From contig CABYVA010000004.1 of assembly GCA_902522325.1 (NCBI GenBank), positions 1 to 54,470 on the forward strand: 54,470 bases of DNA, given 5' to 3'. The DNA comes from an uncultured Pelagibacteraceae bacterium. Lineage in GTDB: Bacteria; Pseudomonadota; Alphaproteobacteria; Pelagibacterales; Pelagibacteraceae. The notes below the pieces were generated by a model. The model was not told the origin of the DNA. It made no database searches and worked only from the letters and a program-made list of their open reading frames with translations. Below are positions 1-54,470 of the stretch, piece after piece. Within the stretch, counting starts at the first letter, position 1, and every line of letters begins with the position of its first letter. A program made the position numbers and the translations under genes.

Positions 1-720
1 TTATCTGGGAAGAATTTAGGATACGGCGTAGGAAACAATTTTGGATTAAGCTTAATTAAAACTAATTATGCATTAATTTCTAATCCAGATGTAGTTTTTG
101 AAAATGATTTTTTTTCTTCTATTGATGATTATATAAAACAAAATACTGATTTTGATATTATGGGACCGATGTATAGAAAACAAGATTATGCAAGTCATGG
201 ATATTTTGAAGATTTAAAAAATATTTCACCTCAAAGAGATCAAGGATCGTTAATTACTGCTCATTGGATTGTTGGTTGTACAATGTTTTTAAATTTAAAA
301 AAATTTAAAAATAGAAAGTTGTTTGATGAAAATTTTTTTTTATATTTTGAGGAGTTTGATTTATGTCGTAGCGTAGTATTAAGGCAAGGAAAAGTTTATG
401 CTAGTAAAAAACTTTACGTTAATCATTTAGGACGTAAAGGATCAGCCGCAACAGATCCAAACTATTCTATAGAAACAGAAATGCTAAGAAATTGGCATTG
501 GATGTGGTCATCTTTTTATTTTTATAAAAAAAATTTTAATTTTTTCTATGCAGTAAAAACTATGTATGGAAAATTTTTCAGATCATTATTTAAAATGATT
601 TTTTTTAGAGTTTTTTATAACGAAAAAAAATTTACTATGTATTACGCTCGATTTAGTGGAATATGGAATAGTTTTTTAGGAAGAAAATCATGGTATAGAG
701 TTAAATCTTTATTTCAATGA
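1..720 (+). CDS. Family 2 glycosyltransferase, 5' end cut by window
   Basis: The reading frame is open from base 1 to the TGA at 718-720, giving 239 residues of a protein whose start lies outside the window. The visible N-terminal part has the GT2 rhamnosyltransferase-like pattern NLGYGVGNN followed by ISNPDV (residues 28-31), where the Asp belongs to the nucleotide-sugar/metal site. An FEEFDLC segment about 90 residues later matches the usual downstream acidic motif of this family. It probably transfers a sugar onto lipopolysaccharide or another surface glycan at the cytoplasmic face of the membrane. The C-terminal 80 residues are rich in Phe, Tyr and Lys and may be membrane-associated. The 3' end overlaps the convergent apt gene by 7 nt. 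The donor and acceptor cannot be told. Confidence 0.8.
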   Translation, partial: LSGKNLGYGVGNNFGLSLIKTNYALISNPDVVFENDFFSSIDDYIKQNTDFDIMGPMYRKQDYASHGYFEDLKNISPQRDQGSLITAHWIVGCTMFLNLKKFKNRKLFDENFFLYFEEFDLCRSVVLRQGKVYASKKLYVNHLGRKGSAATDPNYSIETEMLRNWHWMWSSFYFYKKNFNFFYAVKTMYGKFFRSLFKMIFFRVFYNEKKFTMYYARFSGIWNSFLGRKSWYRVKSLFQ

Positions 721-1241
721 CCTGGGAATTCAATTAAACTTTCAATTTTATAATCTTGTTTTAAAAGTTTATCACAACCTCCCAAATCAAAAAGATTAAT
801 AACAAAAATAAAACCTGCAACATCTCCTTTGGAAATTTTAATAAGTTTTGCGGCAGCTTCTGCTGTACCACCAGTAGCAATCAAATCATCTATTATTAAA
901 ACATTATCTTCATTGTTAATTGAATCTTTGTGTACTTCAATTGTAGCTTTTCCATATTCCAGTTCAAAATCTACTGAATGTGTTTCAGCTGGAAGTTTGT
1001 TTTTTTTTCTCAACAAGATAAATGGTTTATTAGTTATGTATGAAACTGCAGATGCAAAAACGAAACCTCTAGATTCAACTGCAGCTATTTTATTGAATTT
1101 AAAATTTTTAGATCTTTCAACGATTTGATTTATACAATGAACAAAAGCTTTTTCATTTTTTATGAGAGTTGTTATATCTCTAAATAAAATTCCCTTTTTA
1201 GGATAGTCAGGTATTGATCTAATATAATCTTTTAAATCCAT
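714..1241 (-). CDS. apt: Adenine phosphoribosyltransferase
   Basis: The 175-residue protein matches the normal length of APRT, which makes AMP from adenine and PRPP in the cytoplasm. The PRPP-binding loop is clear (VLIIDDLIATGGTA, about residues 114-127). The ESRGFVF segment near residue 56 and LLRKKNKLP near 77 are further APRT hallmarks. It is divergent from mtnP with only 40 nt between starts. Because MtnP releases adenine from methylthioadenosine, Apt is the natural partner that returns that adenine to the nucleotide pool. The start is the ATG at 1241; no alternative ATG lies upstream in the short spacer. Confidence 0.93.
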   Translation of the reverse strand: MDLKDYIRSIPDYPKKGILFRDITTLIKNEKAFVHCINQIVERSKNFKFNKIAAVESRGFVFASAVSYITNKPFILLRKKNKLPAETHSVDFELEYGKATIEVHKDSINNEDNVLIIDDLIATGGTAEAAAKLIKISKGDVAGFIFVINLFDLGGCDKLLKQDYKIESLIEFPGH

Positions 1242-1281
1242 AAATTTTTAAGTTATAAATAATTAAATCATTTTAAATAAT

Positions 1282-2151
1282 ATGACAAATAAATTAGCAA
1301 TTATAGGAGGAAGCGGTTTGTATGATGTTGAAGAGTTCAAAGAACGTGAACTTTTAAATATCAAAACTCCATGGGGTTCTCCATCTGATCAAATTCTTAA
1401 GACAAAATTTAATAATAAAGATGTATATTTCTTACCAAGACATGGCAGGGGACACTTTATTTCACCATCTAAAATAAATTTTAGAGCTAATATAGATGCA
1501 TTAAAACAACTTGGCATAACAGATATAGTCTCAGTATCAGCGGTAGGATCATTAAAAGATGAATTACCACCAGGAAAATTTGTTATTGTAGATCAATTTA
1601 TCGATAGAACATTTGCCAGAAATAAAACTTTTTTTGATGAGGAAATAGTTGCTCATGTTTCAATGGCTCATCCAACATCAAATGGCCTAATGAATGCTTG
1701 TGAAGAAGCAATAAAAAAAGAAAATATAGAATATCAAAGAGGAGGGACATACGTTGTTATGGAAGGTCCACAATTTTCTACACTAGCAGAGTCTAATCTT
1801 TATAGATCATGGAAGGCAGACGTTATTGGTATGACTAATATGCCTGAAGCTAAATTAGCAAGAGAAGCCGAAATTAGATATGCATCTGTTTCAATGGTTA
1901 CCGATTATGATTGTTGGCATCCAGACCATGAAAATGTTGATGTTCAACAAGTAATTAAAGTGCTTCTTGGAAATGCAGCAAAAGCAAAAAATATGATTAA
2001 AAACCTTATAGATAATTTTGAAAAACATATTGATCCAAAAGATCCAACTAACAATTGTTTAGATGTAGCAATTATTACAGCTTCTGAGAAAAGAACTCAA
2101 AAAACTAAAGACAAACTAAAAACAATAGCTGGTAGAGTTTTAAATAAATGA
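1282..2151 (+). CDS. mtnP: S-methyl-5'-thioadenosine phosphorylase
   Basis: This 289-residue cytoplasmic enzyme splits methylthioadenosine with phosphate into adenine and methylthioribose-1-phosphate. Visible family motifs are the N-terminal IIGGSGLYD, the phosphate-binding RHGRGH (residues 53-58), MEGPQFST (160-167) and TDYDCWH (207-213). The last distinguishes MTA phosphorylases from ordinary purine nucleoside phosphorylases. It overlaps mtnA by 4 nt (ATGA), so the two are surely co-translated. The substrate source is probably the SpeD-SpeE polyamine protein encoded about 8 kb to the right. The promoter must lie in the 40-nt AT-only spacer shared with apt. Confidence 0.93.
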   Translation: MTNKLAIIGGSGLYDVEEFKERELLNIKTPWGSPSDQILKTKFNNKDVYFLPRHGRGHFISPSKINFRANIDALKQLGITDIVSVSAVGSLKDELPPGKFVIVDQFIDRTFARNKTFFDEEIVAHVSMAHPTSNGLMNACEEAIKKENIEYQRGGTYVVMEGPQFSTLAESNLYRSWKADVIGMTNMPEAKLAREAEIRYASVSMVTDYDCWHPDHENVDVQQVIKVLLGNAAKAKNMIKNLIDNFEKHIDPKDPTNNCLDVAIITASEKRTQKTKDKLKTIAGRVLNK

Positions 2152-3218
2152 GAATTGAAGGCAAAGAATATCGAACAATATGGTTTGAAAATAATGTTGT
2201 TAAAATTATTGATCAAACAAAACTTCCACATAAATTTATAATTAAAGATCTAAAAACAGTAAAAGATTCTATTAATGCAATTAAAAATATGGAAGTTAGA
2301 GGCGCACCTCTTATTGGAGCTACAGCGGCTTATGGATTAGTTTTAGCTATTATTGAAAATAATGATCAGTCATTTTTAAAAAGATCAGCAGAAGATTTAA
2401 TTAATTCAAGACCAACAGCTATAAATTTAAAGTGGGCTGTTGATAGAATGATAAAAAAATTATCAGGTGTTAATAGTGATAAAATTTTACAAATAGCATT
2501 AAATGAAGCAAAAGAAATTTGTGAAGAAGATGAAAAATTTTGTGAAAATATTGGATTAAATGGTCTTAAAATAATTGAAGAAATTTATAATAAAAAAAAA
2601 GATACAGTTAATATTTTAACTCATTGTAATGCCGGGTGGCTTGCAACAATTAATTGGGGAACAGCAACTTCTCCGATTTATCATGCGCATAAAAAAGGTA
2701 TTCCTGTTCATGTTTGGGCCGATGAAACTAGACCAAGAAACCAAGGTGCAAATCTTACATCTTATGAATTAAATGAAGAGGGAATTAAAAACACAATCAT
2801 TGCAGATAACACTGGCGGTATTTTAATGCAAAGGGGTGAAGTTGATATGTGTATTGTTGGAACAGACAGAACTTTAGCTAATGGTGATGTTTGTAATAAA
2901 GTAGGAACTTACCTTAAAGCGCTTGCTGCTTATGATAATAATATTCCTTTTTATGTAGCATTACCTAGTTCAACAATAGATTGGAATATAAAAGATTATA
3001 AAGATATTCCAATTGAAGAAAGGAACTCTGAAGAACTGTCTCATATAGAAGGTTTAGATGAACAAGGTAAGGTACAAAAGATACAAATATATCCCAAAAA
3101 TAGTAAGGCGATGAATTTAGCTTTTGATGTTACCCCAGCAAAATATATAACAGGATTAATTACCGAAAAAGGAGTTTGCGAAGCATCAAAGAAAGGATTA
3201 AATAACTTATTTAAATGA
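2148..3218 (+). CDS. mtnA: Methylthioribose-1-phosphate isomerase
   Basis: The 356-residue protein belongs to the eIF2B-like isomerase family and converts methylthioribose-1-phosphate to methylthioribulose-1-phosphate. The RGAPLIGA motif (51-58), the catalytic Cys160 in ILTHCNAGW and the catalytic Asp240 in GTDRTLANGD are all present, at the numbering familiar from characterised MtnA. It overlaps mtnP upstream and a small membrane protein downstream by 4 nt each. No mtnB, mtnC, mtnD or mtnK is visible in the window, so the fate of the ketose phosphate is not settled by context. The aldolase fusion at 8444-10477 is a candidate for the next step. Confidence 0.93.
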   Translation: MRIEGKEYRTIWFENNVVKIIDQTKLPHKFIIKDLKTVKDSINAIKNMEVRGAPLIGATAAYGLVLAIIENNDQSFLKRSAEDLINSRPTAINLKWAVDRMIKKLSGVNSDKILQIALNEAKEICEEDEKFCENIGLNGLKIIEEIYNKKKDTVNILTHCNAGWLATINWGTATSPIYHAHKKGIPVHVWADETRPRNQGANLTSYELNEEGIKNTIIADNTGGILMQRGEVDMCIVGTDRTLANGDVCNKVGTYLKALAAYDNNIPFYVALPSSTIDWNIKDYKDIPIEERNSEELSHIEGLDEQGKVQKIQIYPKNSKAMNLAFDVTPAKYITGLITEKGVCEASKKGLNNLFK

Positions 3219-3553
3219 GTCCATTAATTTTGTCATTAGTATGCTTAGTCTCCGTTGGTATATCTGGTAATCTTTTAAGTATTGTTAAAACTAATAAAAT
3301 TTTTTTATATATATCTATAATTCCGTGTATTTACATATTTGTTTATGGGATATACTTAACATTTGGTCCTGTTGATTTATATGAAGATGGAACTACAAAT
3401 TTTTTTTTAAAAAATCCTGATGAAAAAGAGTTACCAACTTTATTTATTATATTAAAACTTTACCAATATATATTAATTGTTATAGGAGCAATCTTTAGCT
3501 ATTTATATTTTAGATATTTAAAAAATTTAAATAATAAATCAGACAGTATTTAA
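3215..3553 (+). CDS. Small membrane protein of unknown function
   Basis: I do not recognise this 112-residue protein. It shows three hydrophobic segments (about residues 2-22, 30-50 and 75-100) and a polar loop with acidic residues between the second and third, so it is probably an inner-membrane protein. Its ATG overlaps the mtnA stop (ATGA), which places it at the end of the mtnP-mtnA transcript. Its last 15 nt overlap the 3' end of the convergent serA gene. A role in export or uptake of a methylthio compound is possible from position only; nothing in the sequence shows it. Confidence 0.6.
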   Translation: MSPLILSLVCLVSVGISGNLLSIVKTNKIFLYISIIPCIYIFVYGIYLTFGPVDLYEDGTTNFFLKNPDEKELPTLFIILKLYQYILIVIGAIFSYLYFRYLKNLNNKSDSI

Positions 3554-4474
3554 TTTTTTTCCAGATAATAAATAATCTGATAATTGATTGGCAACCATTT
3601 CAGCAACTACAATAGATGCCTCCGTTGTTGAAGCAGCGATATGAGGTGTAAGTATAACTTTTGGATTATTAAATAAAACATTTTCTTTAGCTGGTTCTTT
3701 TGAAAAAACATCAACGGCTGCACCAGCAATTAAACTTTCATTCAGAGCTTCATTTAAATCTTTCTCATCAACTATATTTCCTCTAGCAGCATTAATTACA
3801 TATGAGGTTGGTTTCATTTTTTTGAAGTGTTCTTTTGTAAGTATAGGTTTTCCATCTGAAGCAGCTTTACAATGAAAGCTAATAATATCACTTTTAGTTA
3901 TTAAATCATCGAAACTAACATTTTCAACATGAGGGTAGTCTTTTTTTCTAGATTCTAATGATTTTGAATTTACTAATATCTTCATATCAAAACCTTTAAC
4001 AAGGTTGCTTAATCTTGCTCCAACATTTCCAAATCCAATTATCCCTAATGTTTTTTTTGAAAGTTCAGTGCCTTTAATATTTTTTTTCTCCCATTGTCCT
4101 TTATGAGTGGTTTCATTTGCAAATGGTGTTCTTCTCAACACAGACATTATCAAAGCAAATGCATGTTCGGCCGTTGCGTTTGCATTTCCACCAGGAGTGT
4201 TCATAACAATCATATTTTTTGCTTTAGCCGTTGGAACATCGATATTATCAACTCCAGCGCCAGCTCTTCCTATTACTTTTAAATTTTTTGCAGCCTCGAT
4301 TATTTTTTTTGTTACTTTTGTAGCAGATCTAACTACCATTCCATCATATTCAGGAATAATTTTAACGATTTCATCTTCAGACAAACCTATTTTTACATCT
4401 ACAGTAATATTATTTTTTTCAAATATTTTTTGAGCAACATTGCTCATCGAGTCTGAAATTAAAACCTTAGGCAT
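3539..4474 (-). CDS. serA: D-3-phosphoglycerate dehydrogenase, short form
   Basis: The enzyme oxidises 3-phosphoglycerate to 3-phosphohydroxypyruvate, the first step of serine synthesis. The 311 residues cover the catalytic and NAD-binding domains: GIIGFGNVG (144-152) for NAD, and the catalytic triad Arg231 (NAARGN), Glu260 (FSKEP) and His278 (LTPHIAAS). The protein stops right after SDYLLSGK, so it lacks the intervening and ACT regulatory domains present in the roughly 525-residue alphaproteobacterial forms. Feedback inhibition by serine through an ACT domain is therefore not expected. The start overlaps the serC stop by 8 nt. Another hydroxyacid dehydrogenase role is possible, but the serC linkage argues for SerA. 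Confidence 0.88.
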   Translation of the reverse strand: MPKVLISDSMSNVAQKIFEKNNITVDVKIGLSEDEIVKIIPEYDGMVVRSATKVTKKIIEAAKNLKVIGRAGAGVDNIDVPTAKAKNMIVMNTPGGNANATAEHAFALIMSVLRRTPFANETTHKGQWEKKNIKGTELSKKTLGIIGFGNVGARLSNLVKGFDMKILVNSKSLESRKKDYPHVENVSFDDLITKSDIISFHCKAASDGKPILTKEHFKKMKPTSYVINAARGNIVDEKDLNEALNESLIAGAAVDVFSKEPAKENVLFNNPKVILTPHIAASTTEASIVVAEMVANQLSDYLLSGKKLNTV

Positions 4475-5621
4475 TATTTTTAATTGAGTTATAAGCCCAA
4501 TCTATCCAAGGTAGCAGTGCTTTCATATCACTATTTTGCACAGTAGATCCTCCCCAAATTCTTATACTTGGTGGAGCTTTAGGGTAACCGTTAATATCAT
4601 TGGCAACACCTTCTTTTTCTAGAATTGAAAATAATTTTTTTAATAATCCTCTTTGATCTTCTTCATTATGTTTAGCGAACCACTCATCTTTAACTAAGAT
4701 TGTAATACTTGTTGATGATCTTAAATTTTTATCAGCACACATGAATTTGAAATTTTCGCTTTTAGATATCCAATCTTCACAAATTTTAAGATTTTCATTA
4801 GAAATTTTTATCAGTCCCTTTGTACCACCTACAGACTCAACCCACTTTAAAGCATCAAGTGCATCTTCAACACATATCATTGAGGGTGTATTTATTATTC
4901 CACCTTCAAATATTGCTTTAATTAGTTTTTTTTTATTCGCTAGTCTAAATAGTTTTGGAACAGGCCAGGGTGGAACGTAAGTTTCAAGTCTTTCTACAGC
5001 ACGTGGAGATAAAGCCACCATTCCATGTGCAGCTTCCGCACCCAAAACTTTTTGCCATGACCACGTAATAACATCTAGTTTTTTACAATCTATATCCATC
5101 GCAAAAATTCCTGATGTTGCGTCACAAATTGTTAAACCTTCTCTATTATCTGGGATCCAATCACCATTTGGAATTTTTACACCAGCAGTCGTACCATTCC
5201 ATGTAAATACTACATCATTTTTAAAATTTACTTTAGTAAGATCAGGTAGCGTTCCATAATCAGTTACATGGCTATTTACATCTTTCAATTTAAATTGGTC
5301 TACAATATCTATAACCCAGTCTTTACCAAAATTTTCCCATGCAAGCACATCTACACCTCTTTGTCCTAATAGAGACCACATTGCAGCCTCTAAAGCACCT
5401 GTATTAGATCCTGTCATTACTCCAACTAAATATTCATCAGGTAAGTTTAAAATTTTTTTTGATTTAACAATTGCTTCATTTAATCTTTCTTTACAAACTT
5501 TATGTCTATGCGATCTTCCAATTGGAGAGTCTTTTAAAACATCAATAGTCCAACCAGGACGTTTTGAACATGGACCACTTGAAAAATTTGGATTCTGAGG
5601 TTTTTGGCTAGGTTTATCCAT
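4467..5621 (-). CDS. serC: Phosphoserine aminotransferase
   Basis: The 384-residue PLP enzyme makes O-phospho-L-serine from 3-phosphohydroxypyruvate and glutamate. The N-terminal pattern (NFSSGPCSKRPGW) and length match the alphaproteobacterial PSAT subtype. Lys191 in SWQKVLG is the expected PLP-binding lysine and Asp167 (ICDATSG) the pyridine-nitrogen partner. It is translationally coupled to serA by an 8-nt overlap and preceded by the 121-nt spacer that carries a candidate promoter. The upstream genes on the same strand are DUF1015 and TrpB2. Confidence 0.93.
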   Translation of the reverse strand: MDKPSQKPQNPNFSSGPCSKRPGWTIDVLKDSPIGRSHRHKVCKERLNEAIVKSKKILNLPDEYLVGVMTGSNTGALEAAMWSLLGQRGVDVLAWENFGKDWVIDIVDQFKLKDVNSHVTDYGTLPDLTKVNFKNDVVFTWNGTTAGVKIPNGDWIPDNREGLTICDATSGIFAMDIDCKKLDVITWSWQKVLGAEAAHGMVALSPRAVERLETYVPPWPVPKLFRLANKKKLIKAIFEGGIINTPSMICVEDALDALKWVESVGGTKGLIKISNENLKICEDWISKSENFKFMCADKNLRSSTSITILVKDEWFAKHNEEDQRGLLKKLFSILEKEGVANDINGYPKAPPSIRIWGGSTVQNSDMKALLPWIDWAYNSIKNNA

Positions 5622-5685
5622 AAAATAAATTTAGATATATTGTTTTTTTAAAATAAGTCACTCTTTTTTTTATATATATTTTTTA

Positions 5686-5715
5686 GTTATAAATAATGAA
5701 CAATTGACGCAGCAA
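5686..5715 (-). promoter_or_regulatory. Candidate serC-serA promoter
   Basis: On the minus strand TTGCTG (5715-5710) is followed after 17 nt by TTATAA (5692-5687), a reasonable sigma70-type pair. The start would fall near 5680, about 60 nt upstream of the serC ATG. The rest of 5622-5742 is AT-rich with homopolymer runs, and I see no stable riboswitch-like fold. AT-rich DNA often yields such matches by chance. Confidence 0.33.
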
Positions 5716-5742
5716 TATAATATCAAGATAAAATAATAAGTT

Positions 5743-6945
5743 TTATTCAAAATCATAAGCCACTAAACCATCTAAAGGTTTAGGATCAAACCAGGTTGAT
5801 TTTGGCGGCATATTTAATTTTTTATCTGCAAAGCTTATTACATTTTCCATTTGAGTAGCGAATAAAGCAAAGCCAACTTTTGCTTCACCAGAATTTACTT
5901 TTTTTTCTATACCTTCTAATCCATGGAAACCTGCTAAGAAATCAATTCTATTATCATATCTTGGATCCCCAATTCCCAAAGTAGGTTCTAATAAATAATA
6001 GTGTAACAAATTTATATCTAAATTTATAATATGAAATAAATTTTGATGGGGTTTTTCTTTAAGCTCCAAAGAATACCATTGTTTTTCTAAATACATTCCA
6101 AATATTTGAGATTTTTCTGGTTTGTACGAAGAGCTTTGCTTTTCTACTTTAAATTTTTTTTTAACTTCTTTAATAAAATCTGAAGGTGAATATCCATATA
6201 AATCTTTTATAAGTCTATTATAATCAAGTATTCTTGCTTGACTTGTTGGAAAAATTGCTATCATAAAATAATTATATAATTCATTTCCATTATGATCATG
6301 GTTTTTGTGTTGTTTGAATTTTGAAAGTTTTAATAATGCGTCCATTCTGTGGTGTCCATCAGCGATATAAATTCTATTTATAGAATTAAATAAATCAGAT
6401 ATTTTTAAAACTTTATTTTCTTCATCAACAACCCACATCTCATGCTTACTTTGGTCCATACCATTAAATGAGTATTCAGGAGAATTAGCTAATTCTTTTT
6501 CAATTAAATCATTGAGTTGTTTATTATCTGGGTAAACTGCATATATAGGACCTATTTGTGCGTTTAAATTATCCATTTGTTTCATTCTTTTTTGAGATCT
6601 TTCAAAAAAAATTTCTTCATGGCCTCGTATATGTAAATTATCGTAAGCAGATAATTTTGCAGTACCAACTATGCCTACTTGCGAATGTTCACCTGTTGAT
6701 ATTTTATAAATATAAAATGAATTCTTTTTATCTTTTGTTAAGATTGATTTTTTTTTCATCAATTCAAATTGCTCTTTAGACTTAGAATTATCTTTTTCAG
6801 CAAAAACGTTTAAATAACTCCAAGAATTATTTTTTTTATGATCTTTTATAGAGTCTTTTGATAAATGATCAGTGCTAGAAACAGCAACTGTCGAAGCGTT
6901 TTCTTTTGTTGGCCTTAAGGCTTTAAATGGATTTATAAAATACAT
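5743..6945 (-). CDS. DUF1015 family protein with DGHHR motif
   Basis: The 400-residue soluble protein matches the DUF1015 family, whose function I do not know to be established. It begins with the typical FINPFKALRPTKENA. The most conserved visible segment is IADGHHRMDALLKL (residues 194-207). A DGHxR box is also the phosphate-binding motif of ParB/sulfiredoxin-fold proteins, including free-serine kinases of the SerK/SbnI type. It lies directly between TrpB2 and SerC, all on one strand, 76 nt from TrpB2 and 121 nt from serC. A role in serine or O-phosphoserine metabolism is an inference from motif and context, not shown by sequence. Confidence 0.75.
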   Translation of the reverse strand: MYFINPFKALRPTKENASTVAVSSTDHLSKDSIKDHKKNNSWSYLNVFAEKDNSKSKEQFELMKKKSILTKDKKNSFYIYKISTGEHSQVGIVGTAKLSAYDNLHIRGHEEIFFERSQKRMKQMDNLNAQIGPIYAVYPDNKQLNDLIEKELANSPEYSFNGMDQSKHEMWVVDEENKVLKISDLFNSINRIYIADGHHRMDALLKLSKFKQHKNHDHNGNELYNYFMIAIFPTSQARILDYNRLIKDLYGYSPSDFIKEVKKKFKVEKQSSSYKPEKSQIFGMYLEKQWYSLELKEKPHQNLFHIINLDINLLHYYLLEPTLGIGDPRYDNRIDFLAGFHGLEGIEKKVNSGEAKVGFALFATQMENVISFADKKLNMPPKSTWFDPKPLDGLVAYDFE

Positions 6946-7021
6946 ACAGTTATTTAATTGATCATATAAATTAGAGCAAATCTATTTTTTAGATATAATT
7001 ATTAAATATTTAAGTTTTTTT

Positions 7022-8383
7022 TTAAGCGATTTTTGGCAGTTTTTCTAAAGCTTTATTAACTCCAGCTTCATCATAACTGTCATCTGAAAGTTTATTGTCA
7101 AAGTAATCACCGTAAGCTTGCATATCAAAATGACCATGACCGCATAAATTAAATAAAATAGTTTTCTTATGGCCATTCTTTTTACATTCAAGAGCAGCAT
7201 CTATCGCTCCTTTAACAGCATGTGTTGCTTCTGGCGCAGGTACAATACCTTCTGTTTTTGCAAATTTTACACCAGCCTCGAAACATTCTTTTTGTCCAAA
7301 TGCTTTTGCTTCGATTGCACCAAGATCTACTAAATGACTAAACATTGGAGCCATTCCATGATATCTCAAACCACCAGAATGAGTTGACGGTGGCATAAAA
7401 GATGATCCCAAAGTGTGCATTTTTACCAATGGAGTGAAGTTACCTGTGTCTCCAAAATCATATGCAAACTTTCCCTTAGTTAAAGATGGACACGATTTAG
7501 GTTCACATCCTACGACTTTTATATCTTTACCTTCTCGAAATTTTTTTCCTAAAAAGGGAAATGCTAGTCCTGAAAAATTACTTCCTCCACCAGTGCATCC
7601 AACCAAAATATCAGGATAGTCATTTGCCATTTCCATTTGTAATATAGCTTCCTTACCTACAATTGTTTGATGCATTAAAACATGGTTTAAAACACTTCCT
7701 AAAGAATATTTTGTTTTTGGATCTTGAACTGCCATTTCAACAGCTTCAGAAATAGCTATTCCTAAGCTACCAGTATTATTTGGATCTTTTTCTAAAATTG
7801 CTTTACCTGTTTTTGTTCTATTTGATGGACTTGGAAAACAATTAGCACCATAAGTTTGCATTATCATTTTTCTATATGGTTTTTGTTCAAAACTTACTTT
7901 TACCATGTAAACATCCAATTCAATTTTAAAAATAGAACAAGCAAAAGCTAATGAGCTTCCCCATTGTCCAGCCCCTGTTTCTGTTGTAATTTTTTTTGTA
8001 CCCTCTTCTTTATTATAAAAGGCTTGAGCTACTGCAGTGTTGGGTTTATGACTACCTGAAGGACTAACACCTTCATACTTGTAATAAATTTTTGCAGGAG
8101 TATCTAATTCTTTTTCTAGTCTTCTAGCTCTATAAAGAGGGGATGGTCTCCATTGTTTATAAATCTCTCTTACTGGTTCTGGAATTTCTATTTCTCTTTC
8201 TTGAGAAACTTCTTGTCCAATAAGAGCCATTGGAAATAATGGAGCTAAGTCATCGGGCCCTACTGGTTTTAAAGTTCCTGGATGAAGAACAGGTGATAAT
8301 GGTTTAGGTAGATCAGCAGAAATATTATACCAAGTTTTCGGTAATTTACTTTCTTCTAAAAAAAATTTTGTTGTATCTGACAT
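7022..8383 (-). CDS. TrpB2-type tryptophan synthase beta-like PLP enzyme
   Basis: The 453-residue length and the signature YKYEGVSPSGSHKPNTAV (residues 101-118, PLP Lys113) mark this as the TrpB2 branch rather than the TrpA-associated TrpB1. A glycine-rich phosphate loop CTGGGSNF lies near residue 260. No trpA is adjacent, as usual for TrpB2. Characterised archaeal TrpB2 enzymes act alone on indole and prefer O-phospho-L-serine over serine. The downstream genes here encode the two enzymes that make O-phosphoserine, so that substrate preference would fit. It is the first gene of the TrpB2-DUF1015-serC-serA run, with a 60-nt spacer to the aldolase fusion upstream. Confidence 0.88.
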   Translation of the reverse strand: MSDTTKFFLEESKLPKTWYNISADLPKPLSPVLHPGTLKPVGPDDLAPLFPMALIGQEVSQEREIEIPEPVREIYKQWRPSPLYRARRLEKELDTPAKIYYKYEGVSPSGSHKPNTAVAQAFYNKEEGTKKITTETGAGQWGSSLAFACSIFKIELDVYMVKVSFEQKPYRKMIMQTYGANCFPSPSNRTKTGKAILEKDPNNTGSLGIAISEAVEMAVQDPKTKYSLGSVLNHVLMHQTIVGKEAILQMEMANDYPDILVGCTGGGSNFSGLAFPFLGKKFREGKDIKVVGCEPKSCPSLTKGKFAYDFGDTGNFTPLVKMHTLGSSFMPPSTHSGGLRYHGMAPMFSHLVDLGAIEAKAFGQKECFEAGVKFAKTEGIVPAPEATHAVKGAIDAALECKKNGHKKTILFNLCGHGHFDMQAYGDYFDNKLSDDSYDEAGVNKALEKLPKIA

Positions 8384-8443
8384 AATTTAATCTTCTTATT
8401 TTCTATAGTTATTTGGTAAAAATCAAGCTTTAATTGAAAAGTA

Positions 8444-10477
8444 TTATCTTAAAGAGGCTGCTATATTTCCTCCGTCAACAGTAAGAACAGCTCCTGTAGT
8501 TTTTTTTGAAATAGCTAGATGAAAAAAAGCTTTAGCAACATCCTCGGCCTTAACTTCATTTAATAATAAATTACCTTTCATGTAGTCATCAGTAGTTACT
8601 GATCTTGCTTTAGCTCTATTTTTAATCATTTTATCTGTCATTAATCCACTTCTTATTCTGTCAGCGTTAACTCCGTTTGATCTAATTCCAAATGATCCAT
8701 AATCTAACGCATATTGTTTACACAAACTTAACAATGCAGATTTAGGTAAACCATATGGTCCAAAATTTTTACCAGGATTTACTGCTTGTTTTGAAATATT
8801 AAAAAGCAAACAACCATTAATGTTTTGTTTTTTCATTATTTTGACAGCTTCAGACGCACAATTTTGATGAGAGAAAAAATTTATTTCAAAACTTTTTCTT
8901 AATAAATCATCATTTACTTCTCCTATAGTTCCACTGGGCGCCGTTCCTGCATTGGATATTAATATATCAACTCCTCCAAATTTTTTACAAATTTCACTGA
9001 AAGCATTTTCAACACTTCTTTTATTTGTAACATCACAATAAATACAGGTATCATTAATTTTAGATTGCAATTCTTCAAGTTTTTTACGATTAAAATCTAA
9101 AAGAACTACTTCGGCTCCATAACTTTTAAACATTTTGTATGTTTCAAAACCAATGGTTCCTGTACTTCCAGTTATTACAACAACGTTTCCTTCAAGAAGT
9201 TTTTTTTGTTTTTTTATTTTTGCCTGTTCTAATGACCAGTATTCGACATCAAATAGATCTTTTTCTGGTATAAACTTATATGTTGAAGTTTCTTCAACTG
9301 AAGAAATAACTCTAGCATTTGTATCTGTTAGATCCCCAGCAATTTTAGCTGAATTTAAATCTTTCCCAACACTAAATAACCCAACGTTTTGTACCAAAAT
9401 AACTCTAGGAGATGTATCAAGCATTACCTTATTTCCCTTAACTTTTTTTTCATTTACATTAAAATAATTTATGTATTTTTTTCTATAGTTTTTAAATGCC
9501 TTTTCAGCATTTATTTTAAATTCTTGAATTGTTGAATTTTTTTTAGGTGTTATGACTAATGGAAAAGGTTTCACTCTTATAACATGATCTGGAGTTGCGG
9601 TTCCTTTTGAAGAATAAGATTTTACATTCTTACCATTTATAAAATATTTTAAATTTTTATTTGTTCTAAAGTTTAAAATAAATTTTTCATCATTTTTTTC
9701 CGATAAAAGACCCCTCAATATTGGAGAAATATCTTGCGCATTAAATTTTGTTGAGTAATTTGCAATTTGTTTTATTTTTTTAGATTTAAGTTTTCCTATT
9801 GCTTTTTCTGCTAGAGAAACATATTTAATCATTAATTCATATGCATCTTTAGCATTATTAGCAAAGGTGAATATCCCGTGATTCATTAAAATTAAACAAT
9901 TAATATTTGGGTTTTTGTTATAAACTTCGTTTATCTTTTGAGCTAAACCAAATCCTGGCATTACATAGGGAACGATACTAACTTTTTTTCCAAAAATTTT
10001 TTTACAAAAATCTAAGGATCCAGGTCTATTAGTAACATTCATTATCGCATCTGAATGAGTATGATCTACAAACTTAAAAGGTAAAAAAGCGTGTAAAAAA
10101 GTTTCAACGGAAGGATTTGGAGATTTTATGTTAATTAAATTTCTTTTTTGATAACTGACCATATCTTCATCGGATAAATTTTTTTTATTTTTAAGTGATA
10201 GCAGAGGTTGTAATTTTACAGCAGGAAGCCCCTCAGGCTCAATTTCAGCCATATCCCAACCACTTCCTTTAACACATAGCACCTCGTATTTTTTACCATC
10301 AATATCTTTTATAGTTGTTTTTACTGAAGTATTGCCACCTCCATGTAAAACCAACTCTTTGTTTCTGCCCAATAATCTTGTCGTATACACGCGTAACGCC
10401 ATATCGTTAGAGTAACCAAGACTTTTATATTTTTTGATATATTTCTTTGCTTCTGAGTTTGACCAATTATTTTTCAA
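8444..10477 (-). CDS. Class II aldolase / short-chain dehydrogenase fusion
   Basis: I place the start at TTG 10477, preceded by AAGGAG seven to eight nt upstream. This removes 41 unconserved residues and leaves a 677-residue protein beginning MKNNWSNSEA. Residues 1-230 are a class II aldolase (adducin) domain with HGGGNTSVK (45-53), acid Glu125, and metal ligands His139, His141 (DHTHSDA) and His200 (MNHG). Residues 430-677 are an SDR domain with TGSTGTIG (436-443), NAG (509-511), Ser562 and YGLPK (Tyr575, Lys579). The architecture is that of RhaD-like bifunctional aldolase/dehydrogenases, which cleave ketose-1-phosphates to DHAP and an aldehyde and then change the redox state of the aldehyde. 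No rhamnose genes are nearby; the divergent neighbour is the polyamine fusion. Methylthioribulose-1-phosphate is a possible substrate by inference. Confidence 0.88.
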   Translation of the reverse strand: MKNNWSNSEAKKYIKKYKSLGYSNDMALRVYTTRLLGRNKELVLHGGGNTSVKTTIKDIDGKKYEVLCVKGSGWDMAEIEPEGLPAVKLQPLLSLKNKKNLSDEDMVSYQKRNLINIKSPNPSVETFLHAFLPFKFVDHTHSDAIMNVTNRPGSLDFCKKIFGKKVSIVPYVMPGFGLAQKINEVYNKNPNINCLILMNHGIFTFANNAKDAYELMIKYVSLAEKAIGKLKSKKIKQIANYSTKFNAQDISPILRGLLSEKNDEKFILNFRTNKNLKYFINGKNVKSYSSKGTATPDHVIRVKPFPLVITPKKNSTIQEFKINAEKAFKNYRKKYINYFNVNEKKVKGNKVMLDTSPRVILVQNVGLFSVGKDLNSAKIAGDLTDTNARVISSVEETSTYKFIPEKDLFDVEYWSLEQAKIKKQKKLLEGNVVVITGSTGTIGFETYKMFKSYGAEVVLLDFNRKKLEELQSKINDTCIYCDVTNKRSVENAFSEICKKFGGVDILISNAGTAPSGTIGEVNDDLLRKSFEINFFSHQNCASEAVKIMKKQNINGCLLFNISKQAVNPGKNFGPYGLPKSALLSLCKQYALDYGSFGIRSNGVNADRIRSGLMTDKMIKNRAKARSVTTDDYMKGNLLLNEVKAEDVAKAFFHLAISKKTTGAVLTVDGGNIAASLR

Positions 10478-10576
10478 AATTCTTCTCCTTGTGGATAAAG
10501 TTTTACAGCAGTTTTTTATTTGAAAGAAGTAAAAAAATTTGTTTAGTATGTCATATAAGGAATCGGGAGCTTTATA
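10478..10576. promoter_or_regulatory. 99-nt divergent spacer with DnaA-box-like TTATCCACA
   Basis: This spacer separates the TTG start of the aldolase fusion from the ATG of the SpeD-SpeE gene and must hold both promoters. On the minus strand, TTATCCACA (10498-10490) matches the E. coli consensus DnaA box exactly and ends directly before the AAGGAG ribosome-binding site of the aldolase gene. A GGGAG lies about 10 nt before the speDE ATG. I see no strong hairpin. Confidence 0.35.
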
Positions 10577-11626
10577 ATGGTAAAAAAGGTAGGAGAACAT
10601 ATAACTCTAGATATCATCGGAACTAAGAAAGAATATAGCCCGTCGTTTTACGAAAAATTAGTATATAAGATCGCAAAAAAAGCAAAAGTAACCGTTCTTG
10701 AAATATCAAAACATAAATTCGAACCACAGGGCTTTACACTAGTTGCGCTACTAGCAGAAAGCCACATCAGTTTTCATACATTTCCAGAAAGAGGCATTAT
10801 AAGCTTTGATTTTTTCACATGTGGAAAAGTTTCTCCACTTGTCGCATTAGATATTTTGAAAAAAGAAATAGACCATAAAAGAATAGTTAAAAAAGAATTC
10901 AATCGAGATACAGTTACTCTTTATGATGATATTTATAGTTCGCCAGGTTTAAAGAAATTTTATGTTGTAAACAATGTATTAGAGGATTTTACCTCAAAAG
11001 TAGGACAGCATATAGAAATACTTGATCTGGAGCAGTTTGGAAAATCTTTATTCATTGATAATGAGCTTCAAGTTGCTGCTAACGATGAACATTTATATAG
11101 CTCTACTTTTGTAAATTCTAGCCTCAATATTAGTAAAGACAAAGATAAAGCTGCCATTATAGGAGGAGGTGACGGAGGAGTTGCAAGAGAATGTATATCT
11201 AAAAATTTTAATTTTATTGATTGGTTTGAATTAGATCCAGAAGTTGTCCAGGTATGCAACAAACATCTTAGCAAAGTAGGAAATAAATCAACTAACAAAA
11301 ATTCTGTAAAATGTATATGGGGAGATGCATTCGAAAGTATAAAATCTGTTGAAGATAATAGATATGATAAAATTTTTGTTGATTTAAATGATGATCAATT
11401 TTGTATAGACCTAGCAGCAAAAAATATGAAATCTCTAAAAAGAATTCTTAAACCAAATGGAGTTATAACTGCACAAGTCGGAAGCCAAGACAAGAAACCC
11501 AAACAAGTCGATAATTGGCTAAAAGTTTTTAATAAGAGCTTCAAAAATACAACTTTAGATAGGGTTTATATACCAAGTTTTGACTGTTCCTGGAATTTTG
11601 CATCATCTATAAATCATTCCAGCTAA
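10577..11626 (+). CDS. AdoMet decarboxylase-aminopropyltransferase fusion (SpeD-SpeE)
   Basis: The 349-residue protein joins two polyamine enzymes. Residues 1-115 are a prokaryotic SpeD: the self-cleavage site is Glu61/Ser62 in AESHISFHTFPE, with His67 and Cys82 (FFTCG), matching the processing and catalytic residues of the Thermotoga enzyme. After maturation Ser62 becomes the pyruvoyl group. Residues 125-349 are a spermidine-synthase domain with GGGDGG (197-201) and Asp269/Asp272. The substrate-side segment DEHLYSS (170-176) lacks the His-Glu of the usual DExxYHE, so the amine acceptor may differ from putrescine. If the product is spermidine, the by-product is methylthioadenosine, which feeds mtnP. 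SpeD folds that decarboxylate arginine or ornithine instead are known, so the first domain's substrate is likely but not certain. Confidence 0.88.
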   Translation: MVKKVGEHITLDIIGTKKEYSPSFYEKLVYKIAKKAKVTVLEISKHKFEPQGFTLVALLAESHISFHTFPERGIISFDFFTCGKVSPLVALDILKKEIDHKRIVKKEFNRDTVTLYDDIYSSPGLKKFYVVNNVLEDFTSKVGQHIEILDLEQFGKSLFIDNELQVAANDEHLYSSTFVNSSLNISKDKDKAAIIGGGDGGVARECISKNFNFIDWFELDPEVVQVCNKHLSKVGNKSTNKNSVKCIWGDAFESIKSVEDNRYDKIFVDLNDDQFCIDLAAKNMKSLKRILKPNGVITAQVGSQDKKPKQVDNWLKVFNKSFKNTTLDRVYIPSFDCSWNFASSINHSS

Positions 11627-11686
11627 AAATATCTTTTTAAATCTTAAATTTTGTGGAATACTCAATCTTATATTATTGGAGGTAAA

Positions 11687-12514
11687 ATGAATATAATTAA
11701 GAAATTCAGTTTAGGGTTATTGATAACTTTATTTTTAACAATATCTGCTAATGCTGACAAAATAAGAATAGGAACAGAAGGCGCTTACCCACCTTGGAAT
11801 TCAAAAGATGCTTCAGGTAAACTTATTGGCTTCGAAGTAGAATTAGCTTGGACACTTTGTAGATATATGGGAAAACAATGTGAAATAGTTGAGCAAGATT
11901 GGGATGGAATGATTCCAGCGTTAATAATGAGAAAGTTTGATGCAATAATGGCTGGAATGTCTATTACTGCTGAAAGACAAAAAACAATTAATTTTTCACA
12001 AGGTTATGCTGACGAAGTTGCGTCACTAGCTGTAATGAAAGGTTCTAGTTTAGAAGGCATGGATACACCAGCTGGAATAAACTTAACTAAGCCTAACGCT
12101 GCCGCAAAAAAAGCATTAAAAACTCTTACTGCTGCCCTTGCTGGTAAAACTGTTTGTGTTCAAACTGCAACTATTCACCAAAACTTTTTAGATTCAGGTG
12201 ATGTTGGTAAAGTTAATGTTAGAACTTACAAAACTCAAGATGAAGTTAACTTAGATTTAGCAGCCGGAAGATGTGACGCTGCATTAGCTGCTGCTGTTGC
12301 ATTTTCAGACTATGCAGAAAAATCTGGCAAACCAGTTGTACTAACAGGACCAACTTTTTCAGGCGGAGCATTTGGTAATGGAGTTGGAGTAGGTATTAGA
12401 AAAGATGATACTGAACTTTTAGCAGCTTTTAACAGTGCTATTAATAAAGCTAGAAAAAATGGAGACATTAGTAGAATTGCTACTAAGTGGTTCGGTTTCG
12501 ACGCTTCTATGTAA
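11687..12514 (+). CDS. Amino-acid/opine ABC transporter, periplasmic binding protein
   Basis: I start at ATG 11687, which follows a strong GGAGG four nt upstream; a TTG 36 nt earlier would spoil the signal peptide. The 275-residue protein has a Sec signal (residues 1-23, cleavage after SANA) and then the family 3 solute-binding fold beginning DKIRIGTEGAYPPWNS. The GFEVELAW and GRCDAALA segments are typical of the lysine/arginine/ornithine, histidine, octopine and nopaline group. Two permease genes follow, but no ATPase gene is visible, so the ATPase must be shared or encoded elsewhere. Codon choice is richer in Ala and Gly than in the neighbours, as expected for an abundant protein. The exact ligand is unknown. 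Confidence 0.9.
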   Translation: MNIIKKFSLGLLITLFLTISANADKIRIGTEGAYPPWNSKDASGKLIGFEVELAWTLCRYMGKQCEIVEQDWDGMIPALIMRKFDAIMAGMSITAERQKTINFSQGYADEVASLAVMKGSSLEGMDTPAGINLTKPNAAAKKALKTLTAALAGKTVCVQTATIHQNFLDSGDVGKVNVRTYKTQDEVNLDLAAGRCDAALAAAVAFSDYAEKSGKPVVLTGPTFSGGAFGNGVGVGIRKDDTELLAAFNSAINKARKNGDISRIATKWFGFDASM

Positions 12515-12522
12515 TTAATTTT

Positions 12523-12556
12523 AGATTTGGCGACTATAATATATAGTCGCCAATCT
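12523..12556 (+). terminator. Strong hairpin between binding-protein and permease genes
   Basis: The left arm AGATTTGGCGACTATA (12523-12538) pairs with TATAGTCGCCAATCT (12542-12556), making a 15-bp stem with one bulged T and a 3-nt loop. The stem contains a GGCGAC/GTCGCC block that stands out in this AT-rich DNA. No U-run follows; the hairpin ends 2 nt before the permease ATG at 12559. It probably protects the 3' end of the binding-protein mRNA and limits readthrough or ribosome access to the permease, which would give the usual excess of binding protein. Confidence 0.75.
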
Positions 12557-12558
12557 GT

Positions 12559-13251
12559 ATGGAACTTCTTGCATTTGGAAAAACTGGTTGGGGTGATGAA
12601 TTATTTTTCGCCACTCTAATGACTATAGCTGTATCTATTACAGCGATGATAATTGGTTTCTTTTTTGCATTAATTTTTACACCATTAAAACTATCTAAAC
12701 ACAAATCATTAAATTTAATTGGAAATTTTTACACAACAGTAATTAGAGGTGTTCCAGAACTACTAGTAATTTATTTATTTTTTTTTGGTGGTAGTGGTGC
12801 TGTAATGTATGTAGCATCCATTTTTGGATATGACGATTACATAGAAATTAATGCATTTATAACCGGTTCTTTTGCTATTGGAATTATTTCTGGAGCATAT
12901 TCTACAGAAGTTTTTAGAGGAGCAATTCTTTCTATTGACAAAGGTCAGTTTGAAGCCAGCAAAGTACTTGGCTTAAATAAATATATTTATTTTTTAAAAG
13001 TGATTTTACCTCAAATGTTAAGACTAGCTCTTCCTAATTTAAGCAACGTTTGGCAAATTACTTTAAAAGACACGTCTTTAATTTCCGTAACAGGTTTAGT
13101 CGAAATTATGAGACAATCTTACATTGCCGCAGGATCTACTAGAGATCCGTTATTTTTTTATTCGTTTGCTGCAGTTTTATATCTCTTATTAACTTATGTA
13201 AGTATGAAATTTTTAAATAGTTTAGAAAAAAAATATAGTAGGGGTTTTTAA
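12559..13251 (+). CDS. ABC transporter permease, HisM/OccQ type
   Basis: The 230-residue protein has about five membrane segments and the family EAA loop near residues 131-150 (QFEASKVLGLNKY), which contacts the ATPase. IRGVPELLVIYLFFF near residue 60 is the standard N-terminal signature of polar amino-acid permeases. Its ATG lies 2 nt after the hairpin described above, so its ribosome-binding site would be paired in that stem. Its stop overlaps the next permease start by 1 nt (TAATG). It forms the heterodimeric channel with the following gene in the inner membrane. Confidence 0.9.
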   Translation: MELLAFGKTGWGDELFFATLMTIAVSITAMIIGFFFALIFTPLKLSKHKSLNLIGNFYTTVIRGVPELLVIYLFFFGGSGAVMYVASIFGYDDYIEINAFITGSFAIGIISGAYSTEVFRGAILSIDKGQFEASKVLGLNKYIYFLKVILPQMLRLALPNLSNVWQITLKDTSLISVTGLVEIMRQSYIAAGSTRDPLFFYSFAAVLYLLLTYVSMKFLNSLEKKYSRGF

Positions 13252-13925
13252 TGGATATTAATTTAATGATAACTAGTTTTCCTAAACTGTTAAGTGCTAC
13301 TGTTGTAACATTAAAATTATTATCTTTATCTTTATTTTTTGGTTTATTGATTGGATTACTCTTTGCAATTTTAAGATTAAACAAAAACATATTTATAAAT
13401 AAATTTGCTTATGGGTATTCTTATGTATTTAGAGGTACACCATTACTTGTTCAAATATTTATTATTTATTTTGGTTTAGGGCAAATAGAATACTTTAGAT
13501 CAACTTTTTTATGGGTTATTTTTAAAGAACCCTACTGGTGTGCAATTATAGCATTTGCTTTAAATACTGGTGCTTATACATCAGAAATATTAAGATCGGC
13601 ATTTCAAACAATCAAACCAGGATTTATTGAAGCAGGAAAAAGTTTGGGATTATCTAATAAAACAATTTTTTACAAAATTCAAATTCCTATAGCTATTAAA
13701 CAATCTTTACCTGCATACGGTAATGAAATTATACTAATGTTAAAAGGAACATCTTTGGCTAGTACTGTTACTTTATTAGATTTAACTGGTGTTGCTAAAT
13801 ATATCATTTCAACAACTTTTAAACCGATAGAAGTTTTTATTGTTGCAGGTAGTATTTATTTATTTATTACATTTCTTGTTCATAATTTAATAAAATATCT
13901 TGAGAAAAAATTTAGTTATCAATAG
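13251..13925 (+). CDS. ABC transporter permease, HisQ/OccM type
   Basis: The 224-residue permease partner carries FRGTPLLVQIFIIYFGLG near residue 61 and the EAA loop FIEAGKSLGLSNKTIF near residue 124. Five hydrophobic segments are visible. It is translationally coupled on both sides: TAATG with the first permease and TAGTG with the dioxygenase gene. No ATP-binding subunit follows, which is unusual for this family where the ATPase is normally in the same operon. Confidence 0.9.
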   Translation: MDINLMITSFPKLLSATVVTLKLLSLSLFFGLLIGLLFAILRLNKNIFINKFAYGYSYVFRGTPLLVQIFIIYFGLGQIEYFRSTFLWVIFKEPYWCAIIAFALNTGAYTSEILRSAFQTIKPGFIEAGKSLGLSNKTIFYKIQIPIAIKQSLPAYGNEIILMLKGTSLASTVTLLDLTGVAKYIISTTFKPIEVFIVAGSIYLFITFLVHNLIKYLEKKFSYQ

Positions 13926-14752
13926 TGTCTAGTTTATCTTCAGCCCAAATTAAAAAATATAATGCAGAAGGTTTTATTGCGCCAATTGATGTTTTTTCAG
14001 CTCAAGAAGCAGATGAAATTAAAAAAGAAATAGAATTCATTGAAAAAAAGTGGCCAAATGAGTTAGAAGGAATTGGAAGAAATTATATTCATTTGATTTC
14101 TCCAAAATTTGACAAAGTTTGTCATAACCCAAAAATCCTTGATGCAGTTGAGAGTATTGTAGGTAAAAATATTCTTGTATGCGGCACAACTCTTTTCATT
14201 AAAAATCCTAATGAAAAAGGTTTTGTAAGTTTTCATCAAGATGCTAAATATATTGGTCTTGAACCTCACAATTGGGTAACGGCATGGGTAGCTTTAACAG
14301 ATTCTAATGAAAAAAATGGATGTATGAAAATGTGGACAGGTACACATAAAAATGAAATTAAACATCACAATCAAAAATTTGATGAAAATAATTTATTAAC
14401 TAGAGGCCAAACAATAGAAAATGTTCCTATTAACGAAACAACACCAGTTATATTAAAAGCAGGGCAAATGTCTTTGCATCATCCAGCAATTATTCATGGA
14501 TCAGGTTTAAATAAAAGTAAAGAGAGAAGAATTGGATTTGTTATTCAAAGCTATATTGGAACTAATGTAGACCAGGTTTTGGGTAAAATGTATGTTCAAC
14601 TTGCTAGAGGTGAAGACTTATTTAATTATCATGAGAAAGCTAATAGACCAATTCAACTAATGGACAAAAAAGATATTATTTTAAGAAAAAAGGCTAACGA
14701 AGAGCTATCAAAAATTTTTTATTTAGGTTCTAATAAAAAAGGAAAGTACTAA
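13925..14752 (+). CDS. Phytanoyl-CoA dioxygenase family Fe(II)/2-oxoglutarate oxygenase
   Basis: The 275-residue protein starts with GTG overlapping the permease stop (TAGTG). The iron-binding triad is visible as His104 and Asp106 (FHQDAKY) and His191 (IIHGSG), with a likely 2-oxoglutarate-binding Arg at 201 or 202. Family members hydroxylate small molecules such as ectoine, amino acids or lipids using O2 and 2-oxoglutarate. Coupling to an amino-acid transporter suggests it modifies the imported compound in the cytoplasm. There is no signal peptide. Its 3' end overlaps the convergent DUF6165 gene by 4 nt. The substrate cannot be read from sequence. Confidence 0.85.
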   Translation: MSSLSSAQIKKYNAEGFIAPIDVFSAQEADEIKKEIEFIEKKWPNELEGIGRNYIHLISPKFDKVCHNPKILDAVESIVGKNILVCGTTLFIKNPNEKGFVSFHQDAKYIGLEPHNWVTAWVALTDSNEKNGCMKMWTGTHKNEIKHHNQKFDENNLLTRGQTIENVPINETTPVILKAGQMSLHHPAIIHGSGLNKSKERRIGFVIQSYIGTNVDQVLGKMYVQLARGEDLFNYHEKANRPIQLMDKKDIILRKKANEELSKIFYLGSNKKGKY

Positions 14753-15138
14753 TAGTTAGTATATTCTTTTATTTCTTTTATTTTTGATCCAGTAAGATTA
14801 TTTATTTCTAATTTAATTTGAGCTCTTTTATCATTTAAAAAATGTACTTCTCTAGAAAGTTTTACAAATTTCTCACCAAAATCAGAATTTTTTTCGCACA
14901 TTCTTTTATCATCTTCAATTACCCATAATTTAGAATTTATCTCTTTCAATGATTTAAAAAGTTCATCGGGTATTAGCTCAGTTTTAATATTTTTTTCTAG
15001 CTGATTATTAAGGATATTTAATTCATCAACAACAAATTTGAGTTTCTTAGCGTCTTTTATCTTTTCCTTTTTAATTTCTAATATTGAAATTTTATCTAAA
15101 AGTTCACCAACTGATACTTCGACTAGAATTTTATTCAT
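14749..15138 (-). CDS. DUF6165-like protein
   Basis: The 129-residue protein begins ILVEVSVGELLDKISILEIK and is mostly long, charged helices (residues 18-60 and 75-115), suggesting a coiled coil. I recognise the pattern of the DUF6165 family, small cytoplasmic proteins often found beside glycosyltransferase genes. Here it is divergent from a GT9 gene with 32 nt between starts, which fits that association. Biochemical function is unknown. Confidence 0.65.
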   Translation of the reverse strand: MNKILVEVSVGELLDKISILEIKKEKIKDAKKLKFVVDELNILNNQLEKNIKTELIPDELFKSLKEINSKLWVIEDDKRMCEKNSDFGEKFVKLSREVHFLNDKRAQIKLEINNLTGSKIKEIKEYTNY

Positions 15139-15170
15139 AATAATTTATAGTGTGTTAACTTGTTAAAAAT

Positions 15171-16112
15171 ATGTCAAACATTTTAGTAATTAAACATGGT
15201 TCTTTGGGCGATATAGCCCAATCAAGTGGTGTAATTCAAGATATTTCTGAAAATCATTCAGATGATCAAATATATTTATTAACATCGAAACCATATTTTG
15301 ACTTGTTTAAAAAAAATCCTTACTTAACTGAAGTAATTTTAGATAAAAGACTTTCAAGATTTAATTTGATTTATCTTTACTCTCTTATGAGAAAAATAAA
15401 AAAGTTAAATTTCACCAAAGTTTATGATTTGCAAAATTCATCGAGAACATCTTTTTATAAGAAAATATTATTCCCTAAATCTAATTTACAAAATTGGTCG
15501 TCATCTGAAACTACCTTGCCAGAAGGTATTACTAAAGAAGATTTTGATAAAAAGTCAGTTTTAGAACGTTTTGACCATCAATTAAAAACATCAGGCCTAA
15601 CAACCAAGAATACAATGAAACCTAATTTTAGTTGGTCATGTTCTGAAATAAATGAAATAAAAAAAAAATATAACTTAAATAAATATATTCTCTTATTTCC
15701 ATTTTGTTCACCTCACTTAGCAAATAAAAAATGGCCTTACTACAATGAGTTGATAGATTTAATTAAAAAAAAATATAAAAATGACTTTAAAATTTTAGTA
15801 GCTCCAGGTCCTTCAGAGATAGGTGAAGCAAAAAATATAAATGCAATAAGTGTATTAAATAATGAAAAAGCCTTAAATATTTCTCAATTATCATCATTGA
15901 TAAAAGAAAGTAGTTTTATTATTGCAAATGATACGGGTCCAGCACATATGGCTGCTCATTTAAATTCTAAGGGTTTGACTTTATTTGGATCTCATACAAC
16001 AGCTTATAAAGTAAGCATTGAAAGAGAGAAATTTAAAGTAATTCAAGTTAATGATCTTAATAAATTAAGCCCTGAAAGAGTATTTGAAAAAATAATTATA
16101 TCTTTATCTTAG
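15171..16112 (+). CDS. Family 9 glycosyltransferase (heptosyltransferase-like)
   Basis: The 313-residue protein starts with ILVIKHGSLGDIAQSSG, the N-terminal signature of ADP-heptose:LPS heptosyltransferases. Further matches are FPFCSPHLANKKWP (near 178) and the sugar-nucleotide loop FIIANDTGPAHMAAHLN (near 250). It probably adds a core sugar to lipid A on the cytoplasmic side of the inner membrane. The last 4 nt overlap the convergent small membrane gene. The exact sugar cannot be told. Confidence 0.87.
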   Translation: MSNILVIKHGSLGDIAQSSGVIQDISENHSDDQIYLLTSKPYFDLFKKNPYLTEVILDKRLSRFNLIYLYSLMRKIKKLNFTKVYDLQNSSRTSFYKKILFPKSNLQNWSSSETTLPEGITKEDFDKKSVLERFDHQLKTSGLTTKNTMKPNFSWSCSEINEIKKKYNLNKYILLFPFCSPHLANKKWPYYNELIDLIKKKYKNDFKILVAPGPSEIGEAKNINAISVLNNEKALNISQLSSLIKESSFIIANDTGPAHMAAHLNSKGLTLFGSHTTAYKVSIEREKFKVIQVNDLNKLSPERVFEKIIISLS

Positions 16113-16528
16113 TAAATATAAATTTTGTCTGCTAAGCCGTAACAAAGTATTCCACTCATCACTAATAAAACAAATGGTACAATAATACCTTCGCCTGTGA
16201 ACTTATCTGTTACACCAAGCTTGCTTATATTTTTAGAATAATAGTTAGTTATTGTAACTAAAAGGTGAGTAATAAATATTAGGTTAAAAAACGACCAAGT
16301 GCCCTCAACACCATTTGGCCTTACAAACATAATATAAATTGCCATTAGTATCCAAGCTAAGAAAAATGCTCCTAAAAATCTGATCATGAAAGCGGCCGTA
16401 TGATCGATAGCAAATTTGTCCATAAACTTTCTTGTACCAACCAGTAATTGAGAAGCATAGAATGCTAATATTCCAAAGTGAAGTATGTATATTATTAAAT
16501 AAATTATTCCGTTAAATTTATCGATCAT
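16109..16528 (-). CDS. Four-helix membrane protein of unknown function
   Basis: I do not recognise this 139-residue protein. It has four hydrophobic segments (about 5-28, 47-68, 80-95 and 113-133), with short polar loops. It follows the GT4 gene by 9 nt and is probably the last gene of the redoxin-GT4 run. The FAIDHTAAFMIRFLGAFFLAW segment suggests a DUF-type small integral membrane protein found in marine alphaproteobacteria. No catalytic motif is seen. Confidence 0.6.
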   Translation of the reverse strand: MIDKFNGIIYLIIYILHFGILAFYASQLLVGTRKFMDKFAIDHTAAFMIRFLGAFFLAWILMAIYIMFVRPNGVEGTWSFFNLIFITHLLVTITNYYSKNISKLGVTDKFTGEGIIVPFVLLVMSGILCYGLADKIYIY

Positions 16529-16537
16529 AATTTTAAT

Positions 16538-17620
16538 TTACAAGATTCTTTTATATTCTTCAATTATTTTATTCCAATGAAATTTTTGCGAATTTTCTTT
16601 TGCTAACTTGCCGTACTCTTTATAGGTGTGATCTTTTAAAAGTTGATCGATTGAGGCATACACTTCTTCTAGATTATTTCCATCACATATAAGTCCAGTT
16701 TTATTGTGAATAATTGCATCAGAAGCTCCACCATCTTTACCTCCTATAGAAGGTACTCCATGTTGAGCAGCTTCAATAAAAGCAATTCCAAAACCTTCAA
16801 CTGATTTTTTATGTATAATAGAAGGCATAATAAAAATATTTGATTTTGCCACAAGAGCATTTTTCAAATTATTGCTAATATTTTTCACAAAAATTACTTG
16901 ATTATTTAAATTTAATTCGTCAACAAGTTTTTTAATATTATTTTCCTCTTCTCCGTATCCAACACACATATATATAATACTAGGGTATAGTTCCTTTAAA
17001 TTTCTGATAGCCATAATAACTTTTTCGTGATTTTTACGTTTATCAAATCTTGACACTGTTATTAATCTATTAGATTTTCCATTGAAAAGTTTTTCTGCCT
17101 GCTCTAGATCTTTTTTTGGTATTTCAGTAACTGGATCTATTCCAGGATTAATGACAATGATTTTTTTTTCATTAGCACCTAATTTAACTGCTAAATCTTT
17201 AGTATAATTTGAGTTAGAAACTACATAGTCAACTTTATTAAGAACTTTATTCACACGAGAATTCATTCTTGATCCTAGGGGATGATTAATTTCTTTTGAA
17301 TGTATTAAACAAATTTTTTTTTTATTAGATTTTATTAGTTCTAAACTTTTCCAGTGATCTGCAATTATACATTTAACATTTTTATTTTTTTTTAAATAAT
17401 CATTTATTAAATAAGATTTTCTTAATTTTCTAAAAAATTTAGCACCAGCAATACGTTCTATAGAAAAAGACACATTGTTATCAAACTGTTCATGTTGATC
17501 AGTGTAATCTGCAAAAACTTTAGTTAAATCTTCTCTCGATAAAGATTTTGCTAACCCGCCCATTAAATTTTGCATGCCACCAACTTCCGGAGGAAAAGAT
17601 CTTGTTATAATTAAATACAT
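16538..17620 (-). CDS. Family 4 glycosyltransferase
   Basis: The 360-residue GT-B protein opens with LIITRSFPPEVGGMQNLMGG, the classic acceptor-side start of GT4 enzymes. The donor-binding half shows VSRFDKRKNHEKVI (near residue 190) and the EX7E-type region KSVEGFGIAFIEAAQHG (near 268), where two glutamates contact the nucleotide sugar. It probably builds a surface glycan or glycolipid. The redoxin gene ends 4 nt upstream and the membrane gene starts 9 nt downstream. Confidence 0.88.
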   Translation of the reverse strand: MYLIITRSFPPEVGGMQNLMGGLAKSLSREDLTKVFADYTDQHEQFDNNVSFSIERIAGAKFFRKLRKSYLINDYLKKNKNVKCIIADHWKSLELIKSNKKKICLIHSKEINHPLGSRMNSRVNKVLNKVDYVVSNSNYTKDLAVKLGANEKKIIVINPGIDPVTEIPKKDLEQAEKLFNGKSNRLITVSRFDKRKNHEKVIMAIRNLKELYPSIIYMCVGYGEEENNIKKLVDELNLNNQVIFVKNISNNLKNALVAKSNIFIMPSIIHKKSVEGFGIAFIEAAQHGVPSIGGKDGGASDAIIHNKTGLICDGNNLEEVYASIDQLLKDHTYKEYGKLAKENSQKFHWNKIIEEYKRIL

Positions 17621-17624
17621 TTAT

Positions 17625-18179
17625 TTAATTCTTCCATTTTATATTACAGCCCATACTTGGAATTTGATTTTTTGGTCCATTTGTAGTTTCAGCAACTTGT
17701 TTCATTGCTTTATATAAATCACTATCACCGTTTGAAACTGGTTTTAAATCTTTTAATTCTTTTATTCTTCCTCTGTATTGGAGACCTAAGTTATTATTGT
17801 ATCCAAAAAAATCTGGAGTACAAACTGCACCATAATTCTTAGCAATTTCTTGAGTTTCATCAAAAAGATAAGGAAAATTAAAATTATGGTCTTGAGAAAA
17901 TTTGATCATATTATCAAAAGAGTCTTCAGGATAATTTTTTACATCATTTGAACAAATGGCAGCAGACTTTATCCCAAATGCTTCTAATTTTTTACAATCT
18001 TGAACTATATCTTTAATAACTGCCTTAACATAAGGACAATGATTGCAAATAAACATTATCAAAGTTCCATTTTTACCTTTTACGTCATCAAGCGAAATTA
18101 TTTTGTTATCTGTAGAATTTAACTTGAAGTTCTCTGCTTTTTTCCCAAAATCACATATTGGAGTTTTAGTTAATGCCAT
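17625..18179 (-). CDS. Thioredoxin-fold redoxin (AhpC/TSA-like)
   Basis: The 184-residue cytoplasmic protein has a CNHCPYV active-site stretch (Cys45 and Cys48), giving a CxxC motif in a thioredoxin fold with the peroxiredoxin-like extension. Similar proteins are annotated as thioredoxin-family or alkyl-hydroperoxide-reductase-like redoxins. The TPDFFGYN segment contains the cis-Pro loop. The substrate is unknown. It is divergent from the gamma carbonic anhydrase gene with 19 nt between starts. Confidence 0.8.
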   Translation of the reverse strand: MALTKTPICDFGKKAENFKLNSTDNKIISLDDVKGKNGTLIMFICNHCPYVKAVIKDIVQDCKKLEAFGIKSAAICSNDVKNYPEDSFDNMIKFSQDHNFNFPYLFDETQEIAKNYGAVCTPDFFGYNNNLGLQYRGRIKELKDLKPVSNGDSDLYKAMKQVAETTNGPKNQIPSMGCNIKWKN

Positions 18180-18198
18180 GTTAAGTATTATATAAAGT
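18180..18198. promoter_or_regulatory. 19-nt divergent spacer with overlapping -10 boxes
   Basis: The whole spacer is one near-palindromic AT block. TATTAT (18186-18191) faces the plus gene and TATAAT (18192-18187) faces the minus gene; each ends 7 nt from its ATG. Both mRNAs would thus be leaderless or nearly so, and only one promoter could be occupied at a time. No convincing -35 is seen on either side. Confidence 0.35.
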
Positions 18199-18711
18199 AT
18201 GTTTTACGATTTGGAAAATAAAAAACCAAAAAATTCAGGCGAAAATTGGGTAGCGCCAAATGCTACAGTTATTGGTGATGTTACTTTAGAAAAAAATTCA
18301 AGTATTTGGTTTAATGCAACCCTTAGAGGAGATATTGAAAATATTTATGTTGGAGAAGGTTCAAATGTTCAAGATGGAAGTGTATTACATACAGATCCCG
18401 GCTATCCATTAAAGATTGGAAAAAATGTTACCGTAGGGCACATGGTTATGCTTCATGGATGTACGATAGGGGATAACAGCTTGATTGGAATAGGAGCTGT
18501 AATTTTAAATAATGCAAAGATTGGAAAAAATTGCATCATAGGGGCAAAAGCTTTAATAACAGAGAATAAAGAGATACCAGATAACTCATTAGTAATTGGT
18601 TCACCAGGAAAAGTTGTAAGAGAAGTTACAGAAGAAGAAAAAAAAGCAGTGTTTGAAAACACTAAACATTATCAAGATAATTGGAAAAAATATTCAAAAT
18701 CTATATTCTAA
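18199..18711 (+). CDS. Gamma-class carbonic anhydrase-like hexapeptide protein
   Basis: The 170-residue left-handed beta-helix protein is of the YrdA/PaaY type. The three zinc-ligand histidines are present as His64 (SVLHTD), His81 (VGHMV) and His86 (MLHGC). Hexapeptide repeats run from about residue 20 to 130 and a C-terminal helix follows. The natural role of this group is uncertain; some members bind Zn or Fe and have weak carbonic anhydrase activity. The 37-nt spacer to the convergent DUF805 gene has no stable hairpin. Confidence 0.87.
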   Translation: MFYDLENKKPKNSGENWVAPNATVIGDVTLEKNSSIWFNATLRGDIENIYVGEGSNVQDGSVLHTDPGYPLKIGKNVTVGHMVMLHGCTIGDNSLIGIGAVILNNAKIGKNCIIGAKALITENKEIPDNSLVIGSPGKVVREVTEEEKKAVFENTKHYQDNWKKYSKSIF

Positions 18712-18748
18712 AAAAAATGAAAAAAATAATTTTATTAACTTAATAATT

Positions 18749-19090
18749 CTATCTTTTTAATTTTATTGGAGGTCCATATTTATTTTTCTTTTTTTGTCCC
18801 TCAGTTGCACACCAAATTACAATTACAATCCATCCGATTAATGGAATAATTTGAATTAATTGTAACCAACCTGATTTATCAAGATCATGCAATCTTCTTG
18901 CACATACTGCTATTCCAGGAAGAAACAGACCTAGACCTATTACAATTTCAATTACTGGACCTAAAGCAAAACCTATGATCCAACAAATCATTACAAATAA
19001 TACAAACCACCAATATTCTGATCTTGATGCTCTTCCTTTAAATTCAGCATATTTATAAAAACAGGTTTCGATGGATTTTAAAAAAGTCAT
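18749..19090 (-). CDS. DUF805 membrane protein
   Basis: The 113-residue protein matches DUF805: the N-terminal YKYAEFKGRASRSEYWWF, then hydrophobic segments, the conserved CARRLHDLDKSGW loop (near residue 62) and a final membrane helix. Function is unknown; members are small inner-membrane proteins. It is the last gene of the minus run dehydrogenase, flavin-binding protein, DUF805. Confidence 0.85.
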   Translation of the reverse strand: MTFLKSIETCFYKYAEFKGRASRSEYWWFVLFVMICWIIGFALGPVIEIVIGLGLFLPGIAVCARRLHDLDKSGWLQLIQIIPLIGWIVIVIWCATEGQKKKNKYGPPIKLKR

Positions 19091-19108
19091 AAAAATTTAT
19101 ACCCTATT

Positions 19109-19708
19109 CTATGGAACTAACCAAGCAATTTTGTTTGTTTCTAAATCAAACTTAGCTCTTCTATGTCCTTTTGCTGCAAGATATAACCATTCAATAGATT
19201 TGATTTCACATTTAATAACAGTAAAGTTTTTATAACCTTCTTCACTTTGCTCCATAGTATAATCAAAATCCTCTAATTTAGATATCATACCAGATGTCGG
19301 ATTATCTGAAGTAGTTCCAGGAGGACTATCAGTTAAATAGCATCGTCTACTTATATGTTGAGTTTTTTTCCATGACTCTTCTGTTGTAGAGTTTTGATTA
19401 TTTATCTCACACTCAACTTTAACTCTTAATTGGATCTTTTCTTCTTTATCATAGAAAAGTAAAGAAGCTTTCTTATTCTTTTTAAGAATATCTACTTTTG
19501 GAGATCGAAAATCAGTGTGAAATTGTAATAAGTTATTTACTCTATCTGACTTTCTTAAAACAACTATTCTTCCATCGATCTCATCTTGGTGCCCACATAT
19601 AAAGACTGGAATTCTAAATGGTGAAGCTCTGTTAGTCACAGCATCGTTTAACATAGACCAATACTTATTTTGAATTTCTTTAAAATTTTCATAGTATGCT
19701 GGAGGCAT
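19109..19708 (-). CDS. Pyridoxamine 5'-phosphate oxidase-like FMN-binding protein
   Basis: The 199-residue split-barrel protein resembles the Alr4036/pyridox_oxase_2 group. The core RIVVLRKSDRVNN followed by FHTDFRSPKV and the C-terminal SIEWLYLAAKGHRRAKF are the FMN-contact segments of this group. It may be a flavin reductase or oxidase of unknown substrate rather than genuine PdxH, since the PdxH-specific C-terminal Arg-Pro-rich motif is not seen. It starts 6 nt after the dehydrogenase stop. Confidence 0.75.
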   Translation of the reverse strand: MPPAYYENFKEIQNKYWSMLNDAVTNRASPFRIPVFICGHQDEIDGRIVVLRKSDRVNNLLQFHTDFRSPKVDILKKNKKASLLFYDKEEKIQLRVKVECEINNQNSTTEESWKKTQHISRRCYLTDSPPGTTSDNPTSGMISKLEDFDYTMEQSEEGYKNFTVIKCEIKSIEWLYLAAKGHRRAKFDLETNKIAWLVP

Positions 19709-19714
19709 ACAGTA

Positions 19715-20584
19715 TTACTTTCTAAATCTTCTGATTAAGCTGGATGTGTCCCATCTATTTCCGCCCATATTTTGGACCTCAGCATAATATTTATCTACAA
19801 CTTCTGTTATTGGTAATAATGAACCATTGTTTTTAGCTTCATCCATTGCAATTTTTAAATCTTTTCTCATCCAATCCACAGCAAATCCAAATTCAAATTT
19901 ATCATCAATCATTGTTTTATATCTATTTTCCATTTGCCATGATTGAGCTGCACCTTTCGAAATTACCTCAATTACATCTTCCATATTTAAACCAGCTTTC
20001 ATTCCAAAGTTTATTGCTTCAGATAATGCCTGAACTAGTCCACCAATACAAATTTGATTAACCATTTTTGCAAGCTGACCACTGCCAGCTTTTCCAAGAA
20101 GTTTCATTTTTTTACTGTAACAATCAATTTTGTCCTTAGCTTTGTCAAAGTCTGTTTGATCTCCACCAATCATTACCGTTAGTGCCCCATTTTCTGCGCC
20201 TGCCTGACCTCCTGATACTGGCGCATCCAATGCACCAAAACCTTTTTTTTTCGCGAAATCATAAATTTCTCTTGCAATAGTGGCTGAAGCTGTAGTGTTA
20301 TCAATATAAACAGCACCTTTTTTAATTGTTTTAAAAATTCCTCTTTCCCCAAAAGTTACTTCTCTTAAATCATTATCGTTTCCGACACATGTAAATATAA
20401 AATCAGCACCCGCAGCAGCTTTTGCAGGTGTGTCAGCCTTAGTACCTTTGTGTTCAGAAATCCATTTATCAGCTTTTGATGCCGTTCTGTTAAAAACAGT
20501 TACATTGTGCCCACCTTTTGATATATAACCAGCCATTGGATAACCCATTACACCAAGACCGATGAAAGCAACATTACAAGTCAT
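19715..20584 (-). CDS. 3-hydroxyisobutyrate / tartronate-semialdehyde reductase family dehydrogenase
   Basis: The 289-residue beta-hydroxyacid dehydrogenase has the N-terminal Rossmann motif FIGLGVMGYPMAG (6-18), the substrate motif DAPVSGGQAGAENG (near 118) and the catalytic Lys in GQLAKMVNQ (near 168-176). The family covers 3-hydroxyisobutyrate dehydrogenase, GarR and related NAD(P) enzymes; the exact substrate cannot be chosen from sequence. Only 8 nt separate its start from that of the divergent MFS gene, so the transporter may carry a related acid. Confidence 0.87.
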   Translation of the reverse strand: MTCNVAFIGLGVMGYPMAGYISKGGHNVTVFNRTASKADKWISEHKGTKADTPAKAAAGADFIFTCVGNDNDLREVTFGERGIFKTIKKGAVYIDNTTASATIAREIYDFAKKKGFGALDAPVSGGQAGAENGALTVMIGGDQTDFDKAKDKIDCYSKKMKLLGKAGSGQLAKMVNQICIGGLVQALSEAINFGMKAGLNMEDVIEVISKGAAQSWQMENRYKTMIDDKFEFGFAVDWMRKDLKIAMDEAKNNGSLLPITEVVDKYYAEVQNMGGNRWDTSSLIRRFRK

Positions 20585-20592
20585 AATAAAGT

Positions 20593-21801
20593 ATGTTTAA
20601 AAATTTAAGTTTAAAAGTAATTATTTTTGGTTTCATATTTACATTTTTTTCAAGCTTTGGACAGAGTTTTTTTTTAGGATTGTTTAATTCTAGTATCAGA
20701 AACGAGTTATCAATAACACATGGACAATTTGGCACAATATATGCCTCTGCTACTTTACTAAGTAGTATTTTTTTAATTTGGTTAGGAAAAAAAATTGACG
20801 ATATTAATATTTTTAAATTTGCATCGTTTGTAATTTTATTATTATCTTTTTCATGCTTCTTTTTTTCTAAAATTTCGTCAATATTAATTCTATTTATAGC
20901 AATATTTCTCATGCGATTCTCTGGTCAAGGAATGATGTCTCATACTGCAACAACGACAATTTCAAGATACTTTACTAAATCAAGAGGCAAAGCACTTAGC
21001 ACTGGATGGTTTGGATTATCAACTGCTGAATTTATTTTACCAGTATTAATTATTTATCTTTTAACTATTTATAATTGGAAAAATATTTGGATAATAATAT
21101 CAGGGGTAGTAATAATTTTTTTACCAATAGCTTCCTACTTATTAATAAAAAATCTTAATTTCGACTCTCGAGAAGTTACAAATGATGATAATCATAATGA
21201 CGAAAGTATTAAACAGTGGAAAAGAATGGAAGTCATCAAAGACTATAGATTTTATATTGTCTGCGCCAATATGTTAGCAATGCCTTGGATAGCAACGGGA
21301 GTATTCGTTTATCAATCTTTTATATTAGAACAAAAAAATTGGGGTCCATACGTTATTGCTCAATCGTTTATGACTTATTCCATTCTTTCAGTAATAACTT
21401 TATTTGTTGCTGGTTATTTAATTGATAAATTTACCAGCAAAAAATTATTAATTTATATGAATATTCCACTGTTATTAGCTGCGGGAGTATTATTTTATTT
21501 TAAAAGTCCAATCTCGTCATTTGTATTTCTGGGTTTAATAGGTATTTCAAATGGTTTTGCTAACGTTTTAGGATCTTCAACTTGGGCTGAAATTTATGGG
21601 GTAAAATACATAGGCTCAATCAAAGCGCTCACGACAGCATTAATGGTTTTTGCTACAGCTTTTGGAACAGCGATGTTTGGTTTTTTAATAGATATTGGTT
21701 TTTCGATAGAACAAATATCAATAATTTCAATTTTGTATATTTCTGCATCTTTAATTTTGCTTTTTGTTATTAGAAATAAATTAAATCCTATAATAGAGTA
21801 A
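20593..21801 (+). CDS. Major facilitator superfamily transporter
   Basis: The 402-residue protein has about 12 hydrophobic segments, with a hydrophilic central loop near residue 195 (VTNDDNHNDES). GKALSTGWFGLS (near 136) resembles the MFS loop of monocarboxylate/oxalate-formate-type carriers. It is divergent from a beta-hydroxyacid dehydrogenase with an 8-nt spacer. Uptake of a small organic acid is plausible from that context, but the direction and substrate are not shown. Confidence 0.82.
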   Translation: MFKNLSLKVIIFGFIFTFFSSFGQSFFLGLFNSSIRNELSITHGQFGTIYASATLLSSIFLIWLGKKIDDINIFKFASFVILLLSFSCFFFSKISSILILFIAIFLMRFSGQGMMSHTATTTISRYFTKSRGKALSTGWFGLSTAEFILPVLIIYLLTIYNWKNIWIIISGVVIIFLPIASYLLIKNLNFDSREVTNDDNHNDESIKQWKRMEVIKDYRFYIVCANMLAMPWIATGVFVYQSFILEQKNWGPYVIAQSFMTYSILSVITLFVAGYLIDKFTSKKLLIYMNIPLLLAAGVLFYFKSPISSFVFLGLIGISNGFANVLGSSTWAEIYGVKYIGSIKALTTALMVFATAFGTAMFGFLIDIGFSIEQISIISILYISASLILLFVIRNKLNPIIE

Positions 21802-21808
21802 AAATTCC

Positions 21809-21835
21809 TTGATTTTGTGAAGTTCAAAGTATATT
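21809..21835 (+). promoter_or_regulatory. Candidate rpoZ promoter
   Basis: TTGATT (21809-21814) is followed by TATATT (21830-21835) with a 15-nt spacer, somewhat short for sigma70. Transcription would start about 3 nt before the rpoZ ATG at 21845. No ribosome-binding site is visible, consistent with a nearly leaderless mRNA. Confidence 0.3.
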
Positions 21836-21844
21836 AAATTGCGC

Positions 21845-22339
21845 ATGGCAAGAGTTACAGTTGAAGATTGTGTAGATAAAGTAGATAGTCCTTATGAACT
21901 AGTTTTAGTTGCTAAAGAAAGAGCAACTCAATTAAATTCAGGCATAGAACCAAATGTAGAAAAAGATAATGACAAAAATACTGTCATTTCATTAAGAGAA
22001 ATTGCCGAAGAAAAGATAAAAGTTTCAGATTTAACCGAAAGTGCAATTTACAAATTAAGAAAACATGTAGAACAAGTGGAAGATGGTTTAGAAGACGACG
22101 AAGAAATCGGAGATGATTTCGAAAACTTGTACAGAGGAGAAATATCTAAAAGTGGGAATCCTATTTTGCCATCAAAAAGAGCCAGAAAAGTTCCAGAAAA
22201 AAATCAAGCAATTTCAGAAGAAATCAAACAAGAAACTACAACTACTCAACCTGAAATAACAACAGAAAATACTGAAGATGTCTCAATAGAAGATCTTAAA
22301 GAAAAAGAAAGTTTAGAAAACGATAAGGTTGAAGAGTAA
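21845..22339 (+). CDS. rpoZ: RNA polymerase omega subunit
   Basis: I use the ATG at 21845 rather than the TTG two codons earlier, because omega proteins begin MARVTVEDC. The 164-residue protein has the conserved N-terminal helices ([18 protein letters not shown]) that clasp the beta-prime C-terminus, and the VSLREIA-like segment [12 protein letters not shown]. The C-terminal half (from about residue 80) is a low-complexity acidic tail rich in Glu and Thr. It is followed by dusA after 29 nt. Confidence 0.9.
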
Positions 22340-22368
22340 AATTCTAAAAAAATAATATAAAGATAGTA

Positions 22369-23361
22369 ATGAACAGGAAAGTTTCAGTTGCTCCAATGAT
22401 GGATTGTACAGATCGTCATGAGAGATATTTTTTGAGATTAATAAGCAAGAATGTACTTTTATATACTGAGATGATTGTCTCGGAAGCAATAGATAGAGGA
22501 GACAAAAAAAAACTTTTATCATTTAATTTAAATGAAAAACCAGTTGCACTTCAACTAGGAGGTTCTTCGCCGAAATTATTAGCTAAAGCATCTAAAATTG
22601 GAGAAGACTTTGGATACGATGAGATTAATTTAAATTTAGGCTGTCCAAGTAAAAAAGTACAAAAAAATAAATTTGGTGCGTGTTTAATTAAAGAACCAAA
22701 GCTTGTAGCTGAATGTCTCAATGAAATGCAGTCAAAAACTAAATTACCAGTCACTGTTAAAACAAGAATTGGATATGATGATGTAGATTATTACGAAAAT
22801 CTTTATAAATTTATAAGCTTGTTAAAATCCACAGGAGTTAAAACTTTTATAATCCATGCAAGAAAAGCAATTTTAGGAGGTCTTACTCCTAAACAAAATC
22901 TAAACATTCCACCATTGAAATATGAAATGGTTTATAAATTGAAAAAAGATTTTCAAGATTTAGAAATAATAATTAATGGAGGAATAACCTCAACTAATGA
23001 AATTAAAAATCATTTAATGAAAGTTGATGGTACTATGATTGGAAGATCTATTTATCAGTCTCCTTACATGTTAGCAAATATTGAAAAAGAAATTTTTAAT
23101 AATGACAATATTTTAAGTAGAGAAGAGGTAATTAAAAATTTAATATTTTATTTAAAAGATGAGGTAAAAAAAGGAACAAGAATTAACCAAATTATGAGGC
23201 ATACTCTTGGATTATTTCATGGGCAAACTGGTTCTAGTTTTTGGAAAAAATATTTAAGCGACAATATGTGTGTAAGAAATGCTGACGTGCAAAAAATTGA
23301 CCATATAATGGATAAGGTAAAATTAGCACCTCAAGCACATGCTGTAGGTCAAATTGATTAG
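22369..23361 (+). CDS. dusA: tRNA-dihydrouridine synthase A
   Basis: The 330-residue FMN enzyme reduces uridine in the D-loop of tRNA. It opens with VAPMMDCTDRHERYFLR, the DusA-type start; NLNLGCPSKKVQKNKFGACL (near 86-105) carries the catalytic Cys. HARKAILGGLTPKQN (near 164) and INGGI (near 204) are further family hallmarks. The length matches DusA rather than the DusB/NifR3 type. The TauE-like gene overlaps its end by 8 nt. Confidence 0.92.
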   Translation: MNRKVSVAPMMDCTDRHERYFLRLISKNVLLYTEMIVSEAIDRGDKKKLLSFNLNEKPVALQLGGSSPKLLAKASKIGEDFGYDEINLNLGCPSKKVQKNKFGACLIKEPKLVAECLNEMQSKTKLPVTVKTRIGYDDVDYYENLYKFISLLKSTGVKTFIIHARKAILGGLTPKQNLNIPPLKYEMVYKLKKDFQDLEIIINGGITSTNEIKNHLMKVDGTMIGRSIYQSPYMLANIEKEIFNNDNILSREEVIKNLIFYLKDEVKKGTRINQIMRHTLGLFHGQTGSSFWKKYLSDNMCVRNADVQKIDHIMDKVKLAPQAHAVGQID

Positions 23362-24187
23362 TTCAATTTTATCAAACGAATATATTTTCTTTATATTTTT
23401 AATGGTAATTACAGCTTTTCCAGTTGGTTTTTTTGCGGGTTTATTTGGGATAGGCGGGGGACTTATCACGGTTCCTTTTTTATTTTTTATATTCGAAAGT
23501 TTAAATGTTAATCCTGACTATTTAATGCATTTAGCTGTTGGGACATCATTTTCTATAATTATCCCAACTTCATTTGTTTCAGTATTAACTCACAAAAAAC
23601 ATCAATCTGTAGATATAAACATTATAAAAAGTTATGGCTTTTTCGTAATAGTTGGAGTTTCATCAGGAACATTATTTGCTGCTTTGTTAAAAACTAAAGC
23701 TCTTCTTATTTTTTTTACAATAGTAGTTTATTTTTTAGGAGCCTATCTTTTAAACTTTAAGGAAAAGGCTGAAAACTTAAAAGCAAATTTTAATTTATTT
23801 CCAAGAGTGATTTTTGGCTTCATATCAGGTTTTATATCGGCGCCTATGGGAATTGGAGGTGCAGTTATGAATGTGCCTATTTTGAGATATTTTGGTTACT
23901 CAATAAACAAAGCTATTGGAAGTGCAGCAGCCATTGGGTTTATTATAGCATTGTTTGGAGCTATTGGTTTTTTAATAACTGGTTCATTTTTAAAAGTAAA
24001 TTTACCTTTTAGTGTTGGATTTATAAATATTCCAGCATTTTTGATATTTATACCAATAACTATGCTTATGGCACGTGTTGGGGCTAATACAGTTCATAAA
24101 ATAGACAAATCAATAATTCAAAATTTGTTTGGAATATTTTTATATGTTGTTGGAACTATTTTTTTATATAGATATCTTTCTTTATAA
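23354..24187 (+). CDS. TauE/SafE family anion permease
   Basis: The proposed start is TTG at 23354 inside the dusA end, with AGG five nt upstream; a later ATG at 23402 would remove part of the first membrane helix. The 277-residue protein has about eight hydrophobic segments and two repeats of the family motif, GLFGIGGGLITVPF (near 30) and APMGIGGAVMNVPI (near 158). Family members export sulfite or sulfoacetate or transport other small anions. It abuts the convergent phosphohexomutase gene with no spacer. Confidence 0.85.
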   Translation: MISSILSNEYIFFIFLMVITAFPVGFFAGLFGIGGGLITVPFLFFIFESLNVNPDYLMHLAVGTSFSIIIPTSFVSVLTHKKHQSVDINIIKSYGFFVIVGVSSGTLFAALLKTKALLIFFTIVVYFLGAYLLNFKEKAENLKANFNLFPRVIFGFISGFISAPMGIGGAVMNVPILRYFGYSINKAIGSAAAIGFIIALFGAIGFLITGSFLKVNLPFSVGFINIPAFLIFIPITMLMARVGANTVHKIDKSIIQNLFGIFLYVVGTIFLYRYLSL

Positions 24188-25642
24188 TTAAATTTTTTGA
24201 TCGTATTCGCCAACTTTTCCTGTCTTTTGAAGAAGATCGTCAATAAAATTGAATATATTTTTTTTTCTTTTTTCAGATGTGGGACTTTCTGTAACTATAA
24301 CTAAAGAAGGTTTATTTGATGAAGCTCTAATTAATCCCCAAGAACCATCATTAAATATAAATCTTACACCGTTTACAGTTAATACTTCGATAATTTCTTG
24401 ATCATCTATTTTTATTTTATTATCTTTAATTTTTTGAATTTGTTTAACTAATTCATCAACAACTTTATATTTTTCATCATCTTTACAAAAAGGTGCCATA
24501 GTTGGTGATTGAAAAGTATTAGGTAAATCTTTTATTATTTCACTCATTTTTTTATTTTTACGATTTAGCAAGTGACAAACTTGTATTGCAGAATTAATCC
24601 CATCGTCATATCCATATCCTAATGGAGTATTAAAAAAGAAATGTCCACTTTTTTCAAATCCAGCAAGTGCTTTTTCAATATTTACTTTTCTTTTAATATG
24701 AGAGTGGCCTGTTTTCCAATAAATTGTCTTACATTTGTTTTCATTCAAAATTTTATCAGTTTTAAATAATCCGGTAGATTTTACATCTACAACAAATTTC
24801 GAGCCTTTATGTTCTGATGATAAATTTCTAGCTATTAACAAACCTATTTTATCAGAAAATATTTCATTACCTTCGTTATCAATAACACCACAACGATCAC
24901 CATCACCATCAAAACCAAATCCAACATCGGCATTGTTTTCTTTAACAGCTTTACTTATAGCATGAAGCATTTCCATATCTTCAGGATTTGGATTATATTT
25001 AGGAAAATTCCAATCTAAGTTACAATCTAATTCTACAACTTCACAACCTATTCCTCTTAATATATCTGGCGCAAATATGCCAGCCGTTCCATTTCCACAC
25101 GCAACAACAGCTTTAATTTTTTTTTTTATTTTATTTTTATTTATTAAATCGTCTTTGTAAACTTTTTGAAAATTTTCTATTTGTCTTTCATTACCTTCAC
25201 CTTTTATAAACTTTTGATTTAAGGTTATATCTTTTAATTCTTTCATTTCTTCAGGAGCATGAGTTAAACCTTTTTTAATTCCCATTTTAACCCCAGTCCA
25301 ACCATTTTCATTATGACTTGCAGTAACCATCGCAACTGCATCTGATTTTAAATTGAATTGTGCAAAATAAACCATAGGTGATAAAGACAAACCTATGTCC
25401 TCGACATAGCACCCTGATTCAATCAAACCTTTTTTTAAACTAGCTTTAATTTCTTCACTGTATGATCGATAATCATGCCCAACAATTACTCTAGGGCTTT
25501 TTTTTTGAGAGTGTTTGATTATTTGTGTTCCAAAACCTCTTCCAAGGTTTTCAATACCTAAGTTATTTATATCTTTATTATATAACCATCTTGCATCATA
25601 TTCTCTAAATCCAAGCGGGTTAATTATTATTTCTTTAGACAT
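24188..25642 (-). CDS. Phosphomannomutase/phosphoglucomutase
   Basis: The 484-residue alpha-D-phosphohexomutase resembles AlgC/ManB. The phosphoserine loop is VTASHNENGWTG (near residue 110), the Mg loop is GFDGDGDRCG (near 243), the sugar loop is GFEKSGH (near 330), and the phosphate-binding RASSNKPSL lies near 440. It interconverts hexose 6- and 1-phosphates to supply GDP- or UDP-sugars. It is the third gene of a minus run with a GT17 and a Gfo/Idh oxidoreductase, which points to surface glycan synthesis. A phosphoglucosamine mutase role is less likely because the active-site serine context is of the AlgC type. Confidence 0.88.
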   Translation of the reverse strand: MSKEIIINPLGFREYDARWLYNKDINNLGIENLGRGFGTQIIKHSQKKSPRVIVGHDYRSYSEEIKASLKKGLIESGCYVEDIGLSLSPMVYFAQFNLKSDAVAMVTASHNENGWTGVKMGIKKGLTHAPEEMKELKDITLNQKFIKGEGNERQIENFQKVYKDDLINKNKIKKKIKAVVACGNGTAGIFAPDILRGIGCEVVELDCNLDWNFPKYNPNPEDMEMLHAISKAVKENNADVGFGFDGDGDRCGVIDNEGNEIFSDKIGLLIARNLSSEHKGSKFVVDVKSTGLFKTDKILNENKCKTIYWKTGHSHIKRKVNIEKALAGFEKSGHFFFNTPLGYGYDDGINSAIQVCHLLNRKNKKMSEIIKDLPNTFQSPTMAPFCKDDEKYKVVDELVKQIQKIKDNKIKIDDQEIIEVLTVNGVRFIFNDGSWGLIRASSNKPSLVIVTESPTSEKRKKNIFNFIDDLLQKTGKVGEYDQKI

Positions 25643-25669
25643 TTTTCTTAAATATTTTAAAAAGTTTTA

Positions 25670-26653
25670 TCATTTTCTTATCAAATCAGACCATATAGTT
25701 AAGTTATTCATGATTTTTAAAGATTCTTCAATATTTACAAGGAAATCGTCTTTTTTTTTATTACTTTCAATATTAGCAGATACATTTTGAATTTGGTTTC
25801 CGAAAAGTGATTTAGTTGATGTAAAAAATTTTTTATAACTAGAATTTACGTAATTAACATCAATATGACTTTTCATTTCAGGTAACCAGGGATTTGGCAC
25901 AATTAAACTACCATTCTCTCCCTTGATAATTAATTTGTTTTCAAGGTTTTCTTTAAAACTTATTTTAACATACGAATCAATGCTATCTTCAATAACTAAA
26001 TTTGCTTCAGCACTATCGTCAACGTCAGTAGAAGAAAAACTTCCTTTCGCATTTATAAACTTAATATTTTTGCTATTTTTAGAAATCAAATTTAATAAAC
26101 TTAGAGGATAGCACCCAACATCAAGAATAACACCACCTCCAAGAGATTTATCAAATATTCTAGATTTAGGGTTAACTCTTTTTACTTTAAATCCAAAAGT
26201 TGAGTTAATTGAAATTATTTTACCTAATTTGTTTTCGTTTAACAAAGCAATTAAATTTTTTGTTTGTCCATGACTGTAATAAGCAATAGCTTCATAAAAT
26301 ATTACATCATGTTTTGCTATATAGTTTGCTGCTTCGTTTGCTTCATCAAAATTTAATGTTAATGGTTTTTCACATAAAATATTTTTTTTATTTTCTGCAC
26401 AGGATTTTATTAAATTTAGGTGAGTATTGTTTAATGTAGCTATATAAACAGCATCTATTTTCTTACATGATATTAAATCGTTATAACTATCAAAAACATA
26501 ATTTTTATCTATTTGAAAATTATTTGCAAAAGACTTTAATTTTTCACTGTTTAAACTTGATATAGATAATAATTTTGCATTATTAGTTTCTTTAATCGCA
26601 TTAGCGAACTTTTGCGCCATATTTCCGAGTCCAACTATTCCCCATTTTATCAT
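25670..26653 (-). CDS. Gfo/Idh/MocA family sugar oxidoreductase
   Basis: The 327-residue protein has the Rossmann start WGIVGLGNMAQKFA, the conserved EKP (ILCEKPLTLN, near 95) and the C-domain hallmark GGGVILDVGCYPLSL (near 172). Members oxidise or epimerise sugars and sugar nucleotides with NAD(P). It lies 6 nt after the GT17 gene and 27 nt before the phosphohexomutase gene, so a role in making an unusual surface sugar is likely. Confidence 0.87.
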   Translation of the reverse strand: MIKWGIVGLGNMAQKFANAIKETNNAKLLSISSLNSEKLKSFANNFQIDKNYVFDSYNDLISCKKIDAVYIATLNNTHLNLIKSCAENKKNILCEKPLTLNFDEANEAANYIAKHDVIFYEAIAYYSHGQTKNLIALLNENKLGKIISINSTFGFKVKRVNPKSRIFDKSLGGGVILDVGCYPLSLLNLISKNSKNIKFINAKGSFSSTDVDDSAEANLVIEDSIDSYVKISFKENLENKLIIKGENGSLIVPNPWLPEMKSHIDVNYVNSSYKKFFTSTKSLFGNQIQNVSANIESNKKKDDFLVNIEESLKIMNNLTIWSDLIRK

Positions 26654-26659
26654 CTGTAT

Positions 26660-27547
26660 TTAATCAAACCATTCATTAAATTTTTTCGGATTATTTACGA
26701 TATATTGGGGAAGTAAATTATTTTCAATTTTTTTTAATTTATAATCGTATTCCCATCTTTCCTTATAATTTTCCTTATCCATAAAATGATTAAAAAAAAC
26801 CTTTTTTTCTTTAATTTTTTTTTTTAAATCATCAACAGTCAAACCACTTAACTCAAATTCATCATGATGTCCAAAGTTAGTTAGTTTTTCATATAATTTT
26901 TCTGCAGTCATTAAATTAGTAAAGTGCCAGCCACCGTCTTTTATTATATCTAAATTTATGTATTTAGTATTTGAAAACAGTGTATCAATTCTCCAGAATG
27001 GATATTGTTTATTTTTTAAATTTTTTAACCATGACATTGAAACTATTTTCTTTTTTTTTGCCGCTTTTGATCCATACCACGGAACTAAATCATATAAGAG
27101 GTTAAATTTATAATAAAAAAAATGTTGTTTAAAAATAAATATATCCTTTTTTGAATTTTTGAATTGATTTGAATTTAAATTTGGAATTTCATCGTTATCA
27201 CTTAAAATAATTAAATCATTATCTAAAGCTATATCTAATGCTTTAGTCATGTAGTCATAAGATAGTTCTATTCTCTTTAAACTATTTACCCTTTTTTCTG
27301 TCGGACTTAGCAATTTATTTTCAGATTTAATAATATCATTTGGCTCTTCGTCAATTATTACGTGGATTATTTTATTTTTAAATTTTGGATAGTTATTTAT
27401 ATCGAAATTCAGTTTTTTTGGTTTACCGCTATGCGAAATTGTAGATTCACACACGATAAATTTATCCACATGCTGATCTAATACATTAAACCTTACATCC
27501 ATCATTAAATGTTCGGCGTAAAATGTAGTGCAATCAAATATCTTCAT
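26660..27547 (-). CDS. Family 17 glycosyltransferase
   Basis: The 295-residue protein begins KIFDCTTFYAEHLMMDVR and continues VDKFIVCESTISHSGKPK. This is the signature of GT17, the family of eukaryotic beta-1,4-mannosyl-glycoprotein GlcNAc transferase (MGAT3) and bacterial homologues. ILSDNDEIPN (near 115) is the likely DxD-type nucleotide-sugar site. It probably adds a sugar to a surface polysaccharide in this bacterium. It is divergent from nrdA across 201 nt. Confidence 0.85.
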   Translation of the reverse strand: MKIFDCTTFYAEHLMMDVRFNVLDQHVDKFIVCESTISHSGKPKKLNFDINNYPKFKNKIIHVIIDEEPNDIIKSENKLLSPTEKRVNSLKRIELSYDYMTKALDIALDNDLIILSDNDEIPNLNSNQFKNSKKDIFIFKQHFFYYKFNLLYDLVPWYGSKAAKKKKIVSMSWLKNLKNKQYPFWRIDTLFSNTKYINLDIIKDGGWHFTNLMTAEKLYEKLTNFGHHDEFELSGLTVDDLKKKIKEKKVFFNHFMDKENYKERWEYDYKLKKIENNLLPQYIVNNPKKFNEWFD

Positions 27548-27748
27548 TTATATCACTTATACTTTTAACATTATTTATTAAGACTTTAGCTTTACTCTTT
27601 ATTTAGTAATTTTTTGTTATTTTTTTGTTGATATTATTTTATAATGTTCTACAAATGTTCTGTTGATTTATATTTTATATAGTATATCAACATTAATAAC
27701 ATACAACATATAGTTGTTTTGTTAATACAAAGATTACAATAACTAAAT
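27548..27748. promoter_or_regulatory. nrdA upstream region with TGTTGAT repeats and palindromes
   Basis: This is the largest intergenic gap. TGTTGAT occurs at 27626-27632 and 27661-27667 on the plus strand and at 27692-27686 on the minus strand; TGTTGATAT (27626-27634) and ATATCAACA (27684-27692) are exact reverse complements. AATGTTCT is repeated at 27643-27650 and 27654-27661, one helical turn apart. ACAACATATAGTTGT (27703-27717) is a palindrome with 5-nt arms, about 31 nt from an AT-rich element centred near 27678. That spacing recalls paired NrdR boxes. A TATAAT occurs at 27640-27645 without a good -35. The region must also hold the GT17 promoter. No ORF or RNA gene is seen in it. Confidence 0.5.
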
Positions 27749-29689
27749 ATGAATAAAATACTATCACAAGCAATTAAGAAAGCTGTCTCTGAATATACCC
27801 CTAAAAATGTTGATGTAATAAAAGAAAAAAGGTTAGATTTATTTTCATTAACTAATGAAACTGAACTTTTTCAGAATGAAAAAGGCATAACAATAAAAAT
27901 TGATAGATCAAAAGATTCTAACTTAACAGATTTTGGTAAAGCTACTTTAAGCGATAGATATTTAGGAGCAAATGAATCTTATCAAGATTTATTTGCAAGA
28001 GTAGCCAGTTACTATGCTGATGACAATTTACATGCTCAAAGAATTTATAATTACATAAGCAATTTATGGTTTATGCCAGCTACACCAGTACTTTCAAATG
28101 GTGGAACGAAAAGAGGTTTACCTATATCTTGTTTTTTAAATGAAGCTGGCGATAGTTTAGATGGCATTTTAGATTTATGGAGCGAAAATGTTTGGCTAGC
28201 AGCAAGAGGTGGGGGAATAGGAAGTTATTGGGGAAATCTTAGGTCCATTGGAGAAAAAATTGGACGAGTAGGAAAAACTTCAGGAATAATTCCTTTTATT
28301 AAAGTTATGGACTCTTTAACAATGGCCATAAGTCAAGGTTCGCTAAGAAGAGGATCTGCAGCTTGCTATTTGCCAATTGATCATCCTGAAATAGAGGAGT
28401 TTATTGAAATGAGAAGACCAACCGGAGGTGATCCAAATAGAAAAGCTTTAAATTTACATCATGGTGTATTGGTATCGGATGCATTTATGAGAGCTGTTGA
28501 AATGGATGAACAGTGGGGACTTAAGAGTCCAAAGGATGGAGCAATTCAATCAACAATATCTGCAAGAAATTTATGGATTAGACTTTTAACGGCAAGAATT
28601 GAAACAGGTGAACCATATATAATTTTTATTGATACAGTTAATAGACAAATTCCTCAACATCACAAATTAGCAGGATTAAATGTTAAAACTTCAAATCTAT
28701 GTAGCGAAATCACACTTCCAACTGGAATTGATAAAGATGGAAAAGACAGAACAGCTGTATGTTGTTTGTCTTCATTAAACATCGAGAAATACGATGAATG
28801 GAAAGATGATAATAATTTTATTAGCGATATTATGAGATTTTTAGATAATGTTTTAACCGATTTTATTGAAAATGCTCCAGAACAATTCAATGACGCAACT
28901 TACTCAGCCATGAAAGAAAGAAGTGTTGGTTTAGGAGTTATGGGATTGCATTCATTTTTTCAACAAAAAAATATTCCTTTAGAATCTGTTATGAGCAAAG
29001 TTTGGAATAAAAAAATATTTGACCATATTCAAAAAAAAGTTGATGAGTCTTCTAAAGAACTTGCAGAGGAAAGAGGAGCTTGTCCAGACGCTGAAGAATA
29101 TGGAATTAGTGAAAGATTTTCTAACAAAACAGCGATAGCACCAACTGCTTCTATATCAATTATATGCGGAGGAACTTCTCCAGGGGTTGAGCCTATTGCA
29201 GCTAATAGCTACACTCATAAAACTCTATCAGGTTCATTTAATGTTAAAAATAAATATTTAGAAAAAATTTTAGATAAGTATAACAAAAATAGTGATGAGA
29301 TTTGGTCTAGCATTACGACAAATCAAGGTTCAGTAAGACATTTAGATTTTTTAACTAAAGAAGAAAAAGATGTTTTCAAAACAGCTTTTGAATTAGATCA
29401 AAAGTGGATTGTGGAGCTTGGCGCTGATAGAACTCCAAATATATCTCAAGCACAGTCAATAAATCTTTTTTTACCTGCGGATGTCCATAAAAAAGAACTT
29501 CATGACATACATTTCCAAGCATGGAAAAAAGGCTTGAAAAGTCTTTATTATTGTAGATCTAAATCAATACAGCGTGCCGAAAATATCAATGATGCAAATT
29601 CTACTGATATTTTGGCAAATGTTTATAAATCAAATAAAAAGGAGCAAAATGAAGAGCCCGAATATGAGGAGTGTTTGTCATGTCAGTAG
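27749..29689 (+). CDS. nrdA: Ribonucleoside-diphosphate reductase alpha subunit, class I
   Basis: The 646-residue catalytic subunit reduces ribonucleotides to deoxyribonucleotides. Key residues are visible: Cys128 (LPISCFL) and Cys338 (VCCLSSLN) for the redox pair, the radical-site Asn316-Cys318-Glu320 (SNLCSEI), and the C-terminal ECLSCQ swinging-arm cysteines. The N-terminus has no ATP-cone: the first 65 residues run directly into the SDRYLGANESYQD start of the core. Overall-activity inhibition by dATP through a cone is therefore not expected. It overlaps nrdB by 10 nt. The upstream repeats probably regulate the pair. Confidence 0.94.
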   Translation: MNKILSQAIKKAVSEYTPKNVDVIKEKRLDLFSLTNETELFQNEKGITIKIDRSKDSNLTDFGKATLSDRYLGANESYQDLFARVASYYADDNLHAQRIYNYISNLWFMPATPVLSNGGTKRGLPISCFLNEAGDSLDGILDLWSENVWLAARGGGIGSYWGNLRSIGEKIGRVGKTSGIIPFIKVMDSLTMAISQGSLRRGSAACYLPIDHPEIEEFIEMRRPTGGDPNRKALNLHHGVLVSDAFMRAVEMDEQWGLKSPKDGAIQSTISARNLWIRLLTARIETGEPYIIFIDTVNRQIPQHHKLAGLNVKTSNLCSEITLPTGIDKDGKDRTAVCCLSSLNIEKYDEWKDDNNFISDIMRFLDNVLTDFIENAPEQFNDATYSAMKERSVGLGVMGLHSFFQQKNIPLESVMSKVWNKKIFDHIQKKVDESSKELAEERGACPDAEEYGISERFSNKTAIAPTASISIICGGTSPGVEPIAANSYTHKTLSGSFNVKNKYLEKILDKYNKNSDEIWSSITTNQGSVRHLDFLTKEEKDVFKTAFELDQKWIVELGADRTPNISQAQSINLFLPADVHKKELHDIHFQAWKKGLKSLYYCRSKSIQRAENINDANSTDILANVYKSNKKEQNEEPEYEECLSCQ

Positions 29690-30714
29690 CTAAAAAAATT
29701 AAAGATAATAATAAAGAGATAATCCAACCTAAAAAAATGGGATTATTGGTAGAAAATCCAGTTTATAAACCTTTTAGATATCCGTGGTGCTACGATGCGT
29801 GGTTAACTCAGCAAAGAATTCATTGGTTACCAGAAGAAGTTCCTCTTGGCGATGATGTGAGAGATTGGCAAAAAAACTTAACCCAAGCTGAGAAAAATTT
29901 ATTAACTCAAATTTTCAGATTTTTTACGCAAGCAGACGTAGAGGTTAACAATTGCTATTTAAGACACTATACAACTGTGTTTAAACCAACAGAAGTGTTG
30001 ATGATGATGACAGCTTTTGCTTCAATGGAAACTGTTCATGTAGCAGCTTATTCCCATCTTTTAGATACAATTGGCATGCCCGAGTCGGAATATTCTGCAT
30101 TCATGAAGTATAAAGAGATGAAAGATAAATATGACTATATGCAAAATTTTAACGTCAATTCAAAAGAAGACATAGCAAAAACAGTTGCTGTATTTAGTGC
30201 TTTTACTGAAGGATTACAATTGTTTGCAAGTTTTGCAATTTTACTTAACTTTCCAAGACATAACAAAATGAAAGGGATGGGTCAGATAGTAACCTGGTCA
30301 GTTAGAGACGAAACCTTGCATTGCAATTCGATGATTAGAATTTTTAAAGAATTTATAAATGAGAATCCTGAAATTTGGACTCCACAATTAAAAAAAGAAA
30401 TTTACGAGGCTTGCAGAACTATTGTTGAACATGAAGATGCGTTTATTGATTTAGCTTTTGAAATGGGTCCGCTGGAAGGTCTTACAGCTAAAGAAGTTAA
30501 AGATTATATAAGATTTATTGGAAACAGAAGACTTGTTCAATTAGGATTAGAGCCAATTTATAATGTTGATAAAAATCCTCTAACCTGGTTGGATACTATG
30601 CTGAATGCAGTTGAGCACATGAATTTCTTTGAAGGAAGAGCAACTGAATATTCTAAAGCATCTACAAAAGGAAGTTGGGCAGAAGCTTTTAGTAATTTAG
30701 GATCTAATCAATAA
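29680..30714 (+). CDS. nrdB: Ribonucleoside-diphosphate reductase beta subunit, class I
   Basis: I use ATG 29680, with GAGGAG upstream inside nrdA, rather than GTG 29671, which would overlap that ribosome-binding site. The 344-residue protein has the di-iron ligands Asp86 (FTQADVEV), Glu117 and His120 (MASMETVH region), a Glu in FTEGLQLF and the Glu/His pair of VRDETLHC. Tyr124, four residues after His120 as in the E. coli protein, is the likely radical tyrosine, pointing to a class Ia-type enzyme. No N-terminal ATP-cone is present here either. It ends 7 nt from the convergent prpC stop. Confidence 0.94.
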   Translation: MSVAKKIKDNNKEIIQPKKMGLLVENPVYKPFRYPWCYDAWLTQQRIHWLPEEVPLGDDVRDWQKNLTQAEKNLLTQIFRFFTQADVEVNNCYLRHYTTVFKPTEVLMMMTAFASMETVHVAAYSHLLDTIGMPESEYSAFMKYKEMKDKYDYMQNFNVNSKEDIAKTVAVFSAFTEGLQLFASFAILLNFPRHNKMKGMGQIVTWSVRDETLHCNSMIRIFKEFINENPEIWTPQLKKEIYEACRTIVEHEDAFIDLAFEMGPLEGLTAKEVKDYIRFIGNRRLVQLGLEPIYNVDKNPLTWLDTMLNAVEHMNFFEGRATEYSKASTKGSWAEAFSNLGSNQ

Positions 30715-30721
30715 AAAATTT

Positions 30722-31846
30722 TTATCTTTGATTTAGCAACATCACTTTACGATGTGACGCTCCACTGTATTTAGAAAGTGGTCTTATTAGTTTATTTGCC
30801 GAATGTTGTTCCATAATATGTGCGGACCAACCAGTTATTCTTGAAATAACAAAGATAGGGGTGAAAAAATCTGTATCAAATCCCATTAAATGATAGGTAG
30901 GTCCAGTCGGATAATCAACATTTGGATGAATATTTTTTTTATCTATCATAACATTTTTAACAATGTCATAAATTTTAACAAATTTTTTATCTTTTTTTAT
31001 GGAAGCAACTTTTTTAAAATATTTTTCCATAGTAGGAACTCTTGAGTCACCTTTTTTATAAACTCTATGACCAAAACCCATCACAACATCTTTATTTTGA
31101 AGAGCTTTATTAATCCATTTAAAAGCTTTTTCAGGTTTTTTAATCTTATTCATCATATGCATAACTTCTTCATTAGCGCCACCATGTAAAGGGCCTTTTA
31201 AACTAGCGATAGCTCCAGTGATTGCTCCGTGAATATCAGATAAACTACTTGTAATAGTTCTTGCTGTAAATGTAGAAACATTAAAACTATGTTCAGCGTA
31301 AAGAATTAATGAAACATCAAAAGCTTTAACAATTTCTTTGCTTGGAATTTTTCCAAAACACATATAAAAAAAATTTTCAGAAAAAGACAAATTTCTTTTG
31401 GGATGTATTATTTTTTTACCTTTTCTCGCTCTAAAAAAAGCAGCTAATGCAATAGGCGTTTTAGAGAATATTCTTATAGCCTTTCTCATATTAGCTTTTG
31501 GAGAATTATCTTTAGTTTCTTTGTCTTCTAAAGCCATTAAACTTACAGCAGTTCTCACCACGTCCATTGGATGAGCTTTCTTAGGCATTTTTCTAATATC
31601 ACTTAAGATTTCTTTCGAAAGTTTTCTATCTGATCTTTCTTCTTTAATAAAATTTTTTAACTGATTTTTATTTGGAAGTTCTCCGTTTAAAACAAGATAT
31701 GCTACCTCTTCAAAATTACATTTTTCGCAAAGATCTTGAACGGCATAACCTCTATAAGTAAGAGAGTTGATATCCGGCATTACTTGAGAAACAGTAGTTT
31801 CGTCAACTACAATTCCTAGTAGACCTTTTTTTATTTCATCCGTCAT
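30722..31846 (-). CDS. prpC: 2-methylcitrate synthase / citrate synthase family
   Basis: The 374-residue length and motifs are those of the short type II-like 2-methylcitrate synthases: LKGPLHGGANEEVM (near 222), GFGHRVYKKGDSR (near 256) and the C-terminal ITGWSAHIMEQH with catalytic Asp in GFDTDFFTP. It condenses propionyl-CoA with oxaloacetate. The gene context with PrpB and PrpD supports the methylcitrate role over a housekeeping citrate synthase. Its start overlaps the prpB stop by 1 nt. Confidence 0.9.
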   Translation of the reverse strand: MTDEIKKGLLGIVVDETTVSQVMPDINSLTYRGYAVQDLCEKCNFEEVAYLVLNGELPNKNQLKNFIKEERSDRKLSKEILSDIRKMPKKAHPMDVVRTAVSLMALEDKETKDNSPKANMRKAIRIFSKTPIALAAFFRARKGKKIIHPKRNLSFSENFFYMCFGKIPSKEIVKAFDVSLILYAEHSFNVSTFTARTITSSLSDIHGAITGAIASLKGPLHGGANEEVMHMMNKIKKPEKAFKWINKALQNKDVVMGFGHRVYKKGDSRVPTMEKYFKKVASIKKDKKFVKIYDIVKNVMIDKKNIHPNVDYPTGPTYHLMGFDTDFFTPIFVISRITGWSAHIMEQHSANKLIRPLSKYSGASHRKVMLLNQR

Positions 31847-32742
31847 TATTCGTGTCCATCTGTATCAAAGTTATAAATTTTTTCATCTAAACTATTATAT
31901 TTTTCATAATCAACGAGCTCATACAATCTTTTTCTAGTTTGCATTTTATCTATAATATTATTTTGATGTCCATTTGTATAAATGTCTCTCAATCCATCTT
32001 CAACATTTTTCATTGCTAATCGCTGAGTAGTAACTGGATAAATAACTATATTGTAACCAAATTGCTCAAGTTCTTTAAAGTTAAATAATTTAGATTTACC
32101 AAACTCGGTCATGTTCGCTAGCAAATAGCAAGAAAGTTCTTTTCTGACTTTTTCAAAATCTTTTTCATCATGCAAAGCTTCAGGAAAAATTATTTCAGCT
32201 CCCGCATCAATATATGCTTTGCATCTTTCAATCATTTTATCAATACCTTCGACACTTTTGGCATCTGATCTAGCTATAATTTTAAAATTTTTATCTTTTT
32301 TAGCTGAAACACATTCTTTAATTTTTTTAATCATTGAATCGGTTGTAATTAATTCCTTATTATCTAAGTGCCCACATCTTTTTCTTTCAATCTGGTCTTC
32401 TATATGCACAGCAGAAATTCCAAATTCTTCAAAAGTTTCAATTGTTTCTTTGCAAGATTTAAAACCTGTGTCGATATCAACTATTGTTGGAAGGTTTGTT
32501 ACTCTTGAAATTAAATAGGATCGTGTACTCACATCTTGTAATGTTGTTAAACCAATATCCGGATAACCAAGATCATTAGCCATTACCCCGCCTGAAACAT
32601 AAACAGCATCATAACCTATTTCTTCAATTAATTTTGCAGTAAGAGGGTTATATGCACCAGGGACTCTAAGAATTTTATTAGACTCTAACTTTTCAACAAA
32701 ATCCTTTCTTTTTTGATTTGGATTTTTTTTTATAAAATGCAT
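31846..32742 (-). CDS. prpB: 2-methylisocitrate lyase
   Basis: The 298-residue TIM-barrel lyase cleaves 2-methylisocitrate to succinate and pyruvate. The active-site KRCGH loop is at residues 121-125, with the Mg-binding VDIDTGF at 88-94. This distinguishes it from the longer isocitrate lyases. It is sandwiched between prpD and prpC with 1-nt overlaps, so the three are surely co-translated. Confidence 0.92.
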   Translation of the reverse strand: MHFIKKNPNQKRKDFVEKLESNKILRVPGAYNPLTAKLIEEIGYDAVYVSGGVMANDLGYPDIGLTTLQDVSTRSYLISRVTNLPTIVDIDTGFKSCKETIETFEEFGISAVHIEDQIERKRCGHLDNKELITTDSMIKKIKECVSAKKDKNFKIIARSDAKSVEGIDKMIERCKAYIDAGAEIIFPEALHDEKDFEKVRKELSCYLLANMTEFGKSKLFNFKELEQFGYNIVIYPVTTQRLAMKNVEDGLRDIYTNGHQNNIIDKMQTRKRLYELVDYEKYNSLDEKIYNFDTDGHE

Positions 32743-34244
32743 TAAAAAATTCCTTTGTTAAAATTTCTTTTTATTTTATTTTTTTTTACTTGAATATTTA
32801 ATTTATCTAATTGACCAGGTTTTAATCTTTTAAGATTTTGTACAACTTTTAAAAATCTATCAATTTCTTTTTTATCCAAAATATTTTTAGTCAAAGTTAA
32901 AAATTTATTTATATAGTTCTTCCTTTTAAAGGGACGTAATCCATATGGATGAGCATCAGCTCTATCTTGTTGTTCTTTTACTTTTGTTCCATTTTTAAGA
33001 GTAATAACTATTTTAGCACCAAATGACTTTTTTTTTGGGTTTGGATGATGATATTTTTTAGTCCACTTTTTATCTTCATGAGTTTTAATTGATCTCCATA
33101 TTTTTATAGTACTCTTTCTTTTTGCTCTAGATTTAGTATATGATTTTACATGATGCCAATCCCCATCCTCTAGAGCTACAGCAAAAATATACATTATCGA
33201 ATGATCTAAAGTTTCCCTAGTTGCATTAGGATCCATTTTTTGAGGATCATTTGCTCCTGTGCCAATAACATAATGTGTATGATGACTAGTAAAGATATCT
33301 ATTTTTTTAATCTGATTTAAATTTTGTACTTTCTTTTTTAATTTTTTAGCTAAATCAATTAATGCCTGTGACTGATATTCGGCTGAGTACTCTTTAGTAT
33401 AAGTTTCAAGTATTGCTTTTTTACTTTCACCTTTCTTCGGAAGAGGAACTTTGTATAATGCTTTTTTTCCATCTAAAATTCTAGCTATTACACTATCTTC
33501 CCCTTCATAAATTGGACTTGGTGCTCCTTCACCGCGCATAACTCTATCAACAGCTTCTATTGCAAGTTTTCCTGCATGCGCAGGTGCGTATGCTTTCCAA
33601 CTTGAAATTTCACCTTTTCTAGATTGTCTAGTTGATATTGTTGTGTGTAATGCTTGTTGTACAGCTTGATAAATTGTTTCTGTGTTAAGTTTTAACATAG
33701 CTCCTATTCCTGCAGCAACACTTGGACCGAGGTGAGCTATGTGATCTACTTTATGTTTATGTAAACAAATTCCTTTTACTAAATTGACTTGCACTTCATA
33801 AGCAGTGATAATTCCTTTTAAAAGATCCAAACCACTTTTTTTGTTTTGTTGAGCTACACTTATTAACGGAGGTATATTATCTCCTGGATGACTATAATCA
33901 GCAGCCAAAAAAGTATCATGAAAATCAAGCTCTCTAACAGCGGTACCATTTGACCAAGCTGCCCACTCACAATCAAATTTTAATTTACTGTTAATACCAA
34001 ATAATGTAGCACCATTTTTTCTAGAATGTTTCAAAGCCATTTCTCTAGATGAAACGACTGATTTTCTATTAAGCGATGCAATTGCAACAGACGCATTATC
34101 AATAATTCTGTTTACAACCATTTCAACTGCATCTTTATTTAATTTTGCATTATCACTTGCAATCTCAGCAATTTTCCAGGCTAGTTGCTTTTTTTTTGGC
34201 AAATTAATTTTAGACGGATAAACTTTTACTTTGTGTAAAATCAA
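32742..34244 (-). CDS. prpD: 2-methylcitrate dehydratase (MmgE/PrpD family)
   Basis: The 500-residue protein matches full-length Prp[31 protein letters not shown] (residues near 97-126) is the family signature. It dehydrates 2-methylcitrate to 2-methylaconitate in the propionate pathway. It is the first of prpD-prpB-prpC and lies 36 nt after the LysE-family gene. The C-terminal 30 residues are Lys/Asn-rich and unconserved. No propionyl-CoA synthetase is in the window, so propionyl-CoA probably comes from amino-acid or fatty-acid breakdown. Confidence 0.9.
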
Positions 34245-34280
34245 ACAAACTCCTTAAATTTTTTTATAAGTAATAATAAA

Positions 34281-34883
34281 TTATTTCTCTATTACAATCA
34301 AAATGGCAGTAATTAAAAGTAAAAATGCCAAAAAATACTCAATTATCACTTTTATTTTATTATTCTTTACTATGTTTTTAATTGCTGAACCAAAAGCAGC
34401 CCATGGGGATATTGATATAGGGCAAATAATTAAGGCTATAAGTGCAATAAAAAAAATTGAAAAAACTAAATTTCCATCTTTAGGAAGAAATCCCGATGCA
34501 ACCATACTTGATATTGTCCACGCCTTAGGGTTAACAATTTGAAATAGAGCAGCTTCATGAAATTTTAAAGGTCTAGATTTATCTTCTTTGATTTTACTGA
34601 ACGATCCTATAATTTTATATCCAAGGTAAAGAAGGTATAAAGCACACAATATTTTTAAAATGTTTTGTAACTGAGGAAATATTTGAAAAATTTTTCCTAA
34701 ACCCATACAAACAAGACTTAGTTGCAAAACATGACCAATAGTAATACCCGTCATATGAGGTATGGTTTTACTAAAACCAAATTTAAGACCAGAGGTGAGC
34801 ACCATGGCATTATTTGGTCCCGGGGTCACATACATAACAAAATAAAAACTTATTAAAGCAAAAATTAAATTTGGATCAAACAT
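34281..34883 (-). CDS. LysE/RhtB family amino-acid exporter
   Basis: The 200-residue inner-membrane protein has six hydrophobic segments and the family N-terminal signature YVTPGPNNAMVLTSGLKFG (near residue 19). NPKAWTI (near 113) is the second family motif. Members export amino acids such as threonine, homoserine, leucine or lysine. Its start overlaps the gph stop by 8 nt, so it is co-transcribed with it. Confidence 0.9.
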   Translation of the reverse strand: MFDPNLIFALISFYFVMYVTPGPNNAMVLTSGLKFGFSKTIPHMTGITIGHVLQLSLVCMGLGKIFQIFPQLQNILKILCALYLLYLGYKIIGSFSKIKEDKSRPLKFHEAALFQIVNPKAWTISSMVASGFLPKDGNLVFSIFFIALIALIICPISISPWAAFGSAIKNIVKNNKIKVIIEYFLAFLLLITAILIVIEK

Positions 34884-35565
34884 TTAAAAATTTATTAATT
34901 ATTTTTTCTATACCCACAAAATCTTTAATTAAATAGTCGTGGTAGATTTGTTCAACTTTTTTATCTGTATATCCATTTTCTAAAAGTATCATTGGTATAC
35001 CAGCAGATTTTGCTGCGTCAGCATCATTTTCACTATCACCAATCATCAAACTTTTTTTAATAGTTCCGTTCATTATTTCTATTATGCTAGTTAAATGTCT
35101 AGGATCAGGCTTATAATATTCAAAAGTATTTCTACCAGCAACATATTCGAAAAAATCATATATTTTTATTTTTTTTAATAAATCTACTGCTAAATGCTCT
35201 TGCTTGTTTGTACAAACAGCCATAGAAATATTATTTTTTTTTGCCCAAGTAAGAAACTCATAAACTCCATTTATAAGCTTGCTGTCTTTTACTATATTTT
35301 TTCCATAAAAATTTAGAAACTCTTTAATCATTTCACCTTTAATTTTTGGATCGGTAATTTTGGACATTTCTTTTTTCGCAGAACCCCATAGAGATCTACC
35401 AATCATTACTGCAGCACCTTTGCCAACAAGGTTTCTTATTTCGTTTATTCCTTTTGAGCTGTATCCAAATTTATTCATTACATGATTGTGTGCGGCCATT
35501 AAATCTGGAGCAGTATCTACAAGAGTTCCATCAAGGTCGAATAGAATTGTTAATTTTTGAGTCAT
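34876..35565 (-). CDS. gph: Phosphoglycolate phosphatase-like HAD hydrolase
   Basis: The 229-residue protein has the four HAD motifs: DLDGTLVDTAPDLM (10-23), the Thr of AVCTNKQEHL (near 118), the Lys of YKPDPRHL (near 150), and GDSENDADAAK (near 171). The cap domain and length match Gph, which removes 2-phosphoglycolate formed in DNA repair and other reactions. Other sugar-phosphate HAD phosphatases have the same motifs, so the substrate is probable only. It is divergent from the GlmU-like gene over 69 nt. Confidence 0.82.
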   Translation of the reverse strand: MTQKLTILFDLDGTLVDTAPDLMAAHNHVMNKFGYSSKGINEIRNLVGKGAAVMIGRSLWGSAKKEMSKITDPKIKGEMIKEFLNFYGKNIVKDSKLINGVYEFLTWAKKNNISMAVCTNKQEHLAVDLLKKIKIYDFFEYVAGRNTFEYYKPDPRHLTSIIEIMNGTIKKSLMIGDSENDADAAKSAGIPMILLENGYTDKKVEQIYHDYLIKDFVGIEKIINKFLNV

Positions 35566-35634
35566 TTTTAAAGTATTTTTAAGAAATAATTTGTGAATTA
35601 ATATATTCTTTTACTTACTGTAAATATTTTTTAC

Positions 35635-36255
35635 ATGAAACTAATAAATTCACAAAAAGTTCAAAATAAGCTTAGAAATAAATTTATTAAATCTGGAGTT
35701 AAAATGGAAGGGCCTGAAACAATTTTTTTTTCATTTGATACAAAAATTGGAAAAAATGTGACAATTGCCCCATATGTTGTTATTGGACCAAAAGTTAAAA
35801 TAGGTAACAATGTTAAGATTAATTCATTTTCCCATTTGGAAAACTGCAAAGTTGAAAACAAAGTTGAGATAGGTCCATATGCAAGAATAAGACCTGAAAC
35901 CATTCTGAAAGAAAACTCTAAAGTTGGAAATTTTGTAGAAGTTAAAAAAAGTATAATTGGTAAGAAAACTAAAATAAATCATTTAGCCTATGTAGGAGAT
36001 AGTAAGATAGGTAAATCAGTTAATATTGGAGCAGGTACAATTACTTGTAATTACGATGGAATAAAAAAGAGTAAAACCAAAATTAAAGACAATGTATTTA
36101 TTGGATCTAATTCATCATTAGTTGCTCCATTAACAATAGAAAAAGACAGTGTAGTAGGGGCCGGTTCTGTAATAACAAAAAATGTAAACAAAAAATCTTT
36201 AGCATTGACTAGGTCTCCTCAAATAGAAATTAAAAACTACAAAAGAAAAAGATAA
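35635..36255 (+). CDS. GlmU acetyltransferase domain only
   Basis: The 206-residue protein is equivalent to the C-terminal half of GlmU (normally about 450 residues). It has a linker helix (5-20), left-handed beta-helix hexapeptide repeats (about 30-180), PYARIRPE (81-88), GNFVEVKK (98-105), the catalytic-base His116 (NHLAYVGD) and the acetyl-CoA segment TCNYDG (137-142). It should convert glucosamine-1-phosphate to GlcNAc-1-phosphate. The uridyltransferase domain is absent, and the sequence upstream is the opposite-strand gph gene, so this is not a frameshift. It is coupled to glmS by a 1-nt overlap (TAATG), which confirms the amino-sugar role. Confidence 0.87.
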   Translation: MKLINSQKVQNKLRNKFIKSGVKMEGPETIFFSFDTKIGKNVTIAPYVVIGPKVKIGNNVKINSFSHLENCKVENKVEIGPYARIRPETILKENSKVGNFVEVKKSIIGKKTKINHLAYVGDSKIGKSVNIGAGTITCNYDGIKKSKTKIKDNVFIGSNSSLVAPLTIEKDSVVGAGSVITKNVNKKSLALTRSPQIEIKNYKRKR

Positions 36256-38072
36256 TGTGTGGAATAATTGGAATAGTTAGCAATAAATCAGTGTCATCAA
36301 GTATTGTTGAGGCTTTAAAAAAACTTGAATATCGAGGATATGACTCTGCAGGCATATCAACAATAAGCAATGGACAAATTAATGAACAAAAATGTTCAGG
36401 AAGGGTAGATAACTTGGAAAAAATACTTTTCCAAAATCCTTCGAGAGGAGATCTTGGCATTGGCCATGTTAGATGGGCAACACATGGAGTACCAAATCAA
36501 GTTAATGCACACCCACATTCATCTGAGGTAGTTTCAGTTGTTCATAATGGAATTATTGAAAATTCAGATAAGCTAAGAAAAGAATTTGAACAAAAAGGAT
36601 ACTCATTTAAATCTCAAACAGATACAGAAGTAATAACAGTTATATTGACTGATTTTTTAAAAAAAGAAAATTTAATTAATTGTATTCATAAGACTTTAGA
36701 AAAATTAGAAGGAAGTTTTGCATTAGGAGTCATTTTTAAAGACTTTAATAATTTAGTAGTGGGCGCAAGAAGAGGAAGCCCTTTAGCGGTTGGTTATGGA
36801 CATAATGAAAATTTTATCGGCTCAGATTCTTATGCGCTAAAATCAATGACAAATAAGATTTCTTATCTTGATGACGGAGATTTTTGCATTCTTTATAAGG
36901 AAAAAGTTGAATTTTATAATTCTGATAAAAAAAAAATAAATAAAGAAATTTACGAATTATCTAATGAGGAGAATGTTGCAGACAAGGGTGATTATAAAGA
37001 TTTTATGTCGAAAGAAATTAATGAACAATCAGTCACTACAAAAAAATGTATTAATGAATACTTGGATAAAACTAGAAATGAAATAAATATTTATAATTTA
37101 CCAATAGATCCAAAAAAAATTAACAAAATTCGTTTAATTGCTTGTGGAACCGCATATCATTCTTGTTTGATGTCAAAATATTGGATTGAAGAATTTACCT
37201 CAATAGATGTTGAGGCTGATATTGCATCAGAATTTAGATATAGAAAAGTAAAATTAAATTCAAATGATTTATATATTTTTGTTTCTCAATCAGGCGAAAC
37301 CGCTGATACTTATGCAGCTTTAGAAAAATGTAAAAAAAACAAAGTAAAAACGTGCGGTGTAGTTAATGTAGTTGAAAGTTCAATAGCAAGATCAGCTGAT
37401 TTTGTTTTACCAATTCACGCCGGTCCAGAGATAGGAGTGGCTTCTACAAAAGCATTTATTGGACAAATGATTGTGCTTTATTTACTAACCTTAAAGATAG
37501 CAAAAGAAAGAACTGATATAGATATTGAAGAATATACAAGGTTAGTTTTAGATTTAAAAAAAATACCAAATTTAATTGAGGAAACTTTAAATAAGCAAAA
37601 AGATATACAGGTAATTGCAAGAGATTTTATTAGTGCAAAAGGAACTATGTACTTAGGCAGAGGTTATTCTTACCCAATTGCAATGGAAGGAGCTCTTAAA
37701 CTTAAAGAACTATCTTATATTCATGCAGAAGGATATGCTGCTGGAGAGATGAAACATGGACCACTTGCTCTCATTGAAGACGGAATGCCAGTTGTAGTGT
37801 TAGCACCAAAAGATAGATTTTTTGAAAAAACTATTTCTAATATGCAAGAAGTTATAGCAAGAGGAGGTAAAGTTTTGATGATCACTGATGATAATTCGGA
37901 AACAACAAATGAAAATATTAGATTTAAATTTCAAATTCCAAAAACTAATTCAACAATCAATTCTTTTCTTTTAACAATACCATTGCAGTTTTTGGCGTAT
38001 CATGTAGCATTATTGAAGAATTGCGACATAGATAAACCACGAAATCTTGCTAAATCTGTTACTGTTGAATAA
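36255..38072 (+). CDS. glmS: Glutamine-fructose-6-phosphate aminotransferase
   Basis: The 605-residue enzyme starts MCGIIGIV, exposing the catalytic N-terminal Cys of the glutaminase domain. HVRWATHG (near 72) and HNGIIEN (near 97) complete that domain. Two SIS domains follow, with ACGTAYHS (near 296), SQSGETADTY (near 344) and the C-terminal NLAKSVTVE lysine. It makes glucosamine-6-phosphate for peptidoglycan and LPS. A phosphoglucosamine mutase is not adjacent. Confidence 0.95.
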   Translation: MCGIIGIVSNKSVSSSIVEALKKLEYRGYDSAGISTISNGQINEQKCSGRVDNLEKILFQNPSRGDLGIGHVRWATHGVPNQVNAHPHSSEVVSVVHNGIIENSDKLRKEFEQKGYSFKSQTDTEVITVILTDFLKKENLINCIHKTLEKLEGSFALGVIFKDFNNLVVGARRGSPLAVGYGHNENFIGSDSYALKSMTNKISYLDDGDFCILYKEKVEFYNSDKKKINKEIYELSNEENVADKGDYKDFMSKEINEQSVTTKKCINEYLDKTRNEINIYNLPIDPKKINKIRLIACGTAYHSCLMSKYWIEEFTSIDVEADIASEFRYRKVKLNSNDLYIFVSQSGETADTYAALEKCKKNKVKTCGVVNVVESSIARSADFVLPIHAGPEIGVASTKAFIGQMIVLYLLTLKIAKERTDIDIEEYTRLVLDLKKIPNLIEETLNKQKDIQVIARDFISAKGTMYLGRGYSYPIAMEGALKLKELSYIHAEGYAAGEMKHGPLALIEDGMPVVVLAPKDRFFEKTISNMQEVIARGGKVLMITDDNSETTNENIRFKFQIPKTNSTINSFLLTIPLQFLAYHVALLKNCDIDKPRNLAKSVTVE

Positions 38073-38073
38073 A

Positions 38074-38088
38074 TACCAAACTTTGGTA
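38074..38088. repeat. Short palindrome before DAHP synthase gene
   Basis: TACCAAACTTTGGTA is an inverted repeat with 7-nt arms around one base, lying between the glmS stop and the DAHP synthase ATG. As RNA it would form only a 5-bp stem, so it is more likely an operator-like site than a terminator, or chance. Confidence 0.35.
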
Positions 38089-38107
38089 AAACACTCTTAG
38101 GTTGAAT

Positions 38108-39487
38108 ATGAAGAAATGGAAAACAAATAGTTGGAGAAATTATCCAGTTAAACACATACCTTTATACGAGGATGAAAAAGAACTTAATATGGTTCTAGGA
38201 AAAATAAAAGATTTCCCCCCTTTGGTATTTGCTGGAGAAACAAGACATTTAAAACAACAGCTTGCTGATGTTGTGGATGGAAAAGCTTTCTTATTACAAG
38301 GAGGAGACTGCGCAGAAAGTTTTGCTGAATTTAATCCAGATAATATTAGAGATTATTTTAAAGTTATGTTGCAAATGTCATTGGTTTTAACTTATTCGGC
38401 TTCCCTGCCTGTTGTTAAACTTGGAAGAGTAGCAGGACAGTTTTCTAAACCAAGAAGTGCGCCAACAGAAAAACAAGGAAATAAAGAACTACCAAGTTAC
38501 TTAGGCGATAATATAAATGGTATTGAATTTAATGAAAAATCTAGAAAACCTGATCCAAAAAGATTATTTAAGGCTTATTCTCAAGCCGCATCAACTTTGA
38601 ATTTAATAAGAGCATTTTGTCATGGGGGTTTTGCAGATTTAAAAAAAGTTCATCTTTGGAATTTAGGTTATATAAAAAAAAGTCCACAAGCTAAAAAATT
38701 TAAAGAATTAGAGGACAAAATTGCTGATGCCTTAGCTTTTATGGATGCGTGTGGAATAAATTCAGATTTTAACAGAAGACTTAAAACAGTTAACTTTTGG
38801 ACATCGCATGAGGCTTTATTATTACCATTTGAAGAAAGTATGACAAGAATTGACTCTACTACTGGAGAATACCATGATACATCGGCTCACTTTGTTTGGA
38901 TAGGCGATAGAACTAGACAACTAAATGGTGGTCATGTTGAATTTTGCAGAGGATTAGAGAATCCAATAGGTATTAAATGTGGCCCAACATCTAAACCAGA
39001 AGAAATTGTTAAGATTTGCAATAAAATAAATCCAAGTAATGAAAAAGGAAAAATAACATTAATATCAAGATTTGGTCATGATAGCGTTGAAAAGTTTTTA
39101 CCAAAATTAATAAGAGCAATTAAAAAAGAAGGTACAAATGTTATTTGGTCATGCGATCCTATGCATGGAAATACTATTAAATCTACAACTGGGTTTAAAA
39201 CAAGACCTTTTAATAATGTATTAAAAGAAGTTAAAAACGTCTTTGCCGTTCATCAAAGTGAAGGATCTTATGCTGGTGGTTTGCATATTGAAATGACGGG
39301 ACAAAATGTAACAGAATGTACGGGTGGAACGCAAAAAATTTCAGATAAAGACTTATCTAGTAGATACCGTACTCATTGTGATCCAAGATTAAACGCTAAT
39401 CAAGCGTTAGAACTGGCCTTTTTAATTTCTGACGAAATAAAAAAGAATTCTATTTATGCAAGAAGTGGAATTAGAGCGGCATCTTAA
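38108..39487 (+). CDS. Class II 3-deoxy-7-phosphoheptulonate (DAHP) synthase
   Basis: I use ATG 38108 (MKKWKTNSWRNYP), with AGG 8 nt upstream, rather than TTG two codons earlier. The 459-residue length and FLLQGGDCAESFAEF (near 57-71) mark the plant-like class II enzyme that condenses phosphoenolpyruvate and erythrose-4-phosphate to start the shikimate pathway. The metal ligands include that Cys and the His of SEGSYAGGLHIEMTGQNVTE (near 378-397). It stands 35 nt after glmS. Confidence 0.92.
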   Translation: MKKWKTNSWRNYPVKHIPLYEDEKELNMVLGKIKDFPPLVFAGETRHLKQQLADVVDGKAFLLQGGDCAESFAEFNPDNIRDYFKVMLQMSLVLTYSASLPVVKLGRVAGQFSKPRSAPTEKQGNKELPSYLGDNINGIEFNEKSRKPDPKRLFKAYSQAASTLNLIRAFCHGGFADLKKVHLWNLGYIKKSPQAKKFKELEDKIADALAFMDACGINSDFNRRLKTVNFWTSHEALLLPFEESMTRIDSTTGEYHDTSAHFVWIGDRTRQLNGGHVEFCRGLENPIGIKCGPTSKPEEIVKICNKINPSNEKGKITLISRFGHDSVEKFLPKLIRAIKKEGTNVIWSCDPMHGNTIKSTTGFKTRPFNNVLKEVKNVFAVHQSEGSYAGGLHIEMTGQNVTECTGGTQKISDKDLSSRYRTHCDPRLNANQALELAFLISDEIKKNSIYARSGIRAAS

Positions 39488-39525
39488 ACGTTTATAAAAG
39501 AAACCCTTTATCGTATATTTGATTT

Positions 39526-40263
39526 ATGGAAGTGAATAAAAAAACTATTTTTATAAAAGATTGGATTTTGAGTTATGTAAATTCAATGCCAAAAAAAGCA
39601 GAGTCCTTAGTTATAGGAATCTCTGGTGGAATCGATTCATCAGTATCTAGCACTTTAAGTGCAATGACTGGTTTAAAAACTATCGTTCTATCAATGCCTA
39701 TAAAACAAAAAAGTGCTCAACATGACCTTAGTTTAGCTCATCAAAAGTGGCTTAAAAACAATTTTAAAAATGTTGTAGGGTATACAGTTGAATTAGATGA
39801 TTTGTTTAAAACATTTGAAGGAACTTTGTCTAATTTCTCTAGTGAGCATGGAATGGCAAATTCTCGAGCAAGATTAAGAATGACGACACTTTATCAGGTG
39901 GCAGCAGCAAACAAAGGAATTGTTGTAGGAACTGGTAACAAAGTAGAAGATTTTGGAGTTGGTTTTTATACTAAATACGGCGATGGCGGAGTAGACATTT
40001 CTCCTATAGCTGACTGTAATAAAACTGAAATTTGGGAACTTGGAAAAGAACTTGGAATATTAAAAGAAATTATCGAAGCAGCTCCAACTGATGGATTGTG
40101 GGATGATGGCAGAACAGATGAAGGTCAATTAGGTTTAAAATATAATGAATTAGAAGAAGCAATGAATAATCCTAATTCACCAAACTACCAAAAATACATT
40201 AAAATACGAAAATTGAATCTTCATAAAATGGAGCCAATCCCAGTTTGTAAGATTCCTAGGTAA
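39526..40263 (+). CDS. nadE: NAD synthetase, ammonia-dependent short form
   Basis: The 245-residue protein has the ATP-pyrophosphatase loop GISGGIDSS (31-39) and the ISPIADCNKTEIW segment near 165 that binds deamido-NAD. No N-terminal nitrilase domain is present, so it should use free ammonia rather than glutamine. It makes NAD from nicotinate adenine dinucleotide. Spacers of 38 nt upstream and 45 nt downstream carry no clear hairpins. Confidence 0.92.
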   Translation: MEVNKKTIFIKDWILSYVNSMPKKAESLVIGISGGIDSSVSSTLSAMTGLKTIVLSMPIKQKSAQHDLSLAHQKWLKNNFKNVVGYTVELDDLFKTFEGTLSNFSSEHGMANSRARLRMTTLYQVAAANKGIVVGTGNKVEDFGVGFYTKYGDGGVDISPIADCNKTEIWELGKELGILKEIIEAAPTDGLWDDGRTDEGQLGLKYNELEEAMNNPNSPNYQKYIKIRKLNLHKMEPIPVCKIPR

Positions 40264-40308
40264 TCTAAAAGATTCACAAACCCTAAATTAAAGTATATTT
40301 CTAGAATA

Positions 40309-41670
40309 ATGAATAAAGATATTTTTTTAACAAATAGCCTTAGTAATAATAAGGATAAATTTTCTCCAATAAATTCAAAAAAAATTGGAATGTATGTTTG
40401 TGGACCAACTGTTTATGATAATCCACATATTGGTAATGCAAGACCATTAGTTGTGTTTGATATTTTATTCAAGGTTCTAAAATGTAAATATGGAAATAGT
40501 TCTATTATATATGTAAGAAATATTACAGATATTGATGATAAAATAATAACTTCTTCAATTGAAAAAAATATTTCAATAGCAGATCTTACAAAAAAAATCA
40601 CAAACATTTTTCATGAAGATTGTAAATATTTAAACTGCGAGAAACCAACGCATGAGCCAAAGGCAACTGAAAATATTTCTTTAATGATTGAAATGATAAA
40701 CAAACTTATTAAAAATAAATTTGCTTACGAAGTTAACAATCACGTTTATTTTGAGGTAAAAAAATTTAAAGATTATGGAAAATTATCAAATAAAAATTTA
40801 GAAGAATTGATTGCTGGTTCAAGAGTTGAAGTTTCGGAGAATAAAAAAAATCCAGTTGACTTTGTACTATGGAAACCATCAACTGAAAGTGAACCATCAT
40901 GGGAATCTCCATGGGGAAAAGGTAGACCTGGCTGGCATCTTGAGTGTTCTGCTATGTCAAAAAAATTTTTAGGAGATAAGTTTGACATTCATGGAGGAGG
41001 AATGGATTTAACTTTTCCACACCATGAAAATGAAATTGCACAATCCAGATGCGCTAATGAAAATGATGTATTTGCAAATTATTGGGTACATAATGGATTT
41101 ATAACTATTTCAAGTGAAAAAATGTCAAAATCACAAGGTAATATTTTAAAAATTAGTGATTTTAAAAATAAAGTGAGCGGACAAGTATTAAGATTAGCTT
41201 TGATTAGCTCACACTACAAACAACCTTTAGATTGGAATAATAAACTTTTAGCTGAGTGTGAAAAAACAATTAATAAGTGGTATGAAAGTTATACTGAATT
41301 TAAAAAACAAGTTTTAATTCCTGATGAATATCTTTCTCCATTATATGACGACTTAAATACACCTGGATATATAGCTAATCTTCATAAATTATTTGAAAAA
41401 TCTCAAAAAGGATCAGTTAAAGATAAGGAAATATTTGTTTCTGCATGTAATTTTATAGGTTTATTAGGTGAAAATAAAAATTCATGGGATAAGTTTAAAC
41501 AAAGTAAATCAAAGATTTCTGAAGATGAAATTAAACAAAAAATTGATGAGAGAAATAATGCTAGGAAAAATAAAGATTTTAAAACTGCTGATAAAATCAG
41601 AAATGAATTATTAGACAAAGGAGTTTTAATTGAAGACAAAGATGATAAAACCTTGTGGAAATTTAAATGA
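40309..41670 (+). CDS. cysS: Cysteinyl-tRNA synthetase
   Basis: The 453-residue class I synthetase has the HIGH-type motif HIGN (40-43) after zinc-ligand Cys31 (YVCGPTVYD), Cys213 (HLECSAMS), FPHHENEIAQS (237-246) with the remaining zinc ligands, and KMSKS (271-275). The DALR-like C-terminal helix region is short but complete. Its end overlaps cimA by 4 nt (ATGA). Confidence 0.95.
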   Translation: MNKDIFLTNSLSNNKDKFSPINSKKIGMYVCGPTVYDNPHIGNARPLVVFDILFKVLKCKYGNSSIIYVRNITDIDDKIITSSIEKNISIADLTKKITNIFHEDCKYLNCEKPTHEPKATENISLMIEMINKLIKNKFAYEVNNHVYFEVKKFKDYGKLSNKNLEELIAGSRVEVSENKKNPVDFVLWKPSTESEPSWESPWGKGRPGWHLECSAMSKKFLGDKFDIHGGGMDLTFPHHENEIAQSRCANENDVFANYWVHNGFITISSEKMSKSQGNILKISDFKNKVSGQVLRLALISSHYKQPLDWNNKLLAECEKTINKWYESYTEFKKQVLIPDEYLSPLYDDLNTPGYIANLHKLFEKSQKGSVKDKEIFVSACNFIGLLGENKNSWDKFKQSKSKISEDEIKQKIDERNNARKNKDFKTADKIRNELLDKGVLIEDKDDKTLWKFK

Positions 41671-43268
41671 GCAAAGAAAAATTATATATATTTGATACTA
41701 CATTGAGAGATGGTGCACAAACCCAAGGTGTAGATTTTTCAATAGATGATAAATTAAAAATAGCGAAAGCATTAGATGATTTGGGTGTAGACTACATAGA
41801 AGGTGGATGGCCAGGCGCTAACCCTACAGATACAGAGTTTTTTCAAAAAAAAATTCAGTTAAATAATTCAATTTTAACAGCATTTGGCATGACTAAAAAA
41901 TCAGGCAGAAGTGCTGACAATGATCCGGGACTTTCATCTATACTGAATAGCAATACTCCAGCAGTATGTTTAGTTGGTAAATCTTGGGATTTTCATGTTG
42001 ATGTAGCCCTAGGAATATCAAACGAAGAAAATTTAGAAAATATTTCAGAGAGTGCAAAACTTTTTGTTAAAGAAAAAAAAGAATTTATGTTTGATGCAGA
42101 ACATTTTTTTGATGGTTTTAAAAATAACAAAGAATATGCAATTTCGTGTATTAAATCAGCCTATGATAATGGTGCAAGATGGATTGTGCTTTGTGATACT
42201 AATGGAGGAACATTGCCCAATGAAGTTTCAGAAATTGTAAGTGAAGTGGTAAAATCTGTACCAGGAAAAAACCTCGGAATTCATGCTCATAATGATACTG
42301 GAAACGCTGTAGCAAATTCTTTGGCAGCAGTTTTATCAGGAGCAAGACAAATACAGGGAACAATTAATGGATTGGGCGAAAGATGTGGAAATGCAAATTT
42401 AATGTCAGTAATTCCAACTTTACAATTAAAAGAAACTTTCACAAAAAATTATGAAACCAAAATTAAAAAAGATAATGTAGGTAAATTAACTCAATGCTCA
42501 AGATTACTTGATGAGATATTAAATAGAAAACCTAATCAACATTTGCCTTATGTTGGAGCTGCTGCATTTTCGCATAAAGGTGGTCTGCACGTATCAGCCG
42601 TACAAAAAGATCCAAAAACATACGAACACATAGATCCTGAAATTGTGGGAAATGTAAGAAATATTGTAGTTTCAGATCAATCAGGAAAATCCAACATAGT
42701 TTCGAGATTAAAATCAATTGGAATAGATTTTAAACAAGACGATCCAAAGATAAAAAAACTTTTAGAAGAGGTTAAAGATAGAGAATTCATCGGCTACAGC
42801 TATGACGGAGCAGATGCGTCATTTGAATTATTAGCAAGAAGAATAATGGGAGAGATCCCAAGGTACATTTTAATTAAAGAATATGACGTTAGTGTAAAGA
42901 AAAAAAGTTCAGGTGAAATTATTTCATCTGCAAAAGCAAAATTAGAAGTGGATAAAAAATTAATCCTTTGTGAAGGTGAAGGTAATGGCCCTGTTCATGC
43001 ACTTGATAATGCAATAAGAAACAATGTCGACAAACTTGCAAAATATTCTCAATATTTAAAAGATTTAAAGTTAGTAGATTATAAAGTCAGAATTCTTAAT
43101 ACAGGAACTGAAGCTGTCACTAGAGTTTCAATTGAAAGTACAGATTCAAAAGGAAAAAATTGGTTTACAATTGGAGTTTCTGCAAACATAATTGATGCAT
43201 CATTTAAAGCACTTGTTGATAGTTTAGATTATAAACTCTTTAAAGATAAAGCACCTGCAAGTCTTTAA
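41667..43268 (+). CDS. cimA: Citramalate synthase
   Basis: The 533-residue protein belongs to the isopropylmalate-synthase family. The N-terminal DTTLRDGAQTQGVDFS (9-24) and metal-binding HAHNDTGNAVANS (near 207) lie in the TIM barrel. The long C-terminal LeuA-type domain contains a GEGNGPVHALD segment. The AQTQG variant and total length fit the CimA group, which joins pyruvate and acetyl-CoA to citramalate for isoleucine synthesis without threonine deaminase. Coupled by overlap to cysS and trmJ. Confidence 0.9.
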   Translation: MSKEKLYIFDTTLRDGAQTQGVDFSIDDKLKIAKALDDLGVDYIEGGWPGANPTDTEFFQKKIQLNNSILTAFGMTKKSGRSADNDPGLSSILNSNTPAVCLVGKSWDFHVDVALGISNEENLENISESAKLFVKEKKEFMFDAEHFFDGFKNNKEYAISCIKSAYDNGARWIVLCDTNGGTLPNEVSEIVSEVVKSVPGKNLGIHAHNDTGNAVANSLAAVLSGARQIQGTINGLGERCGNANLMSVIPTLQLKETFTKNYETKIKKDNVGKLTQCSRLLDEILNRKPNQHLPYVGAAAFSHKGGLHVSAVQKDPKTYEHIDPEIVGNVRNIVVSDQSGKSNIVSRLKSIGIDFKQDDPKIKKLLEEVKDREFIGYSYDGADASFELLARRIMGEIPRYILIKEYDVSVKKKSSGEIISSAKAKLEVDKKLILCEGEGNGPVHALDNAIRNNVDKLAKYSQYLKDLKLVDYKVRILNTGTEAVTRVSIESTDSKGKNWFTIGVSANIIDASFKALVDSLDYKLFKDKAPASL

Positions 43269-43984
43269 TGTTTAAGAATATTTCTTTTATCCTACATAAA
43301 CCACAATTATCTGAAAACATTGGCGCATGTGCAAGAGCAATGAAAAATTTTAATTTTTCTAAATTAATTGTAATTGACCCTAAACCAACATTCCCAAATG
43401 ATAAAATAGAAGCTACATCAGTTGGCGCGCGTGAAATTATAAAAAAAAGTAAGAATTATGTGAGTCTTGAACCAGCAATGAGAAATATAGATGTTTTAAT
43501 TTCAACTACTTCTAGATTTAGAAATAAAAACATTAAACATATTAAGTTAAACGAACTAAATAAAATAGATTTTAGTAAAAAAGTTGCTTTTTTATTTGGT
43601 CCTGAAGCATCAGGACTGACAAACAATGAAATAAGTTTTTCAAAATATGTTTTGCAAATACCTAGTAACAATAAATTCAAATCATTAAATTTATCACATA
43701 GTTTAATAATTGTAGCTCAAGCAGTTTTTCAATTGTTAAATGTTAAAAATTCGAAATATTCTAAATCTAAGAAAATTAAAGCCGCATCAAAAAAAAATAT
43801 TCAAGCAATGGCAAATTTATGTATCAAAAATCTTGAAGATATTAATTTTTTCAAACCTAAAGAAAAAAAACCTAAAATGTTAGAAAACTTGAGAAGTATA
43901 TTTTATAAAATGGATTTATCAGAAAAAGAAACTCGTATTTTATCAAGTGTATTTGCTCGTTTGGGTAAAAAAAAGTCTGATTGA
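43268..43984 (+). CDS. trmJ: SpoU-family tRNA methyltransferase, TrmJ-like
   Basis: The 238-residue SPOUT protein has motif 1 (LHKPQLSENIGACARAMKNF), motif 2 (FLFGPEASGLTNNEI, near 111) and motif 3 (IPSNNKFKSLNLSHSLII, near 131-148), which form the knotted SAM site. TrmJ methylates the 2'-hydroxyl of residue 32 in tRNA. The short C-terminal extension fits TrmJ rather than the longer rRNA enzymes. Its start shares a base with the cimA stop (TAATG). The rpsD promoter begins in its last codons. Confidence 0.87.
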   Translation: MFKNISFILHKPQLSENIGACARAMKNFNFSKLIVIDPKPTFPNDKIEATSVGAREIIKKSKNYVSLEPAMRNIDVLISTTSRFRNKNIKHIKLNELNKIDFSKKVAFLFGPEASGLTNNEISFSKYVLQIPSNNKFKSLNLSHSLIIVAQAVFQLLNVKNSKYSKSKKIKAASKKNIQAMANLCIKNLEDINFFKPKEKKPKMLENLRSIFYKMDLSEKETRILSSVFARLGKKKSD

Positions 43985-44008
43985 CAAATTATTGAGTAAG
44001 TTTATAAA
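43981..44008 (+). promoter_or_regulatory. Promoter of rpsD
   Basis: A perfect TTGACA (43981-43986) is followed after 16 nt by TATAAA (44003-44008). Transcription would start about 44015, giving a leader of about 8 nt before the ATG at 44023. The -35 box overlaps the trmJ stop codon. It is the best sigma70 match I found in the window. Confidence 0.6.
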
Positions 44009-44022
44009 CCTTTAAACTATAA

Positions 44023-44640
44023 ATGACAAAAAGACTTAATTCTAAACATAAAGTAGATAGAAGATTAAAAGTTAATCTTTGGGGGAGACCAAAGAGCCCA
44101 TTTAATTCTAGAGCTTATCCTCCAGGTCAACATGGACAATCTAAAACTGGCAAACATTCTGATTATGGTGTTCAGTTACAAGCTAAACAAAAACTAAAAT
44201 CTTATTACGGCAATATCAATGAAAGACAATTTAGAAATATTTATAAAAAAGCTATTATGAAAAGAGGGGACACAGCAGAGAACTTAATTGGTTTATTAGA
44301 GAGAAGATTGGATGCTGTTGTCTATAGAGCTAAATTTTCAACAACAATTTTTTCTGCTAGACAACTTATAAATCATGGTCATGTGAAAGTTAATGGCAAG
44401 AAAGTTAATATTTCAAGTTATCAACTAAAAGAAGAACAAACTGTTGAAATTAGAGATAAATCTAAACAATTAGCTTTTATTGATGCCGCTCTTGCTAACA
44501 AAGAAAGAGATGTGCCTGAATATATTCAGGTGGACGAAAAAAATAAAAAGATAAAATTTGTTAGAACTCCAAAATTTGAAGAAGTACCTTACCCAGTTGT
44601 TATGGAACCAAACCTTGTAGTAGAATATTACTCTAGGTAA
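44023..44640 (+). CDS. rpsD: 30S ribosomal protein S4
   Basis: The 205-residue protein binds 16S rRNA early in 30S assembly. The [11 protein letters not shown]-like start ([10 protein letters not shown], 36-45) and the S4 RNA-binding domain ([12 protein letters not shown] near 102, [13 protein letters not shown] near 125) are clear. It stands alone rather than in the alpha operon, as is common in alphaproteobacteria, and has its own promoter. It abuts the convergent grxD stop with no spacer. Confidence 0.96.
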
Positions 44641-44973
44641 TTATTTTTTAAAATTAATTCCTTTGCTTTCAAGAATTTTTTTAAGTTCACCATTTTCATA
44701 CATTTCTTTAACAATATCACAACCGCCAACAAATTCTTTTTTTATATATAATTGAGGTATTGTTGGCCAATCACTATATTCTTTTATACCTTGCCTTAAA
44801 TTTCCGTCTTCTAATACGTTAATACCTTTAAAGTTAACTTCTAAAATTTTTAAGATATTTGTAACAGCCATAGAAAATCCACATTGTGGAGCATCTGGCG
44901 TTCCTTTCATAAAAAGACAAACCTCATTACCTTCTATTTCTTTACTAATTAAATTATTTATTTGTTGATCCAT
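44641..44973 (-). CDS. grxD: Monothiol glutaredoxin, Grx4 type
   Basis: The 110-residue protein has the CGFS active site (31-34) after LFMKGTPDAPQ, and the glutathione-binding WPTIPQLYIKKEFVGGCDI segment (about 69-87). It carries [2Fe-2S] clusters between apo-proteins, usually together with BolA, which is encoded 1 nt upstream. Confidence 0.95.
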   Translation of the reverse strand: MDQQINNLISKEIEGNEVCLFMKGTPDAPQCGFSMAVTNILKILEVNFKGINVLEDGNLRQGIKEYSDWPTIPQLYIKKEFVGGCDIVKEMYENGELKKILESKGINFKK

Positions 44974-44974
44974 A

Positions 44975-45202
44975 TTACTCCTTAGTTTTAATTGCTAATG
45001 CATGTAATTCATTTCCCATTTTTCCTTTTAATGAATTATATACCATTTTATGTTGTTCAATTTTTGTTTTACCAGCAAATTTAGATGAACTAACAGTAGC
45101 TGAATAATGATTACCATCTCCAGCTAAATCTTGAATTTCAATTTTAGCATCAGGTAAAGCTTCTTTAATAAGAACTTCTATTTCTTTTAAATCCATTGCC
45201 AT
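44975..45202 (-). CDS. bolA: BolA family iron-sulfur partner protein
   Basis: The 75-residue protein matches the BolA fold: alpha-beta-beta-alpha with DGNHYSATVSSSKFAGK (near 29-45) and the conserved C-terminal ELHALAIKTKE containing the cluster-ligand His. It forms a [2Fe-2S] heterodimer with monothiol glutaredoxin. Its ATG overlaps the purL stop (TAATG), so it is translated from the purine transcript. Confidence 0.93.
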   Translation of the reverse strand: MAMDLKEIEVLIKEALPDAKIEIQDLAGDGNHYSATVSSSKFAGKTKIEQHKMVYNSLKGKMGNELHALAIKTKE

Positions 45203-47391
45203 TATTTGCTCATATAGTTATTTAACCAAATACTATGTGATTTGTCTAAATCGTCAATTGATACTTTTGTCTTTTCATCAATAATAAGATCATTATCATT
45301 GACTATTCCAAGATCATCATAGTGAACAGAATTTTTTTCGAGAATTTCAATTACATTATTATAATTTGTTTTTTCAATTTCAATTATGTACCTGCCTTGA
45401 TCTTCTCCAAATAAATATTCAAATTTATCAATCAAATATTTCGGTTTATTTAATACTGCGCCTTTTCTACCTTTGATACACATTTTAGATAATGCAGTTA
45501 TAATTCCACCTAAAGATACATCGTGAGCAGCTCTTATAAAATTTTTATCAATAAGTTTTAAAACTGTTTCTCCGTTATTTTTTTCGTTAAATAAATTTAT
45601 TTCAGGTGGAGGACCATTTTTTTCTGATAATATATCCCTTGAAAATAAACTTTGCTCTAAATGTCCTTCAGTTTTTCCAATAACTAAAAGAATATTGTCA
45701 TTTTGCTTAAGAGCCATTGTAACCATATTTTTATAGTTTTTGATTAAACCAACACCACCAATTGTGGGGGTAGGTTTAATTCCCACTTCTTTGGTCTGAT
45801 TGTAAAAAGAAACATTTCCTGAAACTACTGGGAAGTCCAAATAAGCACTGGCTTCTCCAAGACCTTGAACACACTCTACAAACTCACCCATATTCTCTTC
45901 ATTTTCTGGGCTACCAAAATTTAAACAATTTGTAATAGCGATCGGTTTTGCCCCAACAGCTATTAAATTTCTCCAGCTTTCACAAACAATTTGCTTTCCA
46001 CCACTTAAAGGATGAGCCCAACAGTATATTGCTGAAGAGTCAACAGATGCAGCAACAGCTTTACTTGTGCCATGGACTCTCACTACTCCTGCGTCTCCAC
46101 CAGGTTTTTGAATTGTATCGCCCATAACAGTATGATCGTACTGTTGCCAAATCCATTTTTTGCTACAAACATTTGGATTTGATAAAATTTTATTTAAAGT
46201 ATTAACTATTTTTAAATTTTTAAATTGTTCTTTTTTAAATTTATTTTTTTTAGGAAGCTTAGCTTTTTTCCATTTACGGTCATATATTGGAGAATTTTCT
46301 ACTAGAATATCTACAGGTAAATCTGCAACTTTTTTTTTATCAAAATAAATCTCGATTTTTTTACTACTTGTTGTTTTGCCGATTATGGCGAAATCTAAAT
46401 TCCATTTATCAAAAATCTTTTTTGCTAACTCTTCTTTTCCATTCTCTAAAACTATGAGCATCCTTTCTTGGCTTTCTGATAACATTATTTCGTATGGGGT
46501 CATTTTCGACTCTCTACAAGGGACTTTATTTAAATTTAGTTCGATACCCAATTTGCCTTTAGAAGCCATTTCTATACTTGAAGATGTAAGTCCAGCTGCC
46601 CCCATATCTTGTATGGCTATTATTGAGTCACCGCTCATTAATTCTAAACACGCTTCTAATAAAAGTTTTTCAGTAAAAGGATCTCCAACTTGAACTGTTG
46701 GTTTTTTTTCTTCTATTTTTTCATCAAAAACAGCAGAAGCCATACTTGCTCCATGAATTCCATCTCTTCCAGTTTTTGAGCCTACGTAAATAACAGGTTT
46801 GTTTAAACCTGCAGCTTTTGAATAAAAAATTTTATTTTTTTTTACCAATCCTAAAGTCATAGCGTTCACTAAAATATTTCCATTATAAGATTCGTCAAAA
46901 TTTGTTTGTCCAGCAATAGTTGGTATGCCCATACAATTTCCATAACCACCAATTCCACGAACAACACCTCTTAATAAATTTCTAGTTTTTTTGTGCTCAG
47001 GAGAACCAAAGTGTATTGAATTAAGATTAGCTATAGGTCTCGCTCCCATCGTAAACACATCTCTCATAATTCCCCCAACTCCAGTTGCTGCTCCTTGGTA
47101 TGGTTCGATAAATGATGGATGGTTATGACTTTCTATTTTAAAAACAATGGCATCGTTATCTTCAATATCTATGATACCTGCATTTTCCCCAGGACCTTGA
47201 ATAACTTTATTACTTTTTGTGGGTAATTTTTTTAGATGAATTTTTGAAGACTTGTATGAACAATGCTCATTCCACATTGCTGAAAAAATTCCAAGTTCAG
47301 TAATATTTGGTGTTCTTTGTAACAAATCACAAATTTTACTATATTCTTGTTTTTTTAAACCATGTTCGATTGCAATTTTTTCGTTTACCAT
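45202..47391 (-). CDS. purL: Phosphoribosylformylglycinamidine synthase, large subunit PurL
   Basis: The 729-residue length is that of the small PurL type that works with separate PurQ and Pur[19 protein letters not shown] (near 41) and the ATP-binding [23 protein letters not shown] (near 90) are hallmarks; [14 protein letters not shown] and the second-half GGDAGV follow. It makes FGAM from FGAR in purine synthesis. Its start lies 2 nt after the purQ stop. Confidence 0.96.
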
Positions 47392-47393
47392 AC

Positions 47394-48077
47394 TTATTTA
47401 AGATTTTTTATTAAATTTTGAAAAAACAAAGAGCCATCTTCGCCGGACAAATATGCATCTATCATCCTTTCTGGATGAGGCATCATACCAAGTATATTTT
47501 TTTCTTTATTAAAAATTCCTGCTATATTTTTACTTGATCCATTGGGATTGTGTTCATCTTTAATTTCACCTTTTTTATCACAATAAAATAAAGCTATTTG
47601 GTTGTTATCTTCTATTTCTTTCATTTGATTATTTGTACAAAAATAATTTCCTTCGTTATGAGCTATATGTAACTTTAAAGTTTGTTTATTAATTTTTTTA
47701 AAATATTTATTTTCAGTATTGTTTATTTTTACAAATACATCTTTACAAATAAATTCTGAAAATTTGTTTCTTAAGAGAACACCAGGCAACAGCTCTGTTT
47801 CGGTTAAAATTTGGAAACCATTACATATACCCATCAATAGACCACCAGATTTTGCAAAATCGATTACAGATTTAATAATTTTTGATTTAGAGGCCATACT
47901 ACCGCATCTCAGGTAGTCACCATAAGAAAAACCTCCCGGAAGAACAACCAAATCGCTTTTTGGCAGTTTCGTATCATCATGCCAGATCATTTTATTTTTA
48001 AATCCGAATTTTTTTAATGCAACATCCATATCTCTATCACAATTTGATCCTGGAAATATTATTACAGATGAATTCAT
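47394..48077 (-). CDS. purQ: FGAM synthase glutaminase subunit PurQ
   Basis: The 227-residue class I amidotransferase has the start [26 protein letters not shown] (near 48-59), the nucleophile Cys in [14 protein letters not shown] (near 86) and the C-terminal MMPHPERM with catalytic His and Glu. It supplies ammonia from glutamine to PurL in a complex with PurS. Confidence 0.96.
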
Positions 48078-48083
48078 TTTTAA

Positions 48084-48326
48084 TTATTGTGATCCAATAA
48101 TTTTATAATCTTCTATTACAAGATTAGCTAAAAGTTTATCGCACATTTGAGAAACTTGGTCTTCAGCTTTTTTTTGGTCTTTTTCATCAATTTCGATTTC
48201 AAAATATTTTCCTTGTCGTACATCATTTACATTATTAAAATTCATGCCTTTGAGAGCTTTCATTATCGTTGTTCCTTGAGGATCTAAAACTGCTTTTTTT
48301 AAAGTTACAACAACTGAAATTTTCAA
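48084..48326 (-). CDS. purS: FGAM synthase subunit PurS
   Basis: The 80-residue protein starts KISVVVTLKKAVLDPQGTTI and continues with VRQGKYFEIEID, the pattern of PurS, the small dimeric bridge between PurL and PurQ. It sits between purC and purQ with spacers of 4 and 6 nt. Confidence 0.95.
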   Translation of the reverse strand: MKISVVVTLKKAVLDPQGTTIMKALKGMNFNNVNDVRQGKYFEIEIDEKDQKKAEDQVSQMCDKLLANLVIEDYKIIGSQ

Positions 48327-48330
48327 AGTA

Positions 48331-49113
48331 TTACTTTCTATTTTTAACTGATCTTAGTTTTCCAAATTCAACAGCTTTTATATTTGTTCCCTCATGAAGA
48401 ATATTTAATCTTCTAGCAACTTCTTGATAAGCTTCAATTACATTACCTAAATCTTTTCTAAATCTGTCTTTGTCTAATTTTTTATCATTTCTTGAGTCCC
48501 ACAATCTACAAGTATCAGGACTTATTTCATCAGCTAAAATAATTTTTTTTTTGCCATTTTTATTTAACCTTCCAAATTCAACTTTAAAATCTATAAGTTT
48601 TATACCAACGCTTTTAAACATGCCCTGCATATAATCATTTATTCTAAAACATATTTTACTTATAGAATCTAATTCGGAGCTATCGGACCATCCAAAAGCA
48701 CATATATGTTCTCTTGCAACTAGTGGATCATGCAGATCATCATTTTTATAGCAAAATTCTAATAATGGTTTTTCTAGTACAGTTCCATCTTCTATACCCA
48801 GTCTTTTAGTGAGAGATCCAGTTGCAATATTTCTTATAACAAATTCTATAGGAATTATTTCAACCAATTTAACTAACTGTTCTCTCATATTAATTCTTTT
48901 TATTAAGTGAGTTTCAATGCCTATTTGATTTAAATTTGATAAAATATGTTCAGAAATTCTATTGTTTAAAATTCCCTTACCTTCAATTACTGATTTTTTT
49001 TGATTATTAAAAGCTGTAGCATGATCTTTGAAATGTTGAATGACAGTACCTTTTTCAGCAGTTGCATAAATGATTTTAGCTTTACCTTCGTATAGTTTTT
49101 TACCTTTTTTCAT
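48331..49113 (-). CDS. purC: SAICAR synthetase
   Basis: The 260-residue enzyme joins aspartate to CAIR in purine synthesis. KLYEGKAKIIYATAEKG (5-21), VEIIPIEFVIRNIATGSL (near 88-105) and LADEISPDTCRLWD (near 193) are diagnostic. Slightly longer than the usual 240 residues owing to the C-terminal tail. It shares 1 nt with purB. Confidence 0.95.
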   Translation of the reverse strand: MKKGKKLYEGKAKIIYATAEKGTVIQHFKDHATAFNNQKKSVIEGKGILNNRISEHILSNLNQIGIETHLIKRINMREQLVKLVEIIPIEFVIRNIATGSLTKRLGIEDGTVLEKPLLEFCYKNDDLHDPLVAREHICAFGWSDSSELDSISKICFRINDYMQGMFKSVGIKLIDFKVEFGRLNKNGKKKIILADEISPDTCRLWDSRNDKKLDKDRFRKDLGNVIEAYQEVARRLNILHEGTNIKAVEFGKLRSVKNRK

Positions 49114-50405
49114 TATTTAAACACTCTATTAAAAATCAAATTAATATTTTTAAAATGTGAAGAATAATTAAATATTTTTTTAAGTTTATTCAAAGGAATT
49201 TTGCTAGTTATTAAATTATCTTTTTTTACAACTTCAAATAGATTCAAATTATGCGATATACATTTTTTTGCATGTGACTGAACTATTCGATATGATTTTT
49301 CTCTACTTAGGCCAGATTTTGTTAATTCAAGCATCAACTCTTGAGAAAAAATAGTACCTTTTGTAATATTAAGATTGGTTGCCATTTTTTTTGGATACAC
49401 AATCATATTTTTTAAAATATCAAACAGTCTAACTAACGCAAAATCCAAAGTTATATTTGCATCCGGACCAATATTTCTTTCCACGCTTGAGTGGGAAATG
49501 TCTCTTTCGTGCCATAAAGAAATATTTTCTAGCGCTGGAGTTACATAACTTCTGACCATTCTAGATAGACCAGTTAGGTTTTCACTTAATATAGGATTTT
49601 TTTTGTGCGGCATTGCAGATGAACCTTTTTGTTTTTTAGAAAAATATTCTTGCAGTTCATAAACTTCTGTTCTCTGCAAATGTCTTATTTCTGTTGCAAC
49701 CCTTTCGACAGATCCAGCAATAATTCCTAATACTGAGAAATAAAATGCATGTCTATCTCTTGGGATTATTTGTGTAGATATAGGTTCAACTTTAAGAGAG
49801 AGTTTTTTTGCTACATATTTTTCAACATTTGGATTAATATTTGCAAACGTACCAACAGCTCCAGAAATTGCACAAGTTGAAATTTCATCAATTGCACTTA
49901 TTAGTCTTTTTTTGTTTCTTTTAAATTCTTCATAAAAAGACGCTAACTTTAATCCAAATGTTAAAGGTTCAGCATGAATACCATGACTTCTCCCTACGCA
50001 AGGTGTAAACTTATATTTTTTTGCCTGTTTCCTTAAAATATTTAATATTTGATCAATATCTTTTAAAAGTATTTTTCCAGACTGAACTAATTGAATGTTA
50101 AAACTTGTATCTAATACATCTGATGAAGTCATTCCTTGATGTAAGTATCTTGCTTTAATCCCAGCTCTTTCAGTAATTGAAGTTAAAAACGCAATAACAT
50201 CATGTTTTACTTTAGATTCAATAACGTGGATTCTTTTAACATTTATTTTACCTTTTTTTTTAACAGTGGCTGAAACTCCTTTTGGAATGTAACCCAGCTT
50301 TTCCATAGCTTGAGCTGCAGCAATTTCAACATCGAGCCAAATTTTATATTTGTTTTCTTCTGACCAAATTTGAGTAAGTTCTTTTCTAGAATACCTTGAT
50401 ATCAT
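49113..50405 (-). CDS. purB: Adenylosuccinate lyase
   Basis: The 430-residue fumarase-superfamily lyase starts ISRYSRKELTQIWSEENKY. It carries the signature GSSAMPHKKNPILSEN (near 263-278), the catalytic-His region GRSHGIHAEP (near 138) and TSSDVLDTS (near 89). It cleaves SAICAR and adenylosuccinate. Overlaps of 1 nt on both sides link it to map and purC. Confidence 0.95.
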   Translation of the reverse strand: MISRYSRKELTQIWSEENKYKIWLDVEIAAAQAMEKLGYIPKGVSATVKKKGKINVKRIHVIESKVKHDVIAFLTSITERAGIKARYLHQGMTSSDVLDTSFNIQLVQSGKILLKDIDQILNILRKQAKKYKFTPCVGRSHGIHAEPLTFGLKLASFYEEFKRNKKRLISAIDEISTCAISGAVGTFANINPNVEKYVAKKLSLKVEPISTQIIPRDRHAFYFSVLGIIAGSVERVATEIRHLQRTEVYELQEYFSKKQKGSSAMPHKKNPILSENLTGLSRMVRSYVTPALENISLWHERDISHSSVERNIGPDANITLDFALVRLFDILKNMIVYPKKMATNLNITKGTIFSQELMLELTKSGLSREKSYRIVQSHAKKCISHNLNLFEVVKKDNLITSKIPLNKLKKIFNYSSHFKNINLIFNRVFK

Positions 50406-51178
50406 TATTTGTAAGGGGGTCTTGAATAGTTTTTATCAGATTTTGTAAATATTTCATAACCATTTTCTGTTATTCCTATCGTATGTTCAAATTGTGCTGA
50501 TAAAGATTTGTCTTTTGTTACAGCTGTCCATCCGTCATTTAAAATTTTCACATCATATTTACCAGCATTTATCATTGGCTCAATGGTAAAAGTCATACCT
50601 GATTCTAATTCAATGCCTGTATTTTTTTTTCCATAGTGAAGAATATTTGGATGTTCATGAAAAACATTACTAATTCCATGACCACAAAAATCTCTTACAA
50701 CTGAAAAACCTTTGCTTTCAACATAAGTTTGAATTTCGTTGCCAATGTCACCTAATTTAACACCTGGTTTTAATATATTTATAGCCTTCATCATAGATAC
50801 ATAGGTAGTGTTAATAAGATTGTTTGCTTTAACCGAAATTTCTCCAACACAAAACATTCTACTTGTGTCCCCATAGTATCCATCGACAATTGCTGTTACA
50901 TCTATATTTAACATGTCTCCTTCTTTTAAAGTTCTTTCTATCGTTGGAACCCCATGACACACAACATGATTTAAGGAAGTACATAAAGATTTTTTAAAAC
51001 CTCGGTAATAAAGTGGGGCTGAATAACCACCATTGTCTCTTATAAATTCATAACCAAGTTTATCAATAAAATCTGTTGAAATTCCTTCCTTTATATTTTC
51101 TGTGAGCATGTCCAATGTTTTAGCAGCAAGCTTGCCCGCTACTTTCATTTTATCAAATTTTTCAGAATAATTATTCAT
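50405..51178 (-). CDS. map: Methionine aminopeptidase, type I
   Basis: The 257-residue metalloprotease removes N-terminal Met. The five metal ligands can be placed: the two Asp in NIDVTAIVDGYYGDTSRMF (near 92-110), His of FCGHGISNVFHEHP (near 168), Glu of TIEPMI (near 203) and Glu of AQFEHTIGI (near 234). There is no N-terminal zinc-finger extension. Its start overlaps sfsA by 8 nt. Confidence 0.95.
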   Translation of the reverse strand: MNNYSEKFDKMKVAGKLAAKTLDMLTENIKEGISTDFIDKLGYEFIRDNGGYSAPLYYRGFKKSLCTSLNHVVCHGVPTIERTLKEGDMLNIDVTAIVDGYYGDTSRMFCVGEISVKANNLINTTYVSMMKAINILKPGVKLGDIGNEIQTYVESKGFSVVRDFCGHGISNVFHEHPNILHYGKKNTGIELESGMTFTIEPMINAGKYDVKILNDGWTAVTKDKSLSAQFEHTIGITENGYEIFTKSDKNYSRPPYK

Positions 51179-51869
51179 TTATAATTTTAATTTTTCTATC
51201 AATATAAATTGCTTTTGAACTAATTTTACACTTATAAGCCAAAAAATTAATACCTGCTTTTTTTGCAGCAACGTAATTCTTATAATACTCATTATCTATG
51301 TCTCTAGCTATTTTAAAATTTTCTGCATTTTGAATTTGAACTAGAAATATAAGATAGGTTTTATAGCCTTTTTTTGTGGCATCAATAAGGGCCAGTAAAT
51401 GTTTAGAACCCCTGGTAGTAATTGCATCAGGAAATTCAGCAGTATTATGATCTCTAAAAAGTGTTACATTTTTAACTTCTATAAAAATTTTTTGGTTTTT
51501 GTTTTTAATTAAGAAATCAAATCTTGTATCCTTGTTAAAAAAAACCTCTGGTTTTATAATTTCGCAGTTTTTCAATTCTCTTATTAAGTTGTTAGATAAT
51601 CCATGATAAACGATTTTGTTAGCCATATGTGTATTAACGCCAACAAGATTTTTTTTAGCTTTTATAATTTCTAGACCATATTTTAATTTCCTTTTCGGAT
51701 CGTCTTTTTTTGACAAATAAACCTCATTACCTTCATCAAGAAGTCCTTTCATTGACCCTGTATTGGGACAATGTGCTGTGACAATTTCTTTTTTTAATTT
51801 AACATCAACAAAAAAACGTTTATATCTTTTGATTAGATTGCCTTTTATTAAAGACTTGGTAAATTCCAT
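51171..51869 (-). CDS. sfsA: SfsA family protein (sugar fermentation stimulation homologue)
   Basis: I choose ATG 51869 (MEFTKSLIKGNLIKRYKRF) over the TTG five codons upstream, because SfsA proteins begin this way and the TATAAT for this gene covers the extra codons. The 232-residue protein has VTAHCPNTGSMKGLL (near 30-44) and the C-terminal nuclease-like FIEVKNVTL and FPDAITTRGSKHL segments. The family resembles PD-(D/E)xK nucleases and is thought to bind nucleic acid; its function is unclear. It is the first gene of the purine run. Confidence 0.9.
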   Translation of the reverse strand: MEFTKSLIKGNLIKRYKRFFVDVKLKKEIVTAHCPNTGSMKGLLDEGNEVYLSKKDDPKRKLKYGLEIIKAKKNLVGVNTHMANKIVYHGLSNNLIRELKNCEIIKPEVFFNKDTRFDFLIKNKNQKIFIEVKNVTLFRDHNTAEFPDAITTRGSKHLLALIDATKKGYKTYLIFLVQIQNAENFKIARDIDNEYYKNYVAAKKAGINFLAYKCKISSKAIYIDRKIKIINE

Positions 51870-51905
51870 ATACAAATTATACAATTAAAATGTCTAAAAA
51901 CACAA
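51856..51905. promoter_or_regulatory. Overlapping divergent promoters of sfsA operon and cinA-like gene
   Basis: For the minus gene: TTGTGT (51905-51900), 18 nt, TATAAT (51881-51876), then 6 nt to the ATG at 51869. For the plus gene: TTGGTA (51856-51861), 16 nt, TATACA (51878-51883), then 6 nt to the ATG at 51890. The two -10 boxes overlap by 4 bp and each -35 lies in the opposite gene. Both transcripts would begin at the A of the start codon. Confidence 0.45.
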
Positions 51906-52639
51906 AATATAATGCTGCAATAATAATTATTGGAAACGAGATTCTTTCAGGCAGAACAAAAGATACTAATACAAGCACCTTAGCAACTTGGTTGAATTCA
52001 TTAGGCGTAAGTGTTTCCGAAGTAAGAGTTATTCCAGACCTTGAAAATGTTATAGTTGAAACTCTCAACAATTTAAGAAAAACTTATAACTATGTTTTTA
52101 CCACTGGTGGTATTGGTCCGACACATGACGATATTACAGCGAAGTCAGTTTCAAAGGCCTTTGGAGTTAAGTACCAAATACACAAAGAAGCTTTCGAAAT
52201 ATTAGAGTCTTACTATAAGGTTGGAGAATTTAATGAGGGAAGACAAAAGATGGTTTGGATGCCAGAAAATGCAAATTTAATTTTAAACCCTACAAGTGGA
52301 GCTCCAGGATTTAGTGTAGAGAATGTATTTTGTTTACCAGGGGTTCCTTCAATTTTAAAATCTATGTTAGGTGCCTTAAAAAACGATATAGTAGGAGGCA
52401 AGCCAATATTAAGCCATACAATAAGTTTAAGAACTGTTGAAAGTGAAATCGCTAGCTCTTTAAATAAAGTACAAAACAAAAATAAAGATGTCGAAATAGG
52501 TAGCTATCCTTTTTTTCATGCTGGGAAATTAGGCGTGTCAATTGTTATTCGTTCTGAAAATCAGTCTGAAATTGACAATTGTAATTCACAAATTTTAAAA
52601 TTTGTTGAAGAAAAAAATATTAAAATTGTAGATCGTTAA
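51890..52639 (+). CDS. CinA N-terminal (molybdopterin-binding) domain protein
   Basis: The 249-residue protein contains the MoaB/Mog-like COG1058 domain: IIGNEILSGRTKDTNTSTLATWL (11-33) and YVFTTGGIGPTHDDITAKS (near 65-83). The C-terminal amidase domain of full CinA is absent. Family members are nucleotide-processing enzymes, for example ADP-ribose or FAD hydrolases or NMN-linked repair functions; a molybdopterin role is not implied without Mo-cofactor genes here. The next gene starts at the base after its stop. Confidence 0.88.
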   Translation: MSKNTKYNAAIIIIGNEILSGRTKDTNTSTLATWLNSLGVSVSEVRVIPDLENVIVETLNNLRKTYNYVFTTGGIGPTHDDITAKSVSKAFGVKYQIHKEAFEILESYYKVGEFNEGRQKMVWMPENANLILNPTSGAPGFSVENVFCLPGVPSILKSMLGALKNDIVGGKPILSHTISLRTVESEIASSLNKVQNKNKDVEIGSYPFFHAGKLGVSIVIRSENQSEIDNCNSQILKFVEEKNIKIVDR

Positions 52640-53086
52640 ATGCTTTATTTTGCCTATGGAAGTAATCTTAATTGGCGTCAAATGACAAAAGAAAGATGCC
52701 CTGGTTCAAAATTTTTAAAATCTCATAATTTAAAAGGATATAAGCTATGTTTTAGTCACAAAACAAATCATTCAATTTATGGACATGCAAACATTATTAA
52801 AAGCAAAAAATCAACAGTTCCAGGAGCGTTATGGAAAATCACAAAAAAAAATGAAAAGAAGTTAGATTTATATGAAGGGGTTGATTACAATTATTATTAC
52901 AAAAAATATTTTTCATATAAGGGACAAAAAACTTTAGTTTATGTTCAAAAAATTTTTTTTTTAAAAAAACCAAATTCAACTTACTTGCATACAATTATTA
53001 ATGGTTATAAAGATTGTGGTTTAGACTTAAATTATTTGAAGAAAAAAATTTCAAGGTTCAAAATTAAATATAAAATAAGTTGGTAA
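52640..53086 (+). CDS. Gamma-glutamylcyclotransferase-like protein
   Basis: The 148-residue protein has the family substrate loop YGSN (6-9) after LYFA and the likely catalytic Glu79 in LDLYEGVD. VPGALWKIT (60-68) is also typical. It may cyclise gamma-glutamyl amines or peptides to 5-oxoproline. It is in tight tandem with the CinA-domain gene and the membrane gene 4 nt downstream. The substrate is unknown. Confidence 0.83.
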   Translation: MLYFAYGSNLNWRQMTKERCPGSKFLKSHNLKGYKLCFSHKTNHSIYGHANIIKSKKSTVPGALWKITKKNEKKLDLYEGVDYNYYYKKYFSYKGQKTLVYVQKIFFLKKPNSTYLHTIINGYKDCGLDLNYLKKKISRFKIKYKISW

Positions 53087-53090
53087 ATAT

Positions 53091-54236
53091 ATGATTAAAA
53101 AAAGAATGTTTATTTTTTTATTTTTTTTAATATTAATTTCTCTAATAATATATAGGGCCCCTTGTTTGTTTACGGCAAATTCATTTAGATCTTTTTTTAA
53201 TGAAACAGCTTTTTATGTTTTTTCATCTAAAAATAATTTTTTAGATTCCATTTTTTATGTATATCCTTACGCAAGTTACTTTGAGCTATGGACAAATATA
53301 TCAGGCAAATTTGCATCATTTTTTCCAAATTATTCTTCATTAGTAGACGTGTATTTTGCTCTGATAATAAAGTTAATAATTTTTCTTTACATTTTTTATT
53401 CTAATTCAACACTTTTTTACAATGTAAAATATAAAATTCTGGCAATATGCTTAATCTTGTTTTCTCCACCGATGACACCAGAAGTGTGGTTAACAACAAT
53501 TCATTCAAAAAGCTATTTTGGTATATTTACTTTTATTTTATTATTTCAAAACTTTGACAATTTAAATACTTTTAAAAAAAGCATTTATAGATTTTTCATA
53601 GTTTTTAATGGACTTTGCAGTATTTATTCAACTATATTGTCGCCAATTTTTTTTCTTAAGTATTTATTTGAAAAAAAAAGAGATGATTTAGTAAACTTTT
53701 TATTTTCTTTAATACCTCTTATAATCAATATTATTATATTTATTAAGTATGCTTTACTTCAATCAAGTACAAATAGATTTTTATTTGATTGGAGTAAAAT
53801 TGAGAATTTTGCTTATAATATTTTAATAAGACCAATATTTGGTAGTACGATTCCTAAGTTTATTCACAATAAATTAAGTATTGAGACAGGTTCATTAATA
53901 ATTATAGCATTCTTCATAATATTTATTTTCCTAATATCTATATTGCGCAATCTTTACTTTAACAGAGATAGAGCATCACTATTAATTATTAGTTCATTTT
54001 TTTTACATTCAATTTTTATTTTTTTTGGCTCTTTATATAGTGATTTTGTTGGTGGTAGATATGCTGTAATTCCAGGCATAATTTTATTGACATTATTTAT
54101 TAGATTTTTTCAAATAGAGCAGAATAATTTATTCAAATATGTTTTAGCTTTTATTATTTTTTCCTCTTTATCAGTAGGATTGGTAGAATTTAAATATCTT
54201 ACTCCTTTGCCTGAATTGCTAAAATGTAGAATTTAG
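53091..54236 (+). CDS. Polytopic membrane protein, possibly GT-C-like
   Basis: I do not recognise this 381-residue protein. It has about ten hydrophobic segments, starting with an N-terminal helix (5-23). Between the first and second segments is a long aromatic-rich loop (about 25-80), a layout seen in GT-C glycosyltransferase-like and GtrII-like proteins. ILFSPPMTPEVWLTTIHSK near residue 121-139 could be the periplasmic catalytic-side loop. Codon use is strongly AT-biased with long Phe/Ile runs. A role in surface glycan modification is a guess from topology. Confidence 0.55.
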   Translation: MIKKRMFIFLFFLILISLIIYRAPCLFTANSFRSFFNETAFYVFSSKNNFLDSIFYVYPYASYFELWTNISGKFASFFPNYSSLVDVYFALIIKLIIFLYIFYSNSTLFYNVKYKILAICLILFSPPMTPEVWLTTIHSKSYFGIFTFILLFQNFDNLNTFKKSIYRFFIVFNGLCSIYSTILSPIFFLKYLFEKKRDDLVNFLFSLIPLIINIIIFIKYALLQSSTNRFLFDWSKIENFAYNILIRPIFGSTIPKFIHNKLSIETGSLIIIAFFIIFIFLISILRNLYFNRDRASLLIISSFFLHSIFIFFGSLYSDFVGGRYAVIPGIILLTLFIRFFQIEQNNLFKYVLAFIIFSSLSVGLVEFKYLTPLPELLKCRI

Positions 54237-54240
54237 ATGA

Positions 54241-54470
54241 TTATACAACTTTAAATATTACAAAAATTATAACAAAATAAAATATAATCCCAAATTTTCT
54301 TACTAACTTATTAATTTTAACAATTGTTTTTTGATTTTCAGTTCCTAATTTACTAGAACCAATACTTATAAATACTGGTATGCAACAGAAAATATAAGAC
54401 AACAAAATATACCAATCTAAATCAGTTAAATAGTTTAGTTTTGGTATATCGTCCTGGAACACAAAGTTGT
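54241..54470 (-). CDS. Probable pentameric ligand-gated ion channel, C-terminal end only
   Basis: The minus frame is open from the window edge (54470) to TAA at 54241, so the N-terminal part is missing; a GTG at 54462 is probably internal. The visible segment reads IPKLNYLTDLDWYILLSYIF, then hydrophobic residues, a short charged loop (SKLGTENQKTIVKINKLVRKFG) and a final 15-residue hydrophobic helix ending IFKVV. That order (P-x-x-x-YLTxLDxY, M3 helix, short loop, I-N-x-x-x-R, M4 helix, C-terminus) is the pattern of prokaryotic Cys-loop receptor homologues such as GLIC and ELIC. Identification rests on about 76 residues. Confidence 0.5.
   Translation of the reverse strand, partial: NFVFQDDIPKLNYLTDLDWYILLSYIFCCIPVFISIGSSKLGTENQKTIVKINKLVRKFGIIFYFVIIFVIFKVV

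Follow-up and report, generated by a model that had tools for sequence, protein, structure and literature searches.

A SAR11 pentameric ligand-gated ion channel gene cut by a contig end, and the protease and regulator genes beside its relatives

SAR11 bacteria are among the most abundant bacteria in the ocean. The window analysed here, a stretch of 54,470 nucleotides, is the entire contig C4 of an uncultured Pelagibacteraceae (SAR11) genome, which consists of 51 contigs of approximately 0.99 Mb in total. At its right edge, where the contig ends at 54470, the minus strand holds the 3′ part of a pentameric ligand-gated ion channel (pLGIC) gene (54241..54468). The 5′ end is cut by the contig end, and the frame is open from there to the stop at 54241, leaving 75 codons (75 amino acids) plus the stop. 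The features within it, all on the minus strand, were placed by alignment with six relatives and, for the two nearest the contig end, also with DeCLIC, the pLGIC of Desulfofustis. The end of the pore helix M2 (NFVFQDD, 54448..54468, helix limits by eye) is followed by the M2-M3 loop with its conserved proline (IPKLNYLTD, 54421..54447), in which P, L, Y, and T are invariant in the fragment and the six relatives. The transmembrane helix M3 occupies 54346..54420, a short M3-M4 loop of the prokaryotic type 54295..54345, and the C-terminal end with the transmembrane helix M4 54244..54294. The limits of these three features are approximate. The loop was placed with the additional aid of a model of L052, the nearest relative of the window, in which M3 and M4 are helices at residues 439-464 and 469-496. 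A convergent open reading frame on the plus strand (53091..54236), only 4 bases from the channel's stop, encodes a 381-residue polytopic membrane protein. This neighbour lies outside the gene module described below; it matches no Pfam family significantly, and of the 41 genomes searched, only its own contains it.

The initial annotation had called a bacterial pLGIC at the right edge, and the database comparisons agree. When the 75 residues alone were used as the query in phmmer, DeCLIC was the best solved structure (E = 3e-4), followed by GABA-A chains and chimaeras (E = 2e-3 to 0.5) and sTeLIC (E = 0.64). Pfam-A gave no significant match to this short fragment alone. The M3-loop-M4 arrangement proposed in the annotation is also found: the M2 end, the M2-M3 proline motif, M3, and M4 are all present and match DeCLIC and the GABA-A chains. 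A search of 61 related genomes with the fragment returned matches at E up to 0.01 in nine genomes (its own included) at ten places. The best of them are open frames of 491-695 residues in genomes of the same genus and the same order, and the six that were read through are all pLGICs with M1 to M4. The best relative, L052, shares 69% identity with the fragment over 72 residues without a net gap, and a profile of 40 relatives scores the fragment's place at E = 1.4e-31. Because of the DeCLIC and GABA-A matches, the full-length relatives, the L052 alignment, and the profile score, the fragment is not a chance match. In its own genome, this place is the sole match to the channel. We therefore regard it as nearly certain that the open frame is the C-terminal end of a pLGIC, which by sequence belongs to a SAR11 lineage with a PDZ-like N-terminal domain. 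The surprise voiced in the annotation, that a streamlined marine bacterium should carry such a channel, holds only in part, because Jaiteh et al. (2016) already listed Pelagibacter among the organisms with pLGICs (PMC4795631).

Complete relatives were obtained as 41 loci from one degenerate M2-M3 pattern scanned over named genomes, so that the set favours this lineage; by title, 40 are from Pelagibacteraceae and one is from Alphaproteobacteria. In the alignment of 40 proteins, a hydrophobic start precedes the N-terminal domain, after which come a domain with an FPFD loop (FPLD once) and M1 to M4. At E up to 0.1, Pfam found Neur_chan_memb in 39 of these 40 relatives and Neur_chan_LBD in just five. 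The AlphaFold model of L052 has a mean pLDDT of 82.7 and a pTM of 0.75. Its best Foldseek matches in the PDB are sTeLIC, ELIC, and DeCLIC (from E = 1.9e-17), and VIA-align aligned it over approximately 325 residues with GABA-A, glycine, and GluCl receptors at Z scores of about 24-25. At the sequence level, the E values of L052 are 2.6e-12 against DeCLIC and 5.8e-12 against ELIC. The M1-M2 region and the beta-sandwich, on which the initial annotation had made its call depend, are both present in the complete relatives, as seen in Pfam, the FPFD/FPLD loop, and the L052 model.

A glutamate at position -2′ of M2 (E407 of L052, in the GLIC/ELIC pore numbering scheme, which we take to apply here) is invariant in all 40 aligned relatives, and cation selectivity is expected because of this invariance. 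By homology, the complete protein would be a homopentamer with predicted cation selectivity, and the signal peptide and topology of the relatives suggest that the PDZ-like and ligand-binding domains are periplasmic. The cysteines invariant in the 40 relatives do not flank the FPFD loop, and the channel is of the pro-loop type rather than a strict Cys-loop receptor. In L052 they are C33, just after the signal peptide, and C203, in the ligand-binding domain, which perhaps form a disulfide. Eleven pairs of complete relatives have dN/dS values of 0.07-0.27, which indicates purifying selection among them, and dN was lowest in the membrane part in four of the five pairs split by domain. Between the window fragment and L052 (72 codons, no gap), dN is 0.20 and dS is near saturation. 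Near the PDZ-type channel, five loci also carry a second, shorter pLGIC of 396-406 residues, apparently without the PDZ-like domain (L023:8687-9901, L027:7925-9115, L030:5482-6690, L032:5485-6690, and L039:7306-8526).

The N-terminal domain was compared with known folds by profiles. One profile was made of 18 domains, all from outside the window's clade, 15 of them from channels beside a gene for the intramembrane protease PrsW and three (L037, L038, and L062) not; L036 and L045 were left out of this set, as were L047, L051, and L059 out of that of the window's clade. With the 18-domain profile, the PDZ tandem of an A. aeolicus site-2 protease homologue came up at E = 1.1e-11, together with many further PDZ chains among the 60 listed of 390 matches. 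The Pfam PDZ family was found in 12 of these 18 domains at E up to 1 and, at E up to 0.1, in 9 of the 40 proteins over their full length. Of the 20 domains of the window's clade, 17 were given to the PDZ models and none matched directly, yet hhalign aligned the domains of this clade with the 18-domain profile at E = 2e-11 and a probability of 97. On these two grounds, the N-terminal domain in the window's clade is, by profile comparison, PDZ-related but strongly diverged. VIA-align with the whole L052 model had no PDZ chain among its rows, which is uninformative because one domain fills the list. The predicted PDZ-like domain on SAR11 channels is newly seen here and would be an addition to the reported set of pLGIC N-terminal modules.

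Judged by gene order, most SAR11 relatives fall into one of two arrangements, A and B, which are newly seen here. Arrangement B is that of the window's closest relatives. It consists of genes for a caspase-like protease, a trypsin-like protease, and, on the opposite strand, a regulator resembling the CII protein of phage 186, and then the channel gene, 43-89 bases from the CII-like gene. In the tree, the 20 arrangement-B channels and the window fragment fall on the same side of a branch supported at 100/100. The fragment lies inside a 19-row set of its clade with the same support (100/100), on a long branch (1.72) with 14% of the columns filled. It shares 59-69% identity with 19 proteins, namely 18 arrangement-B channels and that of L049, a locus with a cut flank; L054 and L057 follow at 50-53%, and the remaining relatives are at 30-47%.

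All 20 window-clade loci with both the CII-like and channel genes have trypsin, and 16 have caspase; many of these loci are close relatives, so the counts are not independent, and since the seeds of the HMMs for caspase, trypsin, and the small proteins described below came from these very loci, the HMMs would be expected to find them there. In the four loci without caspase (L047, L052, L057, and L061), the contig ends less than 240 bases upstream of trypsin. More independent checks were provided by Pfam and by a motif scan, the pattern of which was itself drawn from these proteases. Pfam identified Trypsin_2 in all four trypsins given (E = 1e-24 to 8e-27) and Peptidase_C14 in all five caspases given (E = 5e-15 to 2e-24). 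The catalytic residues looked intact by eye in the three caspases and three trypsins that were read; the caspase frame of L042 is short (265 residues) and may be broken. When one caspase and one trypsin were tested by hydropathy, the N-terminus was flagged in the caspase and not in the trypsin, whose signal peptide was recognized by eye; from their sequences, both proteases look exported. The core order is kept, with one gene inserted between trypsin and the CII-like gene in L052, while the downstream flanks differ in at least five ways. The deep relatives L054 and L057 (38% identical to L052) also keep the order. A locus outside the clade, L062, has a divergent CII-like gene 256 bases from the channel and neither trypsin nor caspase. 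PrsW occurs near the channel in one of the 20 window-clade loci (L057, 1.2 kb downstream).

Several features of these loci were observed in addition. Tandem arrays of five to eight small secreted proteins (approximately 195 residues, with ADDIRDFEIEGMSIGDSLLDHF after the signal peptide) lie beside the caspase-type channels (L040:7100-10213, L046:7431-12647, L055:6754-10294, L056:7060-11328, L060:4286-7485, and L049:1072-5693). Those given to Pfam matched no family with E under 0.01; they are candidate substrates or ligands of the module. The trypsins at L044:3444-4733, L052:61-1338, and L054:3435-4757 carry C-terminal repeats of the D/E-x-N-x-D/N-G type, which look calcium-binding by eye; DeCLIC is modulated by calcium (PMC9897478). 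In L054 (5225-5313) and L057 (1833-1918), a TATAAT box lies five bases before the channel start codon, a placement that suggests a leaderless transcript. The divergent intergenic region was also viewed by eye for a dyad, with AT-rich repeats expected there.

The two proteases of arrangement B share a linker motif. Two or three copies of the pattern [STNEYKD][WY][ILV]x[KR]K are present in 19 of the 20 trypsins (one copy in L057) and in 12 of the 16 caspases; of the other four caspases, one is short (L042) and three are cut at the 5′ end (L041, L043, and L060). Of the 1171 open frames (1076 distinct) in the window and 168 loci, 32 have two copies within 40 residues. HMMs identify 20 of them as trypsins and the other 12 as caspases, so that no other protein is among them. 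All but one of the 32 are in arrangement-B loci; the exception comes from L064, where it adjoins the CII-like gene of genome G147, from which the divergent channel gene is 54 bases away. The shared tandem [S/T/K][W/Y]IxKK linker motif makes it probable that the proteases act together: they would process or bind one another, or share a common binder. None of the 12 channels and two arrangement-A trypsins tested has the motif, so it lends no support to cleavage of the channel by the proteases.

In arrangement A, the channel adjoins PrsW, mostly in the order CII-like, PrsW, and channel, in one direction with the genes touching or overlapping (e.g., L022). Our own HMMs found CII-like in 36 of the 41 loci, PrsW in 18, trypsin in 22, and caspase in 16. 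We also took a sample of 147 genomes of the order, own included, in which a channel of this profile is present in 17 (own included), a CII-like gene in 16, and a PrsW gene in 16. The channel is complete through the N-terminal domain in 11 of the 147. PrsW is beside the complete channel in seven of these 11 (with one small gene between in G141), a CII-like gene is within 3.2 kb in six, and one or both of them accompany it in nine; G039 and G050 (loci L037 and L038) have PDZ-type channels without any of these neighbours. Of the 16 genomes with a CII-like gene, 10 carry it apart from any PDZ-type channel. Co-occurrence with the channel is above chance by Fisher tests that ignore genome relatedness (4e-7 for PrsW, counted as 8/11 genomes since G147 has PrsW 7 kb away, and 2e-4 for CII-like). 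Among 385 genomes of the class, there are seven channel matches besides the own one; they start at model position 158 or later, with the N-terminal domain outside the match, and that of G417 is cut by the contig end. The PrsW proteins belong to their family, with a match of E = 3e-35, PF13367 over its cut-off, and the EExxK and His motifs conserved in the 15 proteins aligned. Judging from gene order, we think that PrsW takes the protease role in these other SAR11 lineages. At L075 (G162:C1:310800-317300), there are a CII-like gene and a small membrane gene like that of L085, with PrsW upstream (G162:C1:309815-310372); no channel was found at this locus, which is possibly an empty or swapped cassette.

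The linked regulator belongs to the family PF06892: 15 of 16 members matched at E up to 0.1 (best 1.9e-6), and at least one exceeded the curated cut-off (26.2 vs 26 bits). Its model is all-helical, and the top eight Foldseek matches are 186 CII chains, although weak ones (E = 0.11-0.17). Two CII-like proteins were checked for membrane segments and showed none. The substrates for which PrsW is known are membrane proteins, and RseP is the E. coli member of the site-2 proteases. For phage 186 CII, both FtsH and RseP act as degrading proteases (PMC7708051), a precedent for this regulator family as an intramembrane protease substrate.

We searched the window's own genome for the rest of the gene and its partners. 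The upstream part of the channel gene was not found anywhere in the assembly, nor were a CII-like gene (one candidate, at E = 0.07 only, was discarded) and PrsW found in the genome. Caspase and trypsin were not found in 80 contig-end stretches, a scan that left out contig interiors and the last 45-799 bases of contigs C32-C36. The only module-related family in these stretches is that of the small secreted proteins, a pair of which lies in tandem where contig C17 begins (L111:2-1094), the first cut by the contig end. This family occurs beside 10 of the 20 arrangement-B channels and L049 and at no other of the 61 loci scanned; the pair is thus suggestive of arrangement B in this genome, short of proof. 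Based on its closest relatives, we infer that the window's own gene would have the arrangement-B neighbours too. Near the pair, L111:1764-2501 is a voltage-gated-type ion channel gene (Ion_trans, E = 8e-32). We considered whether the window has the same site as L042 and L058, where purB and MetAP lie approximately 4.5-6 kb downstream of the channel, and rejected this because the window channel is on the other side of the pur cluster. The viral contigs and phage records searched contain no relative of the channel.

Among characterized channels, ELIC and sTeLIC share the fold of the L052 model (Foldseek E about 1e-17), and the M2 of ELIC aligns with that of L052. ELIC, sTeLIC, and GLIC, like the SAR11 relatives, lack the Cys-loop cysteines, and we know of no extra N-terminal domain in these three. 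DeCLIC (PDB 6v4a and 9ftg) resembles L052 in having both an extra N-terminal domain and an FPFD-type loop; its N-terminal domain consists of two jelly-roll lobes, whereas that of the SAR11 relatives is PDZ-like (PMC9897478, PMC12664993). The term "PDZ" is absent from the main text of both DeCLIC papers, and "operon" from that of the first. The bacterial ART-LGICs likewise combine a pLGIC with an extra periplasmic domain, and some have a conserved gene neighbourhood (PMC549065). The extra domains reported there, however, are PBP-I, Cache, and MCP-N, with no occurrence of PDZ, and the gene neighbours named are PBP-II, Cache, and a Na+/H+ symporter rather than the proteases and CII-like gene of SAR11. 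The 186 CII gene sits in a phage switch, whereas the SAR11 CII-like gene sits beside a channel on SAR11 contigs. Compared with PrsW/RseP proteolysis, the PDZ-like domain in SAR11 is on the channel rather than on the protease. We found no published link of a pLGIC with such proteases or such a regulator in the open-access literature.

As our best explanation, held tentatively and at less than even confidence, we propose that the window-clade channel is a periplasmic, protease-coupled, cation-selective sensor channel, the function of its components being predicted from their families. The secreted caspase-like and trypsin-like proteases would respond to a periplasmic signal, and their products, or cleavage at the N-terminal region of the channel, would alter its gating. 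The channel would thus be the output or readout of the protease module, with cation influx reporting to the cell or depolarising it. The cytoplasmic CII-like DNA-binding protein, divergently transcribed, would set channel expression from the short shared promoter region, and PrsW may fill the protease role in other SAR11 lineages. Channel homology, domain order, gene order, the shared motif, and purifying selection among the relatives are read directly from the sequences; cation flow and selectivity, the direction of signalling, the ligand, the control of gating by proteases, and transcriptional control of the divergent pair by the CII-like protein are predictions. A bolder version, in which the linker-joined caspase and trypsin control a PDZ-related cation channel under a CII-like switch as a SAR11 periplasmic signalling or death module, is speculative and rather unlikely.

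Other explanations have to be weighed against the protease-coupled channel. The protein may instead be an ordinary environmental chemoreceptor, whose cation channel opens when the ligand-binding domain responds to a small molecule or a change in pH, the proteases and regulator being co-inherited cargo of a variable region. Such a role was proposed in 2004 by Tasneem et al. from PBP/Cache fusions and operons (PMC549065), and it fits the CII-like genes that also occur without such channels and the two PDZ-type channels and L062 that have no proteases. Against it, the caspase-trypsin-CII-channel order is kept while the flanks change, in the deep relatives L054 and L057 as well, and the two proteases share a private motif; we consider the chemoreceptor a serious contender that is nonetheless on the unlikely side. 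Regulated intramembrane proteolysis would make the PDZ-bearing channel present a substrate to PrsW, and degradation would control how much of the CII-like activator is present, as it does for 186 CII through FtsH and RseP. This reading finds support in the order sample, where PrsW is beside 7/11 PDZ-type channels, and in the EExxK and His motifs conserved in the 15 aligned PrsW proteins. The closest PDZ match among those listed, a site-2 protease homologue, and the degradation of 186 CII by RseP (PMC7708051) are also in its favour. In the window's clade, however, PrsW is near the channel only in L057 (1/20). Moreover, PrsW substrates are, to our knowledge, membrane proteins, whereas the two CII-like proteins checked have no membrane segment, and we regard this mechanism as improbable here.

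Equally doubtful is a death or anti-phage system, in which a caspase-trypsin cascade would open the channel upon infection or envelope damage and depolarise the cell. Bacterial conflict systems repeatedly include peptidases of the caspase-like and trypsin-like kinds (PMC7159879), and with eight proteins given, PADLOC models matched the caspase (E = 3e-9 and 2e-10) and the trypsin (best E = 1.5e-18 and 5e-17) at the domain level; the variable flanks with tandem small secreted proteins are in line with this view. However, both proteases look exported, and the described systems are mostly built on ATPases or GTPases (PMC7159879), no part of which Pfam found in the subset of neighbour proteins given. 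With PADLOC, the channel, PrsW, and the small secreted protein had no match, and the CII-like protein matched only AbiEii (E = 0.004). The same survey of conflict systems never uses the term "ion channel", uses "PDZ" and "periplasm" twice each, and names SLATT as another predicted pore-former (PMC7159879). Finally, the fragment could be a decayed or chimeric artefact of the contig end, since it has just 75 codons and a long branch (1.72). We consider this very improbable because the frame is open to its stop, 72 codons align with L052 gap-free with a dN far below the nearly saturated dS, and this place is the sole match in its own genome.

Bacterial pLGICs serve as structural models for neurotransmitter receptors. 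The 2025 DeCLIC paper describes the physiological context of that channel as poorly characterised and notes that little is known of N-terminal domains (PMC12664993). The repeated linkage to proteases and a regulator provides a testable setting and a lead on the function of one SAR11 channel lineage. If the protease-coupled explanation is true, the SAR11 channel would be a protease-gated relative of neurotransmitter receptors, and its gene neighbourhood would offer a physiological setting for bacterial pLGICs.
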